NCBI RefSeq assembly: GCF_011038785.1
Contig: NZ_JAAKDT010000005.1
Coordinates: 28,381-92,380 of the forward strand
Length of the DNA stretch: 64,000 bases
Direction of reading: 5' to 3'
Source: Parabacteroides sp. ZJ-118
GTDB lineage: Bacteria > Bacteroidota > Bacteroidia > Bacteroidales > Tannerellaceae
Shown here: positions 1-64,000 of the stretch, piece by piece
How positions within the stretch are numbered: position 1 is the first letter of the stretch
Layout: every line of letters starts with the position of its first letter
Made by a program: the position numbers and the translations under genes
The notes under the pieces: model-generated
What the model saw: the letters and a program-made list of their open reading frames with translations, nothing else
Told to the model about the DNA's origin: nothing
Databases searched by the model: none

Positions 1-662
1 CCGTCGATCTCCACGCAGGGGCGCTCCTTGGCGAAATACAACGGTACGATGGGGATCTTCTCCAGGCGGATATATTGCCAGACATCCAGCTCCGTCCAGT
101 TCGATAGCGGGAACACGCGGATGCTCTCCCCCTTGTGGACACGGGCGTTGTAGATGTCCCACAACTCCGGGCGCTGGTTCTTCGGGTCCCACTGGTGGAA
201 CTTGTCGCGAAACGAGAAGATGCGTTCTTTCGCCCGGCTCTTCTCCTCGTCGCGGCGGGCGCCTCCGAAGGCGGCGTCGAACTTGTGTTTATCCAAGGCT
301 TGCAGCAGCGCCTGCGTCTTCATCAGGTCGGTATGCACCTTGCTGCCGTGCGTGAAGGGACCTACGCCCGCGCGGAAGGCCTCCTCGTTGGACTCCACGA
401 TCAGGTTCCATCCGAACCGCTTCGCGTAGCTGTCGCGGAACTGTATCATCTCCTTGAACTTCCATCGGGAATCGATGTGCATCAGGGGGAAAGGGACCTT
501 ACCCGGAGCGAAAGCCTTCTCGGCCAGACGGACCATCACGGAAGAATCCTTCCCGATGGAATAGAGCATAACCGGATTCTCGAACTCGGCGGCTACCTCC
601 CGGATGATGTGGATAGACTCGGCCTCCAGCTCCTGCAAATGACTTAACTTGTAATCGGACAT
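1..662 (-). CDS. cysD: Sulfate adenylyltransferase subunit 2 (CysD), 3'-truncated by window edge
   Basis: Makes adenosine 5'-phosphosulfate from ATP and sulfate in the cytoplasm, with the GTPase subunit CysN, as the first step of sulfate activation. My own reverse translation from the ATG at 660-662 gives about 220 residues. They include the PP-loop SIGKDSSVM (about residues 35-43), the stretch [17 protein letters not shown] and the phrase [18 protein letters not shown], all highly characteristic of CysD. The family is usually about 300 residues, so the last quarter lies outside the window. It follows cysC on the same strand with a gap of only 8 bases, so the two are almost surely co-transcribed. 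cysN would be expected next, off the window. No oddities are visible in the part present. Confidence 0.95.
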
Positions 663-670
663 ATCTTTTT

Positions 671-1282
671 TCAGTGTTTGATTTCTACTTTCGGTACGAT
701 CAACTCCAGCAACCGGCTCACGGATCGCTCCACGCTCAACAGGGAGGTATCCAGCGTCAGGTCGGGATGCGGGGGCGCGTCGAACGGGGCGGAAACCCCG
801 GTAAACTCCTTGATCTCGCCCCGGCGTGCCTTCGCGTACAGGCCTTTCACGTCACGCCGCTCGCACTCTTCGATCGGGGTGCTGACATAGACCTCCAGGA
901 AGTTCTCCCTCCCGATGATGGCCGCCGCCATCTCCCTCAACTCGTCGTTCGGGCTGATGAAAGCCGCTAGGGTGATCACACCCGTATCGACAAACAGTTT
1001 GCCCACCTCGGCGATCCGGCGGATGTTCTCCACCCGGTCCTCCGGCGAGAAGCCGAGATTATTGTTGATCCCGCTACGGATATTATCCCCGTCGAGGACG
1101 CGGCAGAGCAATCCCCGTTTATGCAACTCGCGCTCCAGGGCGACAGCGATCGTACTCTTCCCCGAGCCACTCAGCCCGGTAAACCATACCATCAAGCCCC
1201 TTTGCCCCAAAAGCGCCTCTTTCTCCTTTCTCCCCATCATCCTATCAAAAATAGGATAAATATTATTCAGTCTTTCTTCCAT
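671..1282 (-). CDS. cysC: Adenylylsulfate kinase (CysC)
   Basis: Phosphorylates APS to PAPS with ATP, the second step of sulfate activation. The P-loop GLSGSGKST is at about residues 36-44. LDGDNIR and [13 protein letters not shown] follow in family order, and the length of 203 residues is normal. I start at the ATG at 1280-1282, because the longer reading begins with a TTG two codons upstream. It sits between the SLC13 carrier gene (52 bases upstream) and cysD (8 bases downstream), giving a carrier-cysC-cysD unit. A 14-bp tandem repeat lies in the gap before it. Bacteroidota use PAPS and APS for sulfolipid and sulfonate chemistry as well as cysteine synthesis. The sequence does not say which applies here. 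Confidence 0.95.
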
Positions 1283-1303
1283 TATCAATCATCATCTTTA
1301 ATT

Positions 1304-1331
1304 GTCAATTGTCCATTGTCAATTGTCCATT
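1304..1331. repeat. Two tandem copies of a 14-bp unit (GTCAATTGTCCATT)
   Basis: The unit GTCAATTGTCCATT occurs at 1304-1317 and again at 1318-1331, between the end of the carrier gene and the start of cysC. It is AT-rich and contains the palindrome CAATTG. No function can be read from it. Confidence 0.85.
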
Positions 1332-1333
1332 GT

Positions 1334-2887
1334 TTAAAACTCCCACACCATCGGTATCACGAACACCGAGATCAAGAAGGTAATCAAGTTCAGGGGCAGG
1401 CCCACCTTCACGAAATCCGTGAACCTATAGCCCCCCACGCCCTGTACGATCAGGTTGGTCTGGTAGCCGATCGGCGTACTGAAACTAGCCGACGCCGCCA
1501 TACAGATCACGACGAAGAAGGGCGTCGGGTCTACGCTGAGCTGCGTGGCGACCGACAGGGCGATCGGGAAGCTGAGCGCCGCGGCGGCATTGTTCGTGAT
1601 CAGCTCCGTAAAGATATTGGTGATGATGAAGACGATCGCCAGCAACGCGTACGGTCCCATGCTGCTGGACATGCCGATGATGTGACGGGCGATCAGCGCG
1701 GCGAAACCGGAGTTCTCCATGGCCTTGCTGATAGCGAAAGCGCAAGCGATCGTGATCAAGATATCCCAAGAAATGTATTTCGTATATTTTTTAGGTGGGA
1801 AAAGCTTCGTCCACGCCATGATGATCGTCGTAATGCTGACAAAGAAGAACATATCCAAGCGCATGCTTGGAACGGCCTCTTTCACGACGGGCAACTCCCC
1901 TACCGTAGCCCCCGTGATCATAAAGATCAGCAGGCCTAACGCCAGCCAACGTTTCTTCCTCGATACCGGTTCCGTTGCCTCATTCCCATTCGCCAACATC
2001 AAGAAGACACTGGACTCACCCCATGTAGGGATGAAAGAATCGTCCGCCCACAACACCAAGGTATCGCCCTCATGCAATACCACCGTATCCAGGTTGCGGG
2101 TAAAACGCTGTCCGCCGCTCTTCACCTCTTTCACGATCGCCCCGTAATGGCGGGTAAAGTTAAACTCCCCCAAGGTCTTGTTGATACCCGGGAAGCGTGC
2201 GCCCAGCACGGCCTCCACCCGGTGGAAGTTCCCGGGATTCTCATCCTCCCCCTCCTCGGATATCGTATCCGTCCTGGAGTCGGGGAGCAGTCTGTTCGAG
2301 AAAGCGAACAGATACAAAATACCGGCGATCGCGATAAAAACACCGACTTTCCCCAGCTCAAACATCGTAAAGCCCTCATATCCCGCCTCCAGAATCATAC
2401 CGTGCACCACCAGATTCGTAGAGGTACCGATCAAGGTACATATACCGCCCAATATCGTGACATACGAGAGCGGGATCAAGAATTTCGTGGCCGGAAGCTT
2501 CACCGCCTCCGCCCAGCGCTTGATGATGGGGGCGAAAATGACGACAACGGGGGTATTGTTGAGGAAAGCGGAGACAAAAGCGACCGGCGGGAGCATCCTC
2601 GCCTGCGCCTTGAAGACGGTGGTCTTCCCCTCGGGAAGCAGTTTCTTGATCAATTGGCCCAAAGCCCCGCTCTGCCGCACTCCCTCACTGACCAGGAAGA
2701 GCATGGCCACGGTTATCATCCCTTTATTGCTAAAGCCCTCCAACATCTCCTTGGGAGTGAGGATGCCTACACAGAGAAAAAACACGACCACCGTCAGAAG
2801 AACCATCCCCGGCCGCATCTTATCCCATACCAAGGCCGCGATCATACCGATCAGCGCCAGCAACACAAACACTATATCAAAATTCAT
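1334..2887 (-). CDS. SLC13/DASS-family anion permease, probable sulfate carrier
   Basis: Inner-membrane carrier of the divalent-anion:sodium symporter type. Many hydrophobic helices surround a cytosolic TrkA-C/RCK-C-like domain at about residues 225-285 (GINKTLGEFNF onward, ending GDTLVLWADD). The repeated signatures FLNNTPVVVIFAPI and ITNNAAAALSFPIAL, one per half, hold the SNT/TNN substrate and sodium motifs. The start is placed at the ATG at 2885-2887, because a good -7 box (2908-2915) would initiate transcription downstream of the alternative start at 2929. Its position directly before cysC and cysD points to sulfate as substrate. That is inference; related proteins carry other anions. 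The length of 517 aa is normal for DASS proteins with an RCK_C insert. Confidence 0.88.
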   Translation of the reverse strand: MNFDIVFVLLALIGMIAALVWDKMRPGMVLLTVVVFFLCVGILTPKEMLEGFSNKGMITVAMLFLVSEGVRQSGALGQLIKKLLPEGKTTVFKAQARMLPPVAFVSAFLNNTPVVVIFAPIIKRWAEAVKLPATKFLIPLSYVTILGGICTLIGTSTNLVVHGMILEAGYEGFTMFELGKVGVFIAIAGILYLFAFSNRLLPDSRTDTISEEGEDENPGNFHRVEAVLGARFPGINKTLGEFNFTRHYGAIVKEVKSGGQRFTRNLDTVVLHEGDTLVLWADDSFIPTWGESSVFLMLANGNEATEPVSRKKRWLALGLLIFMITGATVGELPVVKEAVPSMRLDMFFFVSITTIIMAWTKLFPPKKYTKYISWDILITIACAFAISKAMENSGFAALIARHIIGMSSSMGPYALLAIVFIITNIFTELITNNAAAALSFPIALSVATQLSVDPTPFFVVICMAASASFSTPIGYQTNLIVQGVGGYRFTDFVKVGLPLNLITFLISVFVIPMVWEF

Positions 2888-2907
2888 GCACGGTACTTTT
2901 AAGGACA

Positions 2908-2915
2908 CAAAAGTA
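2908..2915 (-). promoter_or_regulatory. Bacteroidota -7 box (TACTTTTG) for the SLC13-cysC-cysD unit
   Basis: The minus strand reads TACTTTTG, a perfect TAnnTTTG box, about 20 bases before the ATG at 2887. It rules out the longer reading that starts at 2929. No convincing -33 TTTG is visible. Confidence 0.65.
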
Positions 2916-3097
2916 ATAAGAATACTCAAGTGCGCACTCCTTTCGCCAACCTATTTTTAAGATTATGTGGAATATAGACCAATAATTGTTGATTACGGGC
3001 CAACCCGGTATCCCAACAAGGCAGCCTCCTCAATCGCGTTCATAACGTGGGGATATACCTATACCGAGACCCGCGGGGAATCCGGAAAGGCGTCATC

Positions 3098-4543
3098 TTA
3101 TGTTTTCTTTACCCAAACGGCAAGATTACGCGCGTCTACGGAAAACGCTCCATTTCCCTCCTCATCCAAGGTCACCTCATCCGGAATGCTTCCGGTAATC
3201 TCACGCCACACCTCACCTGCATGTTCTTTCCCTAAACACATCGTTTTACTCCCCGCCTCATCATTCGATATTAAAAACACCAAGCCCGAATGCACATGCG
3301 CCTCATCTCCTGTACGAATGAAACCTATGGTTGATGGATGGTCGAAATAGTCCATTTGATCTCCATACGCGTACTTTTTCCTCGCGTTTAGTAAAATATC
3401 TATAATCTTGGCATGTGGCGATTTCTCTCCTTTTATCCCATAATAATCACCATAGAACAAACAGGGATAGCCATCCTTCATCATAAGGATAAGGCCATAT
3501 GCCAATGGCTTGAACCAATCTTCGACCTGTGACTCCAAAGAACTCCCATGCTGCGAATCATGATTATCGACAAAAGTCACGGCAAATTCGCGACAGCGCT
3601 CCACCAGCGTATTCCGCAGGATATTCCGCAAATCGTAATCTTTTCCTTCTTGCGACGCCTGAAACATATTGTAATGCAACGGGACATCAAACAAGTCGAC
3701 TTTATGCCCCACCGCTTTCAGGTAATTATCCAATGTCTCCAAGTTACGGCTCCAATATTCTCCCACGGCATAGAAGTCATCACCTCTCTCACTTCTTACC
3801 GCGTCCAGGAATCGCGCGACGAACTGGTCTTTCATGTGCTTAATGGCATCCAAGCGCATTCCATCAAGATCAAGTTCGTTCGCGACCCATTTGCCCCAGC
3901 TATTCAGTTCGGCGACCACGTCAGGGTGATCCAGGTCAATATCATTACACAGAAGGAAATCGTAATTGCCATTCTCTCCATCCACGCCGTCACTCCAGGC
4001 TTTTCCTTCTCCTTGAACCTGAAATATACCGCTTCGCTTTCGAGCATCGTCAAATCCCGTCCCGGAAAAATGATAATAATGCCACTTAAAATCCGAATAC
4101 TTATCCCCTCGTCCCGGAAAGCTATATCCGGTACATCCCTGTATCTCATACGGTTCCCCCAAGGCTTTATTTCTTTGGTCAGGATCTACCTCCACCACCA
4201 TGAACGTTTCCCTGAAATCACCACCCGCTTTATGATTCAACACGGCATCCAGGTATACGGCAATCTGATGTTCGTGAAGTTCATCAATCATCTTCTTCAA
4301 TTCATCTTTCGTCCCGTATTTAGTCCGGGTCGTTCCTTTTTGCTCAAACTCACCCAGATCATACAAATCATAAGTAGCATATCCCTCATCTTGTTGTTCA
4401 TCCGCTTTGTAGGCAGGTGGTATCCAAACAGCTGTCACACCCATTTCGCGCAGATGCGGCGCGTCCGCTCGCAACTGTTTCCACAACGTTCCGTCATTCG
4501 GGAGATTCCACTCAAAATACTGCATCATTACCCCATTTTCCAT
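3098..4543 (-). CDS. Cytoplasmic alpha-amylase, GH13
   Basis: Hydrolyses alpha-1,4 glucans. There is no signal peptide (it begins MENGVMMQYFEW), so it should act on internal glycogen or imported maltodextrin. The four GH13 regions are in order: DAVLNH (residues 99-104), GMRLDAIKH with the nucleophile Asp at about 232, AVGEYW with the acid Glu at about 262, and FVDNHD with the transition-state Asp at about 339. The WNLPNDGTLW opening and the length of 481 aa match bacterial cytoplasmic and liquefying amylases (AmyA type, GH13_5). It interrupts an otherwise sulfate-themed neighbourhood and has about 270 bases of its own upstream DNA. No maltose regulator or SusC/D pair is nearby. Confidence 0.92.
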   Translation of the reverse strand: MENGVMMQYFEWNLPNDGTLWKQLRADAPHLREMGVTAVWIPPAYKADEQQDEGYATYDLYDLGEFEQKGTTRTKYGTKDELKKMIDELHEHQIAVYLDAVLNHKAGGDFRETFMVVEVDPDQRNKALGEPYEIQGCTGYSFPGRGDKYSDFKWHYYHFSGTGFDDARKRSGIFQVQGEGKAWSDGVDGENGNYDFLLCNDIDLDHPDVVAELNSWGKWVANELDLDGMRLDAIKHMKDQFVARFLDAVRSERGDDFYAVGEYWSRNLETLDNYLKAVGHKVDLFDVPLHYNMFQASQEGKDYDLRNILRNTLVERCREFAVTFVDNHDSQHGSSLESQVEDWFKPLAYGLILMMKDGYPCLFYGDYYGIKGEKSPHAKIIDILLNARKKYAYGDQMDYFDHPSTIGFIRTGDEAHVHSGLVFLISNDEAGSKTMCLGKEHAGEVWREITGSIPDEVTLDEEGNGAFSVDARNLAVWVKKT

Positions 4544-4810
4544 CGCTATTTCATTTAAAGTTGACGATTAGATTAACAAAATAAACAACGAGATGGTTCC
4601 CGCTGTACCTGTCAATTATCGCTCGCGATGTTTTCAACTCCCTTCGATGGGATACCACAAATAATCTTAATAATTCTTTTTATACACATAATTCACTTGG
4701 TAATGAATCATACTTTTCCCTCATCTGTTTGTTTTTATATCATCCAAGATCAAGGAAATCCCAGACACGCTCAAACTTGATACAACTGTTTAATTAAAAA
4801 AAATTCGATT

Positions 4811-5875
4811 ATGCTAGAAAGAGAAATCCAGGGAAATACTTTAGAAGATTGGGGTATTTCCATACTTATTATTTTAGGAACAATTGTTTTGATGAAGCTA
4901 CTATCATTCTTCAGCAAAAAAATACTCAATCCGTTTATCACCCGTACCCATAATCGTTTGGATGATATCATCTATTATTCGTTGGAATCGCCCGTCAGGT
5001 TCGCGATCATGTTACTCGGTATTTGGATAGCCATTCACAGGCTGGTTTATCCGGATCGCTTCGTGGAAATAGTGGATAACGCCTACAAGATACTGATTGT
5101 TTTAGACATCACTTGGATATTGGCCCGCTTGTCCGGCCGTTTGTCGCAAATGTACTGGGGGCGCCAACCGGACGGGCAAACCAATAAGATGATGCCGATT
5201 ATCAGACGGGCGATACTGGTCATCGTGTGGATAACCGGTCTCGCCATGGCCTTGAGCAATGTTGGAGTCAATATTGGCGCGCTGTTAGGTACGCTGGGTA
5301 TCGGAGGTATCGCATTTGCCCTGGCGGCTCAAGACACCGTGAAAAATGTGTTCGGCGCTTTCACGATATTGACCGATAAGCCTTTCAATATAGGTGATAC
5401 GATTCGTGTGGATAATTTCGAGGGTACCGTAATCGACGTCGGGGTCCGGAGCACGAAAATCATGGACTACGACAAGCGCGTCATCATTTTCCCCAATTAT
5501 AAAGTCACAGACGCTTCTATCATAAATATCTCTTCCGAACCGATGCGCCGGGTCGTTTTGAAACTGGGGTTGACCTACGGCACGACCTCCGGAAAAATGA
5601 AAGAAGCCCTGCGTATACTGAAAGCCATTCCCGAGAGGATAGAAAACGTATCTCCCAAGCCATCGGATACCATAGCTGTCTTCACAGAATACACAGACTC
5701 CTCGCTGAATATCATGTACATCTATCATATAGAAAAGCAGGGAGATATCTTGGGGGTGACCTCAAATGTGAATCTGGAGATCCTGGGCGCATTCCATGAA
5801 GCGGGCATCGATTTCGCGTTCCCGACACGAACGATTCACATTCAGAGGGAGGAGCCTCCCCTCACTTCACGATAA
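4811..5875 (+). CDS. MscS-family mechanosensitive ion channel
   Basis: Inner-membrane channel that opens under hypo-osmotic tension. Three or four hydrophobic helices in the first half are followed by the pore-lining helix at about residues 155-188, rich in Gly and Ala (TLGIGGIAFALAAQDT), and then the beta domain (FNIGDTIRV, GTVIDVGVRST, IIFPNYKV). The length of 354 aa fits small MscS/YbdG-like members. The end overlaps the end of convergent cysQ by 14 bases, so the two transcripts cross. The gap upstream (4544-4810) holds no gene and I see no perfect promoter box in it. Confidence 0.9.
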   Translation: MLEREIQGNTLEDWGISILIILGTIVLMKLLSFFSKKILNPFITRTHNRLDDIIYYSLESPVRFAIMLLGIWIAIHRLVYPDRFVEIVDNAYKILIVLDITWILARLSGRLSQMYWGRQPDGQTNKMMPIIRRAILVIVWITGLAMALSNVGVNIGALLGTLGIGGIAFALAAQDTVKNVFGAFTILTDKPFNIGDTIRVDNFEGTVIDVGVRSTKIMDYDKRVIIFPNYKVTDASIINISSEPMRRVVLKLGLTYGTTSGKMKEALRILKAIPERIENVSPKPSDTIAVFTEYTDSSLNIMYIYHIEKQGDILGVTSNVNLEILGAFHEAGIDFAFPTRTIHIQREEPPLTSR

Positions 5876-6671
5876 ACCACGGATTACGCAAATCTTCCTT
5901 GTTGTAGCGAAGCGGGGTCTTGCCGTCAATGTGATAGATGTCGCAACCGGCAGACTTGGCGATGGCGTGGCCGGCGGCGGTATCCCACTCCATCGTCGGG
6001 GCGAAACGGGGATAGATATCGGCCGAGCCTTCCGCTACCAGGCAGATCTTCAGGCTGCTGCCGCTACTGATCAACGTGACGGGCTTTCCCTGCTTGCGGA
6101 GATTATCGATGAAGGCGCTGGTCTCCTCCGTCTGGTGAGACCGGGACGCCACCACCACGACTCCCTGATGCGCCAGCGCCATCGGCAAATGGATCGCTCG
6201 CTGTCTCATCTCGTCCATCGAGGGCTGGTTGCTGCTATCGATCCTCGTAAACTTATAAGCCCCCACGGAGGAAGAGCCGAAATACAACTCCTTCCGGACA
6301 GGCACGTAGATGACCCCCAGCACGGGCACGCCCTCCTCCACCAAGGCGATATTCACGGTAAACTCACCGTTTCTCTTGATAAACTCCTTGGTACCGTCCA
6401 GCGGATCCACGATCCACAGCGTCTTCCATTCGGAGCGCTCCCGGAACGGGATCTCCCTCCCCTCCTCGCTCAAGACGGGGAACGGGGTGACGGACAACGC
6501 GTCTGTTATCAATCGATGGGCCGCCTTGTCCGCCTTTGTCAACGGCGAGTTGTCCGCTTTTCTCTCTATCCCGAAGTCTGAGCCGGGATCGTTGTAAATA
6601 TCCATGATCGACTTGCCCGCGTCTACCGCGGCGCGGATCGCTATGTAAAGATAATTGGCGTAGTTCATCAT
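5862..6671 (-). CDS. cysQ: 3'(2'),5'-bisphosphate nucleotidase (CysQ)
   Basis: Removes the 3'-phosphate from PAP, the by-product of PAPS use, recycling it to AMP. It belongs to the lithium-sensitive inositol-monophosphatase fold: WIVDPLDGTKEFI carries the DPxDGT metal site, LSEEGRE holds the upstream Glu pair and EWDTAAGHA the third metal-binding motif. The start is at one of two adjacent ATGs (6671 or 6668). The longer frame to 6722 lies across the promoter box at 6702-6709 and so cannot be translated from it. The length of 269 aa is typical. It is separated from the rest of the cys genes by the amylase and mscS genes, but the metabolic link is clear. Confidence 0.93.
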   Translation of the reverse strand: MMNYANYLYIAIRAAVDAGKSIMDIYNDPGSDFGIERKADNSPLTKADKAAHRLITDALSVTPFPVLSEEGREIPFRERSEWKTLWIVDPLDGTKEFIKRNGEFTVNIALVEEGVPVLGVIYVPVRKELYFGSSSVGAYKFTRIDSSNQPSMDEMRQRAIHLPMALAHQGVVVVASRSHQTEETSAFIDNLRKQGKPVTLISSGSSLKICLVAEGSADIYPRFAPTMEWDTAAGHAIAKSAGCDIYHIDGKTPLRYNKEDLRNPWFIVK

Positions 6672-6701
6672 CACTTCTCGTTTTATGATTTTGTCAATGA
6701 G

Positions 6702-6709
6702 CAAATATA
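6702..6709 (-). promoter_or_regulatory. -7 box (TATATTTG) for cysQ
   Basis: The minus strand reads TATATTTG about 30 bases before the cysQ ATG. It decides the start codon, because the longer open frame begins upstream of it. Confidence 0.7.
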
Positions 6710-6739
6710 GGAAAAAAAACAAATTGAGGGGCCTCCCTC
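6710..6739 (-). terminator. Rho-independent-type terminator after the glycyl-radical activase gene
   Basis: On the minus strand GAGGG-AGGC-CCCTC forms a 5-bp GC stem (6726-6739) followed by AATTTG and a run of eight T (to 6710). It lies directly past the activase stop and before the cysQ promoter. Confidence 0.65.
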
Positions 6740-6744
6740 TCCGA

Positions 6745-7650
6745 TTATCCTCCGACCGACGCGGTTATCCCGCGAGCGGCGAATTGATCGATACACCTTC
6801 GCAAGACCGCTTCGGAGGGGGTGGATAGCGGGAGGTTCGCGGGGTTGTAGAGGGTCCCTCGCTTATCGTGCTTGCCTTTCCCGATGTCGTGATACGGGAG
6901 GAGGTTGACGACCTTCCGCCTCCACGGCAAGGAGGCCAGGAAGGTGGCGGAGCGGGCGATATTCTCCTCGTCCGCGTTGACACCCTCGATCAAGGGGACG
7001 CGGATGAGGAAGTCCGCGCCGGCCTCGGCGATCATCCGGAGGTTGGAGAGGATAGGCTCGTTCGGGACCCCCGTGAAACGACGATGGCTCCCGGAATCCA
7101 TATGCTTTAAGTCCACCAGGAAAAGGTCCGTGCGCGCCATGACCCTCCGGACGGTATCCGGCGAGGCGAACAGGGTCGTATCCACCGCGCGATGGATTCC
7201 CGAGGCTCCGCAGCGATCCAGCAGGGCGACCAGGTCCGCGGGATGCGACAACGGCTCTCCGCCGCAGAAGGTGACGCCCCCCTCGGAGCGATCCATGAAG
7301 AGTGTCTCCTTCTCGATCTCGCGCATGATCTCGTCGGCGGTATACGCGCGGCCCGACATCTCCGCCGCCAAGGTGGGGCAGACCGCGGCGCACCGGCCGC
7401 ACGCGCGGCACGAGGCGCGATCGGCGAGGATCCCCGCCTCCGTCAAGGTCAGCGCCCCGGCGGGGCAGGCATTCACGCAGGCCCCGCAGCCTATGCACCT
7501 CTTTCTCGTATACAGCCGCTCCGCCCGGGGCGATATGCCCTCCGGGTTATGGCACCACACGCAGGCCAGCGGGCATCCCTTCATGAAGATCGTGACGCGG
7601 ATGCCCGGCCCGTCGTTTATGGCGTATCGCTTGATATCGAACAACAGCAT
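6745..7650 (-). CDS. Glycyl-radical enzyme activase (PFL-AE family, HypE-like)
   Basis: Radical SAM enzyme that abstracts a hydrogen from the partner's C-terminal glycine. The radical SAM motif CPLACVWC (C26, C30, C33) is followed by two ferredoxin-type 4Fe-4S motifs, CIGCGACVNACP (about 52-63) and CRACGRCAAVCP (about 80-91). This insertion is typical of activases for dehydratase-type glycyl-radical enzymes rather than PFL itself. VTFCGGEPL is the SAM-binding GGE motif and VDLKHMD is also family-typical. The gene lies 4 bases after the partner enzyme, so they are coupled. Its GC content is clearly higher than the window average. If the partner is HypD, this would be HypE. Confidence 0.92.
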   Translation of the reverse strand: MLLFDIKRYAINDGPGIRVTIFMKGCPLACVWCHNPEGISPRAERLYTRKRCIGCGACVNACPAGALTLTEAGILADRASCRACGRCAAVCPTLAAEMSGRAYTADEIMREIEKETLFMDRSEGGVTFCGGEPLSHPADLVALLDRCGASGIHRAVDTTLFASPDTVRRVMARTDLFLVDLKHMDSGSHRRFTGVPNEPILSNLRMIAEAGADFLIRVPLIEGVNADEENIARSATFLASLPWRRKVVNLLPYHDIGKGKHDKRGTLYNPANLPLSTPSEAVLRRCIDQFAARGITASVGG

Positions 7651-7654
7651 GGCC

Positions 7655-10090
7655 TCAGAAAGTCTCTTGCTCCGTGCGCGCGATCACGTCCGCTTGCAGA
7701 TCGGCGTTCATATCGTTGAAATAGTCGCTATAGCCTGCCACGCGGACCAGCAGGTCCCGGTAGTCCTCCGGACACTTCTGGGCGGCGTGAAGCGTCTCCG
7801 AATCCACGATATTGAATTGGATATGATGACCTCCCAGGGCGAAGTAGCTACGTATCAGGGAGGCCAGCTTCGACAGGTCTTCCTCCCGTTTCAGCAGGCT
7901 CGGCAGGAAGCGTTGGTTCAGCAGCGTGCCGCCGCTCTTCACCTGATCCAGCTTGCCGAGCGACTTGATCACGGCGGAGGGCCCGTGGGTATCCGCCCCG
8001 TGCGAGGGCGAGGTACCGTCGGAGATCGCGCGCCCGGCCAGGCGGCCGTTCGGGGTGGCTCCCATCACCTTGCCGAAGTAGACGTGGCAAGTGGTGGAGA
8101 GCATATTCAGGTGGAAACACTCCCCTTTCGTGTTCGGCTTGCCCTCGATCGCGTCATACAAATCGTCGAAGACCTTCACGGCGATCTCGTCGGCGTACGG
8201 ATCGTCGTTGCCAAAGAAGGGCGTGCGGTTCAGGATCAGCTGGCGCATCGGCTCATGCCCCTCGAAATTGTCGGCCAGCGCGCCCAGCAGCGCCTCCATC
8301 GTGAAGCTCTTGTCGTCGAAGACATGTTTCCGCAAGGCGGAGAGGCTGTCGGTGACCGTGCCCAATCCGGTACACTGGATATACGTGGTGTTGTAGCGGG
8401 GCCCGCGGTCGTAGTAGTCCCGGCCCTTCGCGATACAATCGTCGATAAACAGGGAGAGGAACGTGGCGGGGGCGTACTTGGCGAACATGCGGTCGATGTA
8501 GTTGCTGACCCGTACCTTCATGTCCACGAAATAACGCACCTGGCGCATGAAGGCCTCGTAAAGCTCCTCGTACGTCCGGAAGCCGCGGGGGTCGCCGGTC
8601 TTCAGGCCGACGGCGCGGCCGCTTACCGGGTCCACGCCGTCGTGCAGCGTCACCTCCAATATCTTCGGCACGTTCAGGTAACCGGTCAGCACGTAGGCCT
8701 CCTTCCCGAAGGCGCCCACCTCGATGCAACCGCTGCAACCGCCCTCGCGGGCGTCGCGCAGCGACTTGCCTTGCCGCATCAACTCCTGCACGTAGACATC
8801 CGGGTTGAATACCGACGGGTAGCCGTGGCCTTGGCGGATCACCCGGCACCCGGCGCGGAGGAACCGCTCCGGCGTACGGGCGCTGACGTGGATGGCGCTG
8901 CCGGGCTGGAGGATGTGCAGCTCCTCGATCGTCTCCAGCATGATATAGGAGACCTCGCTCACGCCATCGCTGCCGTCCGCCCGGATACCGCCGATGTTCA
9001 GGTTCGTGAAATCGTTGTAGGTCCCGCTCTCCTTCGCCGTGATACCCACCTTGGGCGGGGCGGTGTGGTTGTTCACCTTGATGAAGAAGCAAGACATCAG
9101 CTCCTTCGCCTCGTCGCGGGTCAAGGTACCGGCGGCGACCTCCCGCTCGTAGAAGGGGGCCAGGTGCTGGTCGAAATGCCCCGGGTTCATGGCATCCCAG
9201 CCATTCAGCTCCGTGATCGTGCCGAGGTGGACGAACCAGTACATCTGGATCGCCTCCCAATAGGTACGGGGCGCGTGGGCAGGCACCCAGCGGCATACCT
9301 CGGCGATCTTCCTCAGCTCGGCGGCGCGGCGAGGATCTTTCTCGGTGAGAGACATCTCGTCGGCCAGGTCGGCGTGTCGCTCGGCCAGCAGGATGGCGGC
9401 GTCGCAGGAGATCGACATGGCCGTCAGCTCCTCCTGCTTGTCGGTGGCCTCCGGATCGTTCATGAAATCCAGGGCGCCCAGCTCTCCCTCGACGCGTCTC
9501 TTCAGGTCGAGCAGGCCATATTGGTAGACCTTGCCGTCCAGCGCGGTATGCCCGGGGGCGCGTTGCTCCATGAACTCGGTGAACATGCCCACCTCGTAGG
9601 CCTCTTTCCAAGCCTTGGGGACGTGGCCGAAGATGCGCTCGCGCTGCGTACGGCCTTTCCAGTACGGGATCACCTCCCGCTCGTAGGTATCGATATCCGC
9701 CTGGGAGATGGTGTAACGCTGCAGCTCCCGGGTATTCAGGATATGCAGGTCCTCCACGCTATGGCAGGTAAGCTCCGGGAAGGTGGGCACGGCCTTGGGA
9801 CGGGGTCCGCGCTCGCCGACGATCAACTCGTCCTCGCCGATATAGATCGTCTTCCGCTTGCAGATCTCCAGGAAGTTCAGGGCACGCAGGATAGGGATCG
9901 GATACTTCCCGTAATTCTCCCGGTAGAAACGGGTCTCGATCAGGGCCCGCTCGATCGAGAGGGAGGGCTGGGCCTCGAAGCTCCGCCGGCGCAGGCGCTT
10001 GACGCGGTCGTTCATGCCCAGGTTGTTCGCGCCCGTAGAAGGGATCGCCCGATCGTGTACGCACGAGGGCGCATGGCTAGTCGTATTCAT
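7655..10090 (-). CDS. hypD: Glycyl-radical enzyme, probably trans-4-hydroxy-L-proline dehydratase (HypD-like)
   Basis: Oxygen-sensitive glycyl-radical enzyme of 811 aa. The active-site loop GGCSGCIEVGAFGKEAY places the thiyl Cys at about 455 with Glu two residues later (C-x-E). The C-terminal RVAGYSDYF carries the radical glycine at about 786. The C-I/V-E pattern, the following TGYLNVPKILE and ISDGTSPSHGADTHGPSA-type segments resemble, from memory, the clostridial HypD that dehydrates trans-4-hydroxyproline to pyrroline-5-carboxylate. PFL would show a Cys-Cys pair instead. The start is the ATG at 10088-10090, since the longer frame begins with an unlikely hydrophobic stretch. No proC lies next door, so reduction to proline would use a distant gene. 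Substrate is inferred from motif similarity; other dehydratase classes are possible. Confidence 0.8.
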   Translation of the reverse strand: MNTTSHAPSCVHDRAIPSTGANNLGMNDRVKRLRRRSFEAQPSLSIERALIETRFYRENYGKYPIPILRALNFLEICKRKTIYIGEDELIVGERGPRPKAVPTFPELTCHSVEDLHILNTRELQRYTISQADIDTYEREVIPYWKGRTQRERIFGHVPKAWKEAYEVGMFTEFMEQRAPGHTALDGKVYQYGLLDLKRRVEGELGALDFMNDPEATDKQEELTAMSISCDAAILLAERHADLADEMSLTEKDPRRAAELRKIAEVCRWVPAHAPRTYWEAIQMYWFVHLGTITELNGWDAMNPGHFDQHLAPFYEREVAAGTLTRDEAKELMSCFFIKVNNHTAPPKVGITAKESGTYNDFTNLNIGGIRADGSDGVSEVSYIMLETIEELHILQPGSAIHVSARTPERFLRAGCRVIRQGHGYPSVFNPDVYVQELMRQGKSLRDAREGGCSGCIEVGAFGKEAYVLTGYLNVPKILEVTLHDGVDPVSGRAVGLKTGDPRGFRTYEELYEAFMRQVRYFVDMKVRVSNYIDRMFAKYAPATFLSLFIDDCIAKGRDYYDRGPRYNTTYIQCTGLGTVTDSLSALRKHVFDDKSFTMEALLGALADNFEGHEPMRQLILNRTPFFGNDDPYADEIAVKVFDDLYDAIEGKPNTKGECFHLNMLSTTCHVYFGKVMGATPNGRLAGRAISDGTSPSHGADTHGPSAVIKSLGKLDQVKSGGTLLNQRFLPSLLKREEDLSKLASLIRSYFALGGHHIQFNIVDSETLHAAQKCPEDYRDLLVRVAGYSDYFNDMNADLQADVIARTEQETF

Positions 10091-10187
10091 AATAACTTGT
10101 TCTTTTAAAAGGATAACGTAATACATATAGAATGTGTACACACCGCCGTGCGACACATAACGCTTGTTCGTCTTTGAAGCGCGATGG

Positions 10188-10195
10188 CAAAAGTA
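10188..10195 (-). promoter_or_regulatory. -7 box (TACTTTTG) for the glycyl-radical pair
   Basis: The minus strand reads TACTTTTG about 98 bases before the ATG at 10090. This implies a leader of about 90 nt. No clear structure is visible in that leader. Confidence 0.6.
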
Positions 10196-10300
10196 AGGGA
10201 ATTTATCGACCGATGAACCTCCGGAAGGGAAATAATTTCAACGAATTTAGGGCTCCGATACCCTCCCGCGCTTTCGCGGCCTCATGTAAACCGCGTCCCG

Positions 10301-10570
10301 GTCATCCGATGGACAGCCCCGAAACGGCGAAAAATCGCCCGGTCATCCGATGGACAGCCCCGAAACGGCGAAAAATCGCCCGGCCATCCGATGGACAGCC
10401 CCAAAACGGCGAAAAACCGCCCGGTCATCCGATGGACAGCCCCAAAACGGCGAAAAACCGCCCGGTCATCCGATGAACAGCCCCAAAACGGCGAAAAACC
10501 GCCCGGTCATCCGATGGACAGCCCCAAAACGGCGAAAAACCGCCCGGCCATCCGATGGACAGCCCCAAAA
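10301..10570. repeat. 41-bp tandem repeat array, six full copies plus a partial one
   Basis: Units start at 10301, 10342, 10383, 10424, 10465 and 10506, with a 24-base partial at 10547. Each begins G[TC]CATCCGATGGACAG and ends with an inverted repeat. In the first two copies this is GGCGA-AAAA-TCGCC; in later copies GGCG-AAAAAC-CGCC, so the stem survives substitution. Copies differ by a few bases. Because 41 is not a multiple of three, all frames stay open and produce spurious Pro/Arg-rich readings. The array lies in the 500-base gap between the divergent hypD-like and 10699 genes. Confidence 0.93.
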
Positions 10571-10628
10571 TAGCCCGACGCGAAAATATATTTCGGGAAA
10601 TAACCATGGATATTCCACTAAAAAGCCT

Positions 10629-10636
10629 TATATTCG
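10629..10636 (+). promoter_or_regulatory. Near-consensus -7 box (TATATTCG) before the 10699 gene
   Basis: One mismatch to TAnnTTTG. It lies about 60 bases before the ATG and just past the 41-bp array, between an AACCATG/CATGGTT inverted pair. A tentative call. Confidence 0.35.
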
Positions 10637-10698
10637 CATGGTTTTAAAATCGCTATTCACTCACTTTAATATTTACCTATAAAAACAAACAAAGAGAC

Positions 10699-11499
10699 AT
10701 GGCAGAGATAAAAGTTTACAACACGGCTGTCGCCCGTCAAGAAGAATCCTTCGGCTTCCACAAGCTGGCCGTAGCGGAGATGAGTAAATGTACGGACGAG
10801 AAGTTCGTCCCCGCGTACCAAGCCTACGAGACCGCCTACGAGGCGTTCGACGAGGCGCTGAAGCAGAGCGGCGGCGAGCACGTCCTCAGCAAGCCCATCG
10901 AGGCGCAAGACGATATCTGCGACAAGCTTTACCGGGGATTGAACAGTCAAGTCGCCACCATGGAGACCTTCTACGACCCCGACATCGCCGAGGTGGCCCG
11001 CGAGGCGCGCGTCATCCTCAAGAAATACGGCAACCCCACCGGCCTTCCCTACCTGGAGGAGGCGGGCGTGTTGCACAACCTGATACAGGAGCTGGAGGCG
11101 TTCGACGGTGTATCGGACTCGGGATCGCCCGATGAGCTCTCCCTCCTCTCCACGGACGTGAAGAGGATCGCGTCGAACCGCCTCGCCGCCCTCCATATCG
11201 ACGGCTGGGTAAGCCAATTGAAGGCCGAGACGGCTCGCTTCCTGGAGCTGTTCGCCGAGCGGAACACGCAGAAATCCAGCGTAGTGACCGGCGCGACCAA
11301 GGCCGCCCGCAAGGCGACCGACGAGGCGTACCGATCCGCGGCGAAACGCCTCAACGCCCTTGCCGAGGTGAACGGCGACGCGGACTACATCCACGTGATC
11401 AACGCCCTCAACGTCCTCATCGACCGCCAGAACGCGATCATCAAGGCACGCGCCACGAGGAACGCGAACAAGCGGAAGGAGGAGGAAGAAGAGGGATAG
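10699..11499 (+). CDS. Helical protein of unknown function (DUF6261-like, Bacteroidota)
   Basis: 266 residues with no signal peptide, membrane helix or catalytic motif that I can see. The sequence looks entirely alpha-helical: long Ala/Glu/Lys-rich amphipathic segments, a conserved-looking opening MAEIKVYNTAVARQEESFGF, and a highly charged end (KRKEEEEEG). It resembles, from memory, the DUF6261 family found in several copies per Bacteroides and Parabacteroides genome. I cannot confirm that. The gene stands alone, between a 41-bp tandem array upstream and a very strong hairpin terminator downstream. Its GC-rich codon use matches the neighbouring hypD region. Function unknown. Confidence 0.75.
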   Translation: MAEIKVYNTAVARQEESFGFHKLAVAEMSKCTDEKFVPAYQAYETAYEAFDEALKQSGGEHVLSKPIEAQDDICDKLYRGLNSQVATMETFYDPDIAEVAREARVILKKYGNPTGLPYLEEAGVLHNLIQELEAFDGVSDSGSPDELSLLSTDVKRIASNRLAALHIDGWVSQLKAETARFLELFAERNTQKSSVVTGATKAARKATDEAYRSAAKRLNALAEVNGDADYIHVINALNVLIDRQNAIIKARATRNANKRKEEEEEG

Positions 11500-11530
11500 A
11501 TTTTTTTTCTTGTCATACATTTTGAGGATT

Positions 11531-11562
11531 GAGGGGAGGCTGTCGTGCGACACCCTCCCCTC
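11531..11562. terminator. Strong two-step hairpin terminator between convergent genes
   Basis: GAGGGGAGG pairs with CCTCCCCTC and, inside it, TGTCG pairs with CGACA around a TG loop. That makes 14 bp of nearly continuous stem, followed by TTATTT. It separates the 10699 gene from convergent xylE. Confidence 0.8.
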
Positions 11563-11647
11563 TTATTTCGCCCCCCGGCTGTGTCCATCCACCCCCCGGG
11601 GGAGAGTCTTCTCCGCGCGAAGATCCTAACGATACGATTCCCCCATA

Positions 11648-13195
11648 TTACCTCCGCCAAAAGTCTTCCATCTCCTCCAGCGTCCTCCCTTTCGTCTCGG
11701 GGACGAACCTCCAGATGAACAACGCCGCCAACAGGCCCATCACGCCATAGATCCAATAGGCCATACCGTGATTGAACGTATCGGTCAGGTATTGATTCTT
11801 ATCCAGCATCGGGAATGTCCATGACACCAGGAAGTTGGCGATCCATTGCGCCGCCACGGCGATACTCATCACCGTGGAGCGGATCGAGTTCGGGAAGATC
11901 TCGGCCAGCAACACCCAGCAAACCGGGCCCCACGACATCGCGAACCCCGCCGTATAGACCAGCATGCAGGCCAACGATCCCATACCCACCGAATGGGTAT
12001 AGAACGTAGTGCCCAGGACCAGCATGGATACCGCCATGACAAGCGCCCCGATCATCATCAACGGGCGGCGTCCGAACTTATCCACCGTGAAGATGGCCAA
12101 TACGGTAAACGACAGGTTCACCGCCCCTACCACGATCTGCTGCAGAAGGGCGGCGTCCGTAGCCGCTCCCATCGTCTTGAAGATCTCCGGGGCATAGTAA
12201 AGCACCACGTTGATCCCCACGAATTGCTGGAAACCGGAGAGCAACACGCCCACCAGGATGATCAGCGCGCCAAACGACCGGATCGGGAACAGCAAGGCGA
12301 CGCAGAAGCTGGCCAACAAGGCGATCTCCAGCGCGCTCGTGTTGCCGGCCCACGACAACAACCCGTAGCCCGCCAGGAACAACGCCAGCCAAGTCCCTAT
12401 GAACCGGAAGTAGGGCTTCATCGACGGAGCCTTCTCCTTGAAACTATCCCGTATGTCCTCCAGCTCGCGGCCGGCGGACGCCGGGTCCATCAGATGGCTC
12501 AAGACCGCCAACGCCCTCTCCGTACGCCCGCGCATCACGAGGTAACGAGGCGTCTCGGGCACGAACATCAAGAACGAGAGGAACAACAGCGCCGGAATGA
12601 TCTCGGAGGCGAACATCCAGCGCCAGCCCGTGGCGTGCAGCCAGGCGGCGTCTCCCTGGAGGGCGATCGTGTAATTCACGAAATAGACCACCAGCATACC
12701 GAAGATAATGGCGAACTGGTTCCATGCCACCAGGTTCCCCCGGCGATCGGCCGGAGCCACCTCGGCGATATACATCGGCGATACCATGGAGGCCAGCCCC
12801 ACGCCGACCCCGCCCAAGATGCGATAGGCCACGAACGCGTACATGAATGTATGGTCCCCGCTCCCGGGCCTGCCGACAAACAACTCCGGCCAGGCCGAGC
12901 CGACGGCGGAAAGCAGGAAAAGGACCGCGGCCAGGATCAGCGTCGGCTTCCTGCCATAACGCTGGCTGATCCACCCGGCGAACGAGGCGCCGAGGATACA
13001 TCCGATCAACGCGCTACTCACCACGAACCCCTCCAAGGCGTTCGCCTGATCCAACGGAAGCCCTTGCGGCTCGATGAAAAACGCGCGCAAGGACTCCACC
13101 GTGCCGGAGATCACCGCCGTGTCATACCCGAACAACAAGCCGCCCAGGGTGGCGACCAGGGTAAGAGCGAAAATATACGTGTTGTTATTTCTCAT
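11648..13195 (-). CDS. xylE: D-xylose:H+ symporter (XylE, MFS sugar porter)
   Basis: Imports xylose across the inner membrane with a proton. There are twelve hydrophobic helices and 515 aa. Sugar-porter signatures appear in order: GYDTAVISG in helix 1, GRKP after helix 2, YIAEVAPADRRG after helix 4, PETPRYLV after helix 6, GVLLSGFQQFVGINVVLYY in helix 7 and PETKGRTLEEME at the end. The QQ-x-x-G-I-N helix-7 motif fits pentose/hexose binding as in E. coli XylE. It is the last gene of the operon, three bases after the xylA stop. The arrangement regulator-xylB-xylA-xylE is the one known from Bacteroides. Confidence 0.94.
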   Translation of the reverse strand: MRNNNTYIFALTLVATLGGLLFGYDTAVISGTVESLRAFFIEPQGLPLDQANALEGFVVSSALIGCILGASFAGWISQRYGRKPTLILAAVLFLLSAVGSAWPELFVGRPGSGDHTFMYAFVAYRILGGVGVGLASMVSPMYIAEVAPADRRGNLVAWNQFAIIFGMLVVYFVNYTIALQGDAAWLHATGWRWMFASEIIPALLFLSFLMFVPETPRYLVMRGRTERALAVLSHLMDPASAGRELEDIRDSFKEKAPSMKPYFRFIGTWLALFLAGYGLLSWAGNTSALEIALLASFCVALLFPIRSFGALIILVGVLLSGFQQFVGINVVLYYAPEIFKTMGAATDAALLQQIVVGAVNLSFTVLAIFTVDKFGRRPLMMIGALVMAVSMLVLGTTFYTHSVGMGSLACMLVYTAGFAMSWGPVCWVLLAEIFPNSIRSTVMSIAVAAQWIANFLVSWTFPMLDKNQYLTDTFNHGMAYWIYGVMGLLAALFIWRFVPETKGRTLEEMEDFWRR

Positions 13196-13198
13196 GAA

Positions 13199-14530
13199 TC
13201 ACCGAATCGACTGGTTGACGATCATCTCGTAAAGTTCCTGCTTGCCGCTGATCTGTTTCGGCTCGCCGTCACGCAAGGCGATCGTACGAAGATCCTCCAG
13301 CGTCAGCTTGCCATCCTCGAACGCCTTACCCTCGCCGGCGTCGAAACTGGCGTAACGCTCGGCACGCATCTTGCGGTAGTCTGAGTGCTCAAGGATATCG
13401 GCGGCGATCATCAAGGCACGGGCGAAAGCGTCCATACCACCGATATGAGCGATGAAGATATCCTCCAGGTCCGTGGAATTACGGCGGGTCTTGGCGTCGA
13501 AGTTCGTACCGCCGGTAGTCAGGCCGCCTCCCTCGAGGATCACCAGCCAAGCCTGCGCCAGCTCATAGATATCCATCGGGAATTGGTCCGTATCCCAACC
13601 ATTCTGGTAATCGCCGCGGTTCGCGTCGATACTGCACAACATGCCGGCATCGGCGGCGGCTTGCAACTCATGCTCGAAGGTATGCCCGGCCAAGGTCGCG
13701 TGGTTCACCTCGATATTCAGGGCGAAATCCTTGTCCAAGCCATAATGGCGGAGGAAGCCGATCACGGTCTCCGAATCCACGTCATATTGGTGTTTCGTCG
13801 GCTCCATCGGTTTCGGCTCGATCAGGAACGTACCCTTGAAACCGTTCTTACGGCCATAATCGCGGGCCATCGTCAGCATCATGGCCAAATGCTCCTTCTC
13901 CCGTTTCATGTTCGTGTTCAACAGGCTCATATAGCCCTCGCGGCCGCCCCAGAACACATAGTTCTCACCCCCCAGGGCGATGCAGGCGTCGATAGCGTTC
14001 TTGATCTGCGTGCCGGCGCATGCCACGGCCGGGAAGTAAGGGTTCGTAGCGGCGCCGTTCATATAACGCTTATGCCCGAACACGTTCGCGGTAGACCATA
14101 GCAGCTTCTTCCCGGTAGCGGCTTGGTGCTCCTTGGCGTGCTCCACCATCGTCTGCAGGCGTTTCTCGAACTCGCCCAGCGTAGGAGCCTCGTCAACCAC
14201 GTCCACGTCGTGGAAGCAGTAGTAAGGAATATCGCATTTGGTCATGAACTCGAAAGCGGCGTCCATCTTGTACTTCGCGCGGGTGATGGCGTCCGTACGC
14301 TCATTCCAAGGGAATGATTTTGTTCCGCCACCAAACTGATCCCCCCCCTCGGCACACAAGGTATGCCAATAGGCCATAGCGAAGCGTAGATGATCCTTCA
14401 GCGTCTTACCCATCACTACCTTATCCGCGTCATAATAGTGAAATGCCAACGGATTTTTTGACTCGCGTCCCTCAAACTGAATCGATCCGATTCCCGGGAA
14501 AAACTCTTTCTCTCCTTTAAAGTAACTCAT
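13199..14530 (-). CDS. xylA: Xylose isomerase
   Basis: Converts D-xylose to D-xylulose in the cytoplasm using two divalent metals. The 443-aa protein is of the longer class II type. The catalytic His is in [12 protein letters not shown] (about residues 103-114), the signature [10 protein letters not shown] comes at mid-protein, and the metal ligands lie in [16 protein letters not shown] and [12 protein letters not shown]. The sequence LLSTANVFG-type and [15 protein letters not shown] segments are also typical. It lies between xylB (37 bases upstream) and xylE (3 bases downstream). This close packing implies one mRNA. Confidence 0.97.
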
Positions 14531-14567
14531 AATGATATATATATTAAAAATGTAACCAACTCAGCCG

Positions 14568-16052
14568 TTAAATGGACCGTTCCAATCGCTCTTTCCACGT
14601 CTCGAACGCCCCGCAATACGCGTTCGCCTTGAGGCCGTCCGGCTCGATCACGTTAATCTTCTTCAAGGAGGCGAACGCCTCCTCCGCGTTCTTGTAGATG
14701 CCGGCGCCTATACCGGCGCCCTTGGCCGCTCCTACCGCGCCGTTCGTATCATACAGCTCGATCACCGTACCCGTCACGCCCGCCAAAGCGTCCCGGAAGA
14801 TCGGGCTTAGGAACAGGTTCGCGTTCCCCGCGCGGATCACCTGAATATCGATCCCCATCTCATTCATGATGTCCATGCCGTACTTGAAGGCAAACACGAT
14901 ACCCTCTTGCGCCGCCCTGGCCATGTGCGCCTGGGAATGTATGTTGAAGTTCAATCCATGCACCGAGCAATCGACCTGCCTATTCTGCAACATACGCTCC
15001 GCCCCGTTTCCGAACGGCAAGATCGAAAGGCCGTCGCAGCCGATGGGGACCGTGGCCGCCAAATCATTCAACGCGTCGTAGCTGATGCCTTCCGGCGCGA
15101 TATTCCGCTTGATCCAAGAATTGAGGATACCGACCCCGTTGATGCACAACAAAACGCCCAAACGGGTCTGCTCCGTCGTATGGTTGACGTGGGCGAACGT
15201 GTTCACACGGGAAAGCGTATCGTAATTCACCTTGCCGTTCACGCCGTACACGACTCCGGAAGTCCCTCCGGTAGCCGCTATCTCGCCCGGGTTCAATACA
15301 TTCAATGATAAAGCGTTATTCGGTTGGTCGCCCGCGCGATAGGTGACCGGCGTACCCTTCTTCAATCCCAGCTCGGCCGCGACGGAGGCGGTAACCTCGC
15401 CCTGCAAACCGAACGTCGGACGGATGTCGGCGATCAGCTCCTTGCTGAATCCATAATAATTCAGCAAATCCTCCGATAAGGCGTTCTGCTTGAAGTCCCA
15501 GAAAATCCCCTCCGACAGACCGGAAACCGTAGTCGCGATGTCTCCCGTCAGGCGCATCGCCACGAAATCTCCCGGCAACATGATCTTATGGATACGGTCG
15601 TAAATATCCGGCTCGTACTCCTTGATCCAAGCCAGCTTGGAAGCGGTAAAATTACCCGGCGAGTTCAGCAGGTGGGAGAGGCACCGCTTCTCGCCTATAT
15701 TCTTAAACGCGCGCTCGCCGTAAGAAACGGCGCGGCTATCACACCAGATAATCGACGGACGAAGCACCTCCATCTTCTTGTCCACCACCACCAAGCCGTG
15801 CATCTGGTACGAGATGCCGATCGCCTTGATCTCCTCGCCTCTCACCTTCGCCTTGCTCATGGCGCCTTTCATGGCGATCTTCACGTACGACCACCAATCC
15901 TCCGGATCTTGCTCCGCCCACCCCGGGCGCGACGCCTGGATCGGGGCCTCTTCTTTGGGATAAAAATCCGCACCTATTGTTAACCCGGTCTCCTCATCGA
16001 CAATAGAGACCTTGATGGAAGAACTTCCAATGTCACATCCTAACAGACACAT
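14568..16052 (-). CDS. xylB: Xylulokinase
   Basis: Phosphorylates D-xylulose to xylulose 5-phosphate, feeding the pentose phosphate pathway. It belongs to the FGGY carbohydrate kinases and has 494 aa. The N-terminal phosphate-1 motif is LLGCDIGSSSIKVSIVD, the catalytic Asp region is YRAGDQPNNALSLNVL with the GD pair, and the C-terminal adenosine motif is GAVGAAKGAGIGAG. It starts 12 bases after the regulator gene ends on the same strand. No unusual features are seen. Confidence 0.95.
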   Translation of the reverse strand: MCLLGCDIGSSSIKVSIVDEETGLTIGADFYPKEEAPIQASRPGWAEQDPEDWWSYVKIAMKGAMSKAKVRGEEIKAIGISYQMHGLVVVDKKMEVLRPSIIWCDSRAVSYGERAFKNIGEKRCLSHLLNSPGNFTASKLAWIKEYEPDIYDRIHKIMLPGDFVAMRLTGDIATTVSGLSEGIFWDFKQNALSEDLLNYYGFSKELIADIRPTFGLQGEVTASVAAELGLKKGTPVTYRAGDQPNNALSLNVLNPGEIAATGGTSGVVYGVNGKVNYDTLSRVNTFAHVNHTTEQTRLGVLLCINGVGILNSWIKRNIAPEGISYDALNDLAATVPIGCDGLSILPFGNGAERMLQNRQVDCSVHGLNFNIHSQAHMARAAQEGIVFAFKYGMDIMNEMGIDIQVIRAGNANLFLSPIFRDALAGVTGTVIELYDTNGAVGAAKGAGIGAGIYKNAEEAFASLKKINVIEPDGLKANAYCGAFETWKERLERSI

Positions 16053-16064
16053 AATCGTATGGTT

Positions 16065-16805
16065 TTATAACTTATTAAACTTCGAACGTTGCTGATTGTA
16101 CTTCACCTTATCGAACCGGTAATACCGCGCGGCGCGATGGGCGACCCCGTCTTGCCTATCGTCCGTGGGCACCACGTAGTTCAAGGAATTCATCTTCTTA
16201 TGGAAATTGCGCACGTCCATCTCGCGGTTATAGATCACCTCGTACGTGCGCCTAAGCTGGAACGCCGTGAACTTCATCGGCATATAGTCGAAAATGATGG
16301 CGGGTTCCTTCTCCACCCAATTACGGATCTCTTGTATGGCGGCCTCGATGATCTCTTTATGGTCGAATGGCAAACGGGGAAGCTCGTTGATCGGGCACCA
16401 GCGGATCGAGTCGGATTTATCGGCCGGACAGCTCTTCCTGGCGTTCTTGCACAAGGCGAGATAAGCGACCGTGATCAAGCGCCCGATCTTCACCTTGGAG
16501 GTCGCCTCCAACCACATCACGTCCAGCCGGTTCGAGGTACGGGCGGGGGAACCGAAGCAACGGAATTGTTTCAATTGGACGCGCTTCAATCCGGTCGAGT
16601 CGTTCAGTATCCGATAGGCGGCGTCATCCAGATCCTCGTTCTCATAGATCAGGCTGCCGGGTAATTTATAGCCGATCAACTCGCCCCCCTCGCTTTTCCG
16701 CTCCGCCAGCAGCACGGTGAGCTTGTCATCATTGATGCCGAGCAGAACGCAGTCTACGGAAACATACGGGGAAAGCATCTCTCTATTCTCGTTTTGTGTA
16801 TCCAT
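16065..16805 (-). CDS. NUDIX-type transcriptional regulator of the xylose operon
   Basis: 246-aa DNA-binding regulator with an N-terminal NUDIX fold and a C-terminal winged helix, the NrtR/AraR architecture used by Bacteroides for arabinose and xylose control. The NUDIX box (about residues 47-72, GYKLPGSLIYENEDLDDA) lacks the canonical REXXEE residues (RILNDS here). So it should bind a sugar or sugar phosphate rather than hydrolyse a nucleotide. The C-terminal FTAFQLRRTYEVIYNREMDV region is the expected helix-turn-helix. It is the first gene of its own operon, which implies autoregulation. The ligand is not visible from the sequence. Confidence 0.88.
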   Translation of the reverse strand: MDTQNENREMLSPYVSVDCVLLGINDDKLTVLLAERKSEGGELIGYKLPGSLIYENEDLDDAAYRILNDSTGLKRVQLKQFRCFGSPARTSNRLDVMWLEATSKVKIGRLITVAYLALCKNARKSCPADKSDSIRWCPINELPRLPFDHKEIIEAAIQEIRNWVEKEPAIIFDYMPMKFTAFQLRRTYEVIYNREMDVRNFHKKMNSLNYVVPTDDRQDGVAHRAARYYRFDKVKYNQQRSKFNKL

Positions 16806-16827
16806 GATATCGGTAATCAGATTTGCG

Positions 16828-16835
16828 CGAATATA
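16828..16835 (-). promoter_or_regulatory. Near-consensus -7 box (TATATTCG) for the xylose operon
   Basis: One mismatch to TAnnTTTG, 22 bases before the regulator ATG. A perfect tandem ATCGTAC-ATCGTAC lies upstream at 16912-16925 and may be the regulator's operator. Both are inferences from position. Confidence 0.45.
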
Positions 16836-17015
16836 AGTGTTTTTCTTAATAAAGCTATCATAAAAGAGTTTTTTTACACCTCCTAATCGATTATTCTTCT
16901 GATATTTCAGTATCGTACATCGTACAATATGCTATACAACACATAATGTAAGCGAAACAATTAGTATGAGAACAAATAATGAAGGCGCTTTCACAGACCT
17001 CTAACTTTTATTTCC

Positions 17016-17023
17016 TACCTTTG
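17016..17023 (+). promoter_or_regulatory. -7 box (TACCTTTG) for the potassium uptake pair
   Basis: A perfect TAnnTTTG, 22 bases before the trkH-like ATG at 17046. It faces away from the xylose promoter across a gap of 240 bases. Confidence 0.7.
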
Positions 17024-17045
17024 TTCTATCTATAAGACATCGGAC

Positions 17046-18866
17046 ATGAACCTAAAAAACATATACTTCTCTTGGCTGATTTATTGGGGTAAAGTGAAGG
17101 GATTGTTGAACGGGATCGCGGAAGCGATCATCCTACTCGCCTCCTTAGCCTCTTTCTTCGTGCTGATCTACCAATCCGGCTTTGTACAGACACCCGATTC
17201 CGTCCATATCCTGGAGAGCTCCCGTCCATTCATCCTGCTGGCTTTTTTCACGGGCATAACACTCCGGTACGTGGTGAGGTTCCAAGAAATCATACAGGAG
17301 AAAATGTTGTATCTCGACATCAGCATCTATTTCCTTTTATTCGCCGTATTATCCGGCAAGCTGTTTTTCAAGGATGCCATAGCGCACGCCTTGCCTTACT
17401 TGTCTTTCTTTACGAGACCTCTCTTCGTATATGTCTTATTATTGCTGCTTAGCACGATTCACTTGTCCCGGCAGACCTTCACCCTGGTGCAGACACGGAT
17501 CAAGCCCTCGTTGCTTTTCTTGCTCAGTTTCGTGTTCGTGATATTGATCGGGGCCGGGCTGCTGTCGTTGCCGAACGCCACCACGCGCCGGATTCCGTTT
17601 ATCGACGCTTTGTTTATCTCCACGACCTCGGTATGCGTAACCGGACTAACCAGCGTCGACGTAGCCACCAGTTTCACGCATATCGGACATATTATCATCC
17701 TGATCTTGATACAGATCGGCGGTATCGGAGTCATGACATTTACCTCTTTCTTCGCTCTCTCCTTCATGGGGAAATCCTCTTTTACGAGCAAGATGATGCT
17801 GAAGGATATGTTGAACGAGGATCGGACGGGAGGATTGTTCCGGGTCATCCTGAATATTCTTTTCGTGACCTTGTTTATCGAGGGGATCGGCGCCTATTTC
17901 ATTTATATGGACATACGGGGAAGCCTGCCGGGAGGTATACGGCAGGAATTATTCTACGCGATGTTTCACGCCGTGTCCGCTTTTTGTAACGCGGGGATCT
18001 CTACCTTGAGCGGCAATATGTACGATCCGTTAGTGGCGGATAAATACAACCTCCATCTCTGGATAGCCCTGCTGATCATTCTCGGAGGCTTGGGCTTCCC
18101 GATCGTCTTCAATTACCTGAAGCTCTTGCATCACTTGCTGATGAATGGTATCAAGATATGGATCGGCAAGCAAAAGCATTATATCCATACGCCCCGTATT
18201 ATCAACGTGCATACGTACATCGTTGTTATCTCCACCTTGATCCTGTTAACCGCCGGAACGGCCTCCTACCTCTTTTTCGAGTATGACAACACCTTGGCCG
18301 ACCTTCCCCTGCGGGGGAAACTGGCAAACGCGTTCTTAGGCGCCGTCACGCCCAGGACGGCAGGATTCAACGTGGCGGATATGACGGCGCTGGCTCCTCC
18401 TACCCTAATGCTGACGTTGATCCTTATGGTAATCGGGGCCGCCCCTATGTCCACCGGCGGCGGATTGAAAGTGACTACCGTTTTCGTAGCTCTGGTTACG
18501 ACCCTGAACGCCGCGCGTGAGAAAGAGAAAGTGGAAGTGAGAAAACGGGAGATCGCCCCATTCGCCATCCGCAGGGCATTCGCTATTATCATGATGTACT
18601 TCATGTGGGTGGCGATCGCTACGTGGGTATTATCCTATACGGAAAAAGGAGCACCCCTGTTCTCCCTATTGTTCGAGGTTGTTTCCGCCTTGAGTACCGT
18701 AGGCCTGAGCATCGATTATACCCCTCACCTCACCCCTGTCGGGAAAATCATCATTATCGCCACGATGCTGGTCGGACGTATCGGGGTATTGGCCTTCCTC
18801 GTAAGCTTCTGCAAGGAATATACGAAAAAGAATTATACATATCCACAAGAGAATCTATTAATGTAA
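17046..18866 (+). CDS. TrkH/KtrB-type potassium uptake channel subunit
   Basis: Inner-membrane K+ transporter. Four selectivity-filter loops with the required glycines can be read: TTSVCVTGLT, VSAFCNAGIS, VTPRTAGFNV and VSALSTVGLS. At 606 aa it is longer than the usual 450-490. The extra part is an N-terminal block of about 130 residues with four hydrophobic helices before the first pore module, seen in many Bacteroidota members. The next gene, 12 bases downstream, encodes the regulatory RCK subunit, so they form one operon. Whether Na+ or H+ is coupled cannot be read. Confidence 0.92.
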   Translation: MNLKNIYFSWLIYWGKVKGLLNGIAEAIILLASLASFFVLIYQSGFVQTPDSVHILESSRPFILLAFFTGITLRYVVRFQEIIQEKMLYLDISIYFLLFAVLSGKLFFKDAIAHALPYLSFFTRPLFVYVLLLLLSTIHLSRQTFTLVQTRIKPSLLFLLSFVFVILIGAGLLSLPNATTRRIPFIDALFISTTSVCVTGLTSVDVATSFTHIGHIIILILIQIGGIGVMTFTSFFALSFMGKSSFTSKMMLKDMLNEDRTGGLFRVILNILFVTLFIEGIGAYFIYMDIRGSLPGGIRQELFYAMFHAVSAFCNAGISTLSGNMYDPLVADKYNLHLWIALLIILGGLGFPIVFNYLKLLHHLLMNGIKIWIGKQKHYIHTPRIINVHTYIVVISTLILLTAGTASYLFFEYDNTLADLPLRGKLANAFLGAVTPRTAGFNVADMTALAPPTLMLTLILMVIGAAPMSTGGGLKVTTVFVALVTTLNAAREKEKVEVRKREIAPFAIRRAFAIIMMYFMWVAIATWVLSYTEKGAPLFSLLFEVVSALSTVGLSIDYTPHLTPVGKIIIIATMLVGRIGVLAFLVSFCKEYTKKNYTYPQENLLM

Positions 18867-18878
18867 AAACAAGATAGC

Positions 18879-19565
18879 ATGAAATATGTAGTAATCGGAT
18901 TAGGAAATTTAGGACGTGCGATAGCGAAGGACTTGACACGTGTCGGCAATGAGGTGATCGGCGTAGACATGGATCTGCATCGTGTCGATATGCTGAAGAA
19001 CGACATAGCGGGGGCGATCGCCTTGGACTCTACGGACAAAGAGGCCCTGAACACCCTCCCATTGAACGAGATGGATGCCATTATCGTAACATTTGGCAAG
19101 GATTTCGGAACTTCCGTTCAGACCGTCGCTCTATTGAAAAGCCTGGACGCGGGCAAACTGATCGTGCGGGCGATCTCCTCGATCCATGAGACTGTGATCC
19201 GTGCGATCGGGGTAAGCGAGATTATCACCCCGGAAGAGGATTTCTCTACGATGTACACCTCCCAAGCCTCCTTAGGCGGCCTGTTCCGGCATTGGTATAA
19301 AGTAACCGATACCGAACATCTCTATAAGATCAAAACGCCGGCCACGCTTGTCGGGCAAACAATCAAGAACATTGATTTCGAAGAGAATTTCGGCATCCAT
19401 CTGGTAGCGATCGAACGTCCTTACGAGAAAAAGAACCTGATCGGGCTCACACAAACAGAACACAAGGTTATCAGCCGCATCACCGAGGAATTGGTGATCG
19501 AGGCGGATGATCTACTGATCTTATTCGGGAAGATGGAGCTATTGAGAAAAATAGCCAACATCTAA
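18879..19565 (+). CDS. TrkA/KtrA-type RCK regulatory subunit of potassium uptake
   Basis: Cytosolic ring subunit that binds nucleotide (NAD, ATP or ADP) and gates the channel. The N-terminal Rossmann motif VIGLGNLGRAIAKDL (residues 3-17) is followed by GVDMDLHRVDMLK and a C-terminal RCK_C lobe (about 140-228, LVGQTIKNIDF to DDLLILFGK). At 228 aa it is a single-copy KtrA, not the double-length TrkA. It lies directly after its membrane partner. A 12-bp hairpin follows the stop. Confidence 0.94.
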   Translation: MKYVVIGLGNLGRAIAKDLTRVGNEVIGVDMDLHRVDMLKNDIAGAIALDSTDKEALNTLPLNEMDAIIVTFGKDFGTSVQTVALLKSLDAGKLIVRAISSIHETVIRAIGVSEIITPEEDFSTMYTSQASLGGLFRHWYKVTDTEHLYKIKTPATLVGQTIKNIDFEENFGIHLVAIERPYEKKNLIGLTQTEHKVISRITEELVIEADDLLILFGKMELLRKIANI

Positions 19566-19574
19566 AACCAAACA

Positions 19575-19613
19575 TAGGCAGACGACCGCGATAGAATCAG
19601 CGTCGTCTGCCTA
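19575..19613. terminator. 12-bp hairpin between convergent genes
   Basis: TAGGCAGACGAC (19575-19586) pairs perfectly with GTCGTCTGCCTA (19602-19613) around a 15-base loop. There is no U-run, so it may act as a bidirectional stop or simply protect 3' ends. Confidence 0.6.
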
Positions 19614-19634
19614 CGGCAAGTATCAATGGGGCGA

Positions 19635-20516
19635 TCAAGCCCCCGCTATCTCTATCGTATAGGAGGCATCGAAAGCCTCTCCCGGTTCCAAATGCCATAC
19701 CCAATCCCGGTCTTTATACTCACCCGTATAATCCATCCGGTCGCAACGCCCATACCAAGGTTCGATACAGACAAACGGAGCGTTTCTCGTAGGCGGAGAC
19801 CATAAGCCTACCACCGGAGCCGTAAAGGTGAGCGACAGGTACGTACGTTTCTCGACATCCAATAAATCCACCCGCTTAACCTGGCTGTCCTCCAAGATAA
19901 ACGTATCGATATCGAACGTATGGATATTCAACGGCAGCAAGCCGTCCGCGCTTAAAGGTACCGGACGGACCACGTCGCCTACACATCCTTTCTCCACCAG
20001 CGCACGGTATACGAGATCTTTTTTCACATCGAAAGCGAAATACCCCCGATCCGGTTGGTCCACCTCATAATTCGGGTACAGGAAAGCCGGATGAGCGCCG
20101 ATCTGGAAATGCATCGTCTGATCGCCCGTATTCTTCACACGCCAAAGCACCTCGACCTTATTACCCTCCAAACGATACCCGATCTCCAAAAGGAAAGGGA
20201 AGGGATAGACTCTCAGCGTATCCGGGGTGCTTTCCAACGCGAAACGCAACTCGTTCTCCGCCTCACCGATCAACGTAAAATCCATATCCCGTGCAAAACC
20301 ATGCTGCGACAATGGATACACGATTCCCTCGTTTCGATACTCGGCATTCCATACGCTCCCGACGATCGGGAACAATACCGGGGAATGACGTTTCCAGAAA
20401 GCGGGGTCCGCTTGCCAAAGATATTCCTTTCCCGTAACGTTCGCTACGATACTGCTCAACTCCGCTCCATGTTCGGAGACACGGATCGTTAGTTTTTGAT
20501 TTGATATTGTCTTCAT
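19635..20516 (-). CDS. Aldose 1-epimerase family protein (mutarotase-like)
   Basis: 293-aa beta-sandwich protein of the galactose-mutarotase superfamily, closest in feel to the LacX/YeaD-type group that binds sugars or sugar phosphates. Visible landmarks are HGAELSSI near the start, LFPIVGSVW, YPLSQHGFARD with the conserved His, FQIGAHPAFLYP with the second His, and CIEPWYGRCD near the end with the acidic residue. It is cytoplasmic, with no signal peptide. A weak -7 box (TACCTTGC on the minus strand, 20556-20563) lies 40 bases upstream. The substrate is not predictable, and there is no neighbouring sugar operon. Confidence 0.88.
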   Translation of the reverse strand: MKTISNQKLTIRVSEHGAELSSIVANVTGKEYLWQADPAFWKRHSPVLFPIVGSVWNAEYRNEGIVYPLSQHGFARDMDFTLIGEAENELRFALESTPDTLRVYPFPFLLEIGYRLEGNKVEVLWRVKNTGDQTMHFQIGAHPAFLYPNYEVDQPDRGYFAFDVKKDLVYRALVEKGCVGDVVRPVPLSADGLLPLNIHTFDIDTFILEDSQVKRVDLLDVEKRTYLSLTFTAPVVGLWSPPTRNAPFVCIEPWYGRCDRMDYTGEYKDRDWVWHLEPGEAFDASYTIEIAGA

Positions 20517-20691
20517 CCCTTATGAAAGTTTAGTCGTACAATCTGTTTTTGCCTCGCAAGGTAGAAAAATATTATCATAACCGATATGCCTTCCGACAAG
20601 AATTTATCTTATTGTGTGAGATTACCACAACCCAGGCCGCTGTAAAAAGACAAAAAACACAGACACTTGCCCTGCATATCAAAATAATCAT

Positions 20692-20699
20692 TACCTTTG
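20692..20699 (+). promoter_or_regulatory. -7 box (TACCTTTG) with upstream TTGC for the DUF362/Fe-S pair
   Basis: A perfect TAnnTTTG. TTGC at 20667-20670, 21 bases upstream, fits the -33 element. The ATG is at 20767, so the leader is about 60 nt. Confidence 0.7.
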
Positions 20700-20766
20700 T
20701 TCGGAGTAACAAGCGAGTAAAAAAAACGTGCCGTAAATCAATTATAAACCAACATAATATACAATT

Positions 20767-21699
20767 ATGAAACGTCGTGATTTTTTAAAGACCAGTGTCA
20801 TCGCAAGCGCAGCTCTATCCTTGAATTTTGAAGGTCTGCAGGCGGCCCTTTCCACGAACACCGTAGCCGTAGAGAAGGCTCCCGATATGGTAGCCGTTAT
20901 GGGTGGGGAGCCGGAGGTGATGCTAGACAGAGCCTTGGAAGCCCTTGGCAGTATCGGAAACTTCGTAAAGAAAGGACAAAAGATCGTGATCAAGCCGAAT
21001 ATCGGCTGGGACCGCTCTCCGGAATTAGCCGGTAATACAAATCCTAAATTAGTGAAAGCCTTGGTCAAGAAATGCTTGGAGGCCGGCGCCTCTAAAGTGA
21101 CCGTATTCGACCATACGTGCGATAACTGGCAGAAATGCTACGAGACGAGCGGAATCGCCGAGGCCGTAAAAGAGGCCGGAGGTATCATCATGCCCGCCAA
21201 CGATGAGAAATATTTTAAGGAAGTATCCATCCCGGGAGGCGTGAACCTAAAAAGCGCGAAGATCCATGAGGCCCTGATCGAGGCAGACGCATGGATCAAC
21301 GTCCCCGTATTGAAGAACCACGGTGGGGCGAAGATGACTTGCGCCATGAAGAACTATATGGGAATCGTATGGGATCGCCGTTTCTTCCATCAAAATGATT
21401 TGCAACAGTGTATCGCCGATATTTGCACTTGGGAAAAGAGACCGGTATTGAACATCGTGGACGCTTATCGTATCATTCACCAAAACGGCCCGCAAGGAAA
21501 GAGCGCAGCCGATGTGGCTACCTTGAAATCCTTGATCGCCTCCCCGAATATCGTCGCTATCGACACCGCCGCCCTTCGCCTGTTCAACCAAGTGAAGAAG
21601 CTGGATATGGCGGCCGTAGGTCATATCGGTAAAGGCGAGGCTTTAAAGCTGGGTGCGACAAATCTAGATAATGTCACGATCAAACGTATTAAGATATAA
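20767..21699 (+). CDS. DUF362 protein with twin-arginine signal
   Basis: 310 aa. The start MKRRDFLKTSVIASAALSL is a Tat-type signal (RRDFLK), so the protein is probably exported folded, perhaps with a cofactor. The body carries DUF362 landmarks: KIVIKPNIGW, the KVTVFDHTCDNW region, INVPVLKNHGGAKMTCAMKN and MGIVWDRRFFH. The C-terminal ferredoxin found in some DUF362 proteins is absent. The next gene, 6 bases later, encodes a membrane Fe-S protein with many clusters, which may supply that function. The pair looks like a periplasmic redox module. The reaction is unknown. Confidence 0.88.
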   Translation: MKRRDFLKTSVIASAALSLNFEGLQAALSTNTVAVEKAPDMVAVMGGEPEVMLDRALEALGSIGNFVKKGQKIVIKPNIGWDRSPELAGNTNPKLVKALVKKCLEAGASKVTVFDHTCDNWQKCYETSGIAEAVKEAGGIIMPANDEKYFKEVSIPGGVNLKSAKIHEALIEADAWINVPVLKNHGGAKMTCAMKNYMGIVWDRRFFHQNDLQQCIADICTWEKRPVLNIVDAYRIIHQNGPQGKSAADVATLKSLIASPNIVAIDTAALRLFNQVKKLDMAAVGHIGKGEALKLGATNLDNVTIKRIKI

Positions 21700-21705
21700 T
21701 CGAGG

Positions 21706-23319
21706 ATGAAGAAGTTTAATTACTTAAAGGGACTGCGGGTCATACTTGCGATCCTCATCTTCGTACCCATACTTTTATTCTTCGTTGATTTCGCCGATGT
21801 ATTTCCGGACAACCTGCACGCATTGTTGCATCTCCAGATCATGCCCGCTGTTTTAGGGGGAATGGCGGGATTGATAGTCTTCCAATTCGTATTGGCTTTA
21901 TTGTTCGGCCGGATCTATTGCTCGGTTATTTGTCCGGCGGGCGTATTGCAAGATATTATCAACCGGATTTTCTGTATCGGAAAGAAGAAAAAGAAAGGAG
22001 TACGCAGATTCAGCTATCATAAGCCCATGAATATCTTACGGTACTCTATTCTCGGGCTTACATTCGTGCTGGCTGTTTTCGGGATAATCGAATTATGTAC
22101 ATTGCTGGATCCGTACAGTAACTTCGGCCGTATAGCGAACAACCTGTTCCGTCCGGTCGTCATATGGGTCAACAACCTGCTGGCCGATGGATTGGCACGG
22201 ATGGATAACTATACGCTTTACCACGTCACGATCAGCAATGTGACGGTATTCGGCGTGATATCCGCTTTGGTTGTGTTACTCGTATTCATCATCATGGTTG
22301 TATTCCGGGGAAGGTTGTTCTGCAATACGCTTTGCCCGGTGGGAACGTTGTTGAGCCTTATCTCCCGGTATTCGTTTTTCCGGATCTCCTTTGACAAGGA
22401 AGCCTGTACGCATTGTGGCAATTGCGAGCACACTTGCAAAGCGGAAGCGATCGACAGCAAGCGCCTTACCGTGGATACATCCCGTTGCGTAGATTGCTTC
22501 AACTGCGTCTCCTCATGCGCTAAAGGAGGATTGCAATATCGTTTCAAGCCTTCCTTCAAGAAAGAAGCCGAGACAGTCTGCGTGCAAACGGGCGTGCCCC
22601 AGCAGGCTACCGCTCCGAACAGCCGCCGTACGTTCCTCACGGCAGGAGCTACCGTAGCGGCCTCCCTCCCGATCGTATCCACCATTGCCAAAGGAATAGA
22701 AAAAGGGCAGGGCAAAGGGCGGCACGGACAAGGCAGGCACGGGCAAGGCAGGCACGGCAAGAAATGGCCCCCTATCGTGCCGCCGGGAGCGATCAGCTTA
22801 GAGCGTTTCAAGGATGTATGTACCGGATGCCAGATTTGCGTGACCCAATGCCCGAGTCATGTACTACGTCCCACAGGGTTGGAATATGGCTTTGATTATA
22901 TGCTGAAACCCCGTGTCGCTTACATCGACAGCTATTGCAATTACGAGTGCACGGTCTGCTCGGAGGTTTGCCCCGCGCACGCCATAAAGCCGCTTACCAA
23001 GGAAGAGAAAGCGACTACGCAAGTGGGTATCGCCACCTTCTTCATCAACCGTTGTATCGTAAAGACGGAGGGGACGGACTGCGGGGCTTGCTCGGAGCAC
23101 TGCCCTACCCAAGCCGTGCATATGGTTCCTTACAAGGGCACGCTGACCATTCCGCAAGTAAACCCCGATCTTTGCATCGGTTGTGGCGGCTGCGAATCGA
23201 TCTGTCCCGTACGCCCGATGAGAGCGATCATCATCAGGGCGAACGAGGTTCACAAGTTCGTGGAGAAACCCAGGGAGGAAGAGGTGAAAAAGGTAGAAAT
23301 AGATGACTTCGGATTCTAA
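21706..23319 (+). CDS. NapH/NapG-like polyferredoxin membrane protein (fusion)
   Basis: 537 aa in two parts. The first 300 residues look like NapH/CcoG: membrane helices with paired CxxxCP motifs (YCSVICPAG, FCNTLCPVG) and two 4Fe-4S motifs (CTHCGNCEHTC, CVDCFNCVSSC). Then comes an internal Tat-like signal NSRRTFLTAG, a Gly-His-Arg linker with tandem GQGRH units (about 335-350), and a NapG-like polyferredoxin with CTGCQICVTQCP, CTVCSEVCP, CGACSEHCP and CIGCGGCESICP. It probably passes electrons from the quinone pool to a periplasmic partner, plausibly the DUF362 protein just upstream. No nitrate reductase gene is nearby, so the partner is inferred. Confidence 0.85.
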   Translation: MKKFNYLKGLRVILAILIFVPILLFFVDFADVFPDNLHALLHLQIMPAVLGGMAGLIVFQFVLALLFGRIYCSVICPAGVLQDIINRIFCIGKKKKKGVRRFSYHKPMNILRYSILGLTFVLAVFGIIELCTLLDPYSNFGRIANNLFRPVVIWVNNLLADGLARMDNYTLYHVTISNVTVFGVISALVVLLVFIIMVVFRGRLFCNTLCPVGTLLSLISRYSFFRISFDKEACTHCGNCEHTCKAEAIDSKRLTVDTSRCVDCFNCVSSCAKGGLQYRFKPSFKKEAETVCVQTGVPQQATAPNSRRTFLTAGATVAASLPIVSTIAKGIEKGQGKGRHGQGRHGQGRHGKKWPPIVPPGAISLERFKDVCTGCQICVTQCPSHVLRPTGLEYGFDYMLKPRVAYIDSYCNYECTVCSEVCPAHAIKPLTKEEKATTQVGIATFFINRCIVKTEGTDCGACSEHCPTQAVHMVPYKGTLTIPQVNPDLCIGCGGCESICPVRPMRAIIIRANEVHKFVEKPREEEVKKVEIDDFGF

Positions 23320-23330
23320 GAGAAAAATGC

Positions 23331-23338
23331 TACCTTTG
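23331..23338 (+). promoter_or_regulatory. -7 box (TACCTTTG) for tgt
   Basis: A perfect TAnnTTTG, 17 bases before the tgt ATG, so the leader is only about 10 nt. Confidence 0.7.
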
Positions 23339-23355
23339 TCACAAATTTTTGATGC

Positions 23356-24486
23356 ATGACATTTGAATTACAGTATAACGATACGGAATCGAACGCCAGG
23401 GCGGGCTTGATTACTACCAGTCATGGGGCAATCGAGACGCCCATTTTTATGCCCGTGGGTACGCAAGGTACGGTAAAGGGAGTACACATGACCGAGCTGA
23501 AAGAGGATACGAAAGCGCAGATCATCCTAGGCAATACCTATCATCTGTATCTTCGCCCCGGCATACAGATCTTGGAACAGGCCGGAGGCTTGCATAAGTT
23601 TAATACATGGGATCGGCCGATATTGACCGATAGTGGGGGGTTTCAGGTATTCTCCCTTTCCGACAATCGCAAGCTTCATGAGGAGGGCGCCGAGTTCCGC
23701 TCGCATCTCGACGGCTCCAAGCATATGTTCACGCCGGAGAAGGTGATGGACATCGAACGCTCGATCGGCGCAGATATTATCATGGCCTTCGATGAGTGTT
23801 GCCCGGGAGATGCCGACTATAATTACGCCAAGCAATCACTGGAGCTGACCGAGCGTTGGCTGGACCGTTGTTTCGCCCGCTTCAACAGCACAGAACCGAA
23901 ATACGGCTATCAACAAAGTCTCTTCCCAATCGTACAGGGATGCGTCTATACGGACTTGCGGCAGAGGGCAGCGGAGAACGTGGCCCGGAAAAATGCTGAT
24001 GGAAACGCTATCGGGGGACTGGCCGTTGGCGAGCCTACCGACAAGATGTACGAGGTGATCGAGATCGTGAACGAGATCTTGCCGAAAGATAAACCTCGTT
24101 ACTTAATGGGTGTAGGAACCCCGATCAATCTACTGGAAGGGATCGAACGGGGTATCGATATGTTCGACTGTATCATGCCGACCCGTAACGGGCGCAACGG
24201 CCAACTCTTCACCCGCTTCGGCACCATCAATATGCGTAACAAGAAATGGGAGAACGATTTCTCGCCGGTCGATCCGGACGGACATTCCTACGTGGATACC
24301 TTATACAGCAAGGCTTATCTGCATCACTTGATCAAGGCGAAAGAAATGCTCGGCTTGCAGATCGCTTCTATCCATAACCTCGCCTTCTACCTATGGTTAG
24401 TGAAAGAGGCGAGGACACATATCATCGCTGGCGATTTTACCCAATGGAAAAGAGGTATGGTCCGTCAATTAGCGAACCGGTTATAA
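23356..24486 (+). CDS. tgt: tRNA-guanine transglycosylase (Tgt)
   Basis: Exchanges guanine 34 for preQ1 in tRNAs with GUN anticodons, on the queuosine pathway. The catalytic Asp motif ILTDSGGFQVFSL, FDECCPGD, the substrate motif VGEPTDKMYE and the nucleophile region CIMPTRNGRNGQLFT are all present. The 376-aa length is normal. Oddly, the three zinc-binding cysteines usually found before YSRAYLHHL are missing: the stretch reads DPDGHSYVDTLYSKAYLHHL. Only the later His in IASIHNL remains. I believe other Bacteroidota Tgt proteins share this. The start codon lies just after a clean promoter. The LptF/G-like gene follows within 12 bases. Confidence 0.96.
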   Translation: MTFELQYNDTESNARAGLITTSHGAIETPIFMPVGTQGTVKGVHMTELKEDTKAQIILGNTYHLYLRPGIQILEQAGGLHKFNTWDRPILTDSGGFQVFSLSDNRKLHEEGAEFRSHLDGSKHMFTPEKVMDIERSIGADIIMAFDECCPGDADYNYAKQSLELTERWLDRCFARFNSTEPKYGYQQSLFPIVQGCVYTDLRQRAAENVARKNADGNAIGGLAVGEPTDKMYEVIEIVNEILPKDKPRYLMGVGTPINLLEGIERGIDMFDCIMPTRNGRNGQLFTRFGTINMRNKKWENDFSPVDPDGHSYVDTLYSKAYLHHLIKAKEMLGLQIASIHNLAFYLWLVKEARTHIIAGDFTQWKRGMVRQLANRL

Positions 24487-24498
24487 AAAACGAGACAG

Positions 24499-25584
24499 AT
24501 GAAGTTTAAACTAAAACGGATCGATTGGTATATCATCAGGCAGTTTCTGGGTACGTACGTATTCGCTATCGCCTTGATTATCTCTATCTCCGTCGTTTTC
24601 GATATAAACGAGAAGATCGATAAGTTCTTGAATCCGGATGTTCCCTTAAAAGCGATCATCGTGGATTATTACTTGAACTTTATCCCCTATTTCGCCAATT
24701 TGTTCAGTCCATTGTTCACATTTATCGCCGTGATCTTTTTCACGTCGAAGCTAGCGGATCGTTCGGAGATCATAGCGATGCTTGCCAGCGGTATGAGTTT
24801 CCGTAGGTTAATGCTTCCTTATGCGGTCTCGGCTACGATTATCGCTATCGTGACGTTTATCCTAAACGCTTACATCATTCCCCCGGCAAATGAGACTCGT
24901 ATCGATTTCCAGAACAAGTATATCCGCAACAAGAAGGTAGACTATGTGAAGAACGCCCAATTGGAGATCGAGCCGGGTGTTATCGCTTATTTCGATAGTT
25001 ATGACGCTCGCTCGAACATGGGATACCGGTTCTCTCTAGAGCATTTCGAGGATAAGAAATTGATCTCCCGTCTGACCGCCAAGTCGATCAAATACGACTC
25101 GCTTTATCAATGGACCGTTATCGATTACATGATCCGTGATTTCGATGGCATGCGGGAACATATTTCCCAAGGCTCCCGTAAGGATACGACCTTGACCATC
25201 GTGCCCTCGGACTTCCTGATTTCCGTGAATGATTGCGAGACGATGACAACGCCCGAGCTAAATACGTATATCAACCGGCAGAAAAGAAGAGGCATCGGAA
25301 ATATACAGACCTTCCAGATCGAGTATCATAAACGCTTCGCCACGATCATGGCGGCGTTTATCTTGACTTCTATCGGAGCGTCATTGTCTTCCCGGAAAAT
25401 AAAGGGAGGTATGGGCCTGAATATCGGTATCGGATTGGCATTGAGTTTCTCGTACATCCTGTTTATGACGGTTACTTCCACCTTTGCTATTAATGGGTAT
25501 GTGAGTCCTGCCGTGGCGGCTTGGATACCGAATATAGTTTATACATTTATAGCGATATTCTTATATCGGAAAGCGCCAAGGTAA
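24499..25584 (+). CDS. LptF/LptG-family permease (YjgP/YjgQ)
   Basis: Inner-membrane subunit of the ABC machine that extracts lipopolysaccharide for transport to the outer membrane. There are three N-terminal helices (first at about residues 13-35; EIIAMLASGMSFRRLMLPY is the cytosolic coupling helix that contacts LptB), a periplasmic beta-jellyroll region (about 100-260), and three C-terminal helices. The length of 361 aa is typical. Bacteroidota often have only one or two LptF/G paralogues, and F cannot be told from G here. It follows tgt by 12 bases, the same tgt-lptF/G linkage seen in other Bacteroidota. Confidence 0.9.
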   Translation: MKFKLKRIDWYIIRQFLGTYVFAIALIISISVVFDINEKIDKFLNPDVPLKAIIVDYYLNFIPYFANLFSPLFTFIAVIFFTSKLADRSEIIAMLASGMSFRRLMLPYAVSATIIAIVTFILNAYIIPPANETRIDFQNKYIRNKKVDYVKNAQLEIEPGVIAYFDSYDARSNMGYRFSLEHFEDKKLISRLTAKSIKYDSLYQWTVIDYMIRDFDGMREHISQGSRKDTTLTIVPSDFLISVNDCETMTTPELNTYINRQKRRGIGNIQTFQIEYHKRFATIMAAFILTSIGASLSSRKIKGGMGLNIGIGLALSFSYILFMTVTSTFAINGYVSPAVAAWIPNIVYTFIAIFLYRKAPR

Positions 25585-25625
25585 TTGATCAACTCCTATA
25601 TCGGTATAACCCCGCCAAATTCCAT

Positions 25626-25663
25626 CCAGGTTATGGAGACGGGGACCCGTCTCCATAACCTGG
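25626..25663. terminator. 18-bp perfect inverted repeat, bidirectional terminator
   Basis: CCAGGTTATGGAGACGGG pairs fully with its complement across a 2-base centre and is followed by GATTTTC on the plus strand. It sits between the ends of two convergent genes (25584 and 25673). Confidence 0.8.
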
Positions 25664-25672
25664 GATTTTCAA

Positions 25673-26677
25673 TTATTTTGTGAAATTAAGTCCAAACTCT
25701 AACGTTTTTGCATTCGGAAGCAGTTGCAATACCATATCTACCATTTGCTGATAATTCTCCGGAACCATCGGTTTCAAGATAGGAGCTATCAGGGTCAAAA
25801 CCGGTACGATTAAATCCTTATCCGCATAAAAAGTAGCCTCATTTCCATCCAACTTCATGTTAAGAGGTAGACCATAATGCCCCCCTAAATCAACCAAAAA
25901 CTTCATGATCTCGTCAATAGAGATACCTGCGGCCTCCAATTTATCACCGGCAGCCTGTTGTAATAAAGTGGTCAAGAGTGTCACATAATTTTTATCCACA
26001 GCCACCATAAACTTCCCGTTTACCACACAATATTGGATACTTGCCATTTTTGTGATCTCACCGATTCCTTTATCCTCAGAAGCTCCTATAGGTCTCCAAG
26101 AGACATCAAAAATCCCATCTTCCGGTAAGTTAACATTTACAGCGCTTACTTTACCCCAAATCAAATTACTGATAGCAGGCTTTATCATAGGCACGAGGCC
26201 ATCGATAGTAGAATTCCCGGTAACTATATTCGCATAAACAGCTCCAGCACCCACTTTCAAGCTCCAATTACCTACGATAGAGGAAGTTAATTTACGAGTA
26301 TAAACAACAGAAGCTACGCCTCCTTTCACCGTACCATTTACTGATACCATGCAATCGCCAACCGTACTCTCGCCGGTAAACGTATAAGTGCCGTCCGCTT
26401 CCTTCAACGCAGCATCAATAACGACCGACCTATTTTCGGGAATGATATTATTCAAGGTTACGGATCCCTTCTCCGCAGAAGAAGCGGCAATCACGACCGA
26501 TTTACCGTCAACAGGGATTGTCACTTCCCCCATTACCAGATTTACGTTCTTCCCCTCGTACGTTCTCGACAGATCTTGCCAGTTACCGGAAGAACTTGAA
26601 TCGTCATCATCACCACATGCCGTAAAAAAAGCCATCGTGCAAATCACGGCAAATACATACAACAAACTCTTTCTCAT
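25673..26677 (-). CDS. Cell-surface or periplasmic lipoprotein of unknown function (DUF4925-like)
   Basis: 334 aa. The signal peptide MRKSLLYVFAVICTMAFFTAC ends in a lipobox Cys, followed by GDDDDSSSS, an acidic +2 to +6 tail typical of Bacteroidota surface lipoproteins. The rest looks like two domains. One is a beta-rich half (about 30-170) with repeated strands and the phrase SIVGNWSLKV. The other is a more helical half with IKPAISNLIWG and LVPMIKP repeats. It resembles the DUF4925 family from memory. The start is fixed by the promoter at 26722-26729; the frame open to 26755 runs across it. It stands alone. Confidence 0.75.
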   Translation of the reverse strand: MRKSLLYVFAVICTMAFFTACGDDDDSSSSGNWQDLSRTYEGKNVNLVMGEVTIPVDGKSVVIAASSAEKGSVTLNNIIPENRSVVIDAALKEADGTYTFTGESTVGDCMVSVNGTVKGGVASVVYTRKLTSSIVGNWSLKVGAGAVYANIVTGNSTIDGLVPMIKPAISNLIWGKVSAVNVNLPEDGIFDVSWRPIGASEDKGIGEITKMASIQYCVVNGKFMVAVDKNYVTLLTTLLQQAAGDKLEAAGISIDEIMKFLVDLGGHYGLPLNMKLDGNEATFYADKDLIVPVLTLIAPILKPMVPENYQQMVDMVLQLLPNAKTLEFGLNFTK

Positions 26678-26721
26678 GATTCTTGTTTTAAATTTAACAT
26701 AAACAGCTATTAATGTTATCA

Positions 26722-26729
26722 CAAATATA
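26722..26729 (-). promoter_or_regulatory. -7 box (TATATTTG) for the 25673-26677 lipoprotein gene
   Basis: A perfect TAnnTTTG on the minus strand, 44 bases before the chosen ATG. Confidence 0.7.
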
Positions 26730-26848
26730 TCCATTCCAACTTCCACTAACAACAATAATTTAATATCAGATGTTCGATTCCTGTGTTTAGATCAAAACAT
26801 ACCTATCAATCTCTCGCGAACAAAACCTTCATATTCTCCCATCATTTA

Positions 26849-28174
26849 TTACAAAAGATCTGACGCCAATTCGGATAACTCGCTTCGCTCGCCTTTTATT
26901 AAGTTGATATGGGCGAACAGCTCCTGTCCTTTCATCTTGTCGATCATGTAAGCCAAGCCATTACTTTGGGCGTCTAGATACGGGGAGTCAATCTGTTGGA
27001 TATCTCCCGTGAAGACCATCTTTGTTCCCTCTCCCGCACGGGTGATAATTGTCTTGATCTCATGCGGCGTGAGGTTCTGGGCCTCATCGATGATACAATA
27101 AGTCTCAGACAAGCTACGACCCCGGATAAAGGCCAACGCCTCGATCACCAACTGGTTGTTCTTCTGCATATCGTCGATCTTACGGACATCAGGATTACCC
27201 GGGGCAAACTGGGTTTTGATCACGTTCAGGTTATCGAATAGAGGTTGCATATAAGGAGCGACCTTTTGCTTCTCGTCACCCGGAAGGAAACCGAGATCCT
27301 TATTCGCCAAAGCGACGATCGGACGAGCCAAAAGTATCTGTTTATACGTGCCGGCTTGTTTCAAGGCGGAGGCCAACGCCAACAACGTCTTTCCGGTACC
27401 GGCCTTTCCGGTCAGCCCCACCAGCTTGATATTCGGATCGTTCAATACCTCGAAAGCGAAACTCTGCTCGGCATTACGGGGCTGGATACCATAGTTCGTG
27501 CCTTTGTCTACCTTCTTGATCTTATCCGTAAACGGATTGTAGCGAGCCAATACACTATTACGTGCGCTTTTCAAGATAAAGCATTCGTTCGGGTCGAGCT
27601 TAGACTTGATATCCAACGAATCCGCGTTTACGCCTTCCGGAGAGCTGTAGATTTTGTCGATCAAATCGGGGTCTATATGCTCATAGGTCTCTTGCGCACA
27701 CTCGAAAATATCTACATTCACGACCTTATCCGTGATATAATCCTCAACAGGAATACCCAAAGAACGAGCCTTCATACGAAGGTTTACATCCTTGCTGACC
27801 AAGGTGGTCTTGATCTTCGGATTCTTCTCGGCGATCGTCAACGCACAAGACAAGATACGATGATCCGGTGTTTTATCCGGAAAAGAATACGCTATTTTCT
27901 CCTGGTACTTATCACCGGTCACGATATAGAGTGTACCTTTTCCCGGTCCTAGCGAGGCACCTTTTAAGAACAGGTCATTGCTGGTCAACAAGTCCAGCTC
28001 CCGAACAAACTCGCGAGCATTATAATTGATCTGCTCACTCCCCTTCTTGAACTTGTCCAACTCTTCTAATACCACGATGGGTAGATAGATGTCATTTTCT
28101 TGAAAGTTCTCGATGCACTTATAGTCATGTAATATGACATTCGTGTCCAACACAAAATTCTTCTTTGTTCCCAT
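26849..28174 (-). CDS. PIN-PhoH family protein (RNase plus ATPase/helicase)
   Basis: 441 aa fusion of a PIN-domain ribonuclease (about residues 5-140; FVLDTNVILHDY with the first acidic ligand, KTTLVSKDVNLRMKA with later ones) and a PhoH ATPase (about 225-440; Walker A GLTGKAGTGKTLLALA, Walker B YCIIDEAQNLTPHE, GDIQQID). This architecture (YlaK/PhoH2) is thought to unwind and cut RNA under stress. The gene is monocistronic, with a near-consensus -7 box at 28202-28209 (TACATTGG on the minus strand). The 245 bases upstream hold no gene. Confidence 0.92.
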   Translation of the reverse strand: MGTKKNFVLDTNVILHDYKCIENFQENDIYLPIVVLEELDKFKKGSEQINYNAREFVRELDLLTSNDLFLKGASLGPGKGTLYIVTGDKYQEKIAYSFPDKTPDHRILSCALTIAEKNPKIKTTLVSKDVNLRMKARSLGIPVEDYITDKVVNVDIFECAQETYEHIDPDLIDKIYSSPEGVNADSLDIKSKLDPNECFILKSARNSVLARYNPFTDKIKKVDKGTNYGIQPRNAEQSFAFEVLNDPNIKLVGLTGKAGTGKTLLALASALKQAGTYKQILLARPIVALANKDLGFLPGDEKQKVAPYMQPLFDNLNVIKTQFAPGNPDVRKIDDMQKNNQLVIEALAFIRGRSLSETYCIIDEAQNLTPHEIKTIITRAGEGTKMVFTGDIQQIDSPYLDAQSNGLAYMIDKMKGQELFAHINLIKGERSELSELASDLL

Positions 28175-28419
28175 GGCCTTTCGATTTATTGATTATTGCT
28201 TCCAATGTAGTAACAATCCGGACACGTTGATAGTTCCGGACTGCTAAACAATGCTCTTTTGTGTGTCAAGAATAAGATCGGTTATATTCTTGTTAGTCCA
28301 TTTACACGGACGCTAATAGCCCGGAATGATTAAATTTTTCTTTAACAATTTGTCAACGGACCATATTGGGGGCTTGCCATTCATTATAAATTTGATTGTA
28401 ATAATAATTTATTCATAGT

Positions 28420-28623
28420 TTATTTCCTTTTAATCGTCTGACATTTGCGACGAGTCATTTCTTCAGCAAAAGCCTGTTCACCATGCTCTCTTATGTAACT
28501 GATACAGGCCGGACGATCGGATTTGAAAAGAATCGAGAATACCTTGCCTATAAAATTGGAATAAATCCGGCACTCTTTCACGTCAGAACTGCACGCTGCT
28601 ATATATTCTTTATTTGCTTCCAT
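28420..28623 (-). CDS. Small protein of unknown function, 67 aa
   Basis: Begins MEANKEYIAAC at the ATG at 28621-28623, one base past the stop of the upstream gene, so it is almost surely translationally coupled to it. It has three cysteines in the first third and a charged C-terminus (TRRKCQTIKRK). No membrane helix or known motif is evident. The helical segment KVFSILFKSDRPACISYIREHGEQAFAEE could be a small binding module. It probably helps the zinc-ribbon/flavin-type protein encoded just before it, but that rests on position only. Confidence 0.6.
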   Translation of the reverse strand: MEANKEYIAACSSDVKECRIYSNFIGKVFSILFKSDRPACISYIREHGEQAFAEEMTRRKCQTIKRK

Positions 28624-28624
28624 A

Positions 28625-29311
28625 TTATTCCTTAATATGTTGATGAACAAACTCCCCATTTATCCAAAAGGTGGCTTCGGTTCCGATGAAATGGAGTAGC
28701 GCATAGTTCGGATCTGTCGGACCGCCGGGGAAATGGTTGATGTACCAATCCTGCCACATTTCTTTGCGTATGCCGTCATCGGTGATAATTTCAATTGTTC
28801 CGCGCAAGGCAACACTGTCTCCATAGGAAGAGTAGCACAGGCCGGCTTTGGGATTCGCTTTGAAATCGGCAACCTTCACAGAATCGGCACCCGTAGCCAT
28901 CCATACCTCGCTGCATCCTGCGGTATGCCCCTTGGCCATCGGTACGGGACGAGGAAACCCGTCAGCATTGATTGAAGCCAGTGTCACTTCATTGCAATGG
29001 GCAAGCAAAGCCACCGCTTTTTCAGCAATGCTCCTTTCGTCCTTTTGCTTCCACCGTTTCAGATTCGGGAAAAACCGGCGCATCTGCTCCTTTGCCTGTT
29101 CGGGAGTGAGATTCCAGCCTGCCTGCTCGTTCATCTGGTCGGTAAACTGTGCGCAAAACTCAATCATTTGGTTCATGTTGAAGTTCTGCGTGAACTTCCC
29201 CTCCTTGTAGCAATAGATGCAGTAATCCTCATTACGACTGCCATCCGCGTTTGTACCCTTGTTGCCGTCAGTCAGCGGCATACCACAACTCTGACAAAAT
29301 TTTTGTTCCAT
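28625..29311 (-). CDS. Zinc-ribbon plus pyridoxamine-5'-phosphate-oxidase-like protein
   Basis: 228 aa. The N-terminal zinc ribbon is FCQSCGMPL...YCIYCYKEG (CxxC pairs at about residues 5-8 and 31-34), a helical linker spans about 40-95 (TPEQAKEQMRRFFPNLKRW), and a split-barrel PNPOx-like flavin-binding domain fills about 100-225 (VTLASINADGFPRPVPMA, GLCYSSYGDSVALRGTIE). Such proteins are general-stress or flavin/haem binders. The reaction is unknown. The start at the ATG at 29309-29311 is preferred because the longer reading opens with an unrelated charged stretch. A clean -7 box lies about 120 bases upstream. Confidence 0.85.
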   Translation of the reverse strand: MEQKFCQSCGMPLTDGNKGTNADGSRNEDYCIYCYKEGKFTQNFNMNQMIEFCAQFTDQMNEQAGWNLTPEQAKEQMRRFFPNLKRWKQKDERSIAEKAVALLAHCNEVTLASINADGFPRPVPMAKGHTAGCSEVWMATGADSVKVADFKANPKAGLCYSSYGDSVALRGTIEIITDDGIRKEMWQDWYINHFPGGPTDPNYALLHFIGTEATFWINGEFVHQHIKE

Positions 29312-29430
29312 ATCGTTTTCCCTTTTCTCTCTCCAGTCCGACAAAGCAGGTTACCAAATGCAAAAGCGCAGACTGCAACACCACTATGCTATCACTTGCG
29401 TCGGTTTCTGAATTTCTTACGTTTCCAATT

Positions 29431-29438
29431 GCAAAGTT
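29431..29438 (-). promoter_or_regulatory. -7 box (TAACTTTG) for the zinc-ribbon/PNPOx gene pair
   Basis: A perfect TAnnTTTG on the minus strand, giving a leader of about 110 nt to the ATG at 29311. Confidence 0.55.
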
Positions 29439-29474
29439 ACTCATTTTGTGACAATCTCTTATAACAGAACTATT

Positions 29475-29687
29475 TTATTTTACTTTACATTGAGGTTCTT
29501 TCAATTTGATTATGAGTTTCATGAGTTGAGCCATGAAGCCATAACTGCGAATATAGCGGTTAACCAATTTGCGGAACTTGTCCATAACTGAACTTTTGCG
29601 CTTTTCACTGAAAAAACTCTTGATTTCCGACGGAATATTTGTAATTTTGCTCATGGCTTTGAGTATGGTATTTAGCTGTTTGAACAC
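29475..29687 (-). pseudogene. Possible C-terminal remnant of a type I restriction HsdR
   Basis: A 70-residue open frame (59 from its first ATG). The stretch DKFRKLVNRYIRSYGFMAQLM resembles the F-x-R-x-Y-x-F-x-x-Q helix near the C-terminus of type I restriction R subunits. That match is from memory and weak. Nothing of the helicase or nuclease domains remains. The fragment lies just downstream, on the same strand, of a truncated Fic protein. Fic genes sit inside many Bacteroides hsd loci, so together they suggest a deleted restriction locus. It could also be a chance AT-rich frame. Confidence 0.3.
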
Positions 29688-29756
29688 CTCTAAATTACTA
29701 AATTTCCGTCATATACGGAAATTCTCAAAGCCTTTTTCATGACCATTTTTATGGCA

Positions 29757-30035
29757 TCATACTAAATCCGAAACTTGAGTCACATTAAATAACTCCCATA
29801 CGACATCTGAAACATCGGGGAATTTATCGTGCAACTTATCATGTAATTTATCATGCAATTCGTTCTTCTCCTCTCCTTGATGCTCACGGAGAGTTTTCAA
29901 TACCTCTTCGAGCATAAAGATAATAAACGGCGATGATTCACCGGCAGCACCACTTGCGGCAATTGCATCGTAATACGCTTGCTGGTTGCTGTACACCATA
30001 TTCTCAACCGGCAAATGATGAAAGAGCGGATGCAA
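29757..30035 (-). pseudogene. Truncated Fic-family protein (C-terminal part only)
   Basis: The readable frame covers about 92 residues and opens at a TTG, with an in-frame TGA a few codons upstream. HPLFHHLPVENMV, then YYDAIAASGAAGESSPFI and IIFMLEEVLKTL, is the region that follows the catalytic HPFxxGNGR loop in Fic/DOC proteins. The catalytic loop itself is missing, so AMP-transfer activity is lost. Near the end there is a small in-frame repeat, LHDK three times (29827-29862). The break point lies within about 50 bases of the end of the DUF1848 gene of system A, so the insertion of that cassette probably destroyed it. Confidence 0.65.
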
Positions 30036-30078
30036 TCTGCCAAGTATTCAACATAACGGCGGTTACCCACACAATTCG

Positions 30079-31128
30079 TTACAGAGCCAGATTTTCATTG
30101 TTGTCTGAGCACTGAGTCACATTCTTTTGTACATATTCCCTACTTGTATTGGCATAACAATAGACACAGAAATGGCGGCAAGTGTTATACCTACCGATAT
30201 CTTTGCTTATCATGCAACCGCAGGCTTTCCGTTGGCCTTTGTCTTTTAGGTCTTTGCGTTTGTCGGGTAAAGTGGGAAACGCACCAAAAAGATCCGGTTC
30301 GGGTAATCGGCCTGTTCGAAGATAATAAACCAATTCATAATCTTCCCCAAACACACGCTCCATTAACTCACCGTCAATACACCGGTTATGTTCAATGCCA
30401 TAAACCGCAAGGTCAATATCCTCGGCACAAGTAGCGAGTGTCACATTCCAACCGGTAGAAGACCAAATCTCCCTCAACTTCACCAATCCCTCTACCGTTT
30501 CTTGGCGCTGCGCCGCATTCATCTCAGCTGTTTCCACATCCTCTTTCGTAAAGTAATTCGTCTCTTTTATAAGATTGTTCTGTACCTTACGATACGCCTT
30601 TACATCTACGAAACTGAACACGAGCTTATCTGTATATCCTTTCAACAGATTGCCGATCTTCCAAATACGGCCAAGCAGGACACGGGGTGTGATAGATGAA
30701 CTCATGATCAACGGATCGAATCGCCAGATCACCCGTCCCTTCCCTATCATTTCTGACAATTCCCGAAATGTCTCTACCCGCTGCATAACGCTCGGCACAT
30801 TCGGCTCAAATCCTTCGCTCACATAGTCATTCAATGTGAACTGAAAATAATAATGGATGCCTCTCCTATCCAACTCATGCAAATAAGGTAATATCGGTTT
30901 CGGATTCTTTGTCCAAAATACGATTGCCTTACACCGCTCAAACGACACATACGTTTTCCGTCGGTTAAATGGATTATACCAAACACAATACCCCTTCGCC
31001 AAACGATTAAAGAACCACTTGGCATAAAAGGCCGGAATATCCGTTGACCGGCTGGCAGAGATGATGACGGGAGCAAGTGCCTCGACTTGCTCGCCGGAAT
31101 CGGTGGTAATTGTTATCTTATCAATCAT
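30079..31128 (-). CDS. System A: DUF1848 protein, possible permuted radical-SAM enzyme
   Basis: 349 aa, no signal peptide. It opens with VIISASRSTDIPAFYAKWF; then AIVFWTKNPKPILPYL, YYFQFTLNDY and RVIWRFDPLI follow in the order seen for the barrel core of spore-photoproduct-lyase-like radical SAM proteins (TK-P, T-D, R-DP). The cluster motif comes last instead of first: CGC, then 11 residues, then CRHFCVYCYANTS (C317, C321, C324), which is CxxxCxxC followed by YA. I infer a circularly permuted radical SAM enzyme, but a structural Fe-S or zinc site is possible. Last gene of system A, 39 bases after the 607-aa gene. A close homologue is in system B. Confidence 0.82.
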   Translation of the reverse strand: MIDKITITTDSGEQVEALAPVIISASRSTDIPAFYAKWFFNRLAKGYCVWYNPFNRRKTYVSFERCKAIVFWTKNPKPILPYLHELDRRGIHYYFQFTLNDYVSEGFEPNVPSVMQRVETFRELSEMIGKGRVIWRFDPLIMSSSITPRVLLGRIWKIGNLLKGYTDKLVFSFVDVKAYRKVQNNLIKETNYFTKEDVETAEMNAAQRQETVEGLVKLREIWSSTGWNVTLATCAEDIDLAVYGIEHNRCIDGELMERVFGEDYELVYYLRTGRLPEPDLFGAFPTLPDKRKDLKDKGQRKACGCMISKDIGRYNTCRHFCVYCYANTSREYVQKNVTQCSDNNENLAL

Positions 31129-31167
31129 CGTTCAATCGTTTATAAGCTTTTCCATCCTTTAAAGATT

Positions 31168-32991
31168 TTAGCACTTCAAATCAGGTAATTTCTCACTAAA
31201 CAGATCTAATTCTTGACCTGCATTTTTCCCTTTTTGATTTTCCTCTTTTACAATAGTTTGTTTTTCTTTTGAATATTCATATCCAAAATACTGAGCAATA
31301 TATCGTTGAGTTTCTTTCGTTACTTTCATAGTTTTCAATATTTCACTAAATTTATCTTGTTCATTTTTATGCAACACTAATAAATAGGCATCTTCTGCCA
31401 TATGCGATCGTTTGTGTGCTTTTCCAGATAAGCAAGGCAATGATTTTTTTATCCATTCTCCTATATTATTATCATCTAAGCCTTCTACCGATTTACGAAT
31501 TTCATCAAACTTAATATTCTTACCATCCATCATTTTCAATACTTCTAAATAATCTGCAACAATCGCTCTGTCAACAGATACAGAATTCTCTAATTCTTTT
31601 GCTTTCACTGAAAAACAGGACAAATGCCGGTTTACCATTTCACAAATTTCCAATGTAAGAACATTTGCTGGAAATATATTTCTATCCATTTCCATATATC
31701 CACATAATGTACCCCAAAGGATAAGGATATTCTTATAGTCAGATAATTCTTTTAGTTTCATATAAGAAGTAATCCCTTTATAACTTTCTCCTCTTAACAA
31801 AAATACAGCAATTGCGATAAGTTCTTCATTATCGATTCCTTTTATATTGAATGCTCTACCTATATCTCTTATATGTAGGGACAAATTATCAAAATATTTT
31901 CTTTCAGAAGAATTCTCCCAATAATCTAAACCCCTTTCTTTGCCTATTTCTTCTTTTATCTCTTTCACCAATTCCTTACATAAGACAAGTCGGTTAGCAG
32001 AAATATAATTAACCGTAATTTCATTTTTGATAATAAAGTTAACAACTCTATTGATAAATGGTTTTTCTTTTAACAGCAAAGCACCATTTTCCAGACAACA
32101 CCCTTCATCTGTTGGTTCAGCTTGTCCTTTTTTCCAATCTTCAATCGCATGGTTGGTATGCAACTCAATTATATATCTAAGTAAAGAATAATCATTTGGT
32201 GAGATACTTGGAAAAAATTCATATCCCCATTTCTTAGAAAAGAATTCTTTTACAGTAGTCCAATGTTCTCCAAACTGTTTCTTAAATCCTTCTATGCTAT
32301 TTTTATATTTTTCATAAAGCTCTTCAGCACGCTTCAATAAAAGATCTGGGATTCGAGGTGCTGAAATTATACTCGTTAATACATCATACAAGTCCTGTGT
32401 CAATTTAACTAGGTGAGCTAATTCTGGTGTTAAAGAAAGCTCTTGACCAAGTAAATAAGCATAAAATGCACCTTTTACTTTATCCTTTACAGTCTCCTGA
32501 CTTTTCTCGATAGCTATATCACTACAGTTTGGTATAATATTCAGATCTTTTAACTTCAAAGAGCTTACTGTTGGATATATACGATAATCTTTATAATATT
32601 TTATAGCTCTATTATCCTTAGTATTGATTATAGTCATCTTATATTCATTTTCCGAGAAGAAAAACAATCTGCTATTCATAGGTGTTAAATCAATAGTATG
32701 ACTGCACAAATAAATTTCTTTTCCGTCTATTTTTTCAACATTGAATTGTTTGCAATCATCAACAGCAATTTCTATTAGCAGAGGGAAATTATCTCGCTCT
32801 GGATCATGTATCGTGAATGAAACTGGATAATCAAAAAGTATGATATGGTTTGGAAATCGCTTGACTTCATCAATCAACTCAATTGATTTGTAACCTGTTT
32901 TACGTTGTGCATAAAACGATAAAGGAGATATACTCTCTGCTTGTAAGATATTATCTAAATTTAAACTTGATGTAGGTATATAAAGTTTCAT
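31168..32991 (-). CDS. System A: 607-aa protein of unknown family
   Basis: I do not recognise the family. The start MKLYIPTSSLNLDNILQ is at the ATG at 32989-32991, 10 bases after the ATPase gene. The longer frame runs back into that gene. The N-terminal half (1-150) alternates strands and helices (NHIILFDYPVSF, PLLIEIAVDD). A helical segment KGAFYAYLLGQELSLTP (about 172-188) matches in place and pattern the segment LGALIIMRLAREKYMNF of the system B protein, and both are followed by long helical regions. No catalytic motif, membrane helix or zinc cluster is visible. It is AT-rich (19 of 60 G+C in one sampled line). It probably works with the neighbouring ATPase, since the two stay adjacent in both systems. 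Confidence 0.75.
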   Translation of the reverse strand: MKLYIPTSSLNLDNILQAESISPLSFYAQRKTGYKSIELIDEVKRFPNHIILFDYPVSFTIHDPERDNFPLLIEIAVDDCKQFNVEKIDGKEIYLCSHTIDLTPMNSRLFFFSENEYKMTIINTKDNRAIKYYKDYRIYPTVSSLKLKDLNIIPNCSDIAIEKSQETVKDKVKGAFYAYLLGQELSLTPELAHLVKLTQDLYDVLTSIISAPRIPDLLLKRAEELYEKYKNSIEGFKKQFGEHWTTVKEFFSKKWGYEFFPSISPNDYSLLRYIIELHTNHAIEDWKKGQAEPTDEGCCLENGALLLKEKPFINRVVNFIIKNEITVNYISANRLVLCKELVKEIKEEIGKERGLDYWENSSERKYFDNLSLHIRDIGRAFNIKGIDNEELIAIAVFLLRGESYKGITSYMKLKELSDYKNILILWGTLCGYMEMDRNIFPANVLTLEICEMVNRHLSCFSVKAKELENSVSVDRAIVADYLEVLKMMDGKNIKFDEIRKSVEGLDDNNIGEWIKKSLPCLSGKAHKRSHMAEDAYLLVLHKNEQDKFSEILKTMKVTKETQRYIAQYFGYEYSKEKQTIVKEENQKGKNAGQELDLFSEKLPDLKC

Positions 32992-33001
32992 GTCATATTT
33001 A

Positions 33002-34057
33002 TTAGAGTGGTAAAACATCATCTTCTCCCATATATACATCTGAATCCTCAGATGGTAATTTAGGAGAAAGATTATCTGTATATAATAAATAAAGGTTCTT
33101 AATAGGTCTGGTTGTTGCCACATAAATAGCCGACTCACGATCTAAGATAGGATCCACAGGGTGGGCATATTTACGGACTTCCCCATGTTCACCAATTCCA
33201 CAAAAAGGTATAAAAACATGCTCAAATTCTAATCCTTTAGAACAATGCCAAGTGATAATTACCGGATTGGAAGACTTAAAGTCTATCTCCATATCATCCC
33301 TTGTTTTCCATTCAACAGGTATTCCTTTTGATAAAAAATAATCCCTTATAATTTCAACAGAATCATTATAGTAAACCAAAATTCCAATTTTAGTCAAACC
33401 ACCACTATTTCTTATCTGTATAATTCTATCAAGTTGAGGAATAGCGTTAGCTGTCGCTACAACATAAATATTCTCCTCTACCTTCTCTAATCTGGGTTTG
33501 TCTCCATGATTGACACAAGCCAAAGAAAGCCTTATTGAAGATTTGATAAATTCCCCTACTTTCGCATTTTCAAAAGTCAATCGATGATTAAGAGCTAAAT
33601 CTTTTGGATGTACACCCATTTGTTTGGCCGTAGATTCAACTGATTGCACATTGGAGTTGCGAAATCTCATTATTGATTGTTCCGAATCGCCAAAAAACCA
33701 ACAATATGTTCCATGCGATTTGAAATCCTCTATTTCATCAGCACTAAAATCCTGACATTCATCAATGAACAGATAAGTGTAATTCGGTTTCGATGAACGT
33801 TGCCACTCTGCGTAATGATATACATGTTTACCCGAAGGATCTATCTCCTTTAATTCGTCAATGAAAAACTGTTTCAGTGATTTCGTATATACGATGATCG
33901 CATAAGAATTAGACTTCACCGATACTTTCTTCGCCTTTTTAAAAAGAAGAAAAGACTTGCCGGAACCTGCAACACCTCTCACGACAGCCGTTCGCTCTGC
34001 AGAAAGATCCAAAATACCTCTTTGGGACTCGTCTGGTGTTAATGTATCAAATGACAT
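33002..34057 (-). CDS. System A: minimal UvrD-like SF1 ATPase/helicase
   Basis: 351 aa, about half the size of UvrD or Rep. Motifs in order: Walker A GVAGSGKSF (about 28-36), Walker B LFIDECQDF (about 97-105), motif III FFGDSEQSI, motif IV LALNHRL, motif V SKGLEFEHVFIP and motif VI IYVATTRPIKNLYLLYT. The core is complete, but the 1B/2B accessory domains are missing. It may be a nucleic-acid-activated ATPase rather than a processive helicase. The start is the ATG at 34055-34057, 19 bases after the methyltransferase stop. The alternative upstream start is TTG. The same gene order, ATPase then unknown protein, recurs in system B. Confidence 0.85.
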   Translation of the reverse strand: MSFDTLTPDESQRGILDLSAERTAVVRGVAGSGKSFLLFKKAKKVSVKSNSYAIIVYTKSLKQFFIDELKEIDPSGKHVYHYAEWQRSSKPNYTYLFIDECQDFSADEIEDFKSHGTYCWFFGDSEQSIMRFRNSNVQSVESTAKQMGVHPKDLALNHRLTFENAKVGEFIKSSIRLSLACVNHGDKPRLEKVEENIYVVATANAIPQLDRIIQIRNSGGLTKIGILVYYNDSVEIIRDYFLSKGIPVEWKTRDDMEIDFKSSNPVIITWHCSKGLEFEHVFIPFCGIGEHGEVRKYAHPVDPILDRESAIYVATTRPIKNLYLLYTDNLSPKLPSEDSDVYMGEDDVLPL

Positions 34058-34076
34058 AATATTTCGATTTTTTTGT

Positions 34077-35030
34077 TTAACGATAGGGTTCAAATTTATC
34101 AGCCAATCGATTCACCGCTCTACAGTTATTCGATCTAATACCATCCATAATCGTATTCGCAAAATCCGCATGACAGATAATTCGATAAGCAACTTTAGTT
34201 CTATCCATTTGTTTTCGGCTATGTGTTACTGTAAAAATATCTTGCATATAGCATCCTTCACATTTATCTTCCATATAATAACATGAATGAGGAATAATAC
34301 TTTTATATGACCTATTTCTACGAAGTGCTTCATTTATTCCTTTGTTCATTAGTTCTGGATAAAACAAATATACATCATCCAGTTTAGTTGTTACATCAGA
34401 TAAGATCAAAGCACCGTCAGGCAAGAGCAAAGGCAACAAATAATCAACTACATCACTGTAAATATTTCCTACAGAAAAAGATCTATTTTGAACAAACTCA
34501 TTAAGAGCTTTAAATGAGAGAATATAATGATATTCCCTATTAAGCATTTGTATAAAGTCCTCAAAATCCTGTCCTGTTTCAATAAATAAGCACATTGGAT
34601 GAATATGAAACTCTATTTTTATATCATCAACTCCTTTTAAATCCTCCCCCAAGTGATAGAGAACACGGATAGCATCTGGATTGGCATCTACAGCATCGAC
34701 ATTAATACGTTTTAGGTTTGGAAGCAAAAACTGAAGACCGATTATCATTCCTACTATTTCCCCTCCTGTGCCACAACAAAAATCCAGAATATTGATCTCC
34801 TCAATCTGTTGCATAGCATCCTTGTACTTTATGTTTTGGAATAATTTTAACACAATAGAATTGGCTTCAGCAAAACTTCTTGGGAAATAAGTGCCCAAAT
34901 ACAGTTTTACAAAATCATAAGGTTGATCCGGATTATAAACAACATCCTGCGGACGAGGTTCATATACAGCCTCGTATTTACCATAAATAATGGAATCCAA
35001 CCATTGGGGTAAATTGACATTTACAATCAT
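34077..35030 (-). CDS. System A: SAM-dependent methyltransferase (Rsm22-like)
   Basis: 317 aa. SAM motif I is INILDFCCGTGGE (about 80-92), followed by INVDAVDANPDAIRVL (motif II with acidic end) and a motif VI-like LLPDGALILSD. Before the fold, YLGTYFPRSFAEA resembles the Y-x-R-x-P-x-x-YA helix of Rsm22-type methyltransferases. The C-terminal third has a Cys cluster, HSCYYMEDKCEGCYMQD, as in Rsm22. That would suggest RNA as substrate, but the match is from memory. It is the first gene of system A. There is no promoter box in the 60 bases before it; the nearest clean one is 390 bases away, beyond a putative structured RNA ending in a U-run. Confidence 0.78.
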   Translation of the reverse strand: MIVNVNLPQWLDSIIYGKYEAVYEPRPQDVVYNPDQPYDFVKLYLGTYFPRSFAEANSIVLKLFQNIKYKDAMQQIEEINILDFCCGTGGEIVGMIIGLQFLLPNLKRINVDAVDANPDAIRVLYHLGEDLKGVDDIKIEFHIHPMCLFIETGQDFEDFIQMLNREYHYILSFKALNEFVQNRSFSVGNIYSDVVDYLLPLLLPDGALILSDVTTKLDDVYLFYPELMNKGINEALRRNRSYKSIIPHSCYYMEDKCEGCYMQDIFTVTHSRKQMDRTKVAYRIICHADFANTIMDGIRSNNCRAVNRLADKFEPYR

Positions 35031-35090
35031 AGCGATAAACTCTTCTCTGCTTGGCTACCTCAACAGAAGTTTATAATTACAGAGATCACA

Positions 35091-35417
35091 CACAAAAAAC
35101 GTGGAGCCAGTCCTGTCGCCCGTTCCACTGTTTGAAGGCCTTCGCATTGCCCGATTAGTCGAAACGAGCAACGTCGAAAGCCCCACGCCGATGTGAATAT
35201 ATAACCTACCCTTTATGTCTCAACGCCTTTCTTTGACATCGAATCAATCAGAATAGTATATAATACACCTAGGGGCATTCACCGTTGCTTTGTTTTTAAC
35301 TAATCGTTTTTTGAAGTTGCGAAGTTCTCAAACAGTCAAAACCAAAGCGTTCAGTAAACGCCTTTATGTATATGCCCTCCCTCGCCCGCCGGCTTTAACG
35401 GCGTCAGCGTAAGGAGG
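35091..35417 (-). ncRNA. Putative structured leader or small RNA upstream of system A
   Basis: Noncoding in all frames. Transcription from the -7 box at 35423-35430 should begin near 35417, exactly at a three-part hairpin (CCTCC/GGAGG, CGC/GCG, CGCCG/CGGCG; 35376-35417). Further along are GCGTT-TACTG-AACGC, GTTGCTCG paired with CGGGCAAT (one G-U), and GTGGA paired with TCCAC followed by GTTTTTT (35094-35100). A start hairpin and a terminal U-run suggest a separate RNA of about 320 nt, or an attenuator for the methyltransferase gene 60 bases on. I found no tmRNA or RNase P landmarks. Confidence 0.5.
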
Positions 35418-35422
35418 TTTTG

Positions 35423-35430
35423 CAAATATA
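35423..35430 (-). promoter_or_regulatory. -7 box (TATATTTG) for the system A leader RNA
   Basis: A perfect TAnnTTTG on the minus strand. It is the only clean box within 400 bases of the first gene of system A. Confidence 0.6.
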
Positions 35431-35494
35431 GTGAATTTCCATCATCTTCCCCATAAATAGCAGTAAATATAACAGCTCAAATGAAATAATCTAA

Positions 35495-35720
35495 TACTTT
35501 TGCCCCAAACCTTAGCCTAGGTTTCATACTAGAACAAGCAGATGAACAGGATCAGACTTTAGTCATACGCTCTCGATCTACGAGACGGAGTGGCTGCGCA
35601 AGAGTTCCGCCTCTTCTTCCCCAATGAAAAGTATGACGATACCGTATGAATTCTTGCTCGATGCCGTATGAATTCTTGCTCGCATACTGTATAATTCTAC
35701 AAACCACGACGTGGTCTGTA
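35495..35720 (+). other. Gene-free stretch with an orphan promoter-like box and repeats
   Basis: TACTTTTG at 35495-35502 is a perfect plus-strand -7 box with no gene after it until 35860. Beyond it lie GTCATAC (35562) and its complement GTATGAC (about 35630), a 22-base direct repeat around CCGTATGAATTCTTGCTCG (about 35642 and 35664), and the palindrome ACCACG-A-CGTGGT (about 35703). It could be an untranslated RNA or decayed mobile DNA. I see no open frame. Confidence 0.45.
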
Positions 35721-35824
35721 TAGATCAAGACGTGGAATATGGGGTTGAGAGTAGGGATTCAAGACAAGCGCATCAAAATCGGACAAACACTTTTACTTTG
35801 ACGCACGGTTCCCTTGAAAATGAT

Positions 35825-35832
35825 TATCTTTG
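35825..35832 (+). promoter_or_regulatory. -7 box (TATCTTTG) for the esterase gene
   Basis: A perfect TAnnTTTG, 28 bases before the ATG at 35860. It excludes the TTG start at 35830. Confidence 0.7.
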
Positions 35833-35859
35833 TCATGTTATCTTAAAAACATATTATTT

Positions 35860-36963
35860 ATGAAAAAAATGAAGAATCTATTGTTGGCATTGTGTCTGTT
35901 AAGCCAAGTATCACCCCTATCCGCTCAGTGGAGGCGTACACCTACACCGAATGATACGTTACAGTCGGTACGTGTGTTGGACAAAGGTGATCTGTTAATG
36001 AGTATTTATGCTCCCGAGGCCAAGAAGGTGAGCGTGATGGGCGATATCGCCATGCACGAGGCTACCCGGGCGGAGAATGGTGTTTGGTTTGCCACGGTGC
36101 CGGGCGTGAAAGATGGCGTTTACCGTTATTGGTTCATGGTAGATGGCGTACGGGTGTACGACCCTAAGGGTGCCTTGGCTTCCGAGACTTCCGCTTTGCT
36201 GGAGGTAAGGAAGAGAGGGACGGATTTCTTCGCCATGAAGGATGTTCCGCATGGGGCCATGGCGGAACGTTATTACCAATCGAAGACGTTGAACACCACG
36301 CGCCGTTTGCATGTATGGACACCGGCCGGCTATGAGAAGATGTCCGCTAAATTGCCTGTATTGTATCTGATCCATGGCGGTGGCGATAACGACAACGCTT
36401 GGCCTACGGTAGGTGCCGCCGGCTTGATCCTTGATAACTTGATGGCCGAGGGGAAGATGCAGCCGATGGTGGTGGTCATGCCCAATGGTACGATTCATAC
36501 CGAGAGCTTGGAAGGCGAGGTTCCTTTGTTCGCGAAAGATTTGATGAACGATATCATTCCTTTTATAGAGGCTAATTACCCGGTATTGACCGATAAGGAT
36601 CATAGGGCATTGGCGGGTCTTTCCATGGGTGGTCTGGAGACACTGGAGGTAGGATTGGAACATTATCACCATTTCGGATACCTGTGGGTGCTTAGTTCCG
36701 GATGGTTCGCTACCGACACCGACAATTACGCCAAGAAAGCCGTTTACCTAAAGAAGATAGCCGCCGACTTCAATAAGACCGTGCGTCAGTTGTATTTCAC
36801 GCAGGGAGGCCCGGAGGATATCGCCTACAAGAATTGCCAAGCGATGCTGAAACTGTTCGACGCGGCGGGCATCAAGTACGAGTATAGCGAGATGCCCGGC
36901 GGACATACCTGGTATGTATGGCGCCATGATTTATATAACATGGCACAACGGCTGTTTAAGTAA
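35860..36963 (+). CDS. Secreted esterase with N-terminal E-set/CBM48-like domain
   Basis: 367 aa. Signal peptide MKKMKNLLLALCLLSQVSPLSA is followed by an immunoglobulin-like domain (about 30-120; LLMSIYAPEAKKVSVMGDI, DGVYRYWFMVDG) and an alpha/beta-hydrolase of the esterase D/enterochelin-esterase type. The oxyanion region is LYLIHGGGDND, the nucleophile is in ALAGLSMGGLET (Ser about 260), and the His is in EMPGGHTWYVWR. This layout is common in Bacteroidota feruloyl or acetyl-xylan esterases from polysaccharide loci, but no SusC/D genes are adjacent. Exported, so periplasmic. The substrate is inferred, not shown. Confidence 0.88.
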   Translation: MKKMKNLLLALCLLSQVSPLSAQWRRTPTPNDTLQSVRVLDKGDLLMSIYAPEAKKVSVMGDIAMHEATRAENGVWFATVPGVKDGVYRYWFMVDGVRVYDPKGALASETSALLEVRKRGTDFFAMKDVPHGAMAERYYQSKTLNTTRRLHVWTPAGYEKMSAKLPVLYLIHGGGDNDNAWPTVGAAGLILDNLMAEGKMQPMVVVMPNGTIHTESLEGEVPLFAKDLMNDIIPFIEANYPVLTDKDHRALAGLSMGGLETLEVGLEHYHHFGYLWVLSSGWFATDTDNYAKKAVYLKKIAADFNKTVRQLYFTQGGPEDIAYKNCQAMLKLFDAAGIKYEYSEMPGGHTWYVWRHDLYNMAQRLFK

Positions 36964-36968
36964 TCTGC

Positions 36969-37047
36969 TGATGGGCATTGTAAGCAGCTCACGATGGGCA
37001 TTATAAAGACCTTTGAATGGGCATTGTAAGCAGTTTACAATGCCCAT
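36969..37047. repeat. Three ATGGGCATT repeats ending in a 13-bp hairpin
   Basis: ATGGGCATTGTAAGCAG occurs at about 36971 and 37017, with a variant, ATGGGCATTATAAAG, between. The last copy pairs with an inverted copy: ATGGGCATTGTAA (37017-37029), loop GCAGT, TTACAATGCCCAT (37035-37047). There is no U-run. It lies between convergent genes and may act as a 3'-end structure. Confidence 0.8.
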
Positions 37048-37156
37048 CGTAAGCCCACGGCGATAAACAGCTGATTTATAAAATCATACAGGATACATAA
37101 ATGGGACCGGACGGGCCTGCCGAAACAAACCCGCACGGAGATTTCTTTCGCGTACG

Positions 37157-37957
37157 CTAAAGACCAAAGGCAGGGACCAAGTCATCCAACTGCTGATCCG
37201 TCATGCCTTCCGGCTCGTAACCGGTCATGCGGGCACTGAGATAGATCCGGGCGGATTTACTCAACGTATCGATAGCATCGAAGCACTCGATCAAGTCCTC
37301 ACCTACGGCAAGGATACCGTGCTTCTCCCAAAACACCACGTCATGCTCCTCCAACTGACGGATCGTAGCGTGCGCCAACGCCAAAGTGCCCGGTATCTCG
37401 TAAGGAACGATACCGACCCCTTTCGGCACGATGATCCGACATTCCGGGATCATGCTCCATAACGTGCGGGTAATCTTCTCCGAGTCCAAGAACGGCTTGC
37501 AATGCGTCATGCCGATAATATCCGTCGGATGCGTATGCAATACCACCCGGTTATCCCGTCCCTTCGCACGCAAGAAATTGTGCATCAATAAATGGGAAGG
37601 TAACTCGGAAGTCGGTTGGATCGGTTGCTCCGCTATGATATCATACGACTTTCCATCGGCGGCGATACGGATCAAGGAACCGTTGGCGAAAGGATCTTTC
37701 GCCACGTAACGCATCCGTTTTCCGGTACCCGTCACATAAAAGACGTGCCCGCGTAAGGCCGTCATCGCCTCTTGCAAGGGGATCGAGGCAACCAAAGCCG
37801 GCAAGGCCCTCTCCTCCTCGCTCAATAAAGCGGTCAGGTCCACCGATATATTCCCGCCGTTTCGCTCGGCCCAGCCTTTGGTCCACAAATAGCCGGCGAC
37901 CTCGGCGATACGATCTATTTCCGCCATCAGGCGTCCATTGTTTCTTCGTGTTATCAT
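37157..37957 (-). CDS. rhaD: Rhamnulose-1-phosphate aldolase
   Basis: Splits L-rhamnulose 1-phosphate into dihydroxyacetone phosphate and L-lactaldehyde. 266 aa, a class II zinc aldolase of the fuculose-aldolase type. It shows GNISVD (residues 40-45), the zinc histidines in VVLHTHPTDIIGM, ECRIIVPKGVGIVPYE and WEKHGILAVGED with the third His. It is the last gene of the rhamnose set, 65 bases after rhaA. The rhamnose permease that usually sits between rhaA and rhaD in Bacteroides is not here. Confidence 0.95.
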   Translation of the reverse strand: MITRRNNGRLMAEIDRIAEVAGYLWTKGWAERNGGNISVDLTALLSEEERALPALVASIPLQEAMTALRGHVFYVTGTGKRMRYVAKDPFANGSLIRIAADGKSYDIIAEQPIQPTSELPSHLLMHNFLRAKGRDNRVVLHTHPTDIIGMTHCKPFLDSEKITRTLWSMIPECRIIVPKGVGIVPYEIPGTLALAHATIRQLEEHDVVFWEKHGILAVGEDLIECFDAIDTLSKSARIYLSARMTGYEPEGMTDQQLDDLVPAFGL

Positions 37958-38022
37958 GTCTCTATTTAATTAAACTATATTCGGATATAATAAGGAGAGG
38001 ATCAGGCGACTCTGCCCGGGGA

Positions 38023-39279
38023 TCACCGTCTTGAGGCAACGTCGGACTCATATTTCTCGATCTCCGCGATATAAGACGCTCCTACAGGAACCTCGTTTTG
38101 CAGGCAATACATATCCCAAACCGCGCCCCAAGGCAGATTCTTCGCTTCCTCCTGCAAGGCAAGGCGCTGAAAATACTTGCCCTCATCCTCATATCGGCGA
38201 AGCAAGGCGATCGGCTCCAGCAGAGCGAGCATAAAGGCCTTTTGCGTGGCACGGCTACCTATGACATAAGCACCGATACGATTGATGGTAGCGTCGAAAT
38301 AATCCAAACCGATATGTACCCGGTCCAAGGCGTCGCAGCGCACGATCTCACGGGCTAAATCCCGCACATCGTCATTCAAGATCACGACATGATCGCTATC
38401 CCAACGGATCGGGCGGCTTACGTGCAACATGATCTCGGGCGTAAACAGCAATAACGAGGAAACCTTATCGGCGATACTTTCCGTCAAATGGAAATGGCCG
38501 GTGTCCAAGGTAACGATCTTGTTCTTCTTCACCCCATAACCCAGATAGAAATCATAGGAACCTACCGTATAACTCTCCAAGCCGATACCGAAGAGTTTCG
38601 CCTCGATACAATCTTTCATCCATGTATATTCGGTGGCGAATATCTCGTCCAGCGATTCCTCCAAGATACGACGGTAACGCAGGCGGCTAGCCGGTACTTC
38701 CTTGCTCCCGTCGTGTATCCAAAGGTTCATCATGCAAGGATCGTTCTGGGCTTTACCCATCTCATCGCTGATCCAGCGACAACGCTTCGTATGCTCGATC
38801 CAGAAGTTACGGATATCGTCGCTGGGGTTCGCCAAGGTCAAATCTCCGCTTTTAGGGTGCGAGAAAGAGGTGCTGTTGAAGTCTAGCTTGAGATCATTCT
38901 CTTTCGCCCATTGTATCCAGCTCTCGAAATGATGGGGTTCTACCTCGTCGCGGTCTACTTTCTCCCCTTGGAAATCCCCGTAGATCGCATGTAGGCTAAG
39001 CCGGTGATTACCGGGGATATAGGATTTCGCTTTCAACACATCCTGACGCAACTCGTCGATAGTACGGGCACGTCCCGGATAATTGCCGGTCACCTGTATC
39101 CCCCCGGTCAAGGAGCCGCCCCGGTTCTCGAAACCGCTTACGTCATCGGCCTGCCAGCAATGCAGGGATAGGGATATTTTCTTCATATCCTCCAACGCTT
39201 TACGAACGTCTACACCTACGGCCGCATAACGTTCTGCCGCTACTTCAAATGCCTGTTGAATGAAACTCTCTTTTGTCAT
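38023..39279 (-). CDS. rhaA: L-rhamnose isomerase
   Basis: Converts L-rhamnose to L-rhamnulose. 418 aa of the metal-dependent TIM-barrel type. Landmarks are LSLHCWQADDVSGFE, LDFNSTSFSHPKSGDLTLANP, CMMNLWIHDGSKEVPA and TLDTGHFHLTESIADK (metal ligands), with SRPIRWDSDHVV toward the end. The start overlaps the end of rhaB by 4 bases (ATGA), a classical coupled pair. No oddities. Confidence 0.97.
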   Translation of the reverse strand: MTKESFIQQAFEVAAERYAAVGVDVRKALEDMKKISLSLHCWQADDVSGFENRGGSLTGGIQVTGNYPGRARTIDELRQDVLKAKSYIPGNHRLSLHAIYGDFQGEKVDRDEVEPHHFESWIQWAKENDLKLDFNSTSFSHPKSGDLTLANPSDDIRNFWIEHTKRCRWISDEMGKAQNDPCMMNLWIHDGSKEVPASRLRYRRILEESLDEIFATEYTWMKDCIEAKLFGIGLESYTVGSYDFYLGYGVKKNKIVTLDTGHFHLTESIADKVSSLLLFTPEIMLHVSRPIRWDSDHVVILNDDVRDLAREIVRCDALDRVHIGLDYFDATINRIGAYVIGSRATQKAFMLALLEPIALLRRYEDEGKYFQRLALQEEAKNLPWGAVWDMYCLQNEVPVGASYIAEIEKYESDVASRR

Positions 39280-40739
39280 GGTATGATGTTTTTAAATTTA
39301 TAGGATCTGAGCGAGTGCCCGCTTTCCGGATAAAATTCCTTGGGAGGAAACGCGGTGGCTACCAGCCTTCGCATCTCCCAACAATCCGTCAGCAACCCTG
39401 CCGACTTAGCCTGTATCAAGCAATTTCCAATGGCTGTCGCCTCAGACGGGCCTGCCAATACGGGAATACCGATCGCGTTGGCTGTCAACTGATTCAGCAG
39501 ATCGTTCCGAGAGCCACCACCTATCACATGCAATCGTTCGATGGGATGGGGCGACATCGATTTGAGTATTTCCAGCACCTCTTTATAACGATTCGCCAAG
39601 CTATAAAACATACAATGTACATAATCGGCGTCCGAAGCGGGAACCGCCTGCCCGGTTTCCTCACAATAGGCCGTAATCTCGCGTAGCATATCCTCAGGAT
39701 GGGCGAAACGAGGATCATCCGGATTGATCAAAGATGTAAATTCGCTCAACTCCGCCATCCGAACCATATCATCGTACGAATAATCCAATCCGGACCGCCT
39801 CCATTGCTCCCGGCAACGTTCCAAGATCCACATACCTGTGATATTCTTCAAAAAGCGAGTCGTGCCCTCGATACCCCCCTCGTTCGTGAAGTTATTCTTG
39901 AAAGAAGCCTCGTTGATGATCGGCTTCTCCACCTCGATCCCCATCAAGCTCCAAGTACCGCTACTCAAGTAAGCGAAATTAGGAGAAGATGCAGGAACAG
40001 CGGCTACCGCCGATGCCGTATCGTGACCGGCCACGGCGATTACCGGGATTTCCCCGATTCCTGTTTTATAAGCGATCGACTCGCTCAACCGCCCGATCAA
40101 CGTTCCCGGCATTACGACCGGACCCATCAAGGTAGGAGATACACCCACGGCCTCCAAGAGCTTATAATCAAATCTATGGGTTTCCGGGTTCAATAATTGA
40201 GACGTGGAGGCGATCGTATATTCACATACCATACGCTCCGTCAACATATAAGCCAAAAGATCCGGTATGAATAATATCTTTTCCGCCATTTCCCACGGGA
40301 TAAACGAATCTTGCCCCGCCCTGAAAAGCTGGAACAGGCTATTAAACGGCATCACTTGAATGCCGGTCCGCTTATAGACCTCCTCCTTGGGAATCCGTTT
40401 GAAAAAGTCCTCGGGAGCGCCGTCCGTATAAGGATCTCGGTAAGCGCGGGGTAAGCCCAATAAAGAGCCATCCAAAGCCACGTAGCCAAAATCCACTCCC
40501 CAGGTATCTATTCCGATCGAGTATAGCCGGATTCTTTGCCGGGCGCAAATCGTCAAGCTTTCTATAAGAGAAGTATAGAGCTGGTAGATATCCCAATAAA
40601 ACCGTCCGTGTAATTCCACCATCGGATTCGGGAACCGATGGATCTCTTTCATTTCCAATTTGGCATCCTCCAAGGTTCCGAGCACGGCCCGTCCACTGGT
40701 AGCCCCTATATCAAAGGCTAGAAAATTATATTCCTTCAT
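39276..40739 (-). CDS. rhaB: Rhamnulokinase
   Basis: Phosphorylates L-rhamnulose at C1. FGGY-family kinase of 487 aa. The N-terminal FLAFDIGATSGRAVLG phosphate motif, IDTWGVDFG, the catalytic GHDTASAVAAVP and the adenosine motif IGGGSRNDLLNQLTA are all present. It is first in the rhamnose operon (rhaB-rhaA-rhaD), opposite a divergent AraC-type regulator. Two -7 boxes lie upstream (TACTTTTG at 40770-40777 and TAACTTTG at 40747-40754). Confidence 0.96.
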   Translation of the reverse strand: MKEYNFLAFDIGATSGRAVLGTLEDAKLEMKEIHRFPNPMVELHGRFYWDIYQLYTSLIESLTICARQRIRLYSIGIDTWGVDFGYVALDGSLLGLPRAYRDPYTDGAPEDFFKRIPKEEVYKRTGIQVMPFNSLFQLFRAGQDSFIPWEMAEKILFIPDLLAYMLTERMVCEYTIASTSQLLNPETHRFDYKLLEAVGVSPTLMGPVVMPGTLIGRLSESIAYKTGIGEIPVIAVAGHDTASAVAAVPASSPNFAYLSSGTWSLMGIEVEKPIINEASFKNNFTNEGGIEGTTRFLKNITGMWILERCREQWRRSGLDYSYDDMVRMAELSEFTSLINPDDPRFAHPEDMLREITAYCEETGQAVPASDADYVHCMFYSLANRYKEVLEILKSMSPHPIERLHVIGGGSRNDLLNQLTANAIGIPVLAGPSEATAIGNCLIQAKSAGLLTDCWEMRRLVATAFPPKEFYPESGHSLRSYKFKNIIP

Positions 40740-40769
40740 AGCTTAGCAAAGTTATTCGTTTGACGAAAG

Positions 40770-40777
40770 CAAAAGTA
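40770..40777 (-). promoter_or_regulatory. -7 box (TACTTTTG) for rhaB-rhaA-rhaD
   Basis: A perfect box, 31 bases before the rhaB ATG. A second box, TAACTTTG (40747-40754), lies nearer. The divergent regulator promoter is only 14 bases away, so one bound regulator could control both. Confidence 0.65.
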
Positions 40778-40790
40778 GAAGCATTATCGC

Positions 40791-40798
40791 TATATTTG
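40791..40798 (+). promoter_or_regulatory. -7 box (TATATTTG) for the AraC-type regulator
   Basis: A perfect TAnnTTTG, 36 bases before the ATG at 40834, divergent from the rhamnose operon promoter. Confidence 0.65.
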
Positions 40799-40833
40799 CT
40801 TACGAAAATGATTTTAAACCTTTCAAATCTGAC

Positions 40834-41721
40834 ATGAACGAACCGCGGAATGATTTACTGCGTTACTTGACTATCAGCGCTACGGATGAGGAATGGGGAA
40901 TCATCGTTACGACGGTCGGATACCAATTCATCCCGCCGGGTTGTGCCTATCCGCTTTCCCGGCATCCGGAGAAGTATAATTTCAAGCCTCAGACCGGGCG
41001 CGTCCTAAATGAGTATCAATTGGTATATATAACGAAGGGTAGCGGTTACTTTTCCTCCCAGTCTTGTAAGTCGCAAAAGATAAACGCGGGGACGATGATC
41101 CTACTTTTCCCCGGGGAATGGCATAGTTATTATCCGGACCGAGAAACAGGATGGGATGAGTACTGGGTAGGTTTCCGGGGCATTCATATCGACAAACGTG
41201 TGGAGAAGAAATTCTTTACCAAAGAAGAGCCACTACACCGGATCGGGCTGAGCGCTACGATCGTCGGACTTTATGAGGACATACTGAAGTTCGCCTCCGA
41301 AGAGAAATCCGGTTACCAACAGATGATTTCCAGCATCGTGCTTCATATACTAGGCTCCGTATATTATAAGGAAAAGAACAACTCCTTCACGAACACATCG
41401 GTCGTGGATAAAATCGACGAGGCACGCATATTAATGAGAGAGAACATCGAGAATCCCTTAAGTCCGGAAGAGATCTCGGCTCGTCTGGGCTTGGGTTATT
41501 CATGGTTTCGCCGGATGTTCAAGGAATACACGGGCGTCTCTCCCGCCCAATATCAATTACAACAGAAGCTCCTTCGTGCGAAAGAGCTTCTGACCGGCAC
41601 TCCTTTGACGATCTCAGAGATCGCCTATAGCCTGCATTTCGAGAATGCCGGCCAATTCTCCACATTTTTCAAGAAGAAAGAAGGAGTTACACCCTCGGAG
41701 TTCCGGGATCGGACGCATTGA
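40834..41721 (+). CDS. AraC-family regulator, probable rhamnose activator (RhaR-like)
   Basis: 295 aa. A cupin-like sensor (about 35-150; VYITKGSGYF, ILLFPGEWHSYYPD, YWVGFRG) is followed by two helix-turn-helix units (about 195-293). The first is ISARLGLGYSWFRRMFKEYTG and the second ends SLHFENAGQFSTFFKKKEGVTPSEFR, a canonical AraC signature. Divergent from rhaB with promoters almost back to back, so it most likely senses rhamnose and activates the operon. Ligand inferred from context. Confidence 0.88.
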   Translation: MNEPRNDLLRYLTISATDEEWGIIVTTVGYQFIPPGCAYPLSRHPEKYNFKPQTGRVLNEYQLVYITKGSGYFSSQSCKSQKINAGTMILLFPGEWHSYYPDRETGWDEYWVGFRGIHIDKRVEKKFFTKEEPLHRIGLSATIVGLYEDILKFASEEKSGYQQMISSIVLHILGSVYYKEKNNSFTNTSVVDKIDEARILMRENIENPLSPEEISARLGLGYSWFRRMFKEYTGVSPAQYQLQQKLLRAKELLTGTPLTISEIAYSLHFENAGQFSTFFKKKEGVTPSEFRDRTH

Positions 41722-42026
41722 GCCGGAGTGAACTTGTCAACGAGTCAACCAAAATCAGGAGTACACACATCGCTCCTTTTCCGAGGTCTGAAAGGAGGGA
41801 ATGCCGGTGTACATTCATTTGTAAACACTTATATACCAGCGCTTTCAAGCATTCATGAAAGGATGAATGTAAAATCCGGCAAGCACATTCATAGCGTGAT
41901 TTTTATATGACGGCATGAAAGATAAGGTATGAAAGGGCGGCAGTTCCGCCCCTGCAGTTTGGTCTCCGGGAATGCACACTTTATCGCTCCGGAAATACCA
42001 CACCTCAACCTTCCCCAAGTGAGGCA
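41722..42026. other. Gene-free stretch with decayed repeats
   Basis: Part of a 480-base gap between convergent genes. Short related words recur (GTACATTCAT, GCATTCATG, GATGAATGT, CACATTCAT), as if an old tandem array had decayed. GAAATACCACACCTC near 41995 is a partial inverse of the 22-bp unit that follows. No open frame with coding character. Confidence 0.5.
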
Positions 42027-42092
42027 TTTTCCCCTGCGAAGTGTGGTATTTCCCCTTGCGAAGTGTGGTATTTCCCCTTGCGAAGTGTGGTA
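42027..42092. repeat. Three tandem copies of a 22-bp unit
   Basis: TTTCCCCTTGCGAAGTGTGGTA is exact at 42049-42070 and 42071-42092 and nearly exact at 42027-42048. Its unit size differs from the 41-bp array at 10.3 kb. Both are GC-containing intergenic arrays. Confidence 0.9.
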
Positions 42093-42139
42093 TTTACTCA
42101 AGTTTCAGATTGGGTTGTCTTTTCTTGCAAAACTTACAG

Positions 42140-42178
42140 AAAGAGATTGTCCCGAATGGCTCAAGACAATCTCTTTTT
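42140..42178. terminator. 12-bp hairpin with T-run between convergent genes
   Basis: AAAGAGATTGTC (42140-42151) pairs with GACAATCTCTTT (42165-42176), followed by TT on the plus strand and preceded by A/T on the minus-strand side. It can end transcripts from both directions. Confidence 0.75.
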
Positions 42179-42201
42179 CCGTATTCAAAGTCTGCTATAA
42201 A

Positions 42202-45200
42202 TTATTTCAATTCCTTGATACGAATATTCCGGAATTTGACTGGGGAACCATGTCCTAAGAAACCGATATGACCTTTTTTGTTAAACAAGCCGGGATGTTC
42301 TTTTCCATCCGGCGTACCATTCTTCACGGCATCCCGAATATTTCCATCCAAGATTACGACTCCATTCACCGTCACGCGGATATGATCGCCATCCGCCAGG
42401 ATCTCTTCCGTATTCCATTCTCCAGCCGGCTTGAACGCTTTCGGATGATCCTCACGAGCCGGAATGATACCGTATACGGAACCATGATGTTGTAAAGGAG
42501 TGATGTCGCTATAAATAGGATGCTCGCAATCCAAAACCTGAACTTCCATACCTACATAAGCGGCGTCTCCTTCCATTGGAGTACGGATACCGACACCATT
42601 ATTAGCCCCTGGTGTTAACTGGAAGTCAAAACGATAGATAAAGTTTCCGTATTCCTTCTTGGTGTACAGATTACCTCCGAAGCTGCTGCTTGGAACCATC
42701 GAGATACAGCCATCTTCCAAGATATAATCAACCGTATTTCCAGTCCATTCATGCATATTCGTTCCGTCAAACAAAACCTTGAAACCCTCTTTTTCCTCTT
42801 CAGGAGACAATTGGAACGGTTCTTGTTTTTCTAACTCCTTCACGTAGATATTACGGTAATAAACCTTGCTGCCATGCGCCTGCATCTCGATTTGCTCTAC
42901 CGGGAAAATCGGGAGCTTACGGTCCCAATAGTTTTCCAGAATCACGTTATCTACCACTTTTTCTCCGTTCAAGACAACTGTCACACGATCGCCAACCATC
43001 TTAATATAGAAGGTATTCCATTCACCTAGTTTATTATCGGCCACTTTTGAAGGCTTGCTCTCGTTTACCTGGTTGTTATACAAGCCTCCGGAACCTACTT
43101 GCGCACCGACATTTACCCGAGAAGTATCCCAGATCTGGACTTGAGGAGTACCGCGCAGATAAATACCGGCATCAGCCTCAGGGCCTTTCGGATCCAACAT
43201 CCAATCCACGTACATCTCGAAATCACCATATTGCTTTTCCGTACAAAGATTATCGTACCCGGTACCGTCAAATATTAACAGGCCGTTCTCCACTTTCCAG
43301 TCACGACGCATATTCTCATCCGCCTTCTCCTGCGCTTTCGCCAATTGAGCCGGTTTCATTTTCGCACGTGCGATCGGATTCTCAACCAAACCCTTCCAAC
43401 CCGTTAAATCCTTACCATTAAAGATAGGGACAAATCCGACCTCGTCCGGCATCGCATCTAAATGTTGCTTCAAGGCATCAATGTCATAACGAGCGTCTTC
43501 CCCGTCAAACAGGGTCAACACACGTTTCAAGATAGCCTTCACATTGTCACCCTTATATTCCGGATGGTTACGAGCGATATTCCAAACCGCGTAAACAGCC
43601 GCAGAACGAACAGCCGCATCGCTTGAATCCAAGAATTCCGACGCGTACATCAATGCCAAGAAGGTATCCGCCCGCTGGATCTGACGTAAAATAAGAGCCT
43701 TTTGCTCACTCGTCCGGGCGATCTCCATGACTTTCCGCAAGCTCAACAAACGATTCTCTCTCGTAAACGCCGGATTAGATACCAACTGCACATAACGCTT
43801 CAACGCCTTGTCGAATACTTGATCGGAAGCGGTTGATTGGCAAACCGTAAATAGTTCATCGGCAGCCTCAATACCCTTCCAGGCCAACAACGCGTCAAGA
43901 GCCGCATCCTTGGCTGCTCCATTCTCTTTATTCAACCCTTCCACGATCGTAGCCAAAGCCTCTTTCTCGCCAGTCGCTGATAAGACCTTATAATAAAGGT
44001 ATCTCTTGCTGTCTCCCGCTTGTATCATACGACGATTCACATTAGATACCTGAGTTGCAGCCGGTTGTTTAGAGGTGGCGGCAATGATCGCATCTTGGAG
44101 AGGAGCGACTGCGGAAGCCTCCGCTGTCTCCAACATTCCGCACAATAAAGTGAAATCTTTCTCAGACACTACATCTTTCAATGCGGTATAAGCGGCTTTC
44201 TTCACCTCCGGAGAGCCGGACTTAATCTGATCCAGTACCGTATTTAGATTCGCATCGGCCATACGTATCGCCAACAGCTCCAAACCAGCGATTTTTCCGG
44301 CATCAGAAGCGGACGGGATCACTTTAGCGACTGCTTGATCAATATCGCCGTTAAATGCCATCAAAGCATCTTGACCCAATAAAATCACTTGCTTGTCATT
44401 GCTCTTCAACAAATCAGCCAACACAGGAATGACACTCTTATCACCGATTTTAACCAAAGCCCAAACAGCGGCCTGTTGTACATAGAAATCCTTATCTTTC
44501 AATTGATCCAACAGAACTTGTCTCGCCGGTAGATCAAAACGAAGTTCCAGATTCTTGATCACGTCATGTTTAGACGGGCATTTGCTTTCGCGGCCTATCC
44601 AGTTCATGATATCCACCTTGACTTCCGGCTTCGCCTTTAACAGGTGTTTCATGACCTCGATATAAACATTTTGATCGGCGAAATCCGAAGCGAAGTTCAA
44701 AGCCGCGTTACGGTATCCCTTATCTGTATCTTTCAAAGCCGATAATAAATTCTTCGTAGCAGCTTCCGGCTTAGCGACTAATAGAATCTGAAGAGCGGCC
44801 TCTCGGGTCTGTGTCATACCTGCTTTCGCAGACTTCTTCAATAAATCGTTCGCTGCTTTCTCTGCATCTTTGATATCGCCTTGCTCAAGGATGCGTTTTA
44901 TCAAAGCGATATATGCCTCATTCGCCCCGGTCTTTTCCATTTTATAACCGACTTTTTCCGCGGCGGCGGCTAAATCACCCAAAGAGGCTTTGGAACCTAC
45001 ACGGCTCAACGCATAAAGAATCTCTTTCTGCATATCCTCATCGCCGGAACCAAGCATCGCCTTCAATACATTTTCCGCATCAGCGATTTGCACGTCAGCG
45101 ATCGCACGGATAACATCCTTTTGCGTCTTCGGAGTACCGGAGCGGCGCATCAAGGAAACCACCAAAACCTTCTTGGCGTTATCGGTATTGATCGCGGATA

Positions 45201-45666
45201 ACGCACGAGCGGCGGGGCCACTCAGGCTCTCATCGTTCAAATAGCCAGCCAGCGTATCCACACACTCATCTTTTCCCAGTAATTGAAGTTGTCGGATAAT
45301 AAAAGCCTTTGCCTCCCGGTCGCTCACCTTATCCAAGGCTTTCAAATAGGCGTTGGCTGTCGCTAAACGGGCGTTCTCCTCATCTTTCGCCATCACGTAG
45401 TGAGTCAATCCGCTCAATGCGTAATCCACGTTCGAGTTACTGCCTTTTCCCGGAGCGTTAATCTTGTTAATCAACATCAAGACCCCTTCCTCACCGGTGG
45501 AGCTTAGTTCACTAATTAACTTGTTATATTCAGCTTGTTGCTCCGCCGGCATCTGTGCCAATACATCAGCAACGATCGTCTTCGATGTACGGTTAGCCGG
45601 GCTTTGAGCCATTAACAGGGTACCGCACAACAATAAGCTGGCAATTGATATATATACTTTTTTCAT
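42202..45666 (-). CDS. Exported HEAT-repeat protein with two DUF1080 (3-keto-disaccharide hydrolase-like) domains
   Basis: 1154 aa. Signal peptide MKKVYISIASLLLCGTLLMA, then HEAT-like helical repeats over most of the first 740 residues (units such as KAMLGSGDEDMQKEILYALSRV). Two concanavalin-like DUF1080 domains follow. One (about 745-960) has FVPIFNGKDLTGWKGL and DFEMYVDWML; the other (about 970-1154) has FKVLFDGTNMHEWTGN, YRFDFQLTPGANNGVGIR and the end IGFLGHGSPVKFRNIRIKEL. DUF1080 members hydrolyse 3-keto-glycosides. It is 12 bases after a Gfo/Idh/MocA oxidoreductase that could make the keto-sugar, so I infer an oxidation-then-cleavage route in the periplasm. Confidence 0.88.
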   Translation of the reverse strand: MKKVYISIASLLLCGTLLMAQSPANRTSKTIVADVLAQMPAEQQAEYNKLISELSSTGEEGVLMLINKINAPGKGSNSNVDYALSGLTHYVMAKDEENARLATANAYLKALDKVSDREAKAFIIRQLQLLGKDECVDTLAGYLNDESLSGPAARALSAINTDNAKKVLVVSLMRRSGTPKTQKDVIRAIADVQIADAENVLKAMLGSGDEDMQKEILYALSRVGSKASLGDLAAAAEKVGYKMEKTGANEAYIALIKRILEQGDIKDAEKAANDLLKKSAKAGMTQTREAALQILLVAKPEAATKNLLSALKDTDKGYRNAALNFASDFADQNVYIEVMKHLLKAKPEVKVDIMNWIGRESKCPSKHDVIKNLELRFDLPARQVLLDQLKDKDFYVQQAAVWALVKIGDKSVIPVLADLLKSNDKQVILLGQDALMAFNGDIDQAVAKVIPSASDAGKIAGLELLAIRMADANLNTVLDQIKSGSPEVKKAAYTALKDVVSEKDFTLLCGMLETAEASAVAPLQDAIIAATSKQPAATQVSNVNRRMIQAGDSKRYLYYKVLSATGEKEALATIVEGLNKENGAAKDAALDALLAWKGIEAADELFTVCQSTASDQVFDKALKRYVQLVSNPAFTRENRLLSLRKVMEIARTSEQKALILRQIQRADTFLALMYASEFLDSSDAAVRSAAVYAVWNIARNHPEYKGDNVKAILKRVLTLFDGEDARYDIDALKQHLDAMPDEVGFVPIFNGKDLTGWKGLVENPIARAKMKPAQLAKAQEKADENMRRDWKVENGLLIFDGTGYDNLCTEKQYGDFEMYVDWMLDPKGPEADAGIYLRGTPQVQIWDTSRVNVGAQVGSGGLYNNQVNESKPSKVADNKLGEWNTFYIKMVGDRVTVVLNGEKVVDNVILENYWDRKLPIFPVEQIEMQAHGSKVYYRNIYVKELEKQEPFQLSPEEEKEGFKVLFDGTNMHEWTGNTVDYILEDGCISMVPSSSFGGNLYTKKEYGNFIYRFDFQLTPGANNGVGIRTPMEGDAAYVGMEVQVLDCEHPIYSDITPLQHHGSVYGIIPAREDHPKAFKPAGEWNTEEILADGDHIRVTVNGVVILDGNIRDAVKNGTPDGKEHPGLFNKKGHIGFLGHGSPVKFRNIRIKELK

Positions 45667-45678
45667 GGGTGTATGTGT

Positions 45679-46935
45679 TTAAATGTTCCAAGGCGCTCTC
45701 ATCGGCTGATCCAACAAACGATTAGCGGCCTCATCATTAATAAATTCCAGTTTTACGGGATCAAAGTGGAGCGTACGATTCAAACGAAGGGCTACGGCAC
45801 CCATATTCACGATCGTAGCGGAACGGAAGCCATTACGCTCGTTCAAGGCAAAAGGCTGACGAGTTTTTACACACTCAATAAAGTCGATAACCTGTGGCTC
45901 GGGTTCGGGATAATCGGACAACTTTTTCTCCCAATCCGGAATATCACATACGAAATTCTTATAGACATTCCCATTCGGTCCGGAAATATAAGGTGTGTTC
46001 GGATCCCCGTAATCACCACCCCAAAGTACGATTTGGCAACCATCCTCATAGGTATACGTAATCGAGCGCCAAGTACCCACGGCATCTGGATGTTGTTGCG
46101 GAGCCTCTACCTCCACCTTAATCGGGCTGGTATTATCTTTTCCCAGGAAATATTGTACCGGGTCAATATAATGTTGTCCCATATCCCCTAAACCACCCCC
46201 GTCATAATCCCAGTATCCGCGGAATGTCTGATGTACGCGATGCGGGTTATAGGGTTTGTAAGGAGCCGGACCTAACCAGAAATCATAATCCAGCTCACTA
46301 GGCACCGATTGGGGTTCCAGATATTCTTTACCAACCCAATAGAACTTCCAGTCGAAACCGGTATGCTTGCTGATCGTTACCTTCAAAGGCCAGCCCAACA
46401 TACCACTTTGAACCAGTTTCTTCAAAGGTTTCACGGGAGTGCCCAATCCATAGAACGGGTCAGCAAAACGGAACCAAGTATTCAAGCGAAACATACGCCC
46501 GTATTGCTTCACGGCTTCCATTACCCGTTTACCCTCTCCGATCGTACGGGTCATGGGCTTCTCGCACCAAATATCTTTCCCGGCTTTAGCAGCCTCGACA
46601 GACATGATGCCATGCCAGTGAGGAGGAGTAGCTATATGAACGATATCTACGTTAGGATCCAGAATCAAATCGCGGAAATCATGGTATGCGGCAATCTTAT
46701 CCTTTACCAACTGTTTCCCTAACTCCAGATGGTTCTTATCGACGTCACACACGGCTACAAGACGAGTCCCGGCATAGTCCACATGCCCACGACCCATACC
46801 TCCTGTGCCGATAATTCCTTTCGTCAGTTGATCACTTGGAGCGATGAACCCATTACCCAACACATGGCGCGGTACAATCGTAAATACCGCGATTCCTCCA
46901 AGAGTCTTTAGGAAGTCTCTTCTGTTTGTCTTCAT
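45679..46935 (-). CDS. Exported Gfo/Idh/MocA-family oxidoreductase
   Basis: 418 aa. The Tat signal MKTNRRDFLKTLGGIAVFTI is followed by a Rossmann fold (about 35-155; GIIGTGGMGRGHVDYAG, ATPPHWHGIMSVEAAKAGKDIWCEKPMTR with the EKP catalytic motif) and a C-terminal GFO domain (FWLGPAPYKPYNPHRVH, GGGLGDMGQHYIDPVQYFLG with the GDxxxH signature). It probably oxidises a glycoside at C3 with a tightly bound NAD(P). It shares an operon with the DUF1080 protein. A promoter at 46979-46986 serves both. The true substrate is unknown. Confidence 0.9.
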   Translation of the reverse strand: MKTNRRDFLKTLGGIAVFTIVPRHVLGNGFIAPSDQLTKGIIGTGGMGRGHVDYAGTRLVAVCDVDKNHLELGKQLVKDKIAAYHDFRDLILDPNVDIVHIATPPHWHGIMSVEAAKAGKDIWCEKPMTRTIGEGKRVMEAVKQYGRMFRLNTWFRFADPFYGLGTPVKPLKKLVQSGMLGWPLKVTISKHTGFDWKFYWVGKEYLEPQSVPSELDYDFWLGPAPYKPYNPHRVHQTFRGYWDYDGGGLGDMGQHYIDPVQYFLGKDNTSPIKVEVEAPQQHPDAVGTWRSITYTYEDGCQIVLWGGDYGDPNTPYISGPNGNVYKNFVCDIPDWEKKLSDYPEPEPQVIDFIECVKTRQPFALNERNGFRSATIVNMGAVALRLNRTLHFDPVKLEFINDEAANRLLDQPMRAPWNI

Positions 46936-46978
46936 AGTACGAATTTAAAATTTAGATAGAATAGATTAACTTGAGTGA

Positions 46979-46986
46979 CAAAAATA
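46979..46986 (-). promoter_or_regulatory. -7 box (TATTTTTG) for the oxidoreductase-DUF1080 operon
   Basis: A perfect TAnnTTTG on the minus strand, 44 bases before the ATG at 46935. Confidence 0.6.
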
Positions 46987-47080
46987 ATCATAATACTCGA
47001 AGGGGCAAGAAGAATGTATATAAAAAAGAAAAGGATGACTTTAATAAAGACATCCTTCCCTAGTATTTTATGAGAATCTA

Positions 47081-48481
47081 TTACAAAGCGAATCGCGGCT
47101 TACGGTGAATCCATTGTCCGCGGGTGAAATCCGGGAAGTCCACCAAAGCACCGCCGCGTGCGATTGACATCTCTGACAAGCCAGAGATGGCGCTCCAAGC
47201 GGCAGCGTCATAGCAGTCCATTGGAGCCGGTTTCTTATTGCGGATAGCGTCGATCAAGTCGTACATCATGATATAGTCCATACCACCGTGTCCGGCCTCA
47301 GCAGCTTGAGACTCTAAGGAGGCCCACAATTTATGATCATATTTCTTGAACCATTCGTCGGAATCATCCCAGCGATGAGGCTTAGACTTTCCTTGTACAT
47401 ATACATGATCGCCATCGTTCATCCATAAACCTTCAGTTCCCTGAACACGGAAACCCAATGAATAAGGGCGGGGAGAATTGGTATCATGGGTTACAATAAT
47501 CGTTTGTCCATTGGAACACTTAATCATAGAAGTCACGATATCTCCCAGATTGAAGTTAACCTTCGCCAACGGATGATTCTCACCTCCATTATCCACGATA
47601 AACTTATGCAATCCGCGAGATTGAGTAGCCATGGCGGATAAAGAAATGAAGCGGTTACCGCGGTTGATATCCATGCAATTTGCTATCGGTCCGATACCGT
47701 GAGTCGGATAGATATCGCCATTCCGATGTACGGAATGGTTCGTACGCCATTGAGCCTCGGCGAAAGCCGTCGGACCCATACGAAGATCACCACTGCCCGG
47801 TACATAGTTGTAATGCGTTCCATCGTTGAATTTCACCTCGCGCAAGTCATGCTCATAACCACAAGTACCATGCAATATCTCGCCGAACAAACCTTGGCGA
47901 ACCATGTTCAACGCAGCCATACAGTCACGCCGATAACATACATTCTCCATGATATTCAAATGGCTACCGGTAGCCTCCGATACGTTTACCAAGTCCCAGC
48001 ATTCCTCGATCGTATTAGCGGCGGAAACCTCCACGCCAACATAAGGGACACCAGCTTTCATAGCGGCAACAGACATCGGAACATGCCATTCCCAAGGGCT
48101 CGCGATGATCACGCAATCAAACTCCTCGTTGTTCAGCATATTCTCGAATTCACGTTCACCTCCCTTGTAAACTTTTGGAGCAGGGACATTAAATTTAGCG
48201 ATATGTTTCAGGGTACTATCGATCGGGCCCTGTTGAATATCGCAAATCGCTACGATCTTATTGCCGGGAATCGCCAGCACATTATTAATATGCTCATGGC
48301 ATCTAGAACCCGTTCCGATGAAACCGAAACGTAATTTACCATCATCTTTACCGGCTGTTTTCTTCTTTTGGGGTTCAGCAGCGGTTGTTGCAGCTCCGGC
48401 GTTTCCGGCCATTGCCAAGCCTGCGGCGCCAATACCGGCGGCAGATACTTTCTTGAGGAAAGAACGACGAGTGTTTTCCAT
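47081..48481 (-). CDS. GH109-family glycoside hydrolase (alpha-N-acetylgalactosaminidase-like)
   Basis: 466 aa. The Tat signal is TRRSFLKKVSAAGIGAAGL. It has the Gfo/Idh/MocA fold but the GH109 marks: FGFIGTGSRCHEHINNV, CVIIASPWEWHVPM, PYVGVEVSAANTIEECW, HYNYVPGSGD and YPTHGIGPIANC. GH109 enzymes use bound NAD+ for an oxidation-elimination cleavage of terminal alpha-GalNAc, for example from blood group A or mucin glycans. The sequence closely resembles, from memory, proteins annotated as GH109 in Parabacteroides distasonis. It has its own promoter (48515-48522). Exported, so it should act on host glycans in the periplasm. Several GH109 annotations remain untested biochemically. Confidence 0.88.
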   Translation of the reverse strand: MENTRRSFLKKVSAAGIGAAGLAMAGNAGAATTAAEPQKKKTAGKDDGKLRFGFIGTGSRCHEHINNVLAIPGNKIVAICDIQQGPIDSTLKHIAKFNVPAPKVYKGGEREFENMLNNEEFDCVIIASPWEWHVPMSVAAMKAGVPYVGVEVSAANTIEECWDLVNVSEATGSHLNIMENVCYRRDCMAALNMVRQGLFGEILHGTCGYEHDLREVKFNDGTHYNYVPGSGDLRMGPTAFAEAQWRTNHSVHRNGDIYPTHGIGPIANCMDINRGNRFISLSAMATQSRGLHKFIVDNGGENHPLAKVNFNLGDIVTSMIKCSNGQTIIVTHDTNSPRPYSLGFRVQGTEGLWMNDGDHVYVQGKSKPHRWDDSDEWFKKYDHKLWASLESQAAEAGHGGMDYIMMYDLIDAIRNKKPAPMDCYDAAAWSAISGLSEMSIARGGALVDFPDFTRGQWIHRKPRFAL

Positions 48482-48514
48482 ATATCATATAATTAACTTG
48501 TGTTTTTAAGGATA

Positions 48515-48522
48515 CAAAAATA
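48515..48522 (-). promoter_or_regulatory. -7 box (TATTTTTG) for the GH109-like gene
   Basis: A perfect box on the minus strand, 34 bases before the ATG at 48481. Confidence 0.6.
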
Positions 48523-48583
48523 AAAAAATAATCGAGAATGTATCGTATACCCATGAAGAAAGTTTGGATATACGATACTATTT

Positions 48584-49888
48584 TCACCACTTATTACGGA
48601 TTCCGGGGTTATTCTTGACAGAACCTACAGAAGAACCGGCGGCACGCTTCTTGTTACGCCAGTAACTGCCGTCACGTTTGCTTCCGAACATATTACGGCG
48701 TTTCGATTCTTGCTTGATCACCTCTTTCTTCTCGGCGACAGCGGCTTTCACTTCCTTGGTCTCATACCTATGACCACCTACTACAGGGACTTCCTTGCCA
48801 ATCAATTTCTGGATATCCTTCAATAAAGGCACCTCCTCGGCATCACAGAAAGAGAAAGCCACACCTTCACGGCCCGCACGGCCCGTACGCCCAATCCGGT
48901 GCACATAGGTCTCGGGTACGTTGGGAAGCTCATAATTAATGACGTGCGTCAGATGATCCACGTCGATTCCACGGGCGGCGATATCCGTAGCGATCAGCAC
49001 GCGAGTCGTATGATCCTTGAAATTCGTCAAGGCTCGTTGACGGGCGGTCTGGCTCTTGTTGCCGTGGATCGCCTCCGCTCCTATCTCCGCTTTCGACAAG
49101 ACACGAGCCACCTTGTCCGCCCCATGTTTCGTACGGGTAAAGATCAATACGGATTCCAGTTTCGGGTTCTCCAACAGGCTTTTCAGCAAGTTGATCTTCT
49201 CGGCTTTCTCAACGAAATAAACAGACTGGTCAATTGCGTCTACGGTCGATGAGGCCGGGGTTACTTCCACCTTTCGAGGCTCGCTTAAGATCGTACCGGC
49301 CAGACGTTCGATCTCGGGAGGCATAGTAGCGGAGAAGAACAAGGACTGGCGTTTCTTGGGCAATAGTGGTAAAATACGTTTGATGTCATGAATAAAGCCC
49401 ATGTCCAACATACGGTCCGCCTCGTCTAAAACGAAATACTCCAAGGTATCCAAGTGGATGAATCCTTGTCCGATCAAGTCCAGCAGACGTCCCGGCGTAG
49501 CGATTAATATATCGATGCCTCTCTCCAAGGCTTCCGTCTGGGGCTTCTGTCCCACTCCCCCGAATATCACCGTATGGCGTAATCCGACGAAACGGCCGTA
49601 AGCGGCAAAGCTCTCTCCAATCTGTATGGCAAGCTCGCGGGTAGGTGTAAGGATTAATGCCTTGATACCCCGTCTGTAGCCTTTCTTCTTCTGGAGATAT
49701 AAGCGCTGGATAATCGGGATGGAGAACGCCGCCGTCTTACCGGTTCCTGTCTGGGCGCAACCCAATAAATCATAACCTTGTAAAACGATGGGAATCGCTT
49801 CTGACTGTATAGGTGTTGGAGTCGTATAACCTTCTTGCACGAGAGCCTTACGTATCGGCTCTATCAAATCTAAATCTTCAAATGTCAT
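48584..49888 (-). CDS. DEAD-box RNA helicase (RhlE-like)
   Basis: 434 aa. The Q motif region [14 protein letters not shown]...TPTPIQ, Walker [29 protein letters not shown] in [14 protein letters not shown] in [19 protein letters not shown] and [13 protein letters not shown] are all present. The C-terminus is a basic tail (about 375-434; [12 protein letters not shown] and NKKRAAGS) for RNA binding. Likely roles are ribosome assembly, RNA decay or cold adaptation. Divergent from recQ with clean promoters on both sides of a narrow gap. Confidence 0.94.
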
Positions 49889-49935
49889 TCTAAATTAGGA
49901 TGAGCCATCACGGCTCGTTATGTAAATAATGCGGG

Positions 49936-49943
49936 CAAAGGTA
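49936..49943 (-). promoter_or_regulatory. -7 box (TACCTTTG) for the DEAD-box helicase gene
   Basis: A perfect box on the minus strand, 48 bases before the ATG at 49888. Confidence 0.7.
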
Positions 49944-49964
49944 GTAAAACTTTACGATATAAAC

Positions 49965-49972
49965 TATCTTTG
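49965..49972 (+). promoter_or_regulatory. -7 box (TATCTTTG) for recQ
   Basis: A perfect plus-strand box, 22 bases from the divergent helicase box. It lies inside the longer frame open from 49929, which argues for the recQ start at 50037 or 50046. Confidence 0.7.
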
Positions 49973-50045
49973 CGCGCTTTATGAAGGTGCAACGGTATCA
50001 AAAGTGAATTTTGACACGGAATTGCTCCATACTTTGATGCATCAA

Positions 50046-51881
50046 ATGAAAGAATTAACATTATTACTGAAAAAGTTCTTCGGATATACCACCTTCCGTC
50101 CCTTGCAGGCGGACATCATACAGCGTATCCTACAGAAAGAGGATTCGTTGGTATTGATGCCTACGGGTGGAGGCAAATCGATCTGTTTCCAGCTACCGGC
50201 AATCTATCTGCCGGGTACGGCCTTGGTAGTATCTCCCTTGATCGCCTTGATGAAGGATCAAGTAGAGGGGTTGATCGCCAACGGCATCCCGGCGGCGGCG
50301 TTGAACAGCATGATGCCGGAAGAGGAGCAACAACAGGTGAAGCAACTTTGCGTGCAGGGCAAGATCAAATTATTGTATATTTCCCCGGAACGGATCAAGG
50401 TGGAAGCGGATTGGTTCCTGCCCCGGCTAGACATCTCGCTCATCGCTATCGACGAGGCTCATTGCGTATCGCATTGGGGACATGATTTCCGTCCGGAATA
50501 CACGCAACTGGCGATCTTGAAGGAGCGTTTCCCGAAAGTCCCGGTCGTGGCCTTGACCGCTACCGCCGATAAAATCACCCGGAAGGATATCATAGAGCAA
50601 TTACAGCTTCGCACGCCCCAAACGTTCATATCGTCATTCGACCGTCCGAACATCTCCCTCACGGTCCGCCGGGGGCTTAACAAGAAAGAAAAAATCGCCG
50701 CCATCGTCCATTTCATCCGCAAGCACCGGGAGCAGAGCGGTATTATCTATTGCATGCGCCGCAATGATACGACCGAGCTGGCCGATGAGTTGTCGATGTA
50801 TAATATCAAGGCGATCGCCTACCACGCCGGCCTCCTGCCCGCCCAACGGGAACAAGCCCAGGACGACTTCATCAACGACCGGGTGGACGTGGTGTGCGCC
50901 ACGGTAGCTTTCGGAATGGGTATCGACAAGAGCAATGTCCGTTGGGTCGTGCATTACAGCATGCCGGGAAGTATCGAAAATTACTACCAAGAGATCGGCC
51001 GTGCCGGAAGGGACGGGATGAAAAGCGATACCCTCCTGTTCTATTCCTTGAGCGACTTGATCGTACTTCGTCGTTTTGCCGAGGAGAGTGGGCAAAGCGA
51101 GGTGAATTTGGAGAAGTTAAACCGGATGAGACGATACTGCGAGTCCGATATGTGCCGCCGCCGTGTCCTGCTCAGTTACTTCGGCGAAGAGGCGGACCAT
51201 GATTGCGGCAACTGCGACGTGTGCAAGAACCCTCCGCAACGTTTCGATGGCAGTGTCTTGATACAAAAAGCGCTGAGCGCCGTTATCCGGACCGGCGAGC
51301 ATGTAGGCATGCAAATGCTGATCGACATATTGCGTGCCTCCGGTCGGGCGGAACTCCTAGAGAGAGGATACGATAAGCTAAAGACATACGGCGCCGGACG
51401 AGACCTCTCTTATAAAGAATGGAAGGAGTACATTTACCAGATGATCCAACTCGGATACATGGAGATCGACTACGCCGCCGAGCGTGTCTTGAAAATGACA
51501 CCGCTAGGCAGGCGTGTCCTGTACGGGGAGCAAAAGGCTCAGCTCGTCGTCTATCGGGAACCGGATGAGTTGACCCACCCCGTTCGGAGGAACGAGCGGA
51601 AATCCTCCTTCAAGGCCCAGCCGATCCGACCGATCCGGTCCGCCTCCATAGATGAGACCTTGCTGGACTCCCTCCGCCAACTTCGCAAGCAAATCGCCGA
51701 GCGAGAGCATACGCCGGCTTATATCATCTTCTCCGACAATTCCTTGGAAGACATGGTGGAGAAGAAACCAGTCACCTTGGATCAGTTTAGCGACATCCGG
51801 GGCGTGGGGCAAATCAAGCTGGACCGGTACGGGAAAGTGTTCGTGGCCTTGATCCGGTTCGTACTGAAGCTACCGAAATAA
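50046..51881 (+). CDS. recQ: ATP-dependent DNA helicase RecQ
   Basis: 611 aa from the ATG at 50046 (MKELTLLLKKFFGYTTFRPLQ); another ATG at 50037 is possible. Superfamily 2 motifs: LMPTGGGKSICFQLPA (Walker A), AIDEAHCVSHWGHDFRPEY (DEAH and the RecQ aromatic loop), ALTATAD, FGMGIDKSNVRWVVH and YQEIGRAGRDG. The zinc-binding RQC part has CRRRVLLSYFGEE and CGNCDVC, and an HRDC domain closes the protein (about 530-610). It is involved in recombination and replication-fork repair. The end overlaps the convergent pabC-like gene by 12 bases. Confidence 0.96.
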   Translation: MKELTLLLKKFFGYTTFRPLQADIIQRILQKEDSLVLMPTGGGKSICFQLPAIYLPGTALVVSPLIALMKDQVEGLIANGIPAAALNSMMPEEEQQQVKQLCVQGKIKLLYISPERIKVEADWFLPRLDISLIAIDEAHCVSHWGHDFRPEYTQLAILKERFPKVPVVALTATADKITRKDIIEQLQLRTPQTFISSFDRPNISLTVRRGLNKKEKIAAIVHFIRKHREQSGIIYCMRRNDTTELADELSMYNIKAIAYHAGLLPAQREQAQDDFINDRVDVVCATVAFGMGIDKSNVRWVVHYSMPGSIENYYQEIGRAGRDGMKSDTLLFYSLSDLIVLRRFAEESGQSEVNLEKLNRMRRYCESDMCRRRVLLSYFGEEADHDCGNCDVCKNPPQRFDGSVLIQKALSAVIRTGEHVGMQMLIDILRASGRAELLERGYDKLKTYGAGRDLSYKEWKEYIYQMIQLGYMEIDYAAERVLKMTPLGRRVLYGEQKAQLVVYREPDELTHPVRRNERKSSFKAQPIRPIRSASIDETLLDSLRQLRKQIAEREHTPAYIIFSDNSLEDMVEKKPVTLDQFSDIRGVGQIKLDRYGKVFVALIRFVLKLPK

Positions 51882-52484
51882 GAGTGTGATCTCATCGATT
51901 TCGCCGAACCCGATCAAGGCGTTAAACAGACGGATCCGGGTATACTTAGGCAGATCCTCTACCGGGATATCACCGGCCTGTATCAAGCCTTTATCCAATA
52001 AGTAAGCACGCATCGTACCGCATAACAAAGGGCGTGCGGGAGTGATCCAAGAGTTGCCATTCCAAAGGGCGACATTGCAAATAGAAGTATCGGTCAGCAA
52101 ACCGTCACGGATGATCAGGATATCGTCATGTCCCGCTCGTTGGGCGAATAAATCATTCAGGCATTGACGATCCGTACTCTTATAGGAATAATCGATCTCA
52201 TCGCATGTAACCAATCGCAAGGAATGAACCGGACGCATACGGTAAGGGACGTATTCTACCTTTAAGACCTCGCGGGCATATTCCACCCGGCATTTGGTAC
52301 GTTCTTGGTAAGGCTCCGGATGAATATAACCCGCAAGATCAATTTCTTCTCTCGCTCCGAATAGCTCCCTACGGGTACGATTCATCCGGGCATTATGGTA
52401 CGGAAGGTTATGTATCCACCCCTTCTCGATACGGATCGTCTCCACAAACAGACTTTCCGATAAGGTCTCAATAGATAGGCACAT
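51870..52484 (-). CDS. pabC: Class IV aminotransferase fold, probable aminodeoxychorismate lyase (PabC-like)
   Basis: 204 aa, at the short end for the family. FVETIRIEKGWIHNLPYHNARMNRTR opens the protein, the PLP lysine is probably in IDYSYKSTD, and GLLTDTSICNVALW and RPLLCGTMRAYLLD follow in family order. It overlaps the pabB gene by 17 bases and its job is to release pyruvate from aminodeoxychorismate to give p-aminobenzoate for folate. Substrate is inferred from its partner, since class IV enzymes also include branched-chain aminotransferases. Confidence 0.87.
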   Translation of the reverse strand: MCLSIETLSESLFVETIRIEKGWIHNLPYHNARMNRTRRELFGAREEIDLAGYIHPEPYQERTKCRVEYAREVLKVEYVPYRMRPVHSLRLVTCDEIDYSYKSTDRQCLNDLFAQRAGHDDILIIRDGLLTDTSICNVALWNGNSWITPARPLLCGTMRAYLLDKGLIQAGDIPVEDLPKYTRIRLFNALIGFGEIDEITLLFR

Positions 52485-53475
52485 ATACTTTTTGTTTCAT
52501 CTCGTTATACTCCGATCTCATATCACTTTTAGAGGTGATCCCGCCACCGCTCTTGAAAATAAATGAACGGAGAGAGACTTGTTCCATAAAACGGATCATC
52601 ACGGCGCTATCTAAATTTTGGCCGTCAAAATACCCCATCACCCCTGTATAGAAGCCTCGCTCATAAGTTTCCGTCTCGGCGATGATCTCCAAGGTCTTTT
52701 TCTTGGGAGCACCCGTGATGGAGCCGGCTGGCAATAGGCGCAACAAGATATCCCCGACATGCCCCTTCCATTCCTCCGGCAACCGGCCTCTTATCTCAGA
52801 GCTAACCTGTAACAAACTTCCGTTATGCGTACGCAACTCATCGATATAACGATACCGGAGAACACAAACCTCGGAGGCTACGATACTCAAGTCATTCCGG
52901 ATCAAGTCTACGATCGTGGCATGCTCCGCCGCTTCCTTGGGATCATCGAGGATACGTCTCCGAGCATCGGGCAGCGCAGCGTCGATCGTACCTTTCATAG
53001 GATACGAATAAATGAATCCATCCCACATCCGCACGAATATCTCCGGCGAGAATACCACGAAACAATCTCGCATCCAAAGTTTATACATCGCCTTGGAATG
53101 GTAAAAAATATCTTTTAAGGAGAGGTTCGTGTGTACCGGGGTGGCACATGTCAAGTTTACCAAATAAGAATTACCCGCACAGATATGCCGGGCAACGGTC
53201 TCGAAGGAACAGGCATACTTCTCGAAAGGAACATACGAGGGTTGCCATTCAACAGGTTCTTTGGATATAAGATGAGAGGAATCCCGCGAGTTACATTCGT
53301 GATTTGTATTCGTAAAGCCGTTCAAGTCGTACAACAACTCGGAGGGATCAATCTTTTCCGGACTCTCCACGTAGATCCGCTCTCGTTTATAATCCATGAT
53401 AAAAAGGAATGGCCGTCCCGCTTTCCCCATTTCGTTCATGCGGGAGAGGGCCTCTTCTTGCGTGTATTCGGTCAT
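52468..53475 (-). CDS. pabB: Aminodeoxychorismate synthase component I (PabB)
   Basis: 335 aa from the ATG at 53473-53475, which overlaps the preceding stop as TAATG, a translational-coupling arrangement. Chorismate-binding domain: YSYPMKGTIDAA has the PxKGT lysine that marks PabB (anthranilate synthases have PIAGT). NDLSIVASEV, LLPAGSITGAPKKKTLEII and GFYTGVMGYFDG are the remaining signatures. It is shorter than E. coli PabB (about 450) because the N-terminal domain is reduced, as in many Bacteroidota. The amidotransferase PabA is not adjacent. Confidence 0.93.
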   Translation of the reverse strand: MTEYTQEEALSRMNEMGKAGRPFLFIMDYKRERIYVESPEKIDPSELLYDLNGFTNTNHECNSRDSSHLISKEPVEWQPSYVPFEKYACSFETVARHICAGNSYLVNLTCATPVHTNLSLKDIFYHSKAMYKLWMRDCFVVFSPEIFVRMWDGFIYSYPMKGTIDAALPDARRRILDDPKEAAEHATIVDLIRNDLSIVASEVCVLRYRYIDELRTHNGSLLQVSSEIRGRLPEEWKGHVGDILLRLLPAGSITGAPKKKTLEIIAETETYERGFYTGVMGYFDGQNLDSAVMIRFMEQVSLRSFIFKSGGGITSKSDMRSEYNEMKQKVYVPIY

Positions 53476-54350
53476 TATACTAAAAATCGTTCCGTCAAAC
53501 CACCAAACGCATCGATACGGCGATCCCGGAAGAAGGGCCACCAACGACGTACGTTCTCACCGCGAGTCTTGTCGACCGTTATCACACGTACCTCCTCCTC
53601 GTCATTCGGGAATACGGTTAACAGCTCACCTTGGGGACCAGCCACAAAACTGTTTCCCCAAAACCGGATACCGCCCGTTTGTCCCGAAGGATCCGGCTCA
53701 TGCCCGGTACGGTTTACGGAAATGACCGGGAGTCCGTTCGCCACGGCATGTCCCCGCTGTATGGTCACCCACGCACCCAGCTGACGATCCTTCTCTTCCT
53801 GCGTATCGCTACTTTCCCAGCCAATGGCGGTCGGATAGATCAACATCTCGGCACCACGCATAGCCATCAAACGGGCTGCTTCCGGATACCATTGATCCCA
53901 GCAAACCAACACACCAAGACACCCCACAGAGGTGTTGATAGGCTCAAAGCCTAAATCACCGGGGGTAAAATAGAACTTCTCGTAATAAGCAGGATCATCC
54001 GGGATATGCATCTTGCGGTATTTTCCGGCGATCGTACCGTCTTTCTCCAAGACGACAGCCGTATTGTGGTACAGGCCCGGGGCGCGCTTCTCGAAAAGGG
54101 AAAGCACCAAGACGACACCCAATTCTTTCGCCAAGGCACCGAAGGTTTCCGTCGACGGGCCGGGGATCGTCTCTGCCCAGTCAAACATACTCGTATCTTC
54201 CGTCTGACAAAAATACAGGCCGTTATGCAATTCTTGCAAAACGATCAATTCCGCTCCCTCTCCGGCAGCCCTACGGATATTGGTCTTCAGCTTCTCTATA
54301 TTCGCCGCTCTATCAGCGGTATTCTTTTGTTGTATTAATCCTACTTTCAT
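53475..54350 (-). CDS. aguB: N-carbamoylputrescine amidase (AguB)
   Basis: 291 aa from the ATG at 54348-54350 (MKVGLIQQKNTADRAANI). Nitrilase-superfamily triad: Glu in VLQELHNGLYF, Lys in KYRKMHIPDDPAYYEKFYF, Cys in LGVLVCWDQWYPEAARL. These residues and the phrase HIPDDP match AguB/CPA proteins. It hydrolyses N-carbamoylputrescine to putrescine, ammonia and CO2. The preceding gene encodes the enzyme that makes its substrate. Its stop overlaps the pabB start. Confidence 0.95.
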   Translation of the reverse strand: MKVGLIQQKNTADRAANIEKLKTNIRRAAGEGAELIVLQELHNGLYFCQTEDTSMFDWAETIPGPSTETFGALAKELGVVLVLSLFEKRAPGLYHNTAVVLEKDGTIAGKYRKMHIPDDPAYYEKFYFTPGDLGFEPINTSVGCLGVLVCWDQWYPEAARLMAMRGAEMLIYPTAIGWESSDTQEEKDRQLGAWVTIQRGHAVANGLPVISVNRTGHEPDPSGQTGGIRFWGNSFVAGPQGELLTVFPNDEEEVRVITVDKTRGENVRRWWPFFRDRRIDAFGGLTERFLV

Positions 54351-54391
54351 GTTTAATATTTGCGACTGGATATTATCATAGACTGTGTTGT

Positions 54392-55420
54392 TTATTTGAT
54401 AAAAAGTTCCGGATATTGCATCGTCACGCAATGCAAGGAGCCGTGTTGCTTGATAAGCGGAAGGCAGTTGACGCCCACGATCTCACGGTCCGGGAACGCC
54501 TCTCGCAAAGCCGCTTTGGCGATCTCATCCTTCGGTGAGTCATAGAATGGGACCAATACGGCTCCATTCATGATCAGGAAATTAGCGTAAGTAGCGGGCA
54601 AGCGCTCCCCTTCCCATTCCACCTTATCGGCCATCGGAAGTGGAATCAGACGATAAGGTTCCCCATTCGCCCTCGTAAATTCCTTGATCTCCTCCTCCAT
54701 CGCCTTCAATTCCTCATAATGCTCATCTCCCTCATCCTCGCAGCAGACATAAGCGATCGTGTCCTCGCCACAGAAACGGGCGAGAGTATCCACATGGCTA
54801 TCCGTATCATCCCCGGCTAAATAACCGCTGGTAATCCAAAGGATACGATCCAAGCCAAATACGTCTTTCAAATAACGTTCCAATTCCTCTTGTCGCAAAT
54901 ACTCATTACGATTCACGGATGCCATACACTCAACGGTAGTCATCAACGTACCCTTCCCATCCGATTCGATACTACCGCCTTCCAGCACGAAAGGCTGCAT
55001 ATTAACGGGCACTACCTCATCGGAGAAGGTCTTCATTTGACAAAGATTACGGGTAATCAAATTATCATGATTGGCGGCGAACTTCATTCCCCAGCCATTG
55101 AACACGAAATCATAAAGCATAGGCGTTCCCTCATCGAAGACGGAGATTCCCCCGTGATCCCGTGCCCACGTATCGTTCGTATCCATCTCACGGAAAATGA
55201 CACGTTCATAATCAACCTCACCCAATTGTTCACGTACGGCGGCCTCGTCCGGACAGACAATCAATAACTTCTCTCGCTTGATCACCTCCTTGGCGATAGC
55301 CACGAAACAAGGAATCACCTCGTCCAATATCGGAGCCCAATCCGTATTCTCATGCGGCCACGTAAGCTGCACGGCGCTTTGCGGATACCATTCCGCGGGC
55401 AATATCACGTTATGTTCCAT
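54392..55420 (-). CDS. aguA: Agmatine deiminase (AguA)
   Basis: 342 aa. Converts agmatine to N-carbamoylputrescine and ammonia. Peptidylarginine-deiminase-like barrel: LPAEWYPQSAVQLTWPHENTDW opening, DTNDTWARDHGGISV, VLEGGSIESDGKGTLMTT, DDTDSHVDTLARF with the catalytic His, and the nucleophile Cys in KQHGSLHCVTMQYPE. With aguB it makes putrescine from arginine-derived agmatine. It overlaps the end of the MATE gene by 11 bases, so the efflux pump gene leads the transcript. Confidence 0.96.
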   Translation of the reverse strand: MEHNVILPAEWYPQSAVQLTWPHENTDWAPILDEVIPCFVAIAKEVIKREKLLIVCPDEAAVREQLGEVDYERVIFREMDTNDTWARDHGGISVFDEGTPMLYDFVFNGWGMKFAANHDNLITRNLCQMKTFSDEVVPVNMQPFVLEGGSIESDGKGTLMTTVECMASVNRNEYLRQEELERYLKDVFGLDRILWITSGYLAGDDTDSHVDTLARFCGEDTIAYVCCEDEGDEHYEELKAMEEEIKEFTRANGEPYRLIPLPMADKVEWEGERLPATYANFLIMNGAVLVPFYDSPKDEIAKAALREAFPDREIVGVNCLPLIKQHGSLHCVTMQYPELFIK

Positions 55421-56759
55421 ATTTGAATTGTTTAAATTGTTTTACAAGCACGATCGCTGTCACGATCGCCGCCACTGTATCGGCGATAGGCATACTGATC
55501 CAGACACCGAGAGTACCCAATAACGGGGGGAGGAAGATTAAACAGGGTATCAAGAAAAGCATCTGCCGGGTCAAGGAGAGAAAGATCGCTTTCTTAGACA
55601 TGCCGATGGAAAGGAAGAAGTTAGTCGCCACCATCTGGAAGCCCACGATCGGGAATACGGCGAAGACGACATGCAGGCCATAAGAGGCGGCACTGATCAA
55701 CTCCCCGTCACTCGTAAACATACGGACGATCCACGATGGCACCAACTGACAAAGCAAGAACCCCGTCGCAGCCACTCCTACCGCCCAGCGCATCGTCAGC
55801 CGGGTCACGTCCGTCACCCGGGAATAGAGCCGGGCACCATAATTATAACCGGCTATCGGTTGCATACCCTGATTAAATCCCATGATAATCATCACGAAAA
55901 GAAAAGCGATACGGTTCACGATTCCATAAGCGCCAATCGCCATATCGCCCCCATGCTCTTTCAATCCCCGGTTAATAAGGATCACGATCAAGCAGGAACA
56001 AAGGTTCATCAAGAACGGAGATAAACCGATCGACAAGATACCTTTTACGATCTCCAAACGCAGCCTATAAATACCTTTCTTGAAATGAAGGAGTTGCTTC
56101 GGTCTCGAGAAATGGATCAACTGTCCGGTAAGCGAGATCGCCTGCGAGATCACCGTTGCCCAAGCCGACCCTTTTATGCCCCATCCAAACCCAAAGATAA
56201 ACAACGGATTCAAGGCGCAATTGATAACGACCGACGCCAACGTAGCATACATCGCCATCCTCGGGAAACCCGATGAGCGCAAGACCGCATTTAATCCCAG
56301 ATACATATGCGTAACCACATTACCATACAGAATAATCCGCATATAATCACGGGCATATGAGATCGTGTTCTCACTAGCTCCGAAAAAATACAGCACGGGA
56401 TCAAGCAAGAACAAGAAAGCGATCGTGAAAGCAGCACCCAGAACCACATTCAAGATCAACACATTCCCCAACACCTTATTCGCCCCCTCATAATTTCTCT
56501 GCCCCAGCTTCACGGCAACCAACGTAGAAGCGCCGACTCCCACCAGCGAACCGAAGGCGGCCGCCAAGTTCATCAACGGGAAGGTCAAAGCTAGGCCGGA
56601 AATCGCTAACGCCCCCACTCCATGGCCAATAAAAATACTATCGGCCATATTATATAAAGAAGAAGCTGTCATAGCGATAATCGCAGGGATCGCATATTGC
56701 GTAAGTAATTTACCGATAGGATCAGTCCCTAATACCAATGGAGAATTTTGTCTTGTCAT
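55410..56759 (-). CDS. MATE-family efflux transporter
   Basis: 449 aa with about 12 helices in two homologous bundles. Landmarks: PAIIAMTASSLYNMADSIFIGHGVG, LTFPLMNLAAAFGSLVGVGAST, VINCALNPLFIFGFGWGIKGSAWATVISQ and GFNQGMQPIAGYNYGA (MatE repeat signatures). It exports organic cations using H+ or Na+. It leads the aguA-aguB-pabB-pabC run. Polyamine export would fit that context but cannot be shown. A near-consensus -7 box (TACCTTCG, 56764-56771) sits almost on the ATG, so the transcript may have a very short leader. Confidence 0.9.
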   Translation of the reverse strand: MTRQNSPLVLGTDPIGKLLTQYAIPAIIAMTASSLYNMADSIFIGHGVGALAISGLALTFPLMNLAAAFGSLVGVGASTLVAVKLGQRNYEGANKVLGNVLILNVVLGAAFTIAFLFLLDPVLYFFGASENTISYARDYMRIILYGNVVTHMYLGLNAVLRSSGFPRMAMYATLASVVINCALNPLFIFGFGWGIKGSAWATVISQAISLTGQLIHFSRPKQLLHFKKGIYRLRLEIVKGILSIGLSPFLMNLCSCLIVILINRGLKEHGGDMAIGAYGIVNRIAFLFVMIIMGFNQGMQPIAGYNYGARLYSRVTDVTRLTMRWAVGVAATGFLLCQLVPSWIVRMFTSDGELISAASYGLHVVFAVFPIVGFQMVATNFFLSIGMSKKAIFLSLTRQMLFLIPCLIFLPPLLGTLGVWISMPIADTVAAIVTAIVLVKQFKQFKYGT

Positions 56760-56793
56760 GCCGCGAAGGTACGGATATTTCGATTTATTTTCC

Positions 56794-56801
56794 TACTTTT
56801 G
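56794..56801 (+). promoter_or_regulatory. -7 box (TACTTTTG) of the disrupted cas operon
   Basis: A perfect box, 27 bases before the cas3''-like ATG at 56828. Confidence 0.6.
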
Positions 56802-56827
56802 TTTCATAACCTTGTGAATCTAATCAA

Positions 56828-57301
56828 ATGGAAACAGAGAAACAGTTGATATCTCATTTGTTCCAAGACAAAGAAAATGGAAAATGGATAATACAAACCA
56901 ACGATGAACATCAAAGAGGTGTTGCAGAAATGGCAGCTTCCTTTTCCGGGCAGTTCGGACTTCCCTCTTGGGGGTATACGCTTGGAATGCTTCACGACAA
57001 AGGGAAAGAGCGTGATGCATTTCAGCAATATATCCGCACGACAAGCGGTCTACCTGTGACTGACGAAAAATCGTATGGAGAGCATCATCATGCGTTTGTA
57101 GGTGGAATATTGGTGACGAACCTTATGGGGAAGAGTGTATTCAATCTTCTTGCCAACCAGATAATCTCTCATCATACAGGCCTGCATGATTATGTAGATG
57201 CGGAGAGCGTCATAGAGAAAAGGCAACTTCCCGAAGAGATAAACAAAAGAAGCTACTTACCTGTATCACAAATATTTTTTGTACTTTTGCGCTTAGTATA
57301 G
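56828..57301 (+). pseudogene. Cas3'' HD-nuclease fragment of a type I CRISPR locus
   Basis: 157 residues. The opening holds NDEHQRGVAEMAASFSGQFG (His 28), YTLGMLHDKGKERDAFQQYI (His 56-Asp 57), EHHHAFVGGI and ISHHTGLHDY, the HD-nuclease residues of type I Cas3. The helicase half that should follow is missing. After about residue 145 the sequence turns into unrelated DNA carrying the promoter of system B. In type I-C loci cas3 is first in the operon, so this is the 5' stub with its own promoter. No other cas gene or CRISPR array is in the window. The HD core could still fold, so residual activity is not excluded. Confidence 0.8.
57282..57289 (+). promoter_or_regulatory. -7 box (TACTTTTG) for system B
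   Basis: A perfect box inside the tail of the cas3'' stub, 61 bases before the DUF1848 ATG. A 10-bp palindrome TTTGTACAAA (57307-57316) lies just downstream and could be an operator. Confidence 0.6.
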
Positions 57302-57349
57302 TGATTTTTGTACAAATTGGGCATTTTACAGCATGATTTATGGTACACT

Positions 57350-58420
57350 ATGGCTTGGAAGAAAATAAATATTCAGCGTGAGAATGGAGAATGGATTGAT
57401 GCCCAGGCTCCAGAGATTGTTTCTGCGAGTAGAAGCACTGACATTCCGGCATTTTATGCCGACTGGTTTTTTCATAGATTGGAGATTGGATATTCTGCAT
57501 GGCGAAATCCTTTCAATGGAGTGAACAGCTACGTTTCTTATAAAAATACACGCTTTATCGTGTTTTGGTCCAAAAACCCGAAACCTTTGTTGCAACATCT
57601 GGCCAAATTGAAATCTCATTCTCCAAAAATAGAGTGCTATATTCAGTACACGCTAAATGATTATGTGGCAGAAGGGCTGGAAAAAGGCGTGCCGCCATTG
57701 GATGAGCGTATTGAAACTTTCAAGGCTCTTGTTGAAAAATTAGGAAAGGGTAGAGTTATTTGGAGATTTGATCCATTAATCCTTACAGATAGAATATCGC
57801 AGGATGACCTGCTCCGCAAAATAGATTATATCGGTGACAGACTGCTCGGCTATGCAGAGAAACTTGTGTTCAGCTTTGCTGACATCGTTTCTTATAGGAA
57901 GGTGAAAATAAACTTGGAACGAAACGGCATAAACTACCATGAGTGGACAAAAACAGAAATGATTGATTTCGCAAGGAAACTGTCTGAACTCAACAAAAAA
58001 TGGGGATATGAATTGGCTACTTGTGGAGAGAAACCAGAATACAGCAGATTTGGGATTGTTCCGAATCATTGTGTAGATGACAATCTGATGATACGTTTCG
58101 CTTGGAAAGACAGCGTTTTGATGAAGGTGCTTGGCGTAGAGGTAAAAACTATCGACAACGGATTGTTTGGGAGTCAAGAAATCCCGACAAATGCCATTAT
58201 GCTTGATACAGGGCACTATGCTATCAAAAAGAAAGACAATGCGGACAAAGGGCAGCGTGAACTGTGTGGTTGTAAGATAAGCAAAGACATCGGTCAATAC
58301 GACACTTGTGCGCATCTTTGCGAATACTGCTATGCGAACACGAGCAAGGAAACGGCTTGCAGAAACTATCGCACAGCAAAGGAAAGCGGATTAATATCAG
58401 AGACAATAACCGGAAAATAA
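57350..58420 (+). CDS. System B: DUF1848 protein, possible permuted radical-SAM enzyme
   Basis: 356 aa from the ATG at 57350; an upstream TTG start is less likely. EIVSASRSTDIPAFYADWF, FIVFWSKNPKPLLQHL, YIQYTLNDY and RVIWRFDPLI match the system A protein almost word for word. The C-terminus has CGC, 11 residues, then CAHLCEYCYANTS (C320, C324, C327). It is clearly orthologous in type to the system A protein yet differs at many other sites, so the split is old. First gene of system B, just after the cas3'' stub, with its own promoter. Confidence 0.82.
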   Translation: MAWKKINIQRENGEWIDAQAPEIVSASRSTDIPAFYADWFFHRLEIGYSAWRNPFNGVNSYVSYKNTRFIVFWSKNPKPLLQHLAKLKSHSPKIECYIQYTLNDYVAEGLEKGVPPLDERIETFKALVEKLGKGRVIWRFDPLILTDRISQDDLLRKIDYIGDRLLGYAEKLVFSFADIVSYRKVKINLERNGINYHEWTKTEMIDFARKLSELNKKWGYELATCGEKPEYSRFGIVPNHCVDDNLMIRFAWKDSVLMKVLGVEVKTIDNGLFGSQEIPTNAIMLDTGHYAIKKKDNADKGQRELCGCKISKDIGQYDTCAHLCEYCYANTSKETACRNYRTAKESGLISETITGK

Positions 58421-58427
58421 ATAGACT

Positions 58428-59492
58428 ATGGCTGGATATTATTTTAATCTACCACAAATAACAGATTTGACTATTCCGCAACAAGCGGCATTAGATGATT
58501 TAGGACAAATCGCATTGTCTGGAGGGCCAGGTACAGGGAAATCGGTTGTTTCACTTTGGAGGCACATCTCAAACTATATAAGTAATCCTGCAAAGAGAAG
58601 TTTGTTGTTGACTTATACGACAACATTGAAAGAATATTTGAAAGCTTGCTGTAGAAGCCAGAATGAAGATGCAGCAAAAATGGTTGCGACTTCAATTAAT
58701 AGTCGATATAAAATCCACAATTGCAAATTTGCGGAAATAATCATTGATGAGGCTCAAGATTTGGATGAAGAATACTATCATGGTATTTTGTCAAAGGTGT
58801 CATACGGAGCTGATGATTCGCAAATTCTTTATCCAGACCACTGCTGTTGTCAGTCGCAATTAACAAGCTTGTTTCCCGACAATGTAGAGCATGTTCTAAG
58901 CAAGAATTTCAGAAATACTCAAAGGATTATGAAATTTGCGAAAGCAACTTTCCCGAATGCCGTAATCCCAAGAGAGATAATTGATGGATTAGCAAGTAAT
59001 GTTGGGGAACTTCCTGTGTTTATGGTTTCAAATGGCAGCAGTTACGACCGAACAAATGACAAACAAAATAATGCAATATTAGAGATAATAAACACCTTCA
59101 AATCAGACACACACAATATTGCTATTCTTGTTCCTTGGAAAAGCGATGTTCAAGTATTTGAAAACATTCTTAAAGAAAAGATTGATGACTTTTCTCTTTA
59201 TTATGAGAACAGAGTAAGATTTCCCGATGGTTGTGCTGCCATTAAGAATGTGCATATAACAACTTTCAAATCTGCGAAAGGATTGGAGTTTGATACAGTC
59301 ATTATTCCAAATTTTGACATTTTGGAAAGATTGCCGAGAATTGTCCAGGATAAAGACACTGGCGAGAATAAAATTATTTGCGACTGGCAGGATTTATACG
59401 TTGCTTGTACCAGGGCAAAAAGCAATTTATATTTGATTAGTAATTACGACATGCCGCGCCTGAATGCGGTAGTTGATAAAACTGTATTATAA
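58428..59492 (+). CDS. System B: minimal UvrD-like SF1 ATPase
   Basis: 354 aa. Walker A SGGPGTGKSVV (about 31-41), Walker B IIIDEAQDLDEE (about 104-115), motif IV VLSKNFRN, motif V FKSAKGLEFDTVIIP and motif VI LYVACTRAKSNLYLIS. The motif III slot, GDxxQ in the system A protein, reads ILYPDHCCCQS here, so coupling of ATP hydrolysis to movement may be altered. No accessory domains. It is 7 bases after the DUF1848 gene and one base before the unknown gene. Confidence 0.85.
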   Translation: MAGYYFNLPQITDLTIPQQAALDDLGQIALSGGPGTGKSVVSLWRHISNYISNPAKRSLLLTYTTTLKEYLKACCRSQNEDAAKMVATSINSRYKIHNCKFAEIIIDEAQDLDEEYYHGILSKVSYGADDSQILYPDHCCCQSQLTSLFPDNVEHVLSKNFRNTQRIMKFAKATFPNAVIPREIIDGLASNVGELPVFMVSNGSSYDRTNDKQNNAILEIINTFKSDTHNIAILVPWKSDVQVFENILKEKIDDFSLYYENRVRFPDGCAAIKNVHITTFKSAKGLEFDTVIIPNFDILERLPRIVQDKDTGENKIICDWQDLYVACTRAKSNLYLISNYDMPRLNAVVDKTVL

Positions 59493-59493
59493 T

Positions 59494-61086
59494 ATGAGAA
59501 CTTACTATTTCCCTATAAAGTCTGAGTGTCTCGCACACTATTTTGGCTGTGCTTGTCTTAAACCGAGCAAGTATTTTACGAACAAACTGCAGGACATTCA
59601 GAACTTATTTGAGAATTTCTTGCTTATAACAACAAATAGGGGTTGCATTGAATGCAACTGTTGTTTGGAGATTGTCCTGACAAATGAAGAAGAAGCAAAG
59701 CTAATATCTGTAGGTAGAACGTGGTATTTATTTGAATCCTCTTTGCCTATTACTCGTGTGAAAAAGATTTTTTTCACAGAAGAGCAGCAGAAAAACAAGA
59801 CCCTGACTAACATCAGAATGGGAACGGCTTTCATTCCAGATTCAATTATTGGTACAGTTTGTTGTTTCGAAGATGTCACAGTTAATGAGGTTAAGAAACC
59901 TGAAGATTGTTATGTCAAAGATCAGACAAAAGAGATAGAACTATATGATCGTATTCTTGGTGCTTTGATTATAATGAGACTGGCAAGGGAAAAGTATATG
60001 AATTTCTCAGAAACATACATTGAAACGCTTGCTGTTTTTAACAATTTAATTGCCGATGCACTTGTCAAGGCTGGAAAAGGTTCCAATGACCAATATTCTG
60101 GACTATTTACGGAATCAAAAAGTTATGCTTGTTTGTTACCCTATTTAAATAAGCAAGTAGATGTTGATGATGTAAAGCAGATGGCAAAAAACGAGGGTCA
60201 GACTGTATCTCAAAATAAAATCACAAGAAAGATAGAATTGGATAGTCTCGACAAACAGACGTATATCTTAGCTGTATTAGCAAGCTATGGGGTTGGATCC
60301 GAATCAAAAAGAGACAAAGTTGACGGATTGATTCTTTCTAATTTTGAAGGCATTAAAAGTGCGCAATTAGTCGCATTATGCTTTGGATATAACCGTGGCT
60401 ACAATGTGTTTAGTAGTTTCTATGGTACATCAGAAGGCAACAGAATTGATGTAAAGTTTCTGCTTGATTCGCAATTAGACTATTACACGGTTGAGAGTGT
60501 ATATCAGTTTGTCTTCAACAAGAAGATTTCTAAAAATCTCTATTATTTGGACTCATGGTGCAGCAAGCAGCGTACATCAAGCATAATAAAAAAGACAGAC
60601 TATTGCGTATTAGATACAATCGTGATAGGTAAAAAAAAACCGAAGGTTGGTTCCAAAGAATGGTGGAGTTCTTTGTCTCAATTTTATCAAAGGATTGACG
60701 TTAGTTCTCTCTTTCAAACACCTTTGTCAACTCTGTTCAAGAAAGTTGCAGACCATGTTATTCAAGAATGTAATGAAGAAAAAGAAGAAGAAATCGCAGA
60801 GATAAAAGCTCAATACGAGGGAATAAAAAGTCGTTTAATGGAATTGAAAAAGACGATGGAAAACCTTTCTTTGAATCAAAGAGAAAGCTCCACAAACGAA
60901 GAAAGGACTGGTGACGTAAATCGTGAAGACATAATAAAAGAAGTTTTTGGTTATTTCGATAAGAATGACAAAGAGTTGAATGCTATCTTAAAATCTTTAG
61001 GAATAAATTCAAAAGGCTTGAAGAAGAACGAAAAGATATTCAAAATTCTGAATGCAAAAGAACAAAACATTTTTGAAAAAAATTAA
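59494..61086 (+). CDS. System B: 530-aa protein, counterpart of the 607-aa system A protein
   Basis: I do not recognise the family. It begins MRTYYFPIKSECLAHYFG, one base after the ATPase stop. The opening resembles that of the system A protein in pattern (short strand, then P, then helix), and LGALIIMRLAREKYMNF (about 154-170) aligns with KGAFYAYLLGQELSLTP there. It has more cysteines (CIECNCC at about 51-57, CC at about 123-124) than its counterpart. A coiled coil is likely at about 430-465 (KEEEIAEIKAQYEG, SRLMELKKTMEN). No enzymatic motif is evident. The identical neighbour (ATPase) in both systems suggests a complex. Confidence 0.72.
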   Translation: MRTYYFPIKSECLAHYFGCACLKPSKYFTNKLQDIQNLFENFLLITTNRGCIECNCCLEIVLTNEEEAKLISVGRTWYLFESSLPITRVKKIFFTEEQQKNKTLTNIRMGTAFIPDSIIGTVCCFEDVTVNEVKKPEDCYVKDQTKEIELYDRILGALIIMRLAREKYMNFSETYIETLAVFNNLIADALVKAGKGSNDQYSGLFTESKSYACLLPYLNKQVDVDDVKQMAKNEGQTVSQNKITRKIELDSLDKQTYILAVLASYGVGSESKRDKVDGLILSNFEGIKSAQLVALCFGYNRGYNVFSSFYGTSEGNRIDVKFLLDSQLDYYTVESVYQFVFNKKISKNLYYLDSWCSKQRTSSIIKKTDYCVLDTIVIGKKKPKVGSKEWWSSLSQFYQRIDVSSLFQTPLSTLFKKVADHVIQECNEEKEEEIAEIKAQYEGIKSRLMELKKTMENLSLNQRESSTNEERTGDVNREDIIKEVFGYFDKNDKELNAILKSLGINSKGLKKNEKIFKILNAKEQNIFEKN

Positions 61087-61087
61087 T

Positions 61088-62605
61088 ATGAGCTTCTTCA
61101 ATAATGCATATACAGAGGCTTCAAGTGTTGAATCGCTTGAAACCTATCTTCAAAATCATTCTGACGAATTATATGACATATATTCATCAAGGCATGATGT
61201 TCTGTCTAAAGTTTCTGATGACATTGACAAATTTGTACAACTAAAATTCAAGTATTACTCTCAACTTGATTTCTCGAGCACTCAAAACAGGTCGTTTCTG
61301 TTGATTATGATTGACTTGGCAGAACGTCTTAATTTGCAAGGTGCGATGGCTCGTCTTACAAGTCTCGTGTCAGATGAAGGAATAGAGATAACGAGCAGAA
61401 TGCAGGCAGGCTTGTCCTTTGTTTACCCGAAACCCTGTACAGCTGATGATTTAGTAGAGAAATTTGATGATATTTGCCGTTTGCTTCAAATAGCTATTGA
61501 AGAAGAAGAAGACAGTAACCGTCCCTCTCTGGTTACATTCCTTAATTACTATAGTGCTGTTGTAGATTCATTGCATCCTACGAAAGCTCTGATAGTGAAG
61601 GATAAAATTCTTGAAGCTGTAAAACAAAACAAATATCCTTTCTTGAATGATGTTAAAGATGTCTGTAATATTGATGTCAATAATAAGCAAGCCTATGAAC
61701 AGTTACAGGCAGCAATAGATCATCTGAATTGTCAATATATGGGTGTCTCACCGTTTGCGCCAGATGATGAGCCGTGTCTTATTGAAGAAGGTACAGAGTA
61801 TGCGAATTGGATAAATTCTGGCAATAAATGTTTTGACACAATTAGACAATATGCTGTTTCTCATGCTTCCGACAGCTTTGATAAAGATCGTGGTGTTAAT
61901 CCTATAACAGAAGAACAAGGGTTGTATAATTATCTGAAAAAATATGGCAATATGCATAAAGCTAAGATGCAGTCTGCTCTCGTAGAGCCTTTCCCACAGC
62001 AATTTGGTCAATCATTGACAATAATTGATTGGGGATGCGGACAAGGATTGGCATCAATGCTATTCTGTGAGAAATATTATCAAGAAAATACCAATCAAAT
62101 CATTTTGATCGAGCCATCAGAATTGGCGATTAAACGAGCCTCGCTTCATTGCAAAGCCGTTAATCCAGAATGTTCTGTAAGAACAGTATGCAAGAGGCTT
62201 GATGATGTTGAGCTAAATGACATAGGCATCATAAAGAATAATGTTGTAGTGAATCTTTTCTCGAACATACTTGACATAGACGATTATTCTACACCGCATA
62301 TCCTTTCGTTGATGGATGGAATAAAGAAAATAGAAAACTATTACGTCTGTGTATCCCCGCATATCAACGATATAAAAACGAACAAGATTGATAATTTCAG
62401 ACGTTATTTCCAATCCATGTCTGGATATGTAGAAATCCATAACATTGACAATACAAAACTGGGGGAGTTTTGGATGTGCAACAACGTATTTAAATCAGGG
62501 GTCACTAATCACGGGTTGCAACATGGCTGCTCTCCATACCACGATGAGAATGGATGTATAAAAAAATGGACAAGAGTACTAAGAGTCTTCAAAGTGACAC
62601 TCTAA
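61088..62605 (+). CDS. System B: methyltransferase with long N-terminal helical domain
   Basis: 505 aa from the ATG at 61088, one base after the previous stop. An upstream in-frame ATG at 61052 overlaps that gene. Residues 1-300 look helical and have no motif I know. SAM motif I is TIIDWGCGQGLAS (about 311-323), then IILIEPSELAIKRAS (motif II) and KNNVVVNLFSNILDI. The C-terminus has NHGLQHGCSPYHDENGC, a His/Cys patch that could replace the Cys cluster of the system A enzyme. The catalytic fold is comparable to that of system A, but the protein is longer by almost 190 residues. Last gene of system B. Confidence 0.78.
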   Translation: MSFFNNAYTEASSVESLETYLQNHSDELYDIYSSRHDVLSKVSDDIDKFVQLKFKYYSQLDFSSTQNRSFLLIMIDLAERLNLQGAMARLTSLVSDEGIEITSRMQAGLSFVYPKPCTADDLVEKFDDICRLLQIAIEEEEDSNRPSLVTFLNYYSAVVDSLHPTKALIVKDKILEAVKQNKYPFLNDVKDVCNIDVNNKQAYEQLQAAIDHLNCQYMGVSPFAPDDEPCLIEEGTEYANWINSGNKCFDTIRQYAVSHASDSFDKDRGVNPITEEQGLYNYLKKYGNMHKAKMQSALVEPFPQQFGQSLTIIDWGCGQGLASMLFCEKYYQENTNQIILIEPSELAIKRASLHCKAVNPECSVRTVCKRLDDVELNDIGIIKNNVVVNLFSNILDIDDYSTPHILSLMDGIKKIENYYVCVSPHINDIKTNKIDNFRRYFQSMSGYVEIHNIDNTKLGEFWMCNNVFKSGVTNHGLQHGCSPYHDENGCIKKWTRVLRVFKVTL

Positions 62606-62776
62606 CTGAAAAAACGTATGCATATTCCGGGTGATACCCGTTCACCAATTCCGGTGATACCCGTTCACTGTAAGCATTCGAACAAATACACATTGTACAG
62701 CTTGAGGTTTGGTTGTTGCTTTGCAGTAGCATATACAATCCAACCTCAATTATTAGTAAGCATTTGATAAACTACA
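62606..62776. other. Gene-free junction with IS21-like and IS66-like end fragments
   Basis: A doubled unit around CCGGTGATACCCGTTCAC (about 62635-62668) resembles the repeated termini of IS21-family elements. GTAAGCATTCGAACAAATAC (62669 on) and GTAAGCATTTGATAAACTAC (62756 on) start like IS66 terminal repeats. Between them, an imperfect stem, TTGAGGTT with AACCTCAA (about 62700-62745), could end the system B transcript. Confidence 0.5.
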
Positions 62777-62797
62777 GTAAGCATTTGATAAACTACA
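62756..62797. repeat. 21-bp tandem copy of an IS66-type end
   Basis: GTAAGCATTTGATAAACTAC plus A is at 62756-62776 and again at 62777-62797, the second continuing into an IS66 remnant. Confidence 0.8.
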
Positions 62798-63190
62798 GGT
62801 ATTAAACTTTATATATAACAATAGCGACTGTCACTATGAAGCTAATAGTTGCAGTCGCTATTGTTTTGTTGAACCTATATGTTGCAGTCGGCATTAGTTG
62901 CCGGATTCCCCATTTTGTTTTGTCAATACACTTTCCGGATGTTGCAGCTTCCATCTGTGCGGAAGCAGATCTAGAAGCTCCTTATGAGTTGCCTTTTTAT
63001 GATAAGGCATCCGGGCGATGATGTCATTCAGGTAATCCCTCGGATTGACATCGTGTGCCTTGCAGGTGGCCAGCAGGGAACAGATGATTGACATGTTGAC
63101 CGCTGCTTCGTGGTTGCCACAGAAGAGATAATTTTTCCGTCCCAGAGTAATCGGTCGGATGACATTCTCCGCCAGGTTGTTGTCCCAAAG
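62777..63190. mobile_element. Truncated IS66-family element (414-bp right-end fragment)
   Basis: Identical by eye to 63354-63767, offset 577 bases. It begins with an IS66-type end (GTAAGC...), has a 13-bp hairpin ACAATAGCGACTG/CAGTCGCTATTGT (62818-62864), and contains the end of tnpC. It stops abruptly at CCCAAAG, where other DNA begins. Confidence 0.88.
62894..63190 (-). pseudogene. IS66 transposase (TnpC) C-terminal fragment
   Basis: About 99 residues of transposase, from LWDNNLAENVIRPITLGRKN through CSLLATCKAHDVNPRDYL to KQNGESGN. That is the typical IS66 C-terminus after the third acidic residue (NNLAEN). Upstream, the frame is fused to unrelated sequence (63191-63292), so the ATG of the open frame there is spurious. 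No activity is expected. Confidence 0.85.
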
Positions 63191-63353
63191 TGGAGAGACC
63201 GGAGCATGCTGGGACAGCATGAGGGCTGAAAACGAATGCCTAAAACGGCAATTCGCCGTTGGAAGGCATAGCTGATTATCAGTTATTTGCATTTTTCGTT
63301 TATGGTATCAGGCCATAAAAACCGGAGTATGTTGGGACAAATGCCGTTTCGAG
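63191..63353. mobile_element. Solo end fragment resembling an IS21-family element
   Basis: On the minus strand TGTCCCAACATACTCCGG (near 63340) and TGTCCCAGCATGCTCCGG (near 63205) form a doubled terminal unit, as in IS21-type ends that start with TG. A near-perfect stem CGGCAATTCGCCG lies between. No istA or istB frame remains. Confidence 0.5.
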
Positions 63354-64000
63354 GTAAGCATTTGATAAACTACAGGTATTAAACTTTATATATAACAATA
63401 GCGACTGTCACTATGAAGCTAATAGTTGCAGTCGCTATTGTTTTGTTGAACCTATATGTTGCAGTCGGCATTAGTTGCCGGATTCCCCATTTTGTTTTGT
63501 CAATACACTTTCCGGATGTTGCAGCTTCCATCTGTGCGGAAGCAGATCTAGAAGCTCCTTATGAGTTGCCTTTTTATGATAAGGCATCCGGGCGATGATG
63601 TCATTCAGGTAATCCCTCGGATTGACATCGTGTGCCTTGCAGGTGGCCAGCAGGGAACAGATGATTGACATGTTGACCGCTGCTTCGTGGTTGCCACAGA
63701 AGAGATAATTTTTCCGTCCCAGAGTAATCGGTCGGATGACATTCTCCGCCAGGTTGTTGTCCCAAAGCAGGCGCCCGTCGTTCAGACACCTCATCATGTT
63801 GTCCCATCGGGTATAGGCATACGTGATGGCTTTACCGGCCTGGGATCCGGGACTGTACTTGATGCCTTCCGTTTCCATCCATGCCTTCATGGCCTCCAGG
63901 ATGGGACGGGCCAGTTCTTGACGCTTCGCCTTGCGTTCATCGTACGACAAGCCCGCTTCGTCACAGCGGCGCTCTATCTTGTAGACATGCTGTATCTGGG
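63354..64000. mobile_element. IS66-family insertion sequence, right part, running off the window
   Basis: Begins with GTAAGCATTTGATAAACTAC and holds tnpC on the minus strand. Its first 414 bases repeat 62777-63190 exactly by eye, so the two arose from one element recently. Confidence 0.88.
63471..64000 (-). CDS. tnpC: IS66 transposase TnpC, partial (5' end outside window)
   Basis: The frame continues open to the last base; I read IQHVYKIERRCDEAGLSYDE before the apparent start at 63950, so that start is not real. PGSQAGKAITYAYTRW, LNDGRLLWDNNLAENVIRP (third catalytic acidic residue) and CGNHEAAVNMSIICSLLATC are IS66 DDE signatures. The visible part is about 176 residues of a protein of about 520. 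It may be intact. tnpA and tnpB should lie beyond the window. Confidence 0.9.
   Translation of the reverse strand, partial: QIQHVYKIERRCDEAGLSYDERKAKRQELARPILEAMKAWMETEGIKYSPGSQAGKAITYAYTRWDNMMRCLNDGRLLWDNNLAENVIRPITLGRKNYLFCGNHEAAVNMSIICSLLATCKAHDVNPRDYLNDIIARMPYHKKATHKELLDLLPHRWKLQHPESVLTKQNGESGN

What the first reader, a model, noticed from the sequence alone, without database searches (positions are those of the whole stretch)
57350..62605. System B: second, diverged copy of the same four-gene set with swapped order
DUF1848, ATPase, unknown protein and methyltransferase occur again 27 kb away on the other strand, with gaps of 7, 1 and 1 bases. In A the methyltransferase is first and DUF1848 last; in B this is reversed, while the ATPase-unknown pair stays together. 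Two independent copies with conserved content but a different order argue strongly that the four proteins work as a unit. Having both in one genome suggests different specificities.
Basis: partly seen in the sequence, partly recalled or inferred. Interest (0 to 1): 0.93.

Follow-up and report, generated by a model that had tools for sequence, protein, structure and literature searches.

The report
ADP-ribosyltransferase-fold module found in BREX
Four tightly packed genes, for a DUF1848 protein, a motor-type ATPase, a protein modelled as an ADP-ribosyltransferase joined to an ADP-ribosyl-hydrolase, and a methyltransferase, recur as a set in Bacteroidota; because the set, whole or with one gene replaced, also sits inside known anti-virus (BREX) clusters in two species, it is likely an anti-phage defence system, which would tie ADP-ribose chemistry to BREX.

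Summary
In detail: DUF1848, ATPase, "unknown" and methyltransferase lie at 57350-62605(+), gaps 7, 1, 1. The "unknown" carries Pfam 2CompART and 2CompARG domains. AlphaFold models of the B and A unknowns both show a DarT-like ADP-ribosyltransferase (ART) fold followed by an ARH3-like hydrolase fold, though BLASTP sees no A-B similarity. DUF1848 (48% identity) and the ATPases (profile E 1.6e-28) are homologous; the methyltransferases share only a 12-column SAM motif. So A and B are cousins, not copies. In 25 genome loci the B order is kept wherever the contig shows it, and tree distances of the four proteins correlate in 15 complete operons. Two loci (L023 whole; L025 with AlkB instead of DUF1848) lie between PglX and PglZ of BREX clusters; an A-type ATPase+ART pair occupies the same slot in a third genome. 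AlkB-like dioxygenases accompany or replace DUF1848 in six loci. Most likely: a mobile anti-phage module with an ATPase plus ART/ARH core, the methyltransferase and DUF1848/AlkB predicted to act on nucleic-acid bases. Context supports defence; the chemistry is untested.

The parts
57350..58420 (+). System B, DUF1848 protein (radical-SAM-like CX3CX2C motif near the C-terminus)
   Evidence: PF08902 E 1.3e-86; 7 cysteines invariant in 17 of 17 aligned proteins; ATG start
58428..59492 (+). System B, compact SF1 (UvrD-like) ATPase
   Evidence: PF13361 E 5.8e-15; GxGxGK and DEAQD-type motifs invariant in 22 of 22; best solved relative by profile HelD, E 2.2e-24
59494..61086 (+). System B 'unknown': 2CompART + 2CompARG domains and a C-terminal Rho-N/SAP-like helical domain
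61088..62605 (+). System B, class I SAM-dependent methyltransferase with a helical N-terminal part
   Evidence: Weak Methyltransf_25 E 2.4e-4; CmoA-like 1im8 E 0.003; DWGxGQ motif region conserved in 19 aligned proteins
30079..31128 (-). System A, DUF1848 protein
   Evidence: PF08902 E 2.7e-94; 48% identical to B
31168..32988 (-). System A 'unknown': DarT-like ART fold followed by ARH3-like fold
33002..34057 (-). System A, SF1 ATPase
   Evidence: PF01443 E 1.9e-11, UvrD_C E 2.2e-6; profile match to B ATPases E 1.6e-28
34077..35030 (-). System A, methyltransferase-like protein of another family than B
   Evidence: Methyltransf_23 E 0.0031; 12-column SAM-motif match to the B family only
56828..57301 (+). 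Cas3 HD-domain stub directly upstream of B (neighbour, probably not part of the system)
   Evidence: TIGR01596 E 1.9e-18

Best explanation
System B is a four-gene operon that is likely a horizontally mobile anti-phage defence module, in which an SF1 motor-type ATPase and a protein modelled with an ADP-ribosyltransferase fold plus an ADP-ribosyl-hydrolase fold are predicted to form the sensing and effector core, while the methyltransferase and the radical-SAM-like DUF1848 protein would mark or unmark nucleic-acid bases. Shown by calls: gene content, operon conservation, the ART-then-ARH folds of the models, low GC, location of relatives inside BREX clusters, and AlkB-like dioxygenases beside or in place of DUF1848. 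Inferred: that the ATPase moves on DNA or RNA; that the ART/ARH protein ADP-ribosylates a target during infection or, if catalytically dead, reads ADP-ribose marks; and that methyltransferase plus DUF1848 (or AlkB) set a self-mark or reverse a lesion, because DUF1848 and AlkB appear to fill one slot.
For: Operon kept in 25 loci where visible. Correlated tree distances in 15 operons, 0 of 2000 permutations as high for each of six pairs. L023 and L025 between PglX and PglZ of BREX, A-type pair of G222 in the same slot. 123 flank proteins of B loci match 137 PADLOC families at E<=1e-20, against 3 families for 51 control proteins. GC 36.9% against 48.1% for the window. AlkB-like gene in six loci, without DUF1848 in four of them. 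PADLOC has no model that matches the ART/ARH protein.
Against: No phage-resistance experiment. BREX is seen in 2 of 25 B loci, and these two dominate the flank tally; the window copy lies beside only a cas3 stub. No His or Arg is shared by the ART domains of A, B and the AlkB variant at 85% conservation (one Glu is), and the ARH-like domains do not match the ARH family by profile (E 0.11-0.3), so catalysis is uncertain. No match in phage or plasmid records or viral contigs. The methyltransferase substrate is unknown. The DUF1848-ATPase correlation is weak (r 0.375).
Confidence: 0.5

Rival explanations
1. A fused toxin-antitoxin-like system: the ART domain ADP-ribosylates DNA as DarT does, the ARH domain reverses it, and the other genes regulate or repair. 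Defence or maintenance would follow from growth arrest.
For: ART and ARH folds in one chain, DarT as the nearest ART structure; base-repair-type partners AlkB and DUF1848.
Against: Neither unknown hits PF14487 or a macrodomain; no shared His or Arg in the ART domains.
Confidence: 0.2
2. A guard module that watches a neighbouring restriction or BREX system and acts when a phage inhibits it.
For: BREX-embedded loci and a type I restriction enzyme near L018; precedent of PrrC inside EcoPrrI (PMC12707154, passages).
Against: Many loci, the window copy included, show no adjacent intact restriction system by my reading.
Confidence: 0.1
3. A non-defence nucleic-acid modification or repair operon that is exchanged between hosts for other reasons.
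For: Helicase, methyltransferase, AlkB-like and radical-SAM-like parts are also typical of RNA or DNA modification; sporadic occurrence, 4 of 147 relatives.
Against: Same slot inside BREX taken by two divergent subtypes, and defence genes in the flanks.
Confidence: 0.15

Closest known systems
Pfam 2CompART / 2CompARG (PF22546, PF22545)
   Same: The B unknown passes both gathering scores.
   Different: The A unknown has no Pfam hit at E<=0.1. The names imply an earlier description of a '2-component system' that nine searches of the held library did not find.
DarTG toxin-antitoxin / phage defence
   Different: No PF14487 and no macrodomain hit; hydrolase-like domain is ARH-like and in the same chain; different partners.
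BREX
   Same: Two B-type loci and one A-type pair lie inside BREX clusters between PglX and PglZ.
   Different: The window system has none of the BREX core genes; it looks like a guest.
PA0069-type radical-SAM family (NF033668)
   Same: The CX3CX2C motif region of DUF1848 aligns at E 2.5e-8, 46% identity over 26 columns.
   Different: The motif is C-terminal in DUF1848 and N-terminal in PA0069, which suggests circular permutation; the rest aligns only weakly (E 0.06-0.07).
DUF1848 of DRT (reverse-transcriptase) systems in PADLOC
   Same: Both DUF1848 proteins hit RTasDUF1848 (E 9.8e-34 and 1.8e-42).
   Different: I saw no reverse transcriptase beside A or B; this was not searched for by a dedicated call.

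Membership tests
Pfam 2CompART/2CompARG | Score above the gathering cut-off for both domains | tested here: met
   B unknown 120.1 and 95.7 bits against 27
Pfam 2CompART/2CompARG (system A) | Score above the gathering cut-off | tested here: not met
   A unknown: 0 families at E<=0.1; related by fold and remote profile only
DarTG | DarT family sequence (PF14487) | tested here: not met
   No hit for either unknown at E<=0.1
DarTG | Macrodomain antitoxin | tested here: not met
   No macrodomain hit in the eight proteins of A and B
DarTG | ADP-ribosylation of DNA | not testable with these tools
   Needs an assay
BREX | PglZ, PglX and BrxC in the system | tested here: not met
   None among PADLOC hits of the window genes scanned; present around L023, L025 and L040
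Radical-SAM superfamily (DUF1848) | CX3CX2C cluster motif | tested here: met
   Invariant in 17 of 17; matches the motif region of PA0069 proteins
Radical-SAM superfamily (DUF1848) | TIM-barrel fold with the motif after the first strand | tested here: inconclusive
ADP-ribosyl hydrolases (ARH/DraG) | Sequence match to the family and metal-binding acids | tested here: inconclusive
   Fold match of models; profile comparison with nine ARH proteins E 0.11-0.3, not significant; metal residues not compared column by column
Anti-phage defence system | Encoded in defence loci | tested here: met
   Context only, driven by few loci
Anti-phage defence system | Confers phage resistance | not testable with these tools
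   Needs an experiment

The most novel reading that the evidence does not exclude
A new class of bacterial immune system that combines ADP-ribose chemistry with a write-and-erase base code: a DarT/ARH-fold effector driven by an SF1 motor, licensed by a methyltransferase whose mark is reversed by a circularly permuted radical-SAM enzyme or, in sister systems, by an AlkB dioxygenase, and plugged repeatedly into BREX clusters.
Probability: 0.2. Interest if true: 0.92.

Novelty: new variant of a known kind. Interest (0 to 1): 0.74.

Why it matters
If true, it adds a defence family of gut and environmental Bacteroidota that the one defence catalogue searched (PADLOC) does not describe, links ADP-ribose chemistry to BREX, gives DUF1848 a functional hypothesis (no paper in the held library names it), and offers a natural swap, DUF1848 for AlkB, that makes the question of which base chemistry it performs directly testable.

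Tried and rejected
Rejected: 'B is a copy of A'. BLASTP finds nothing between the unknowns or the methyltransferases, and the DUF1848 proteins fall in different clades. Rejected: B as a plain restriction-modification pair; no nuclease domain was found in its four proteins. Not supported: cargo of known phages or plasmids. The B unknown had no match in plasmids or phages at E 1e-5, and pattern scans of viral contigs confirmed no relative of the B or A unknown. The A unknown was not searched in plasmids or phages, and metagenome contigs were not searched.

Led nowhere: comparison of DUF1848 with DUF5131 (the script extracted no DUF5131 proteins, so the lines printed for it are stale and are no test); direct profile comparison of the ART domains with four DarT proteins (E 0.5-0.61) and of the ARH domains with nine ARH proteins (E 0.11-0.3); a four-gene set in L168 that I took for Wadjet-like, for which PADLOC gave no match at 1e-8; solved-structure sequence searches with profiles A2, A6 and A7, which gave no convincing relative; nine paper searches for DUF1848, the 2CompART name and combinations of these parts. 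That something is not in print is claimed only for those searches of a partial library.

Rows dropped: the flank tally left out L017 (near-copy of L016), open-ended ORFs and ORFs under 120 aa; L010, L016 and L019 gave no flank protein. The control used 51 proteins of 7 solitary DUF1848 loci. The distance correlations used 15 complete operons (window plus 14 of 25) and include two near-identical pairs (L016/L017, L020/L031), which can raise the correlations. The DUF1848 tree kept proteins of 250 aa or more, so L120, L121 and L122 are not in it; it is a quick tree with long-branch warnings.

Full report
Observation. With the ATG starts checked the genes are DUF1848 57350-58420, ATPase 58428-59492, 'unknown' 59494-61086 and methyltransferase 61088-62605, all on +, with gaps of 7, 1 and 1 bases. 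System A on the - strand runs methyltransferase, ATPase, unknown, DUF1848. Start to start they are 27 kb apart, facing ends 22.3 kb. A is 35.3% GC and B 36.9%, against 48.1% for the window and 49.1% for the stretch between them, so both look acquired.

Are A and B related? DUF1848: 48% identity. ATPase: 61-residue BLASTP match at E 2e-5, profile-profile E 1.6e-28. Unknowns: nothing by BLASTP, E 0.024 with the first profiles, and E 1.4e-4 (probability 52%) over 105 columns of the ART domain once three A-like proteins from other genomes were added; the ART domains alone give 6.2e-5 over 29 columns. Eighteen pairings of unrelated families gave 0.06-0.83. The helical domains do not match by profile (E 0.42). 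Methyltransferases: only a 12-column SAM motif (E 3e-4 and 9e-4), which class I methyltransferases share. So three of four components are homologous, one of them remotely, and the methyltransferase is not shown to be.

Conservation of B. A pattern scan of a collection of 84,980 species genomes gave 25 loci, 24 in Bacteroidota and one in a Sulfuricurvum MAG; the scan used two peptide patterns, so 25 is a lower bound. The methyltransferase follows the ART gene in 24 of 25 (the contig of L029 ends inside the ART gene). ATPase sequence lies upstream on the same strand in 23 of 25 (L027 and L030 begin at or inside the ART gene); it is broken or shortened in L007 and L021. DUF1848 lies upstream in 17 of 25; six contigs end before it would appear, and L014 and L025 lack it despite 8.8-9.0 kb of upstream sequence. 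Across 15 complete operons the tree distances correlate: ART-MT r 0.89, ATPase-ART 0.77, ATPase-MT 0.69, DUF1848-MT 0.67, DUF1848-ART 0.65, DUF1848-ATPase 0.375, each higher than all 2000 permutations. Shared ancestry of the hosts adds to this. The family is sporadic: PF22546 in 4 of 147 relatives, own genome included, and the B profile in 6 of 395 genomes of the class, own included and two of the six weak.

Other arrangements. The A order recurs in L038, L107 and L122, in L038 and L122 with one extra gene before DUF1848, which is in two pieces in L122. L039 and L040 hold only the A-type ATPase+unknown pair. L166, L167 and L168 hold ATPase, a 2CompART-type protein, a related methyltransferase and an AlkB-like 2OG-Fe(II) dioxygenase, with no DUF1848 seen; the methyltransferase matches the B family at E 2.6e-13 as a profile, while the L168 protein alone is not significant (E 0.018). 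In L023 and L024 an AlkB-like gene precedes DUF1848; in L025 it stands where DUF1848 would be. Among 32 DUF1848 regions fetched from relatives, seven have a B-type methyltransferase domain right after DUF1848 and L119 one gene further; in L110, L115 and L116 it is joined to a DEAD helicase, in L119 to an SF1 helicase, and L117/L118 have a 1631-1632-aa protein, which in L117 shows NERD, SF1-helicase and weak methyltransferase matches. In a quick tree of 49 DUF1848 proteins the solitary ~310-aa kind is apart from a set of 41 (SH-aLRT 99); A types sit in a set of nine (97) with four copies that have no recognised partner, and B types interleave with helicase-methyltransferase types. This points to partner exchange.

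Defence context. In L023 (Lutibacter flavus) the whole B module, and in L025 (Salegentibacter tibetensis) the module with AlkB in place of DUF1848, lie between PglX and PglZ of BREX clusters, followed by BrxL; BrxC was identified in L025. Two divergent subtypes in one slot are hard to explain without a defence link. Of 123 flanking proteins of B loci, matches at E<=1e-20 spread over 137 PADLOC families, against 3 families for 51 proteins beside solitary DUF1848 genes; families overlap and the two BREX loci dominate, so 137 is not a count of proteins or systems. L018 has a TIR protein and a type I restriction enzyme nearby, L031 an Mrr-nSTAND3 protein, L167 an HKD-Snf2 protein. Against: the window copy follows only a cas3 stub, and many loci show ordinary genes around the module.

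Mechanism. Shown: components, folds of models, linkage, context. Inferred: the ATPase surveys nucleic acid; the ART/ARH protein is the effector or an ADP-ribose sensor; methyltransferase and DUF1848/AlkB act on bases. The radical-SAM link of DUF1848 rests on its CX3CX2C motif (17 of 17 rows) and a 26-column match to PA0069-type proteins (E 2.5e-8); the motif is C-terminal here, so a circular permutation is likely but unproven. From memory, Pfam already notes that likeness; I did not check it. In an alignment of the ART domains of A, B and the AlkB variant no His or Arg is conserved at 85%, one Glu is; whether that Glu is catalytic was not tested, so the domain may bind rather than catalyse.

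Comparison with known systems. It is not DarTG (no PF14487, no macrodomain), not BREX (no core genes), and no PADLOC model hits the ART/ARH proteins. The Pfam names imply that someone has described an ART/ARG '2-component system'; nine searches of the held library did not find that paper, and one recalled candidate is not held. Of the papers, PMC9503650 was seen as abstract, passages and the whole of its section 3.8; PMC12707154 as passages; others as search listings. Rating: new variant of a known kind, with a core that deserves an experiment.

Noticed in passing
window 56828-57301: A Cas3 HD-domain stub ends just before B. A Cas3 profile over the own genome finds no clear remainder: besides the stub one HD match (C39) and two weak partial matches (C36, C82); the same profile rings in 12 of 14 control genomes.
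   Followed up: partly
window 62777-63767: IS66 transposase fragments lie downstream of B in a direct repeat (414 bases identical at 62777-63190 and 63354-63767) at the end of the contig; IS remnants or an assembly effect.
   Followed up: partly
L110, L115, L116, L117, L118, L119: DUF1848 genes followed by large helicase-methyltransferase proteins (DEAD in L110/L115/L116, SF1 in L119, NERD+SF1 in L117): possibly a sister family of systems.
   Followed up: partly
L102:1310-3314: A DUF1848 gene counted as solitary in the tree lies next to an N6/N4 DNA methylase gene (PF01555 E 7.7e-46).
   Followed up: no
L039:873-2996: Beside an A-type ATPase+unknown pair lie ThiF (E1-like) and multiubiquitin genes, as in ubiquitin-like bacterial conflict operons.
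   Followed up: no
L007:8965-13072: The relative closest in DUF1848 sequence has a shortened ATPase ORF and a methyltransferase in two ORFs, so it may be decaying.
   Followed up: no
L013:8446-8946, L020:8437-8955, L031:8437-8955: A 166-172-aa protein between DUF1848 and the ATPase; it is a Sel1/TPR repeat protein in L013 and L020.
   Followed up: no
L009:7625-7912: A small HTH regulator gene ends two bases before DUF1848, a possible controller of the operon; L018 has a similar small gene at 7577-7864.
   Followed up: no
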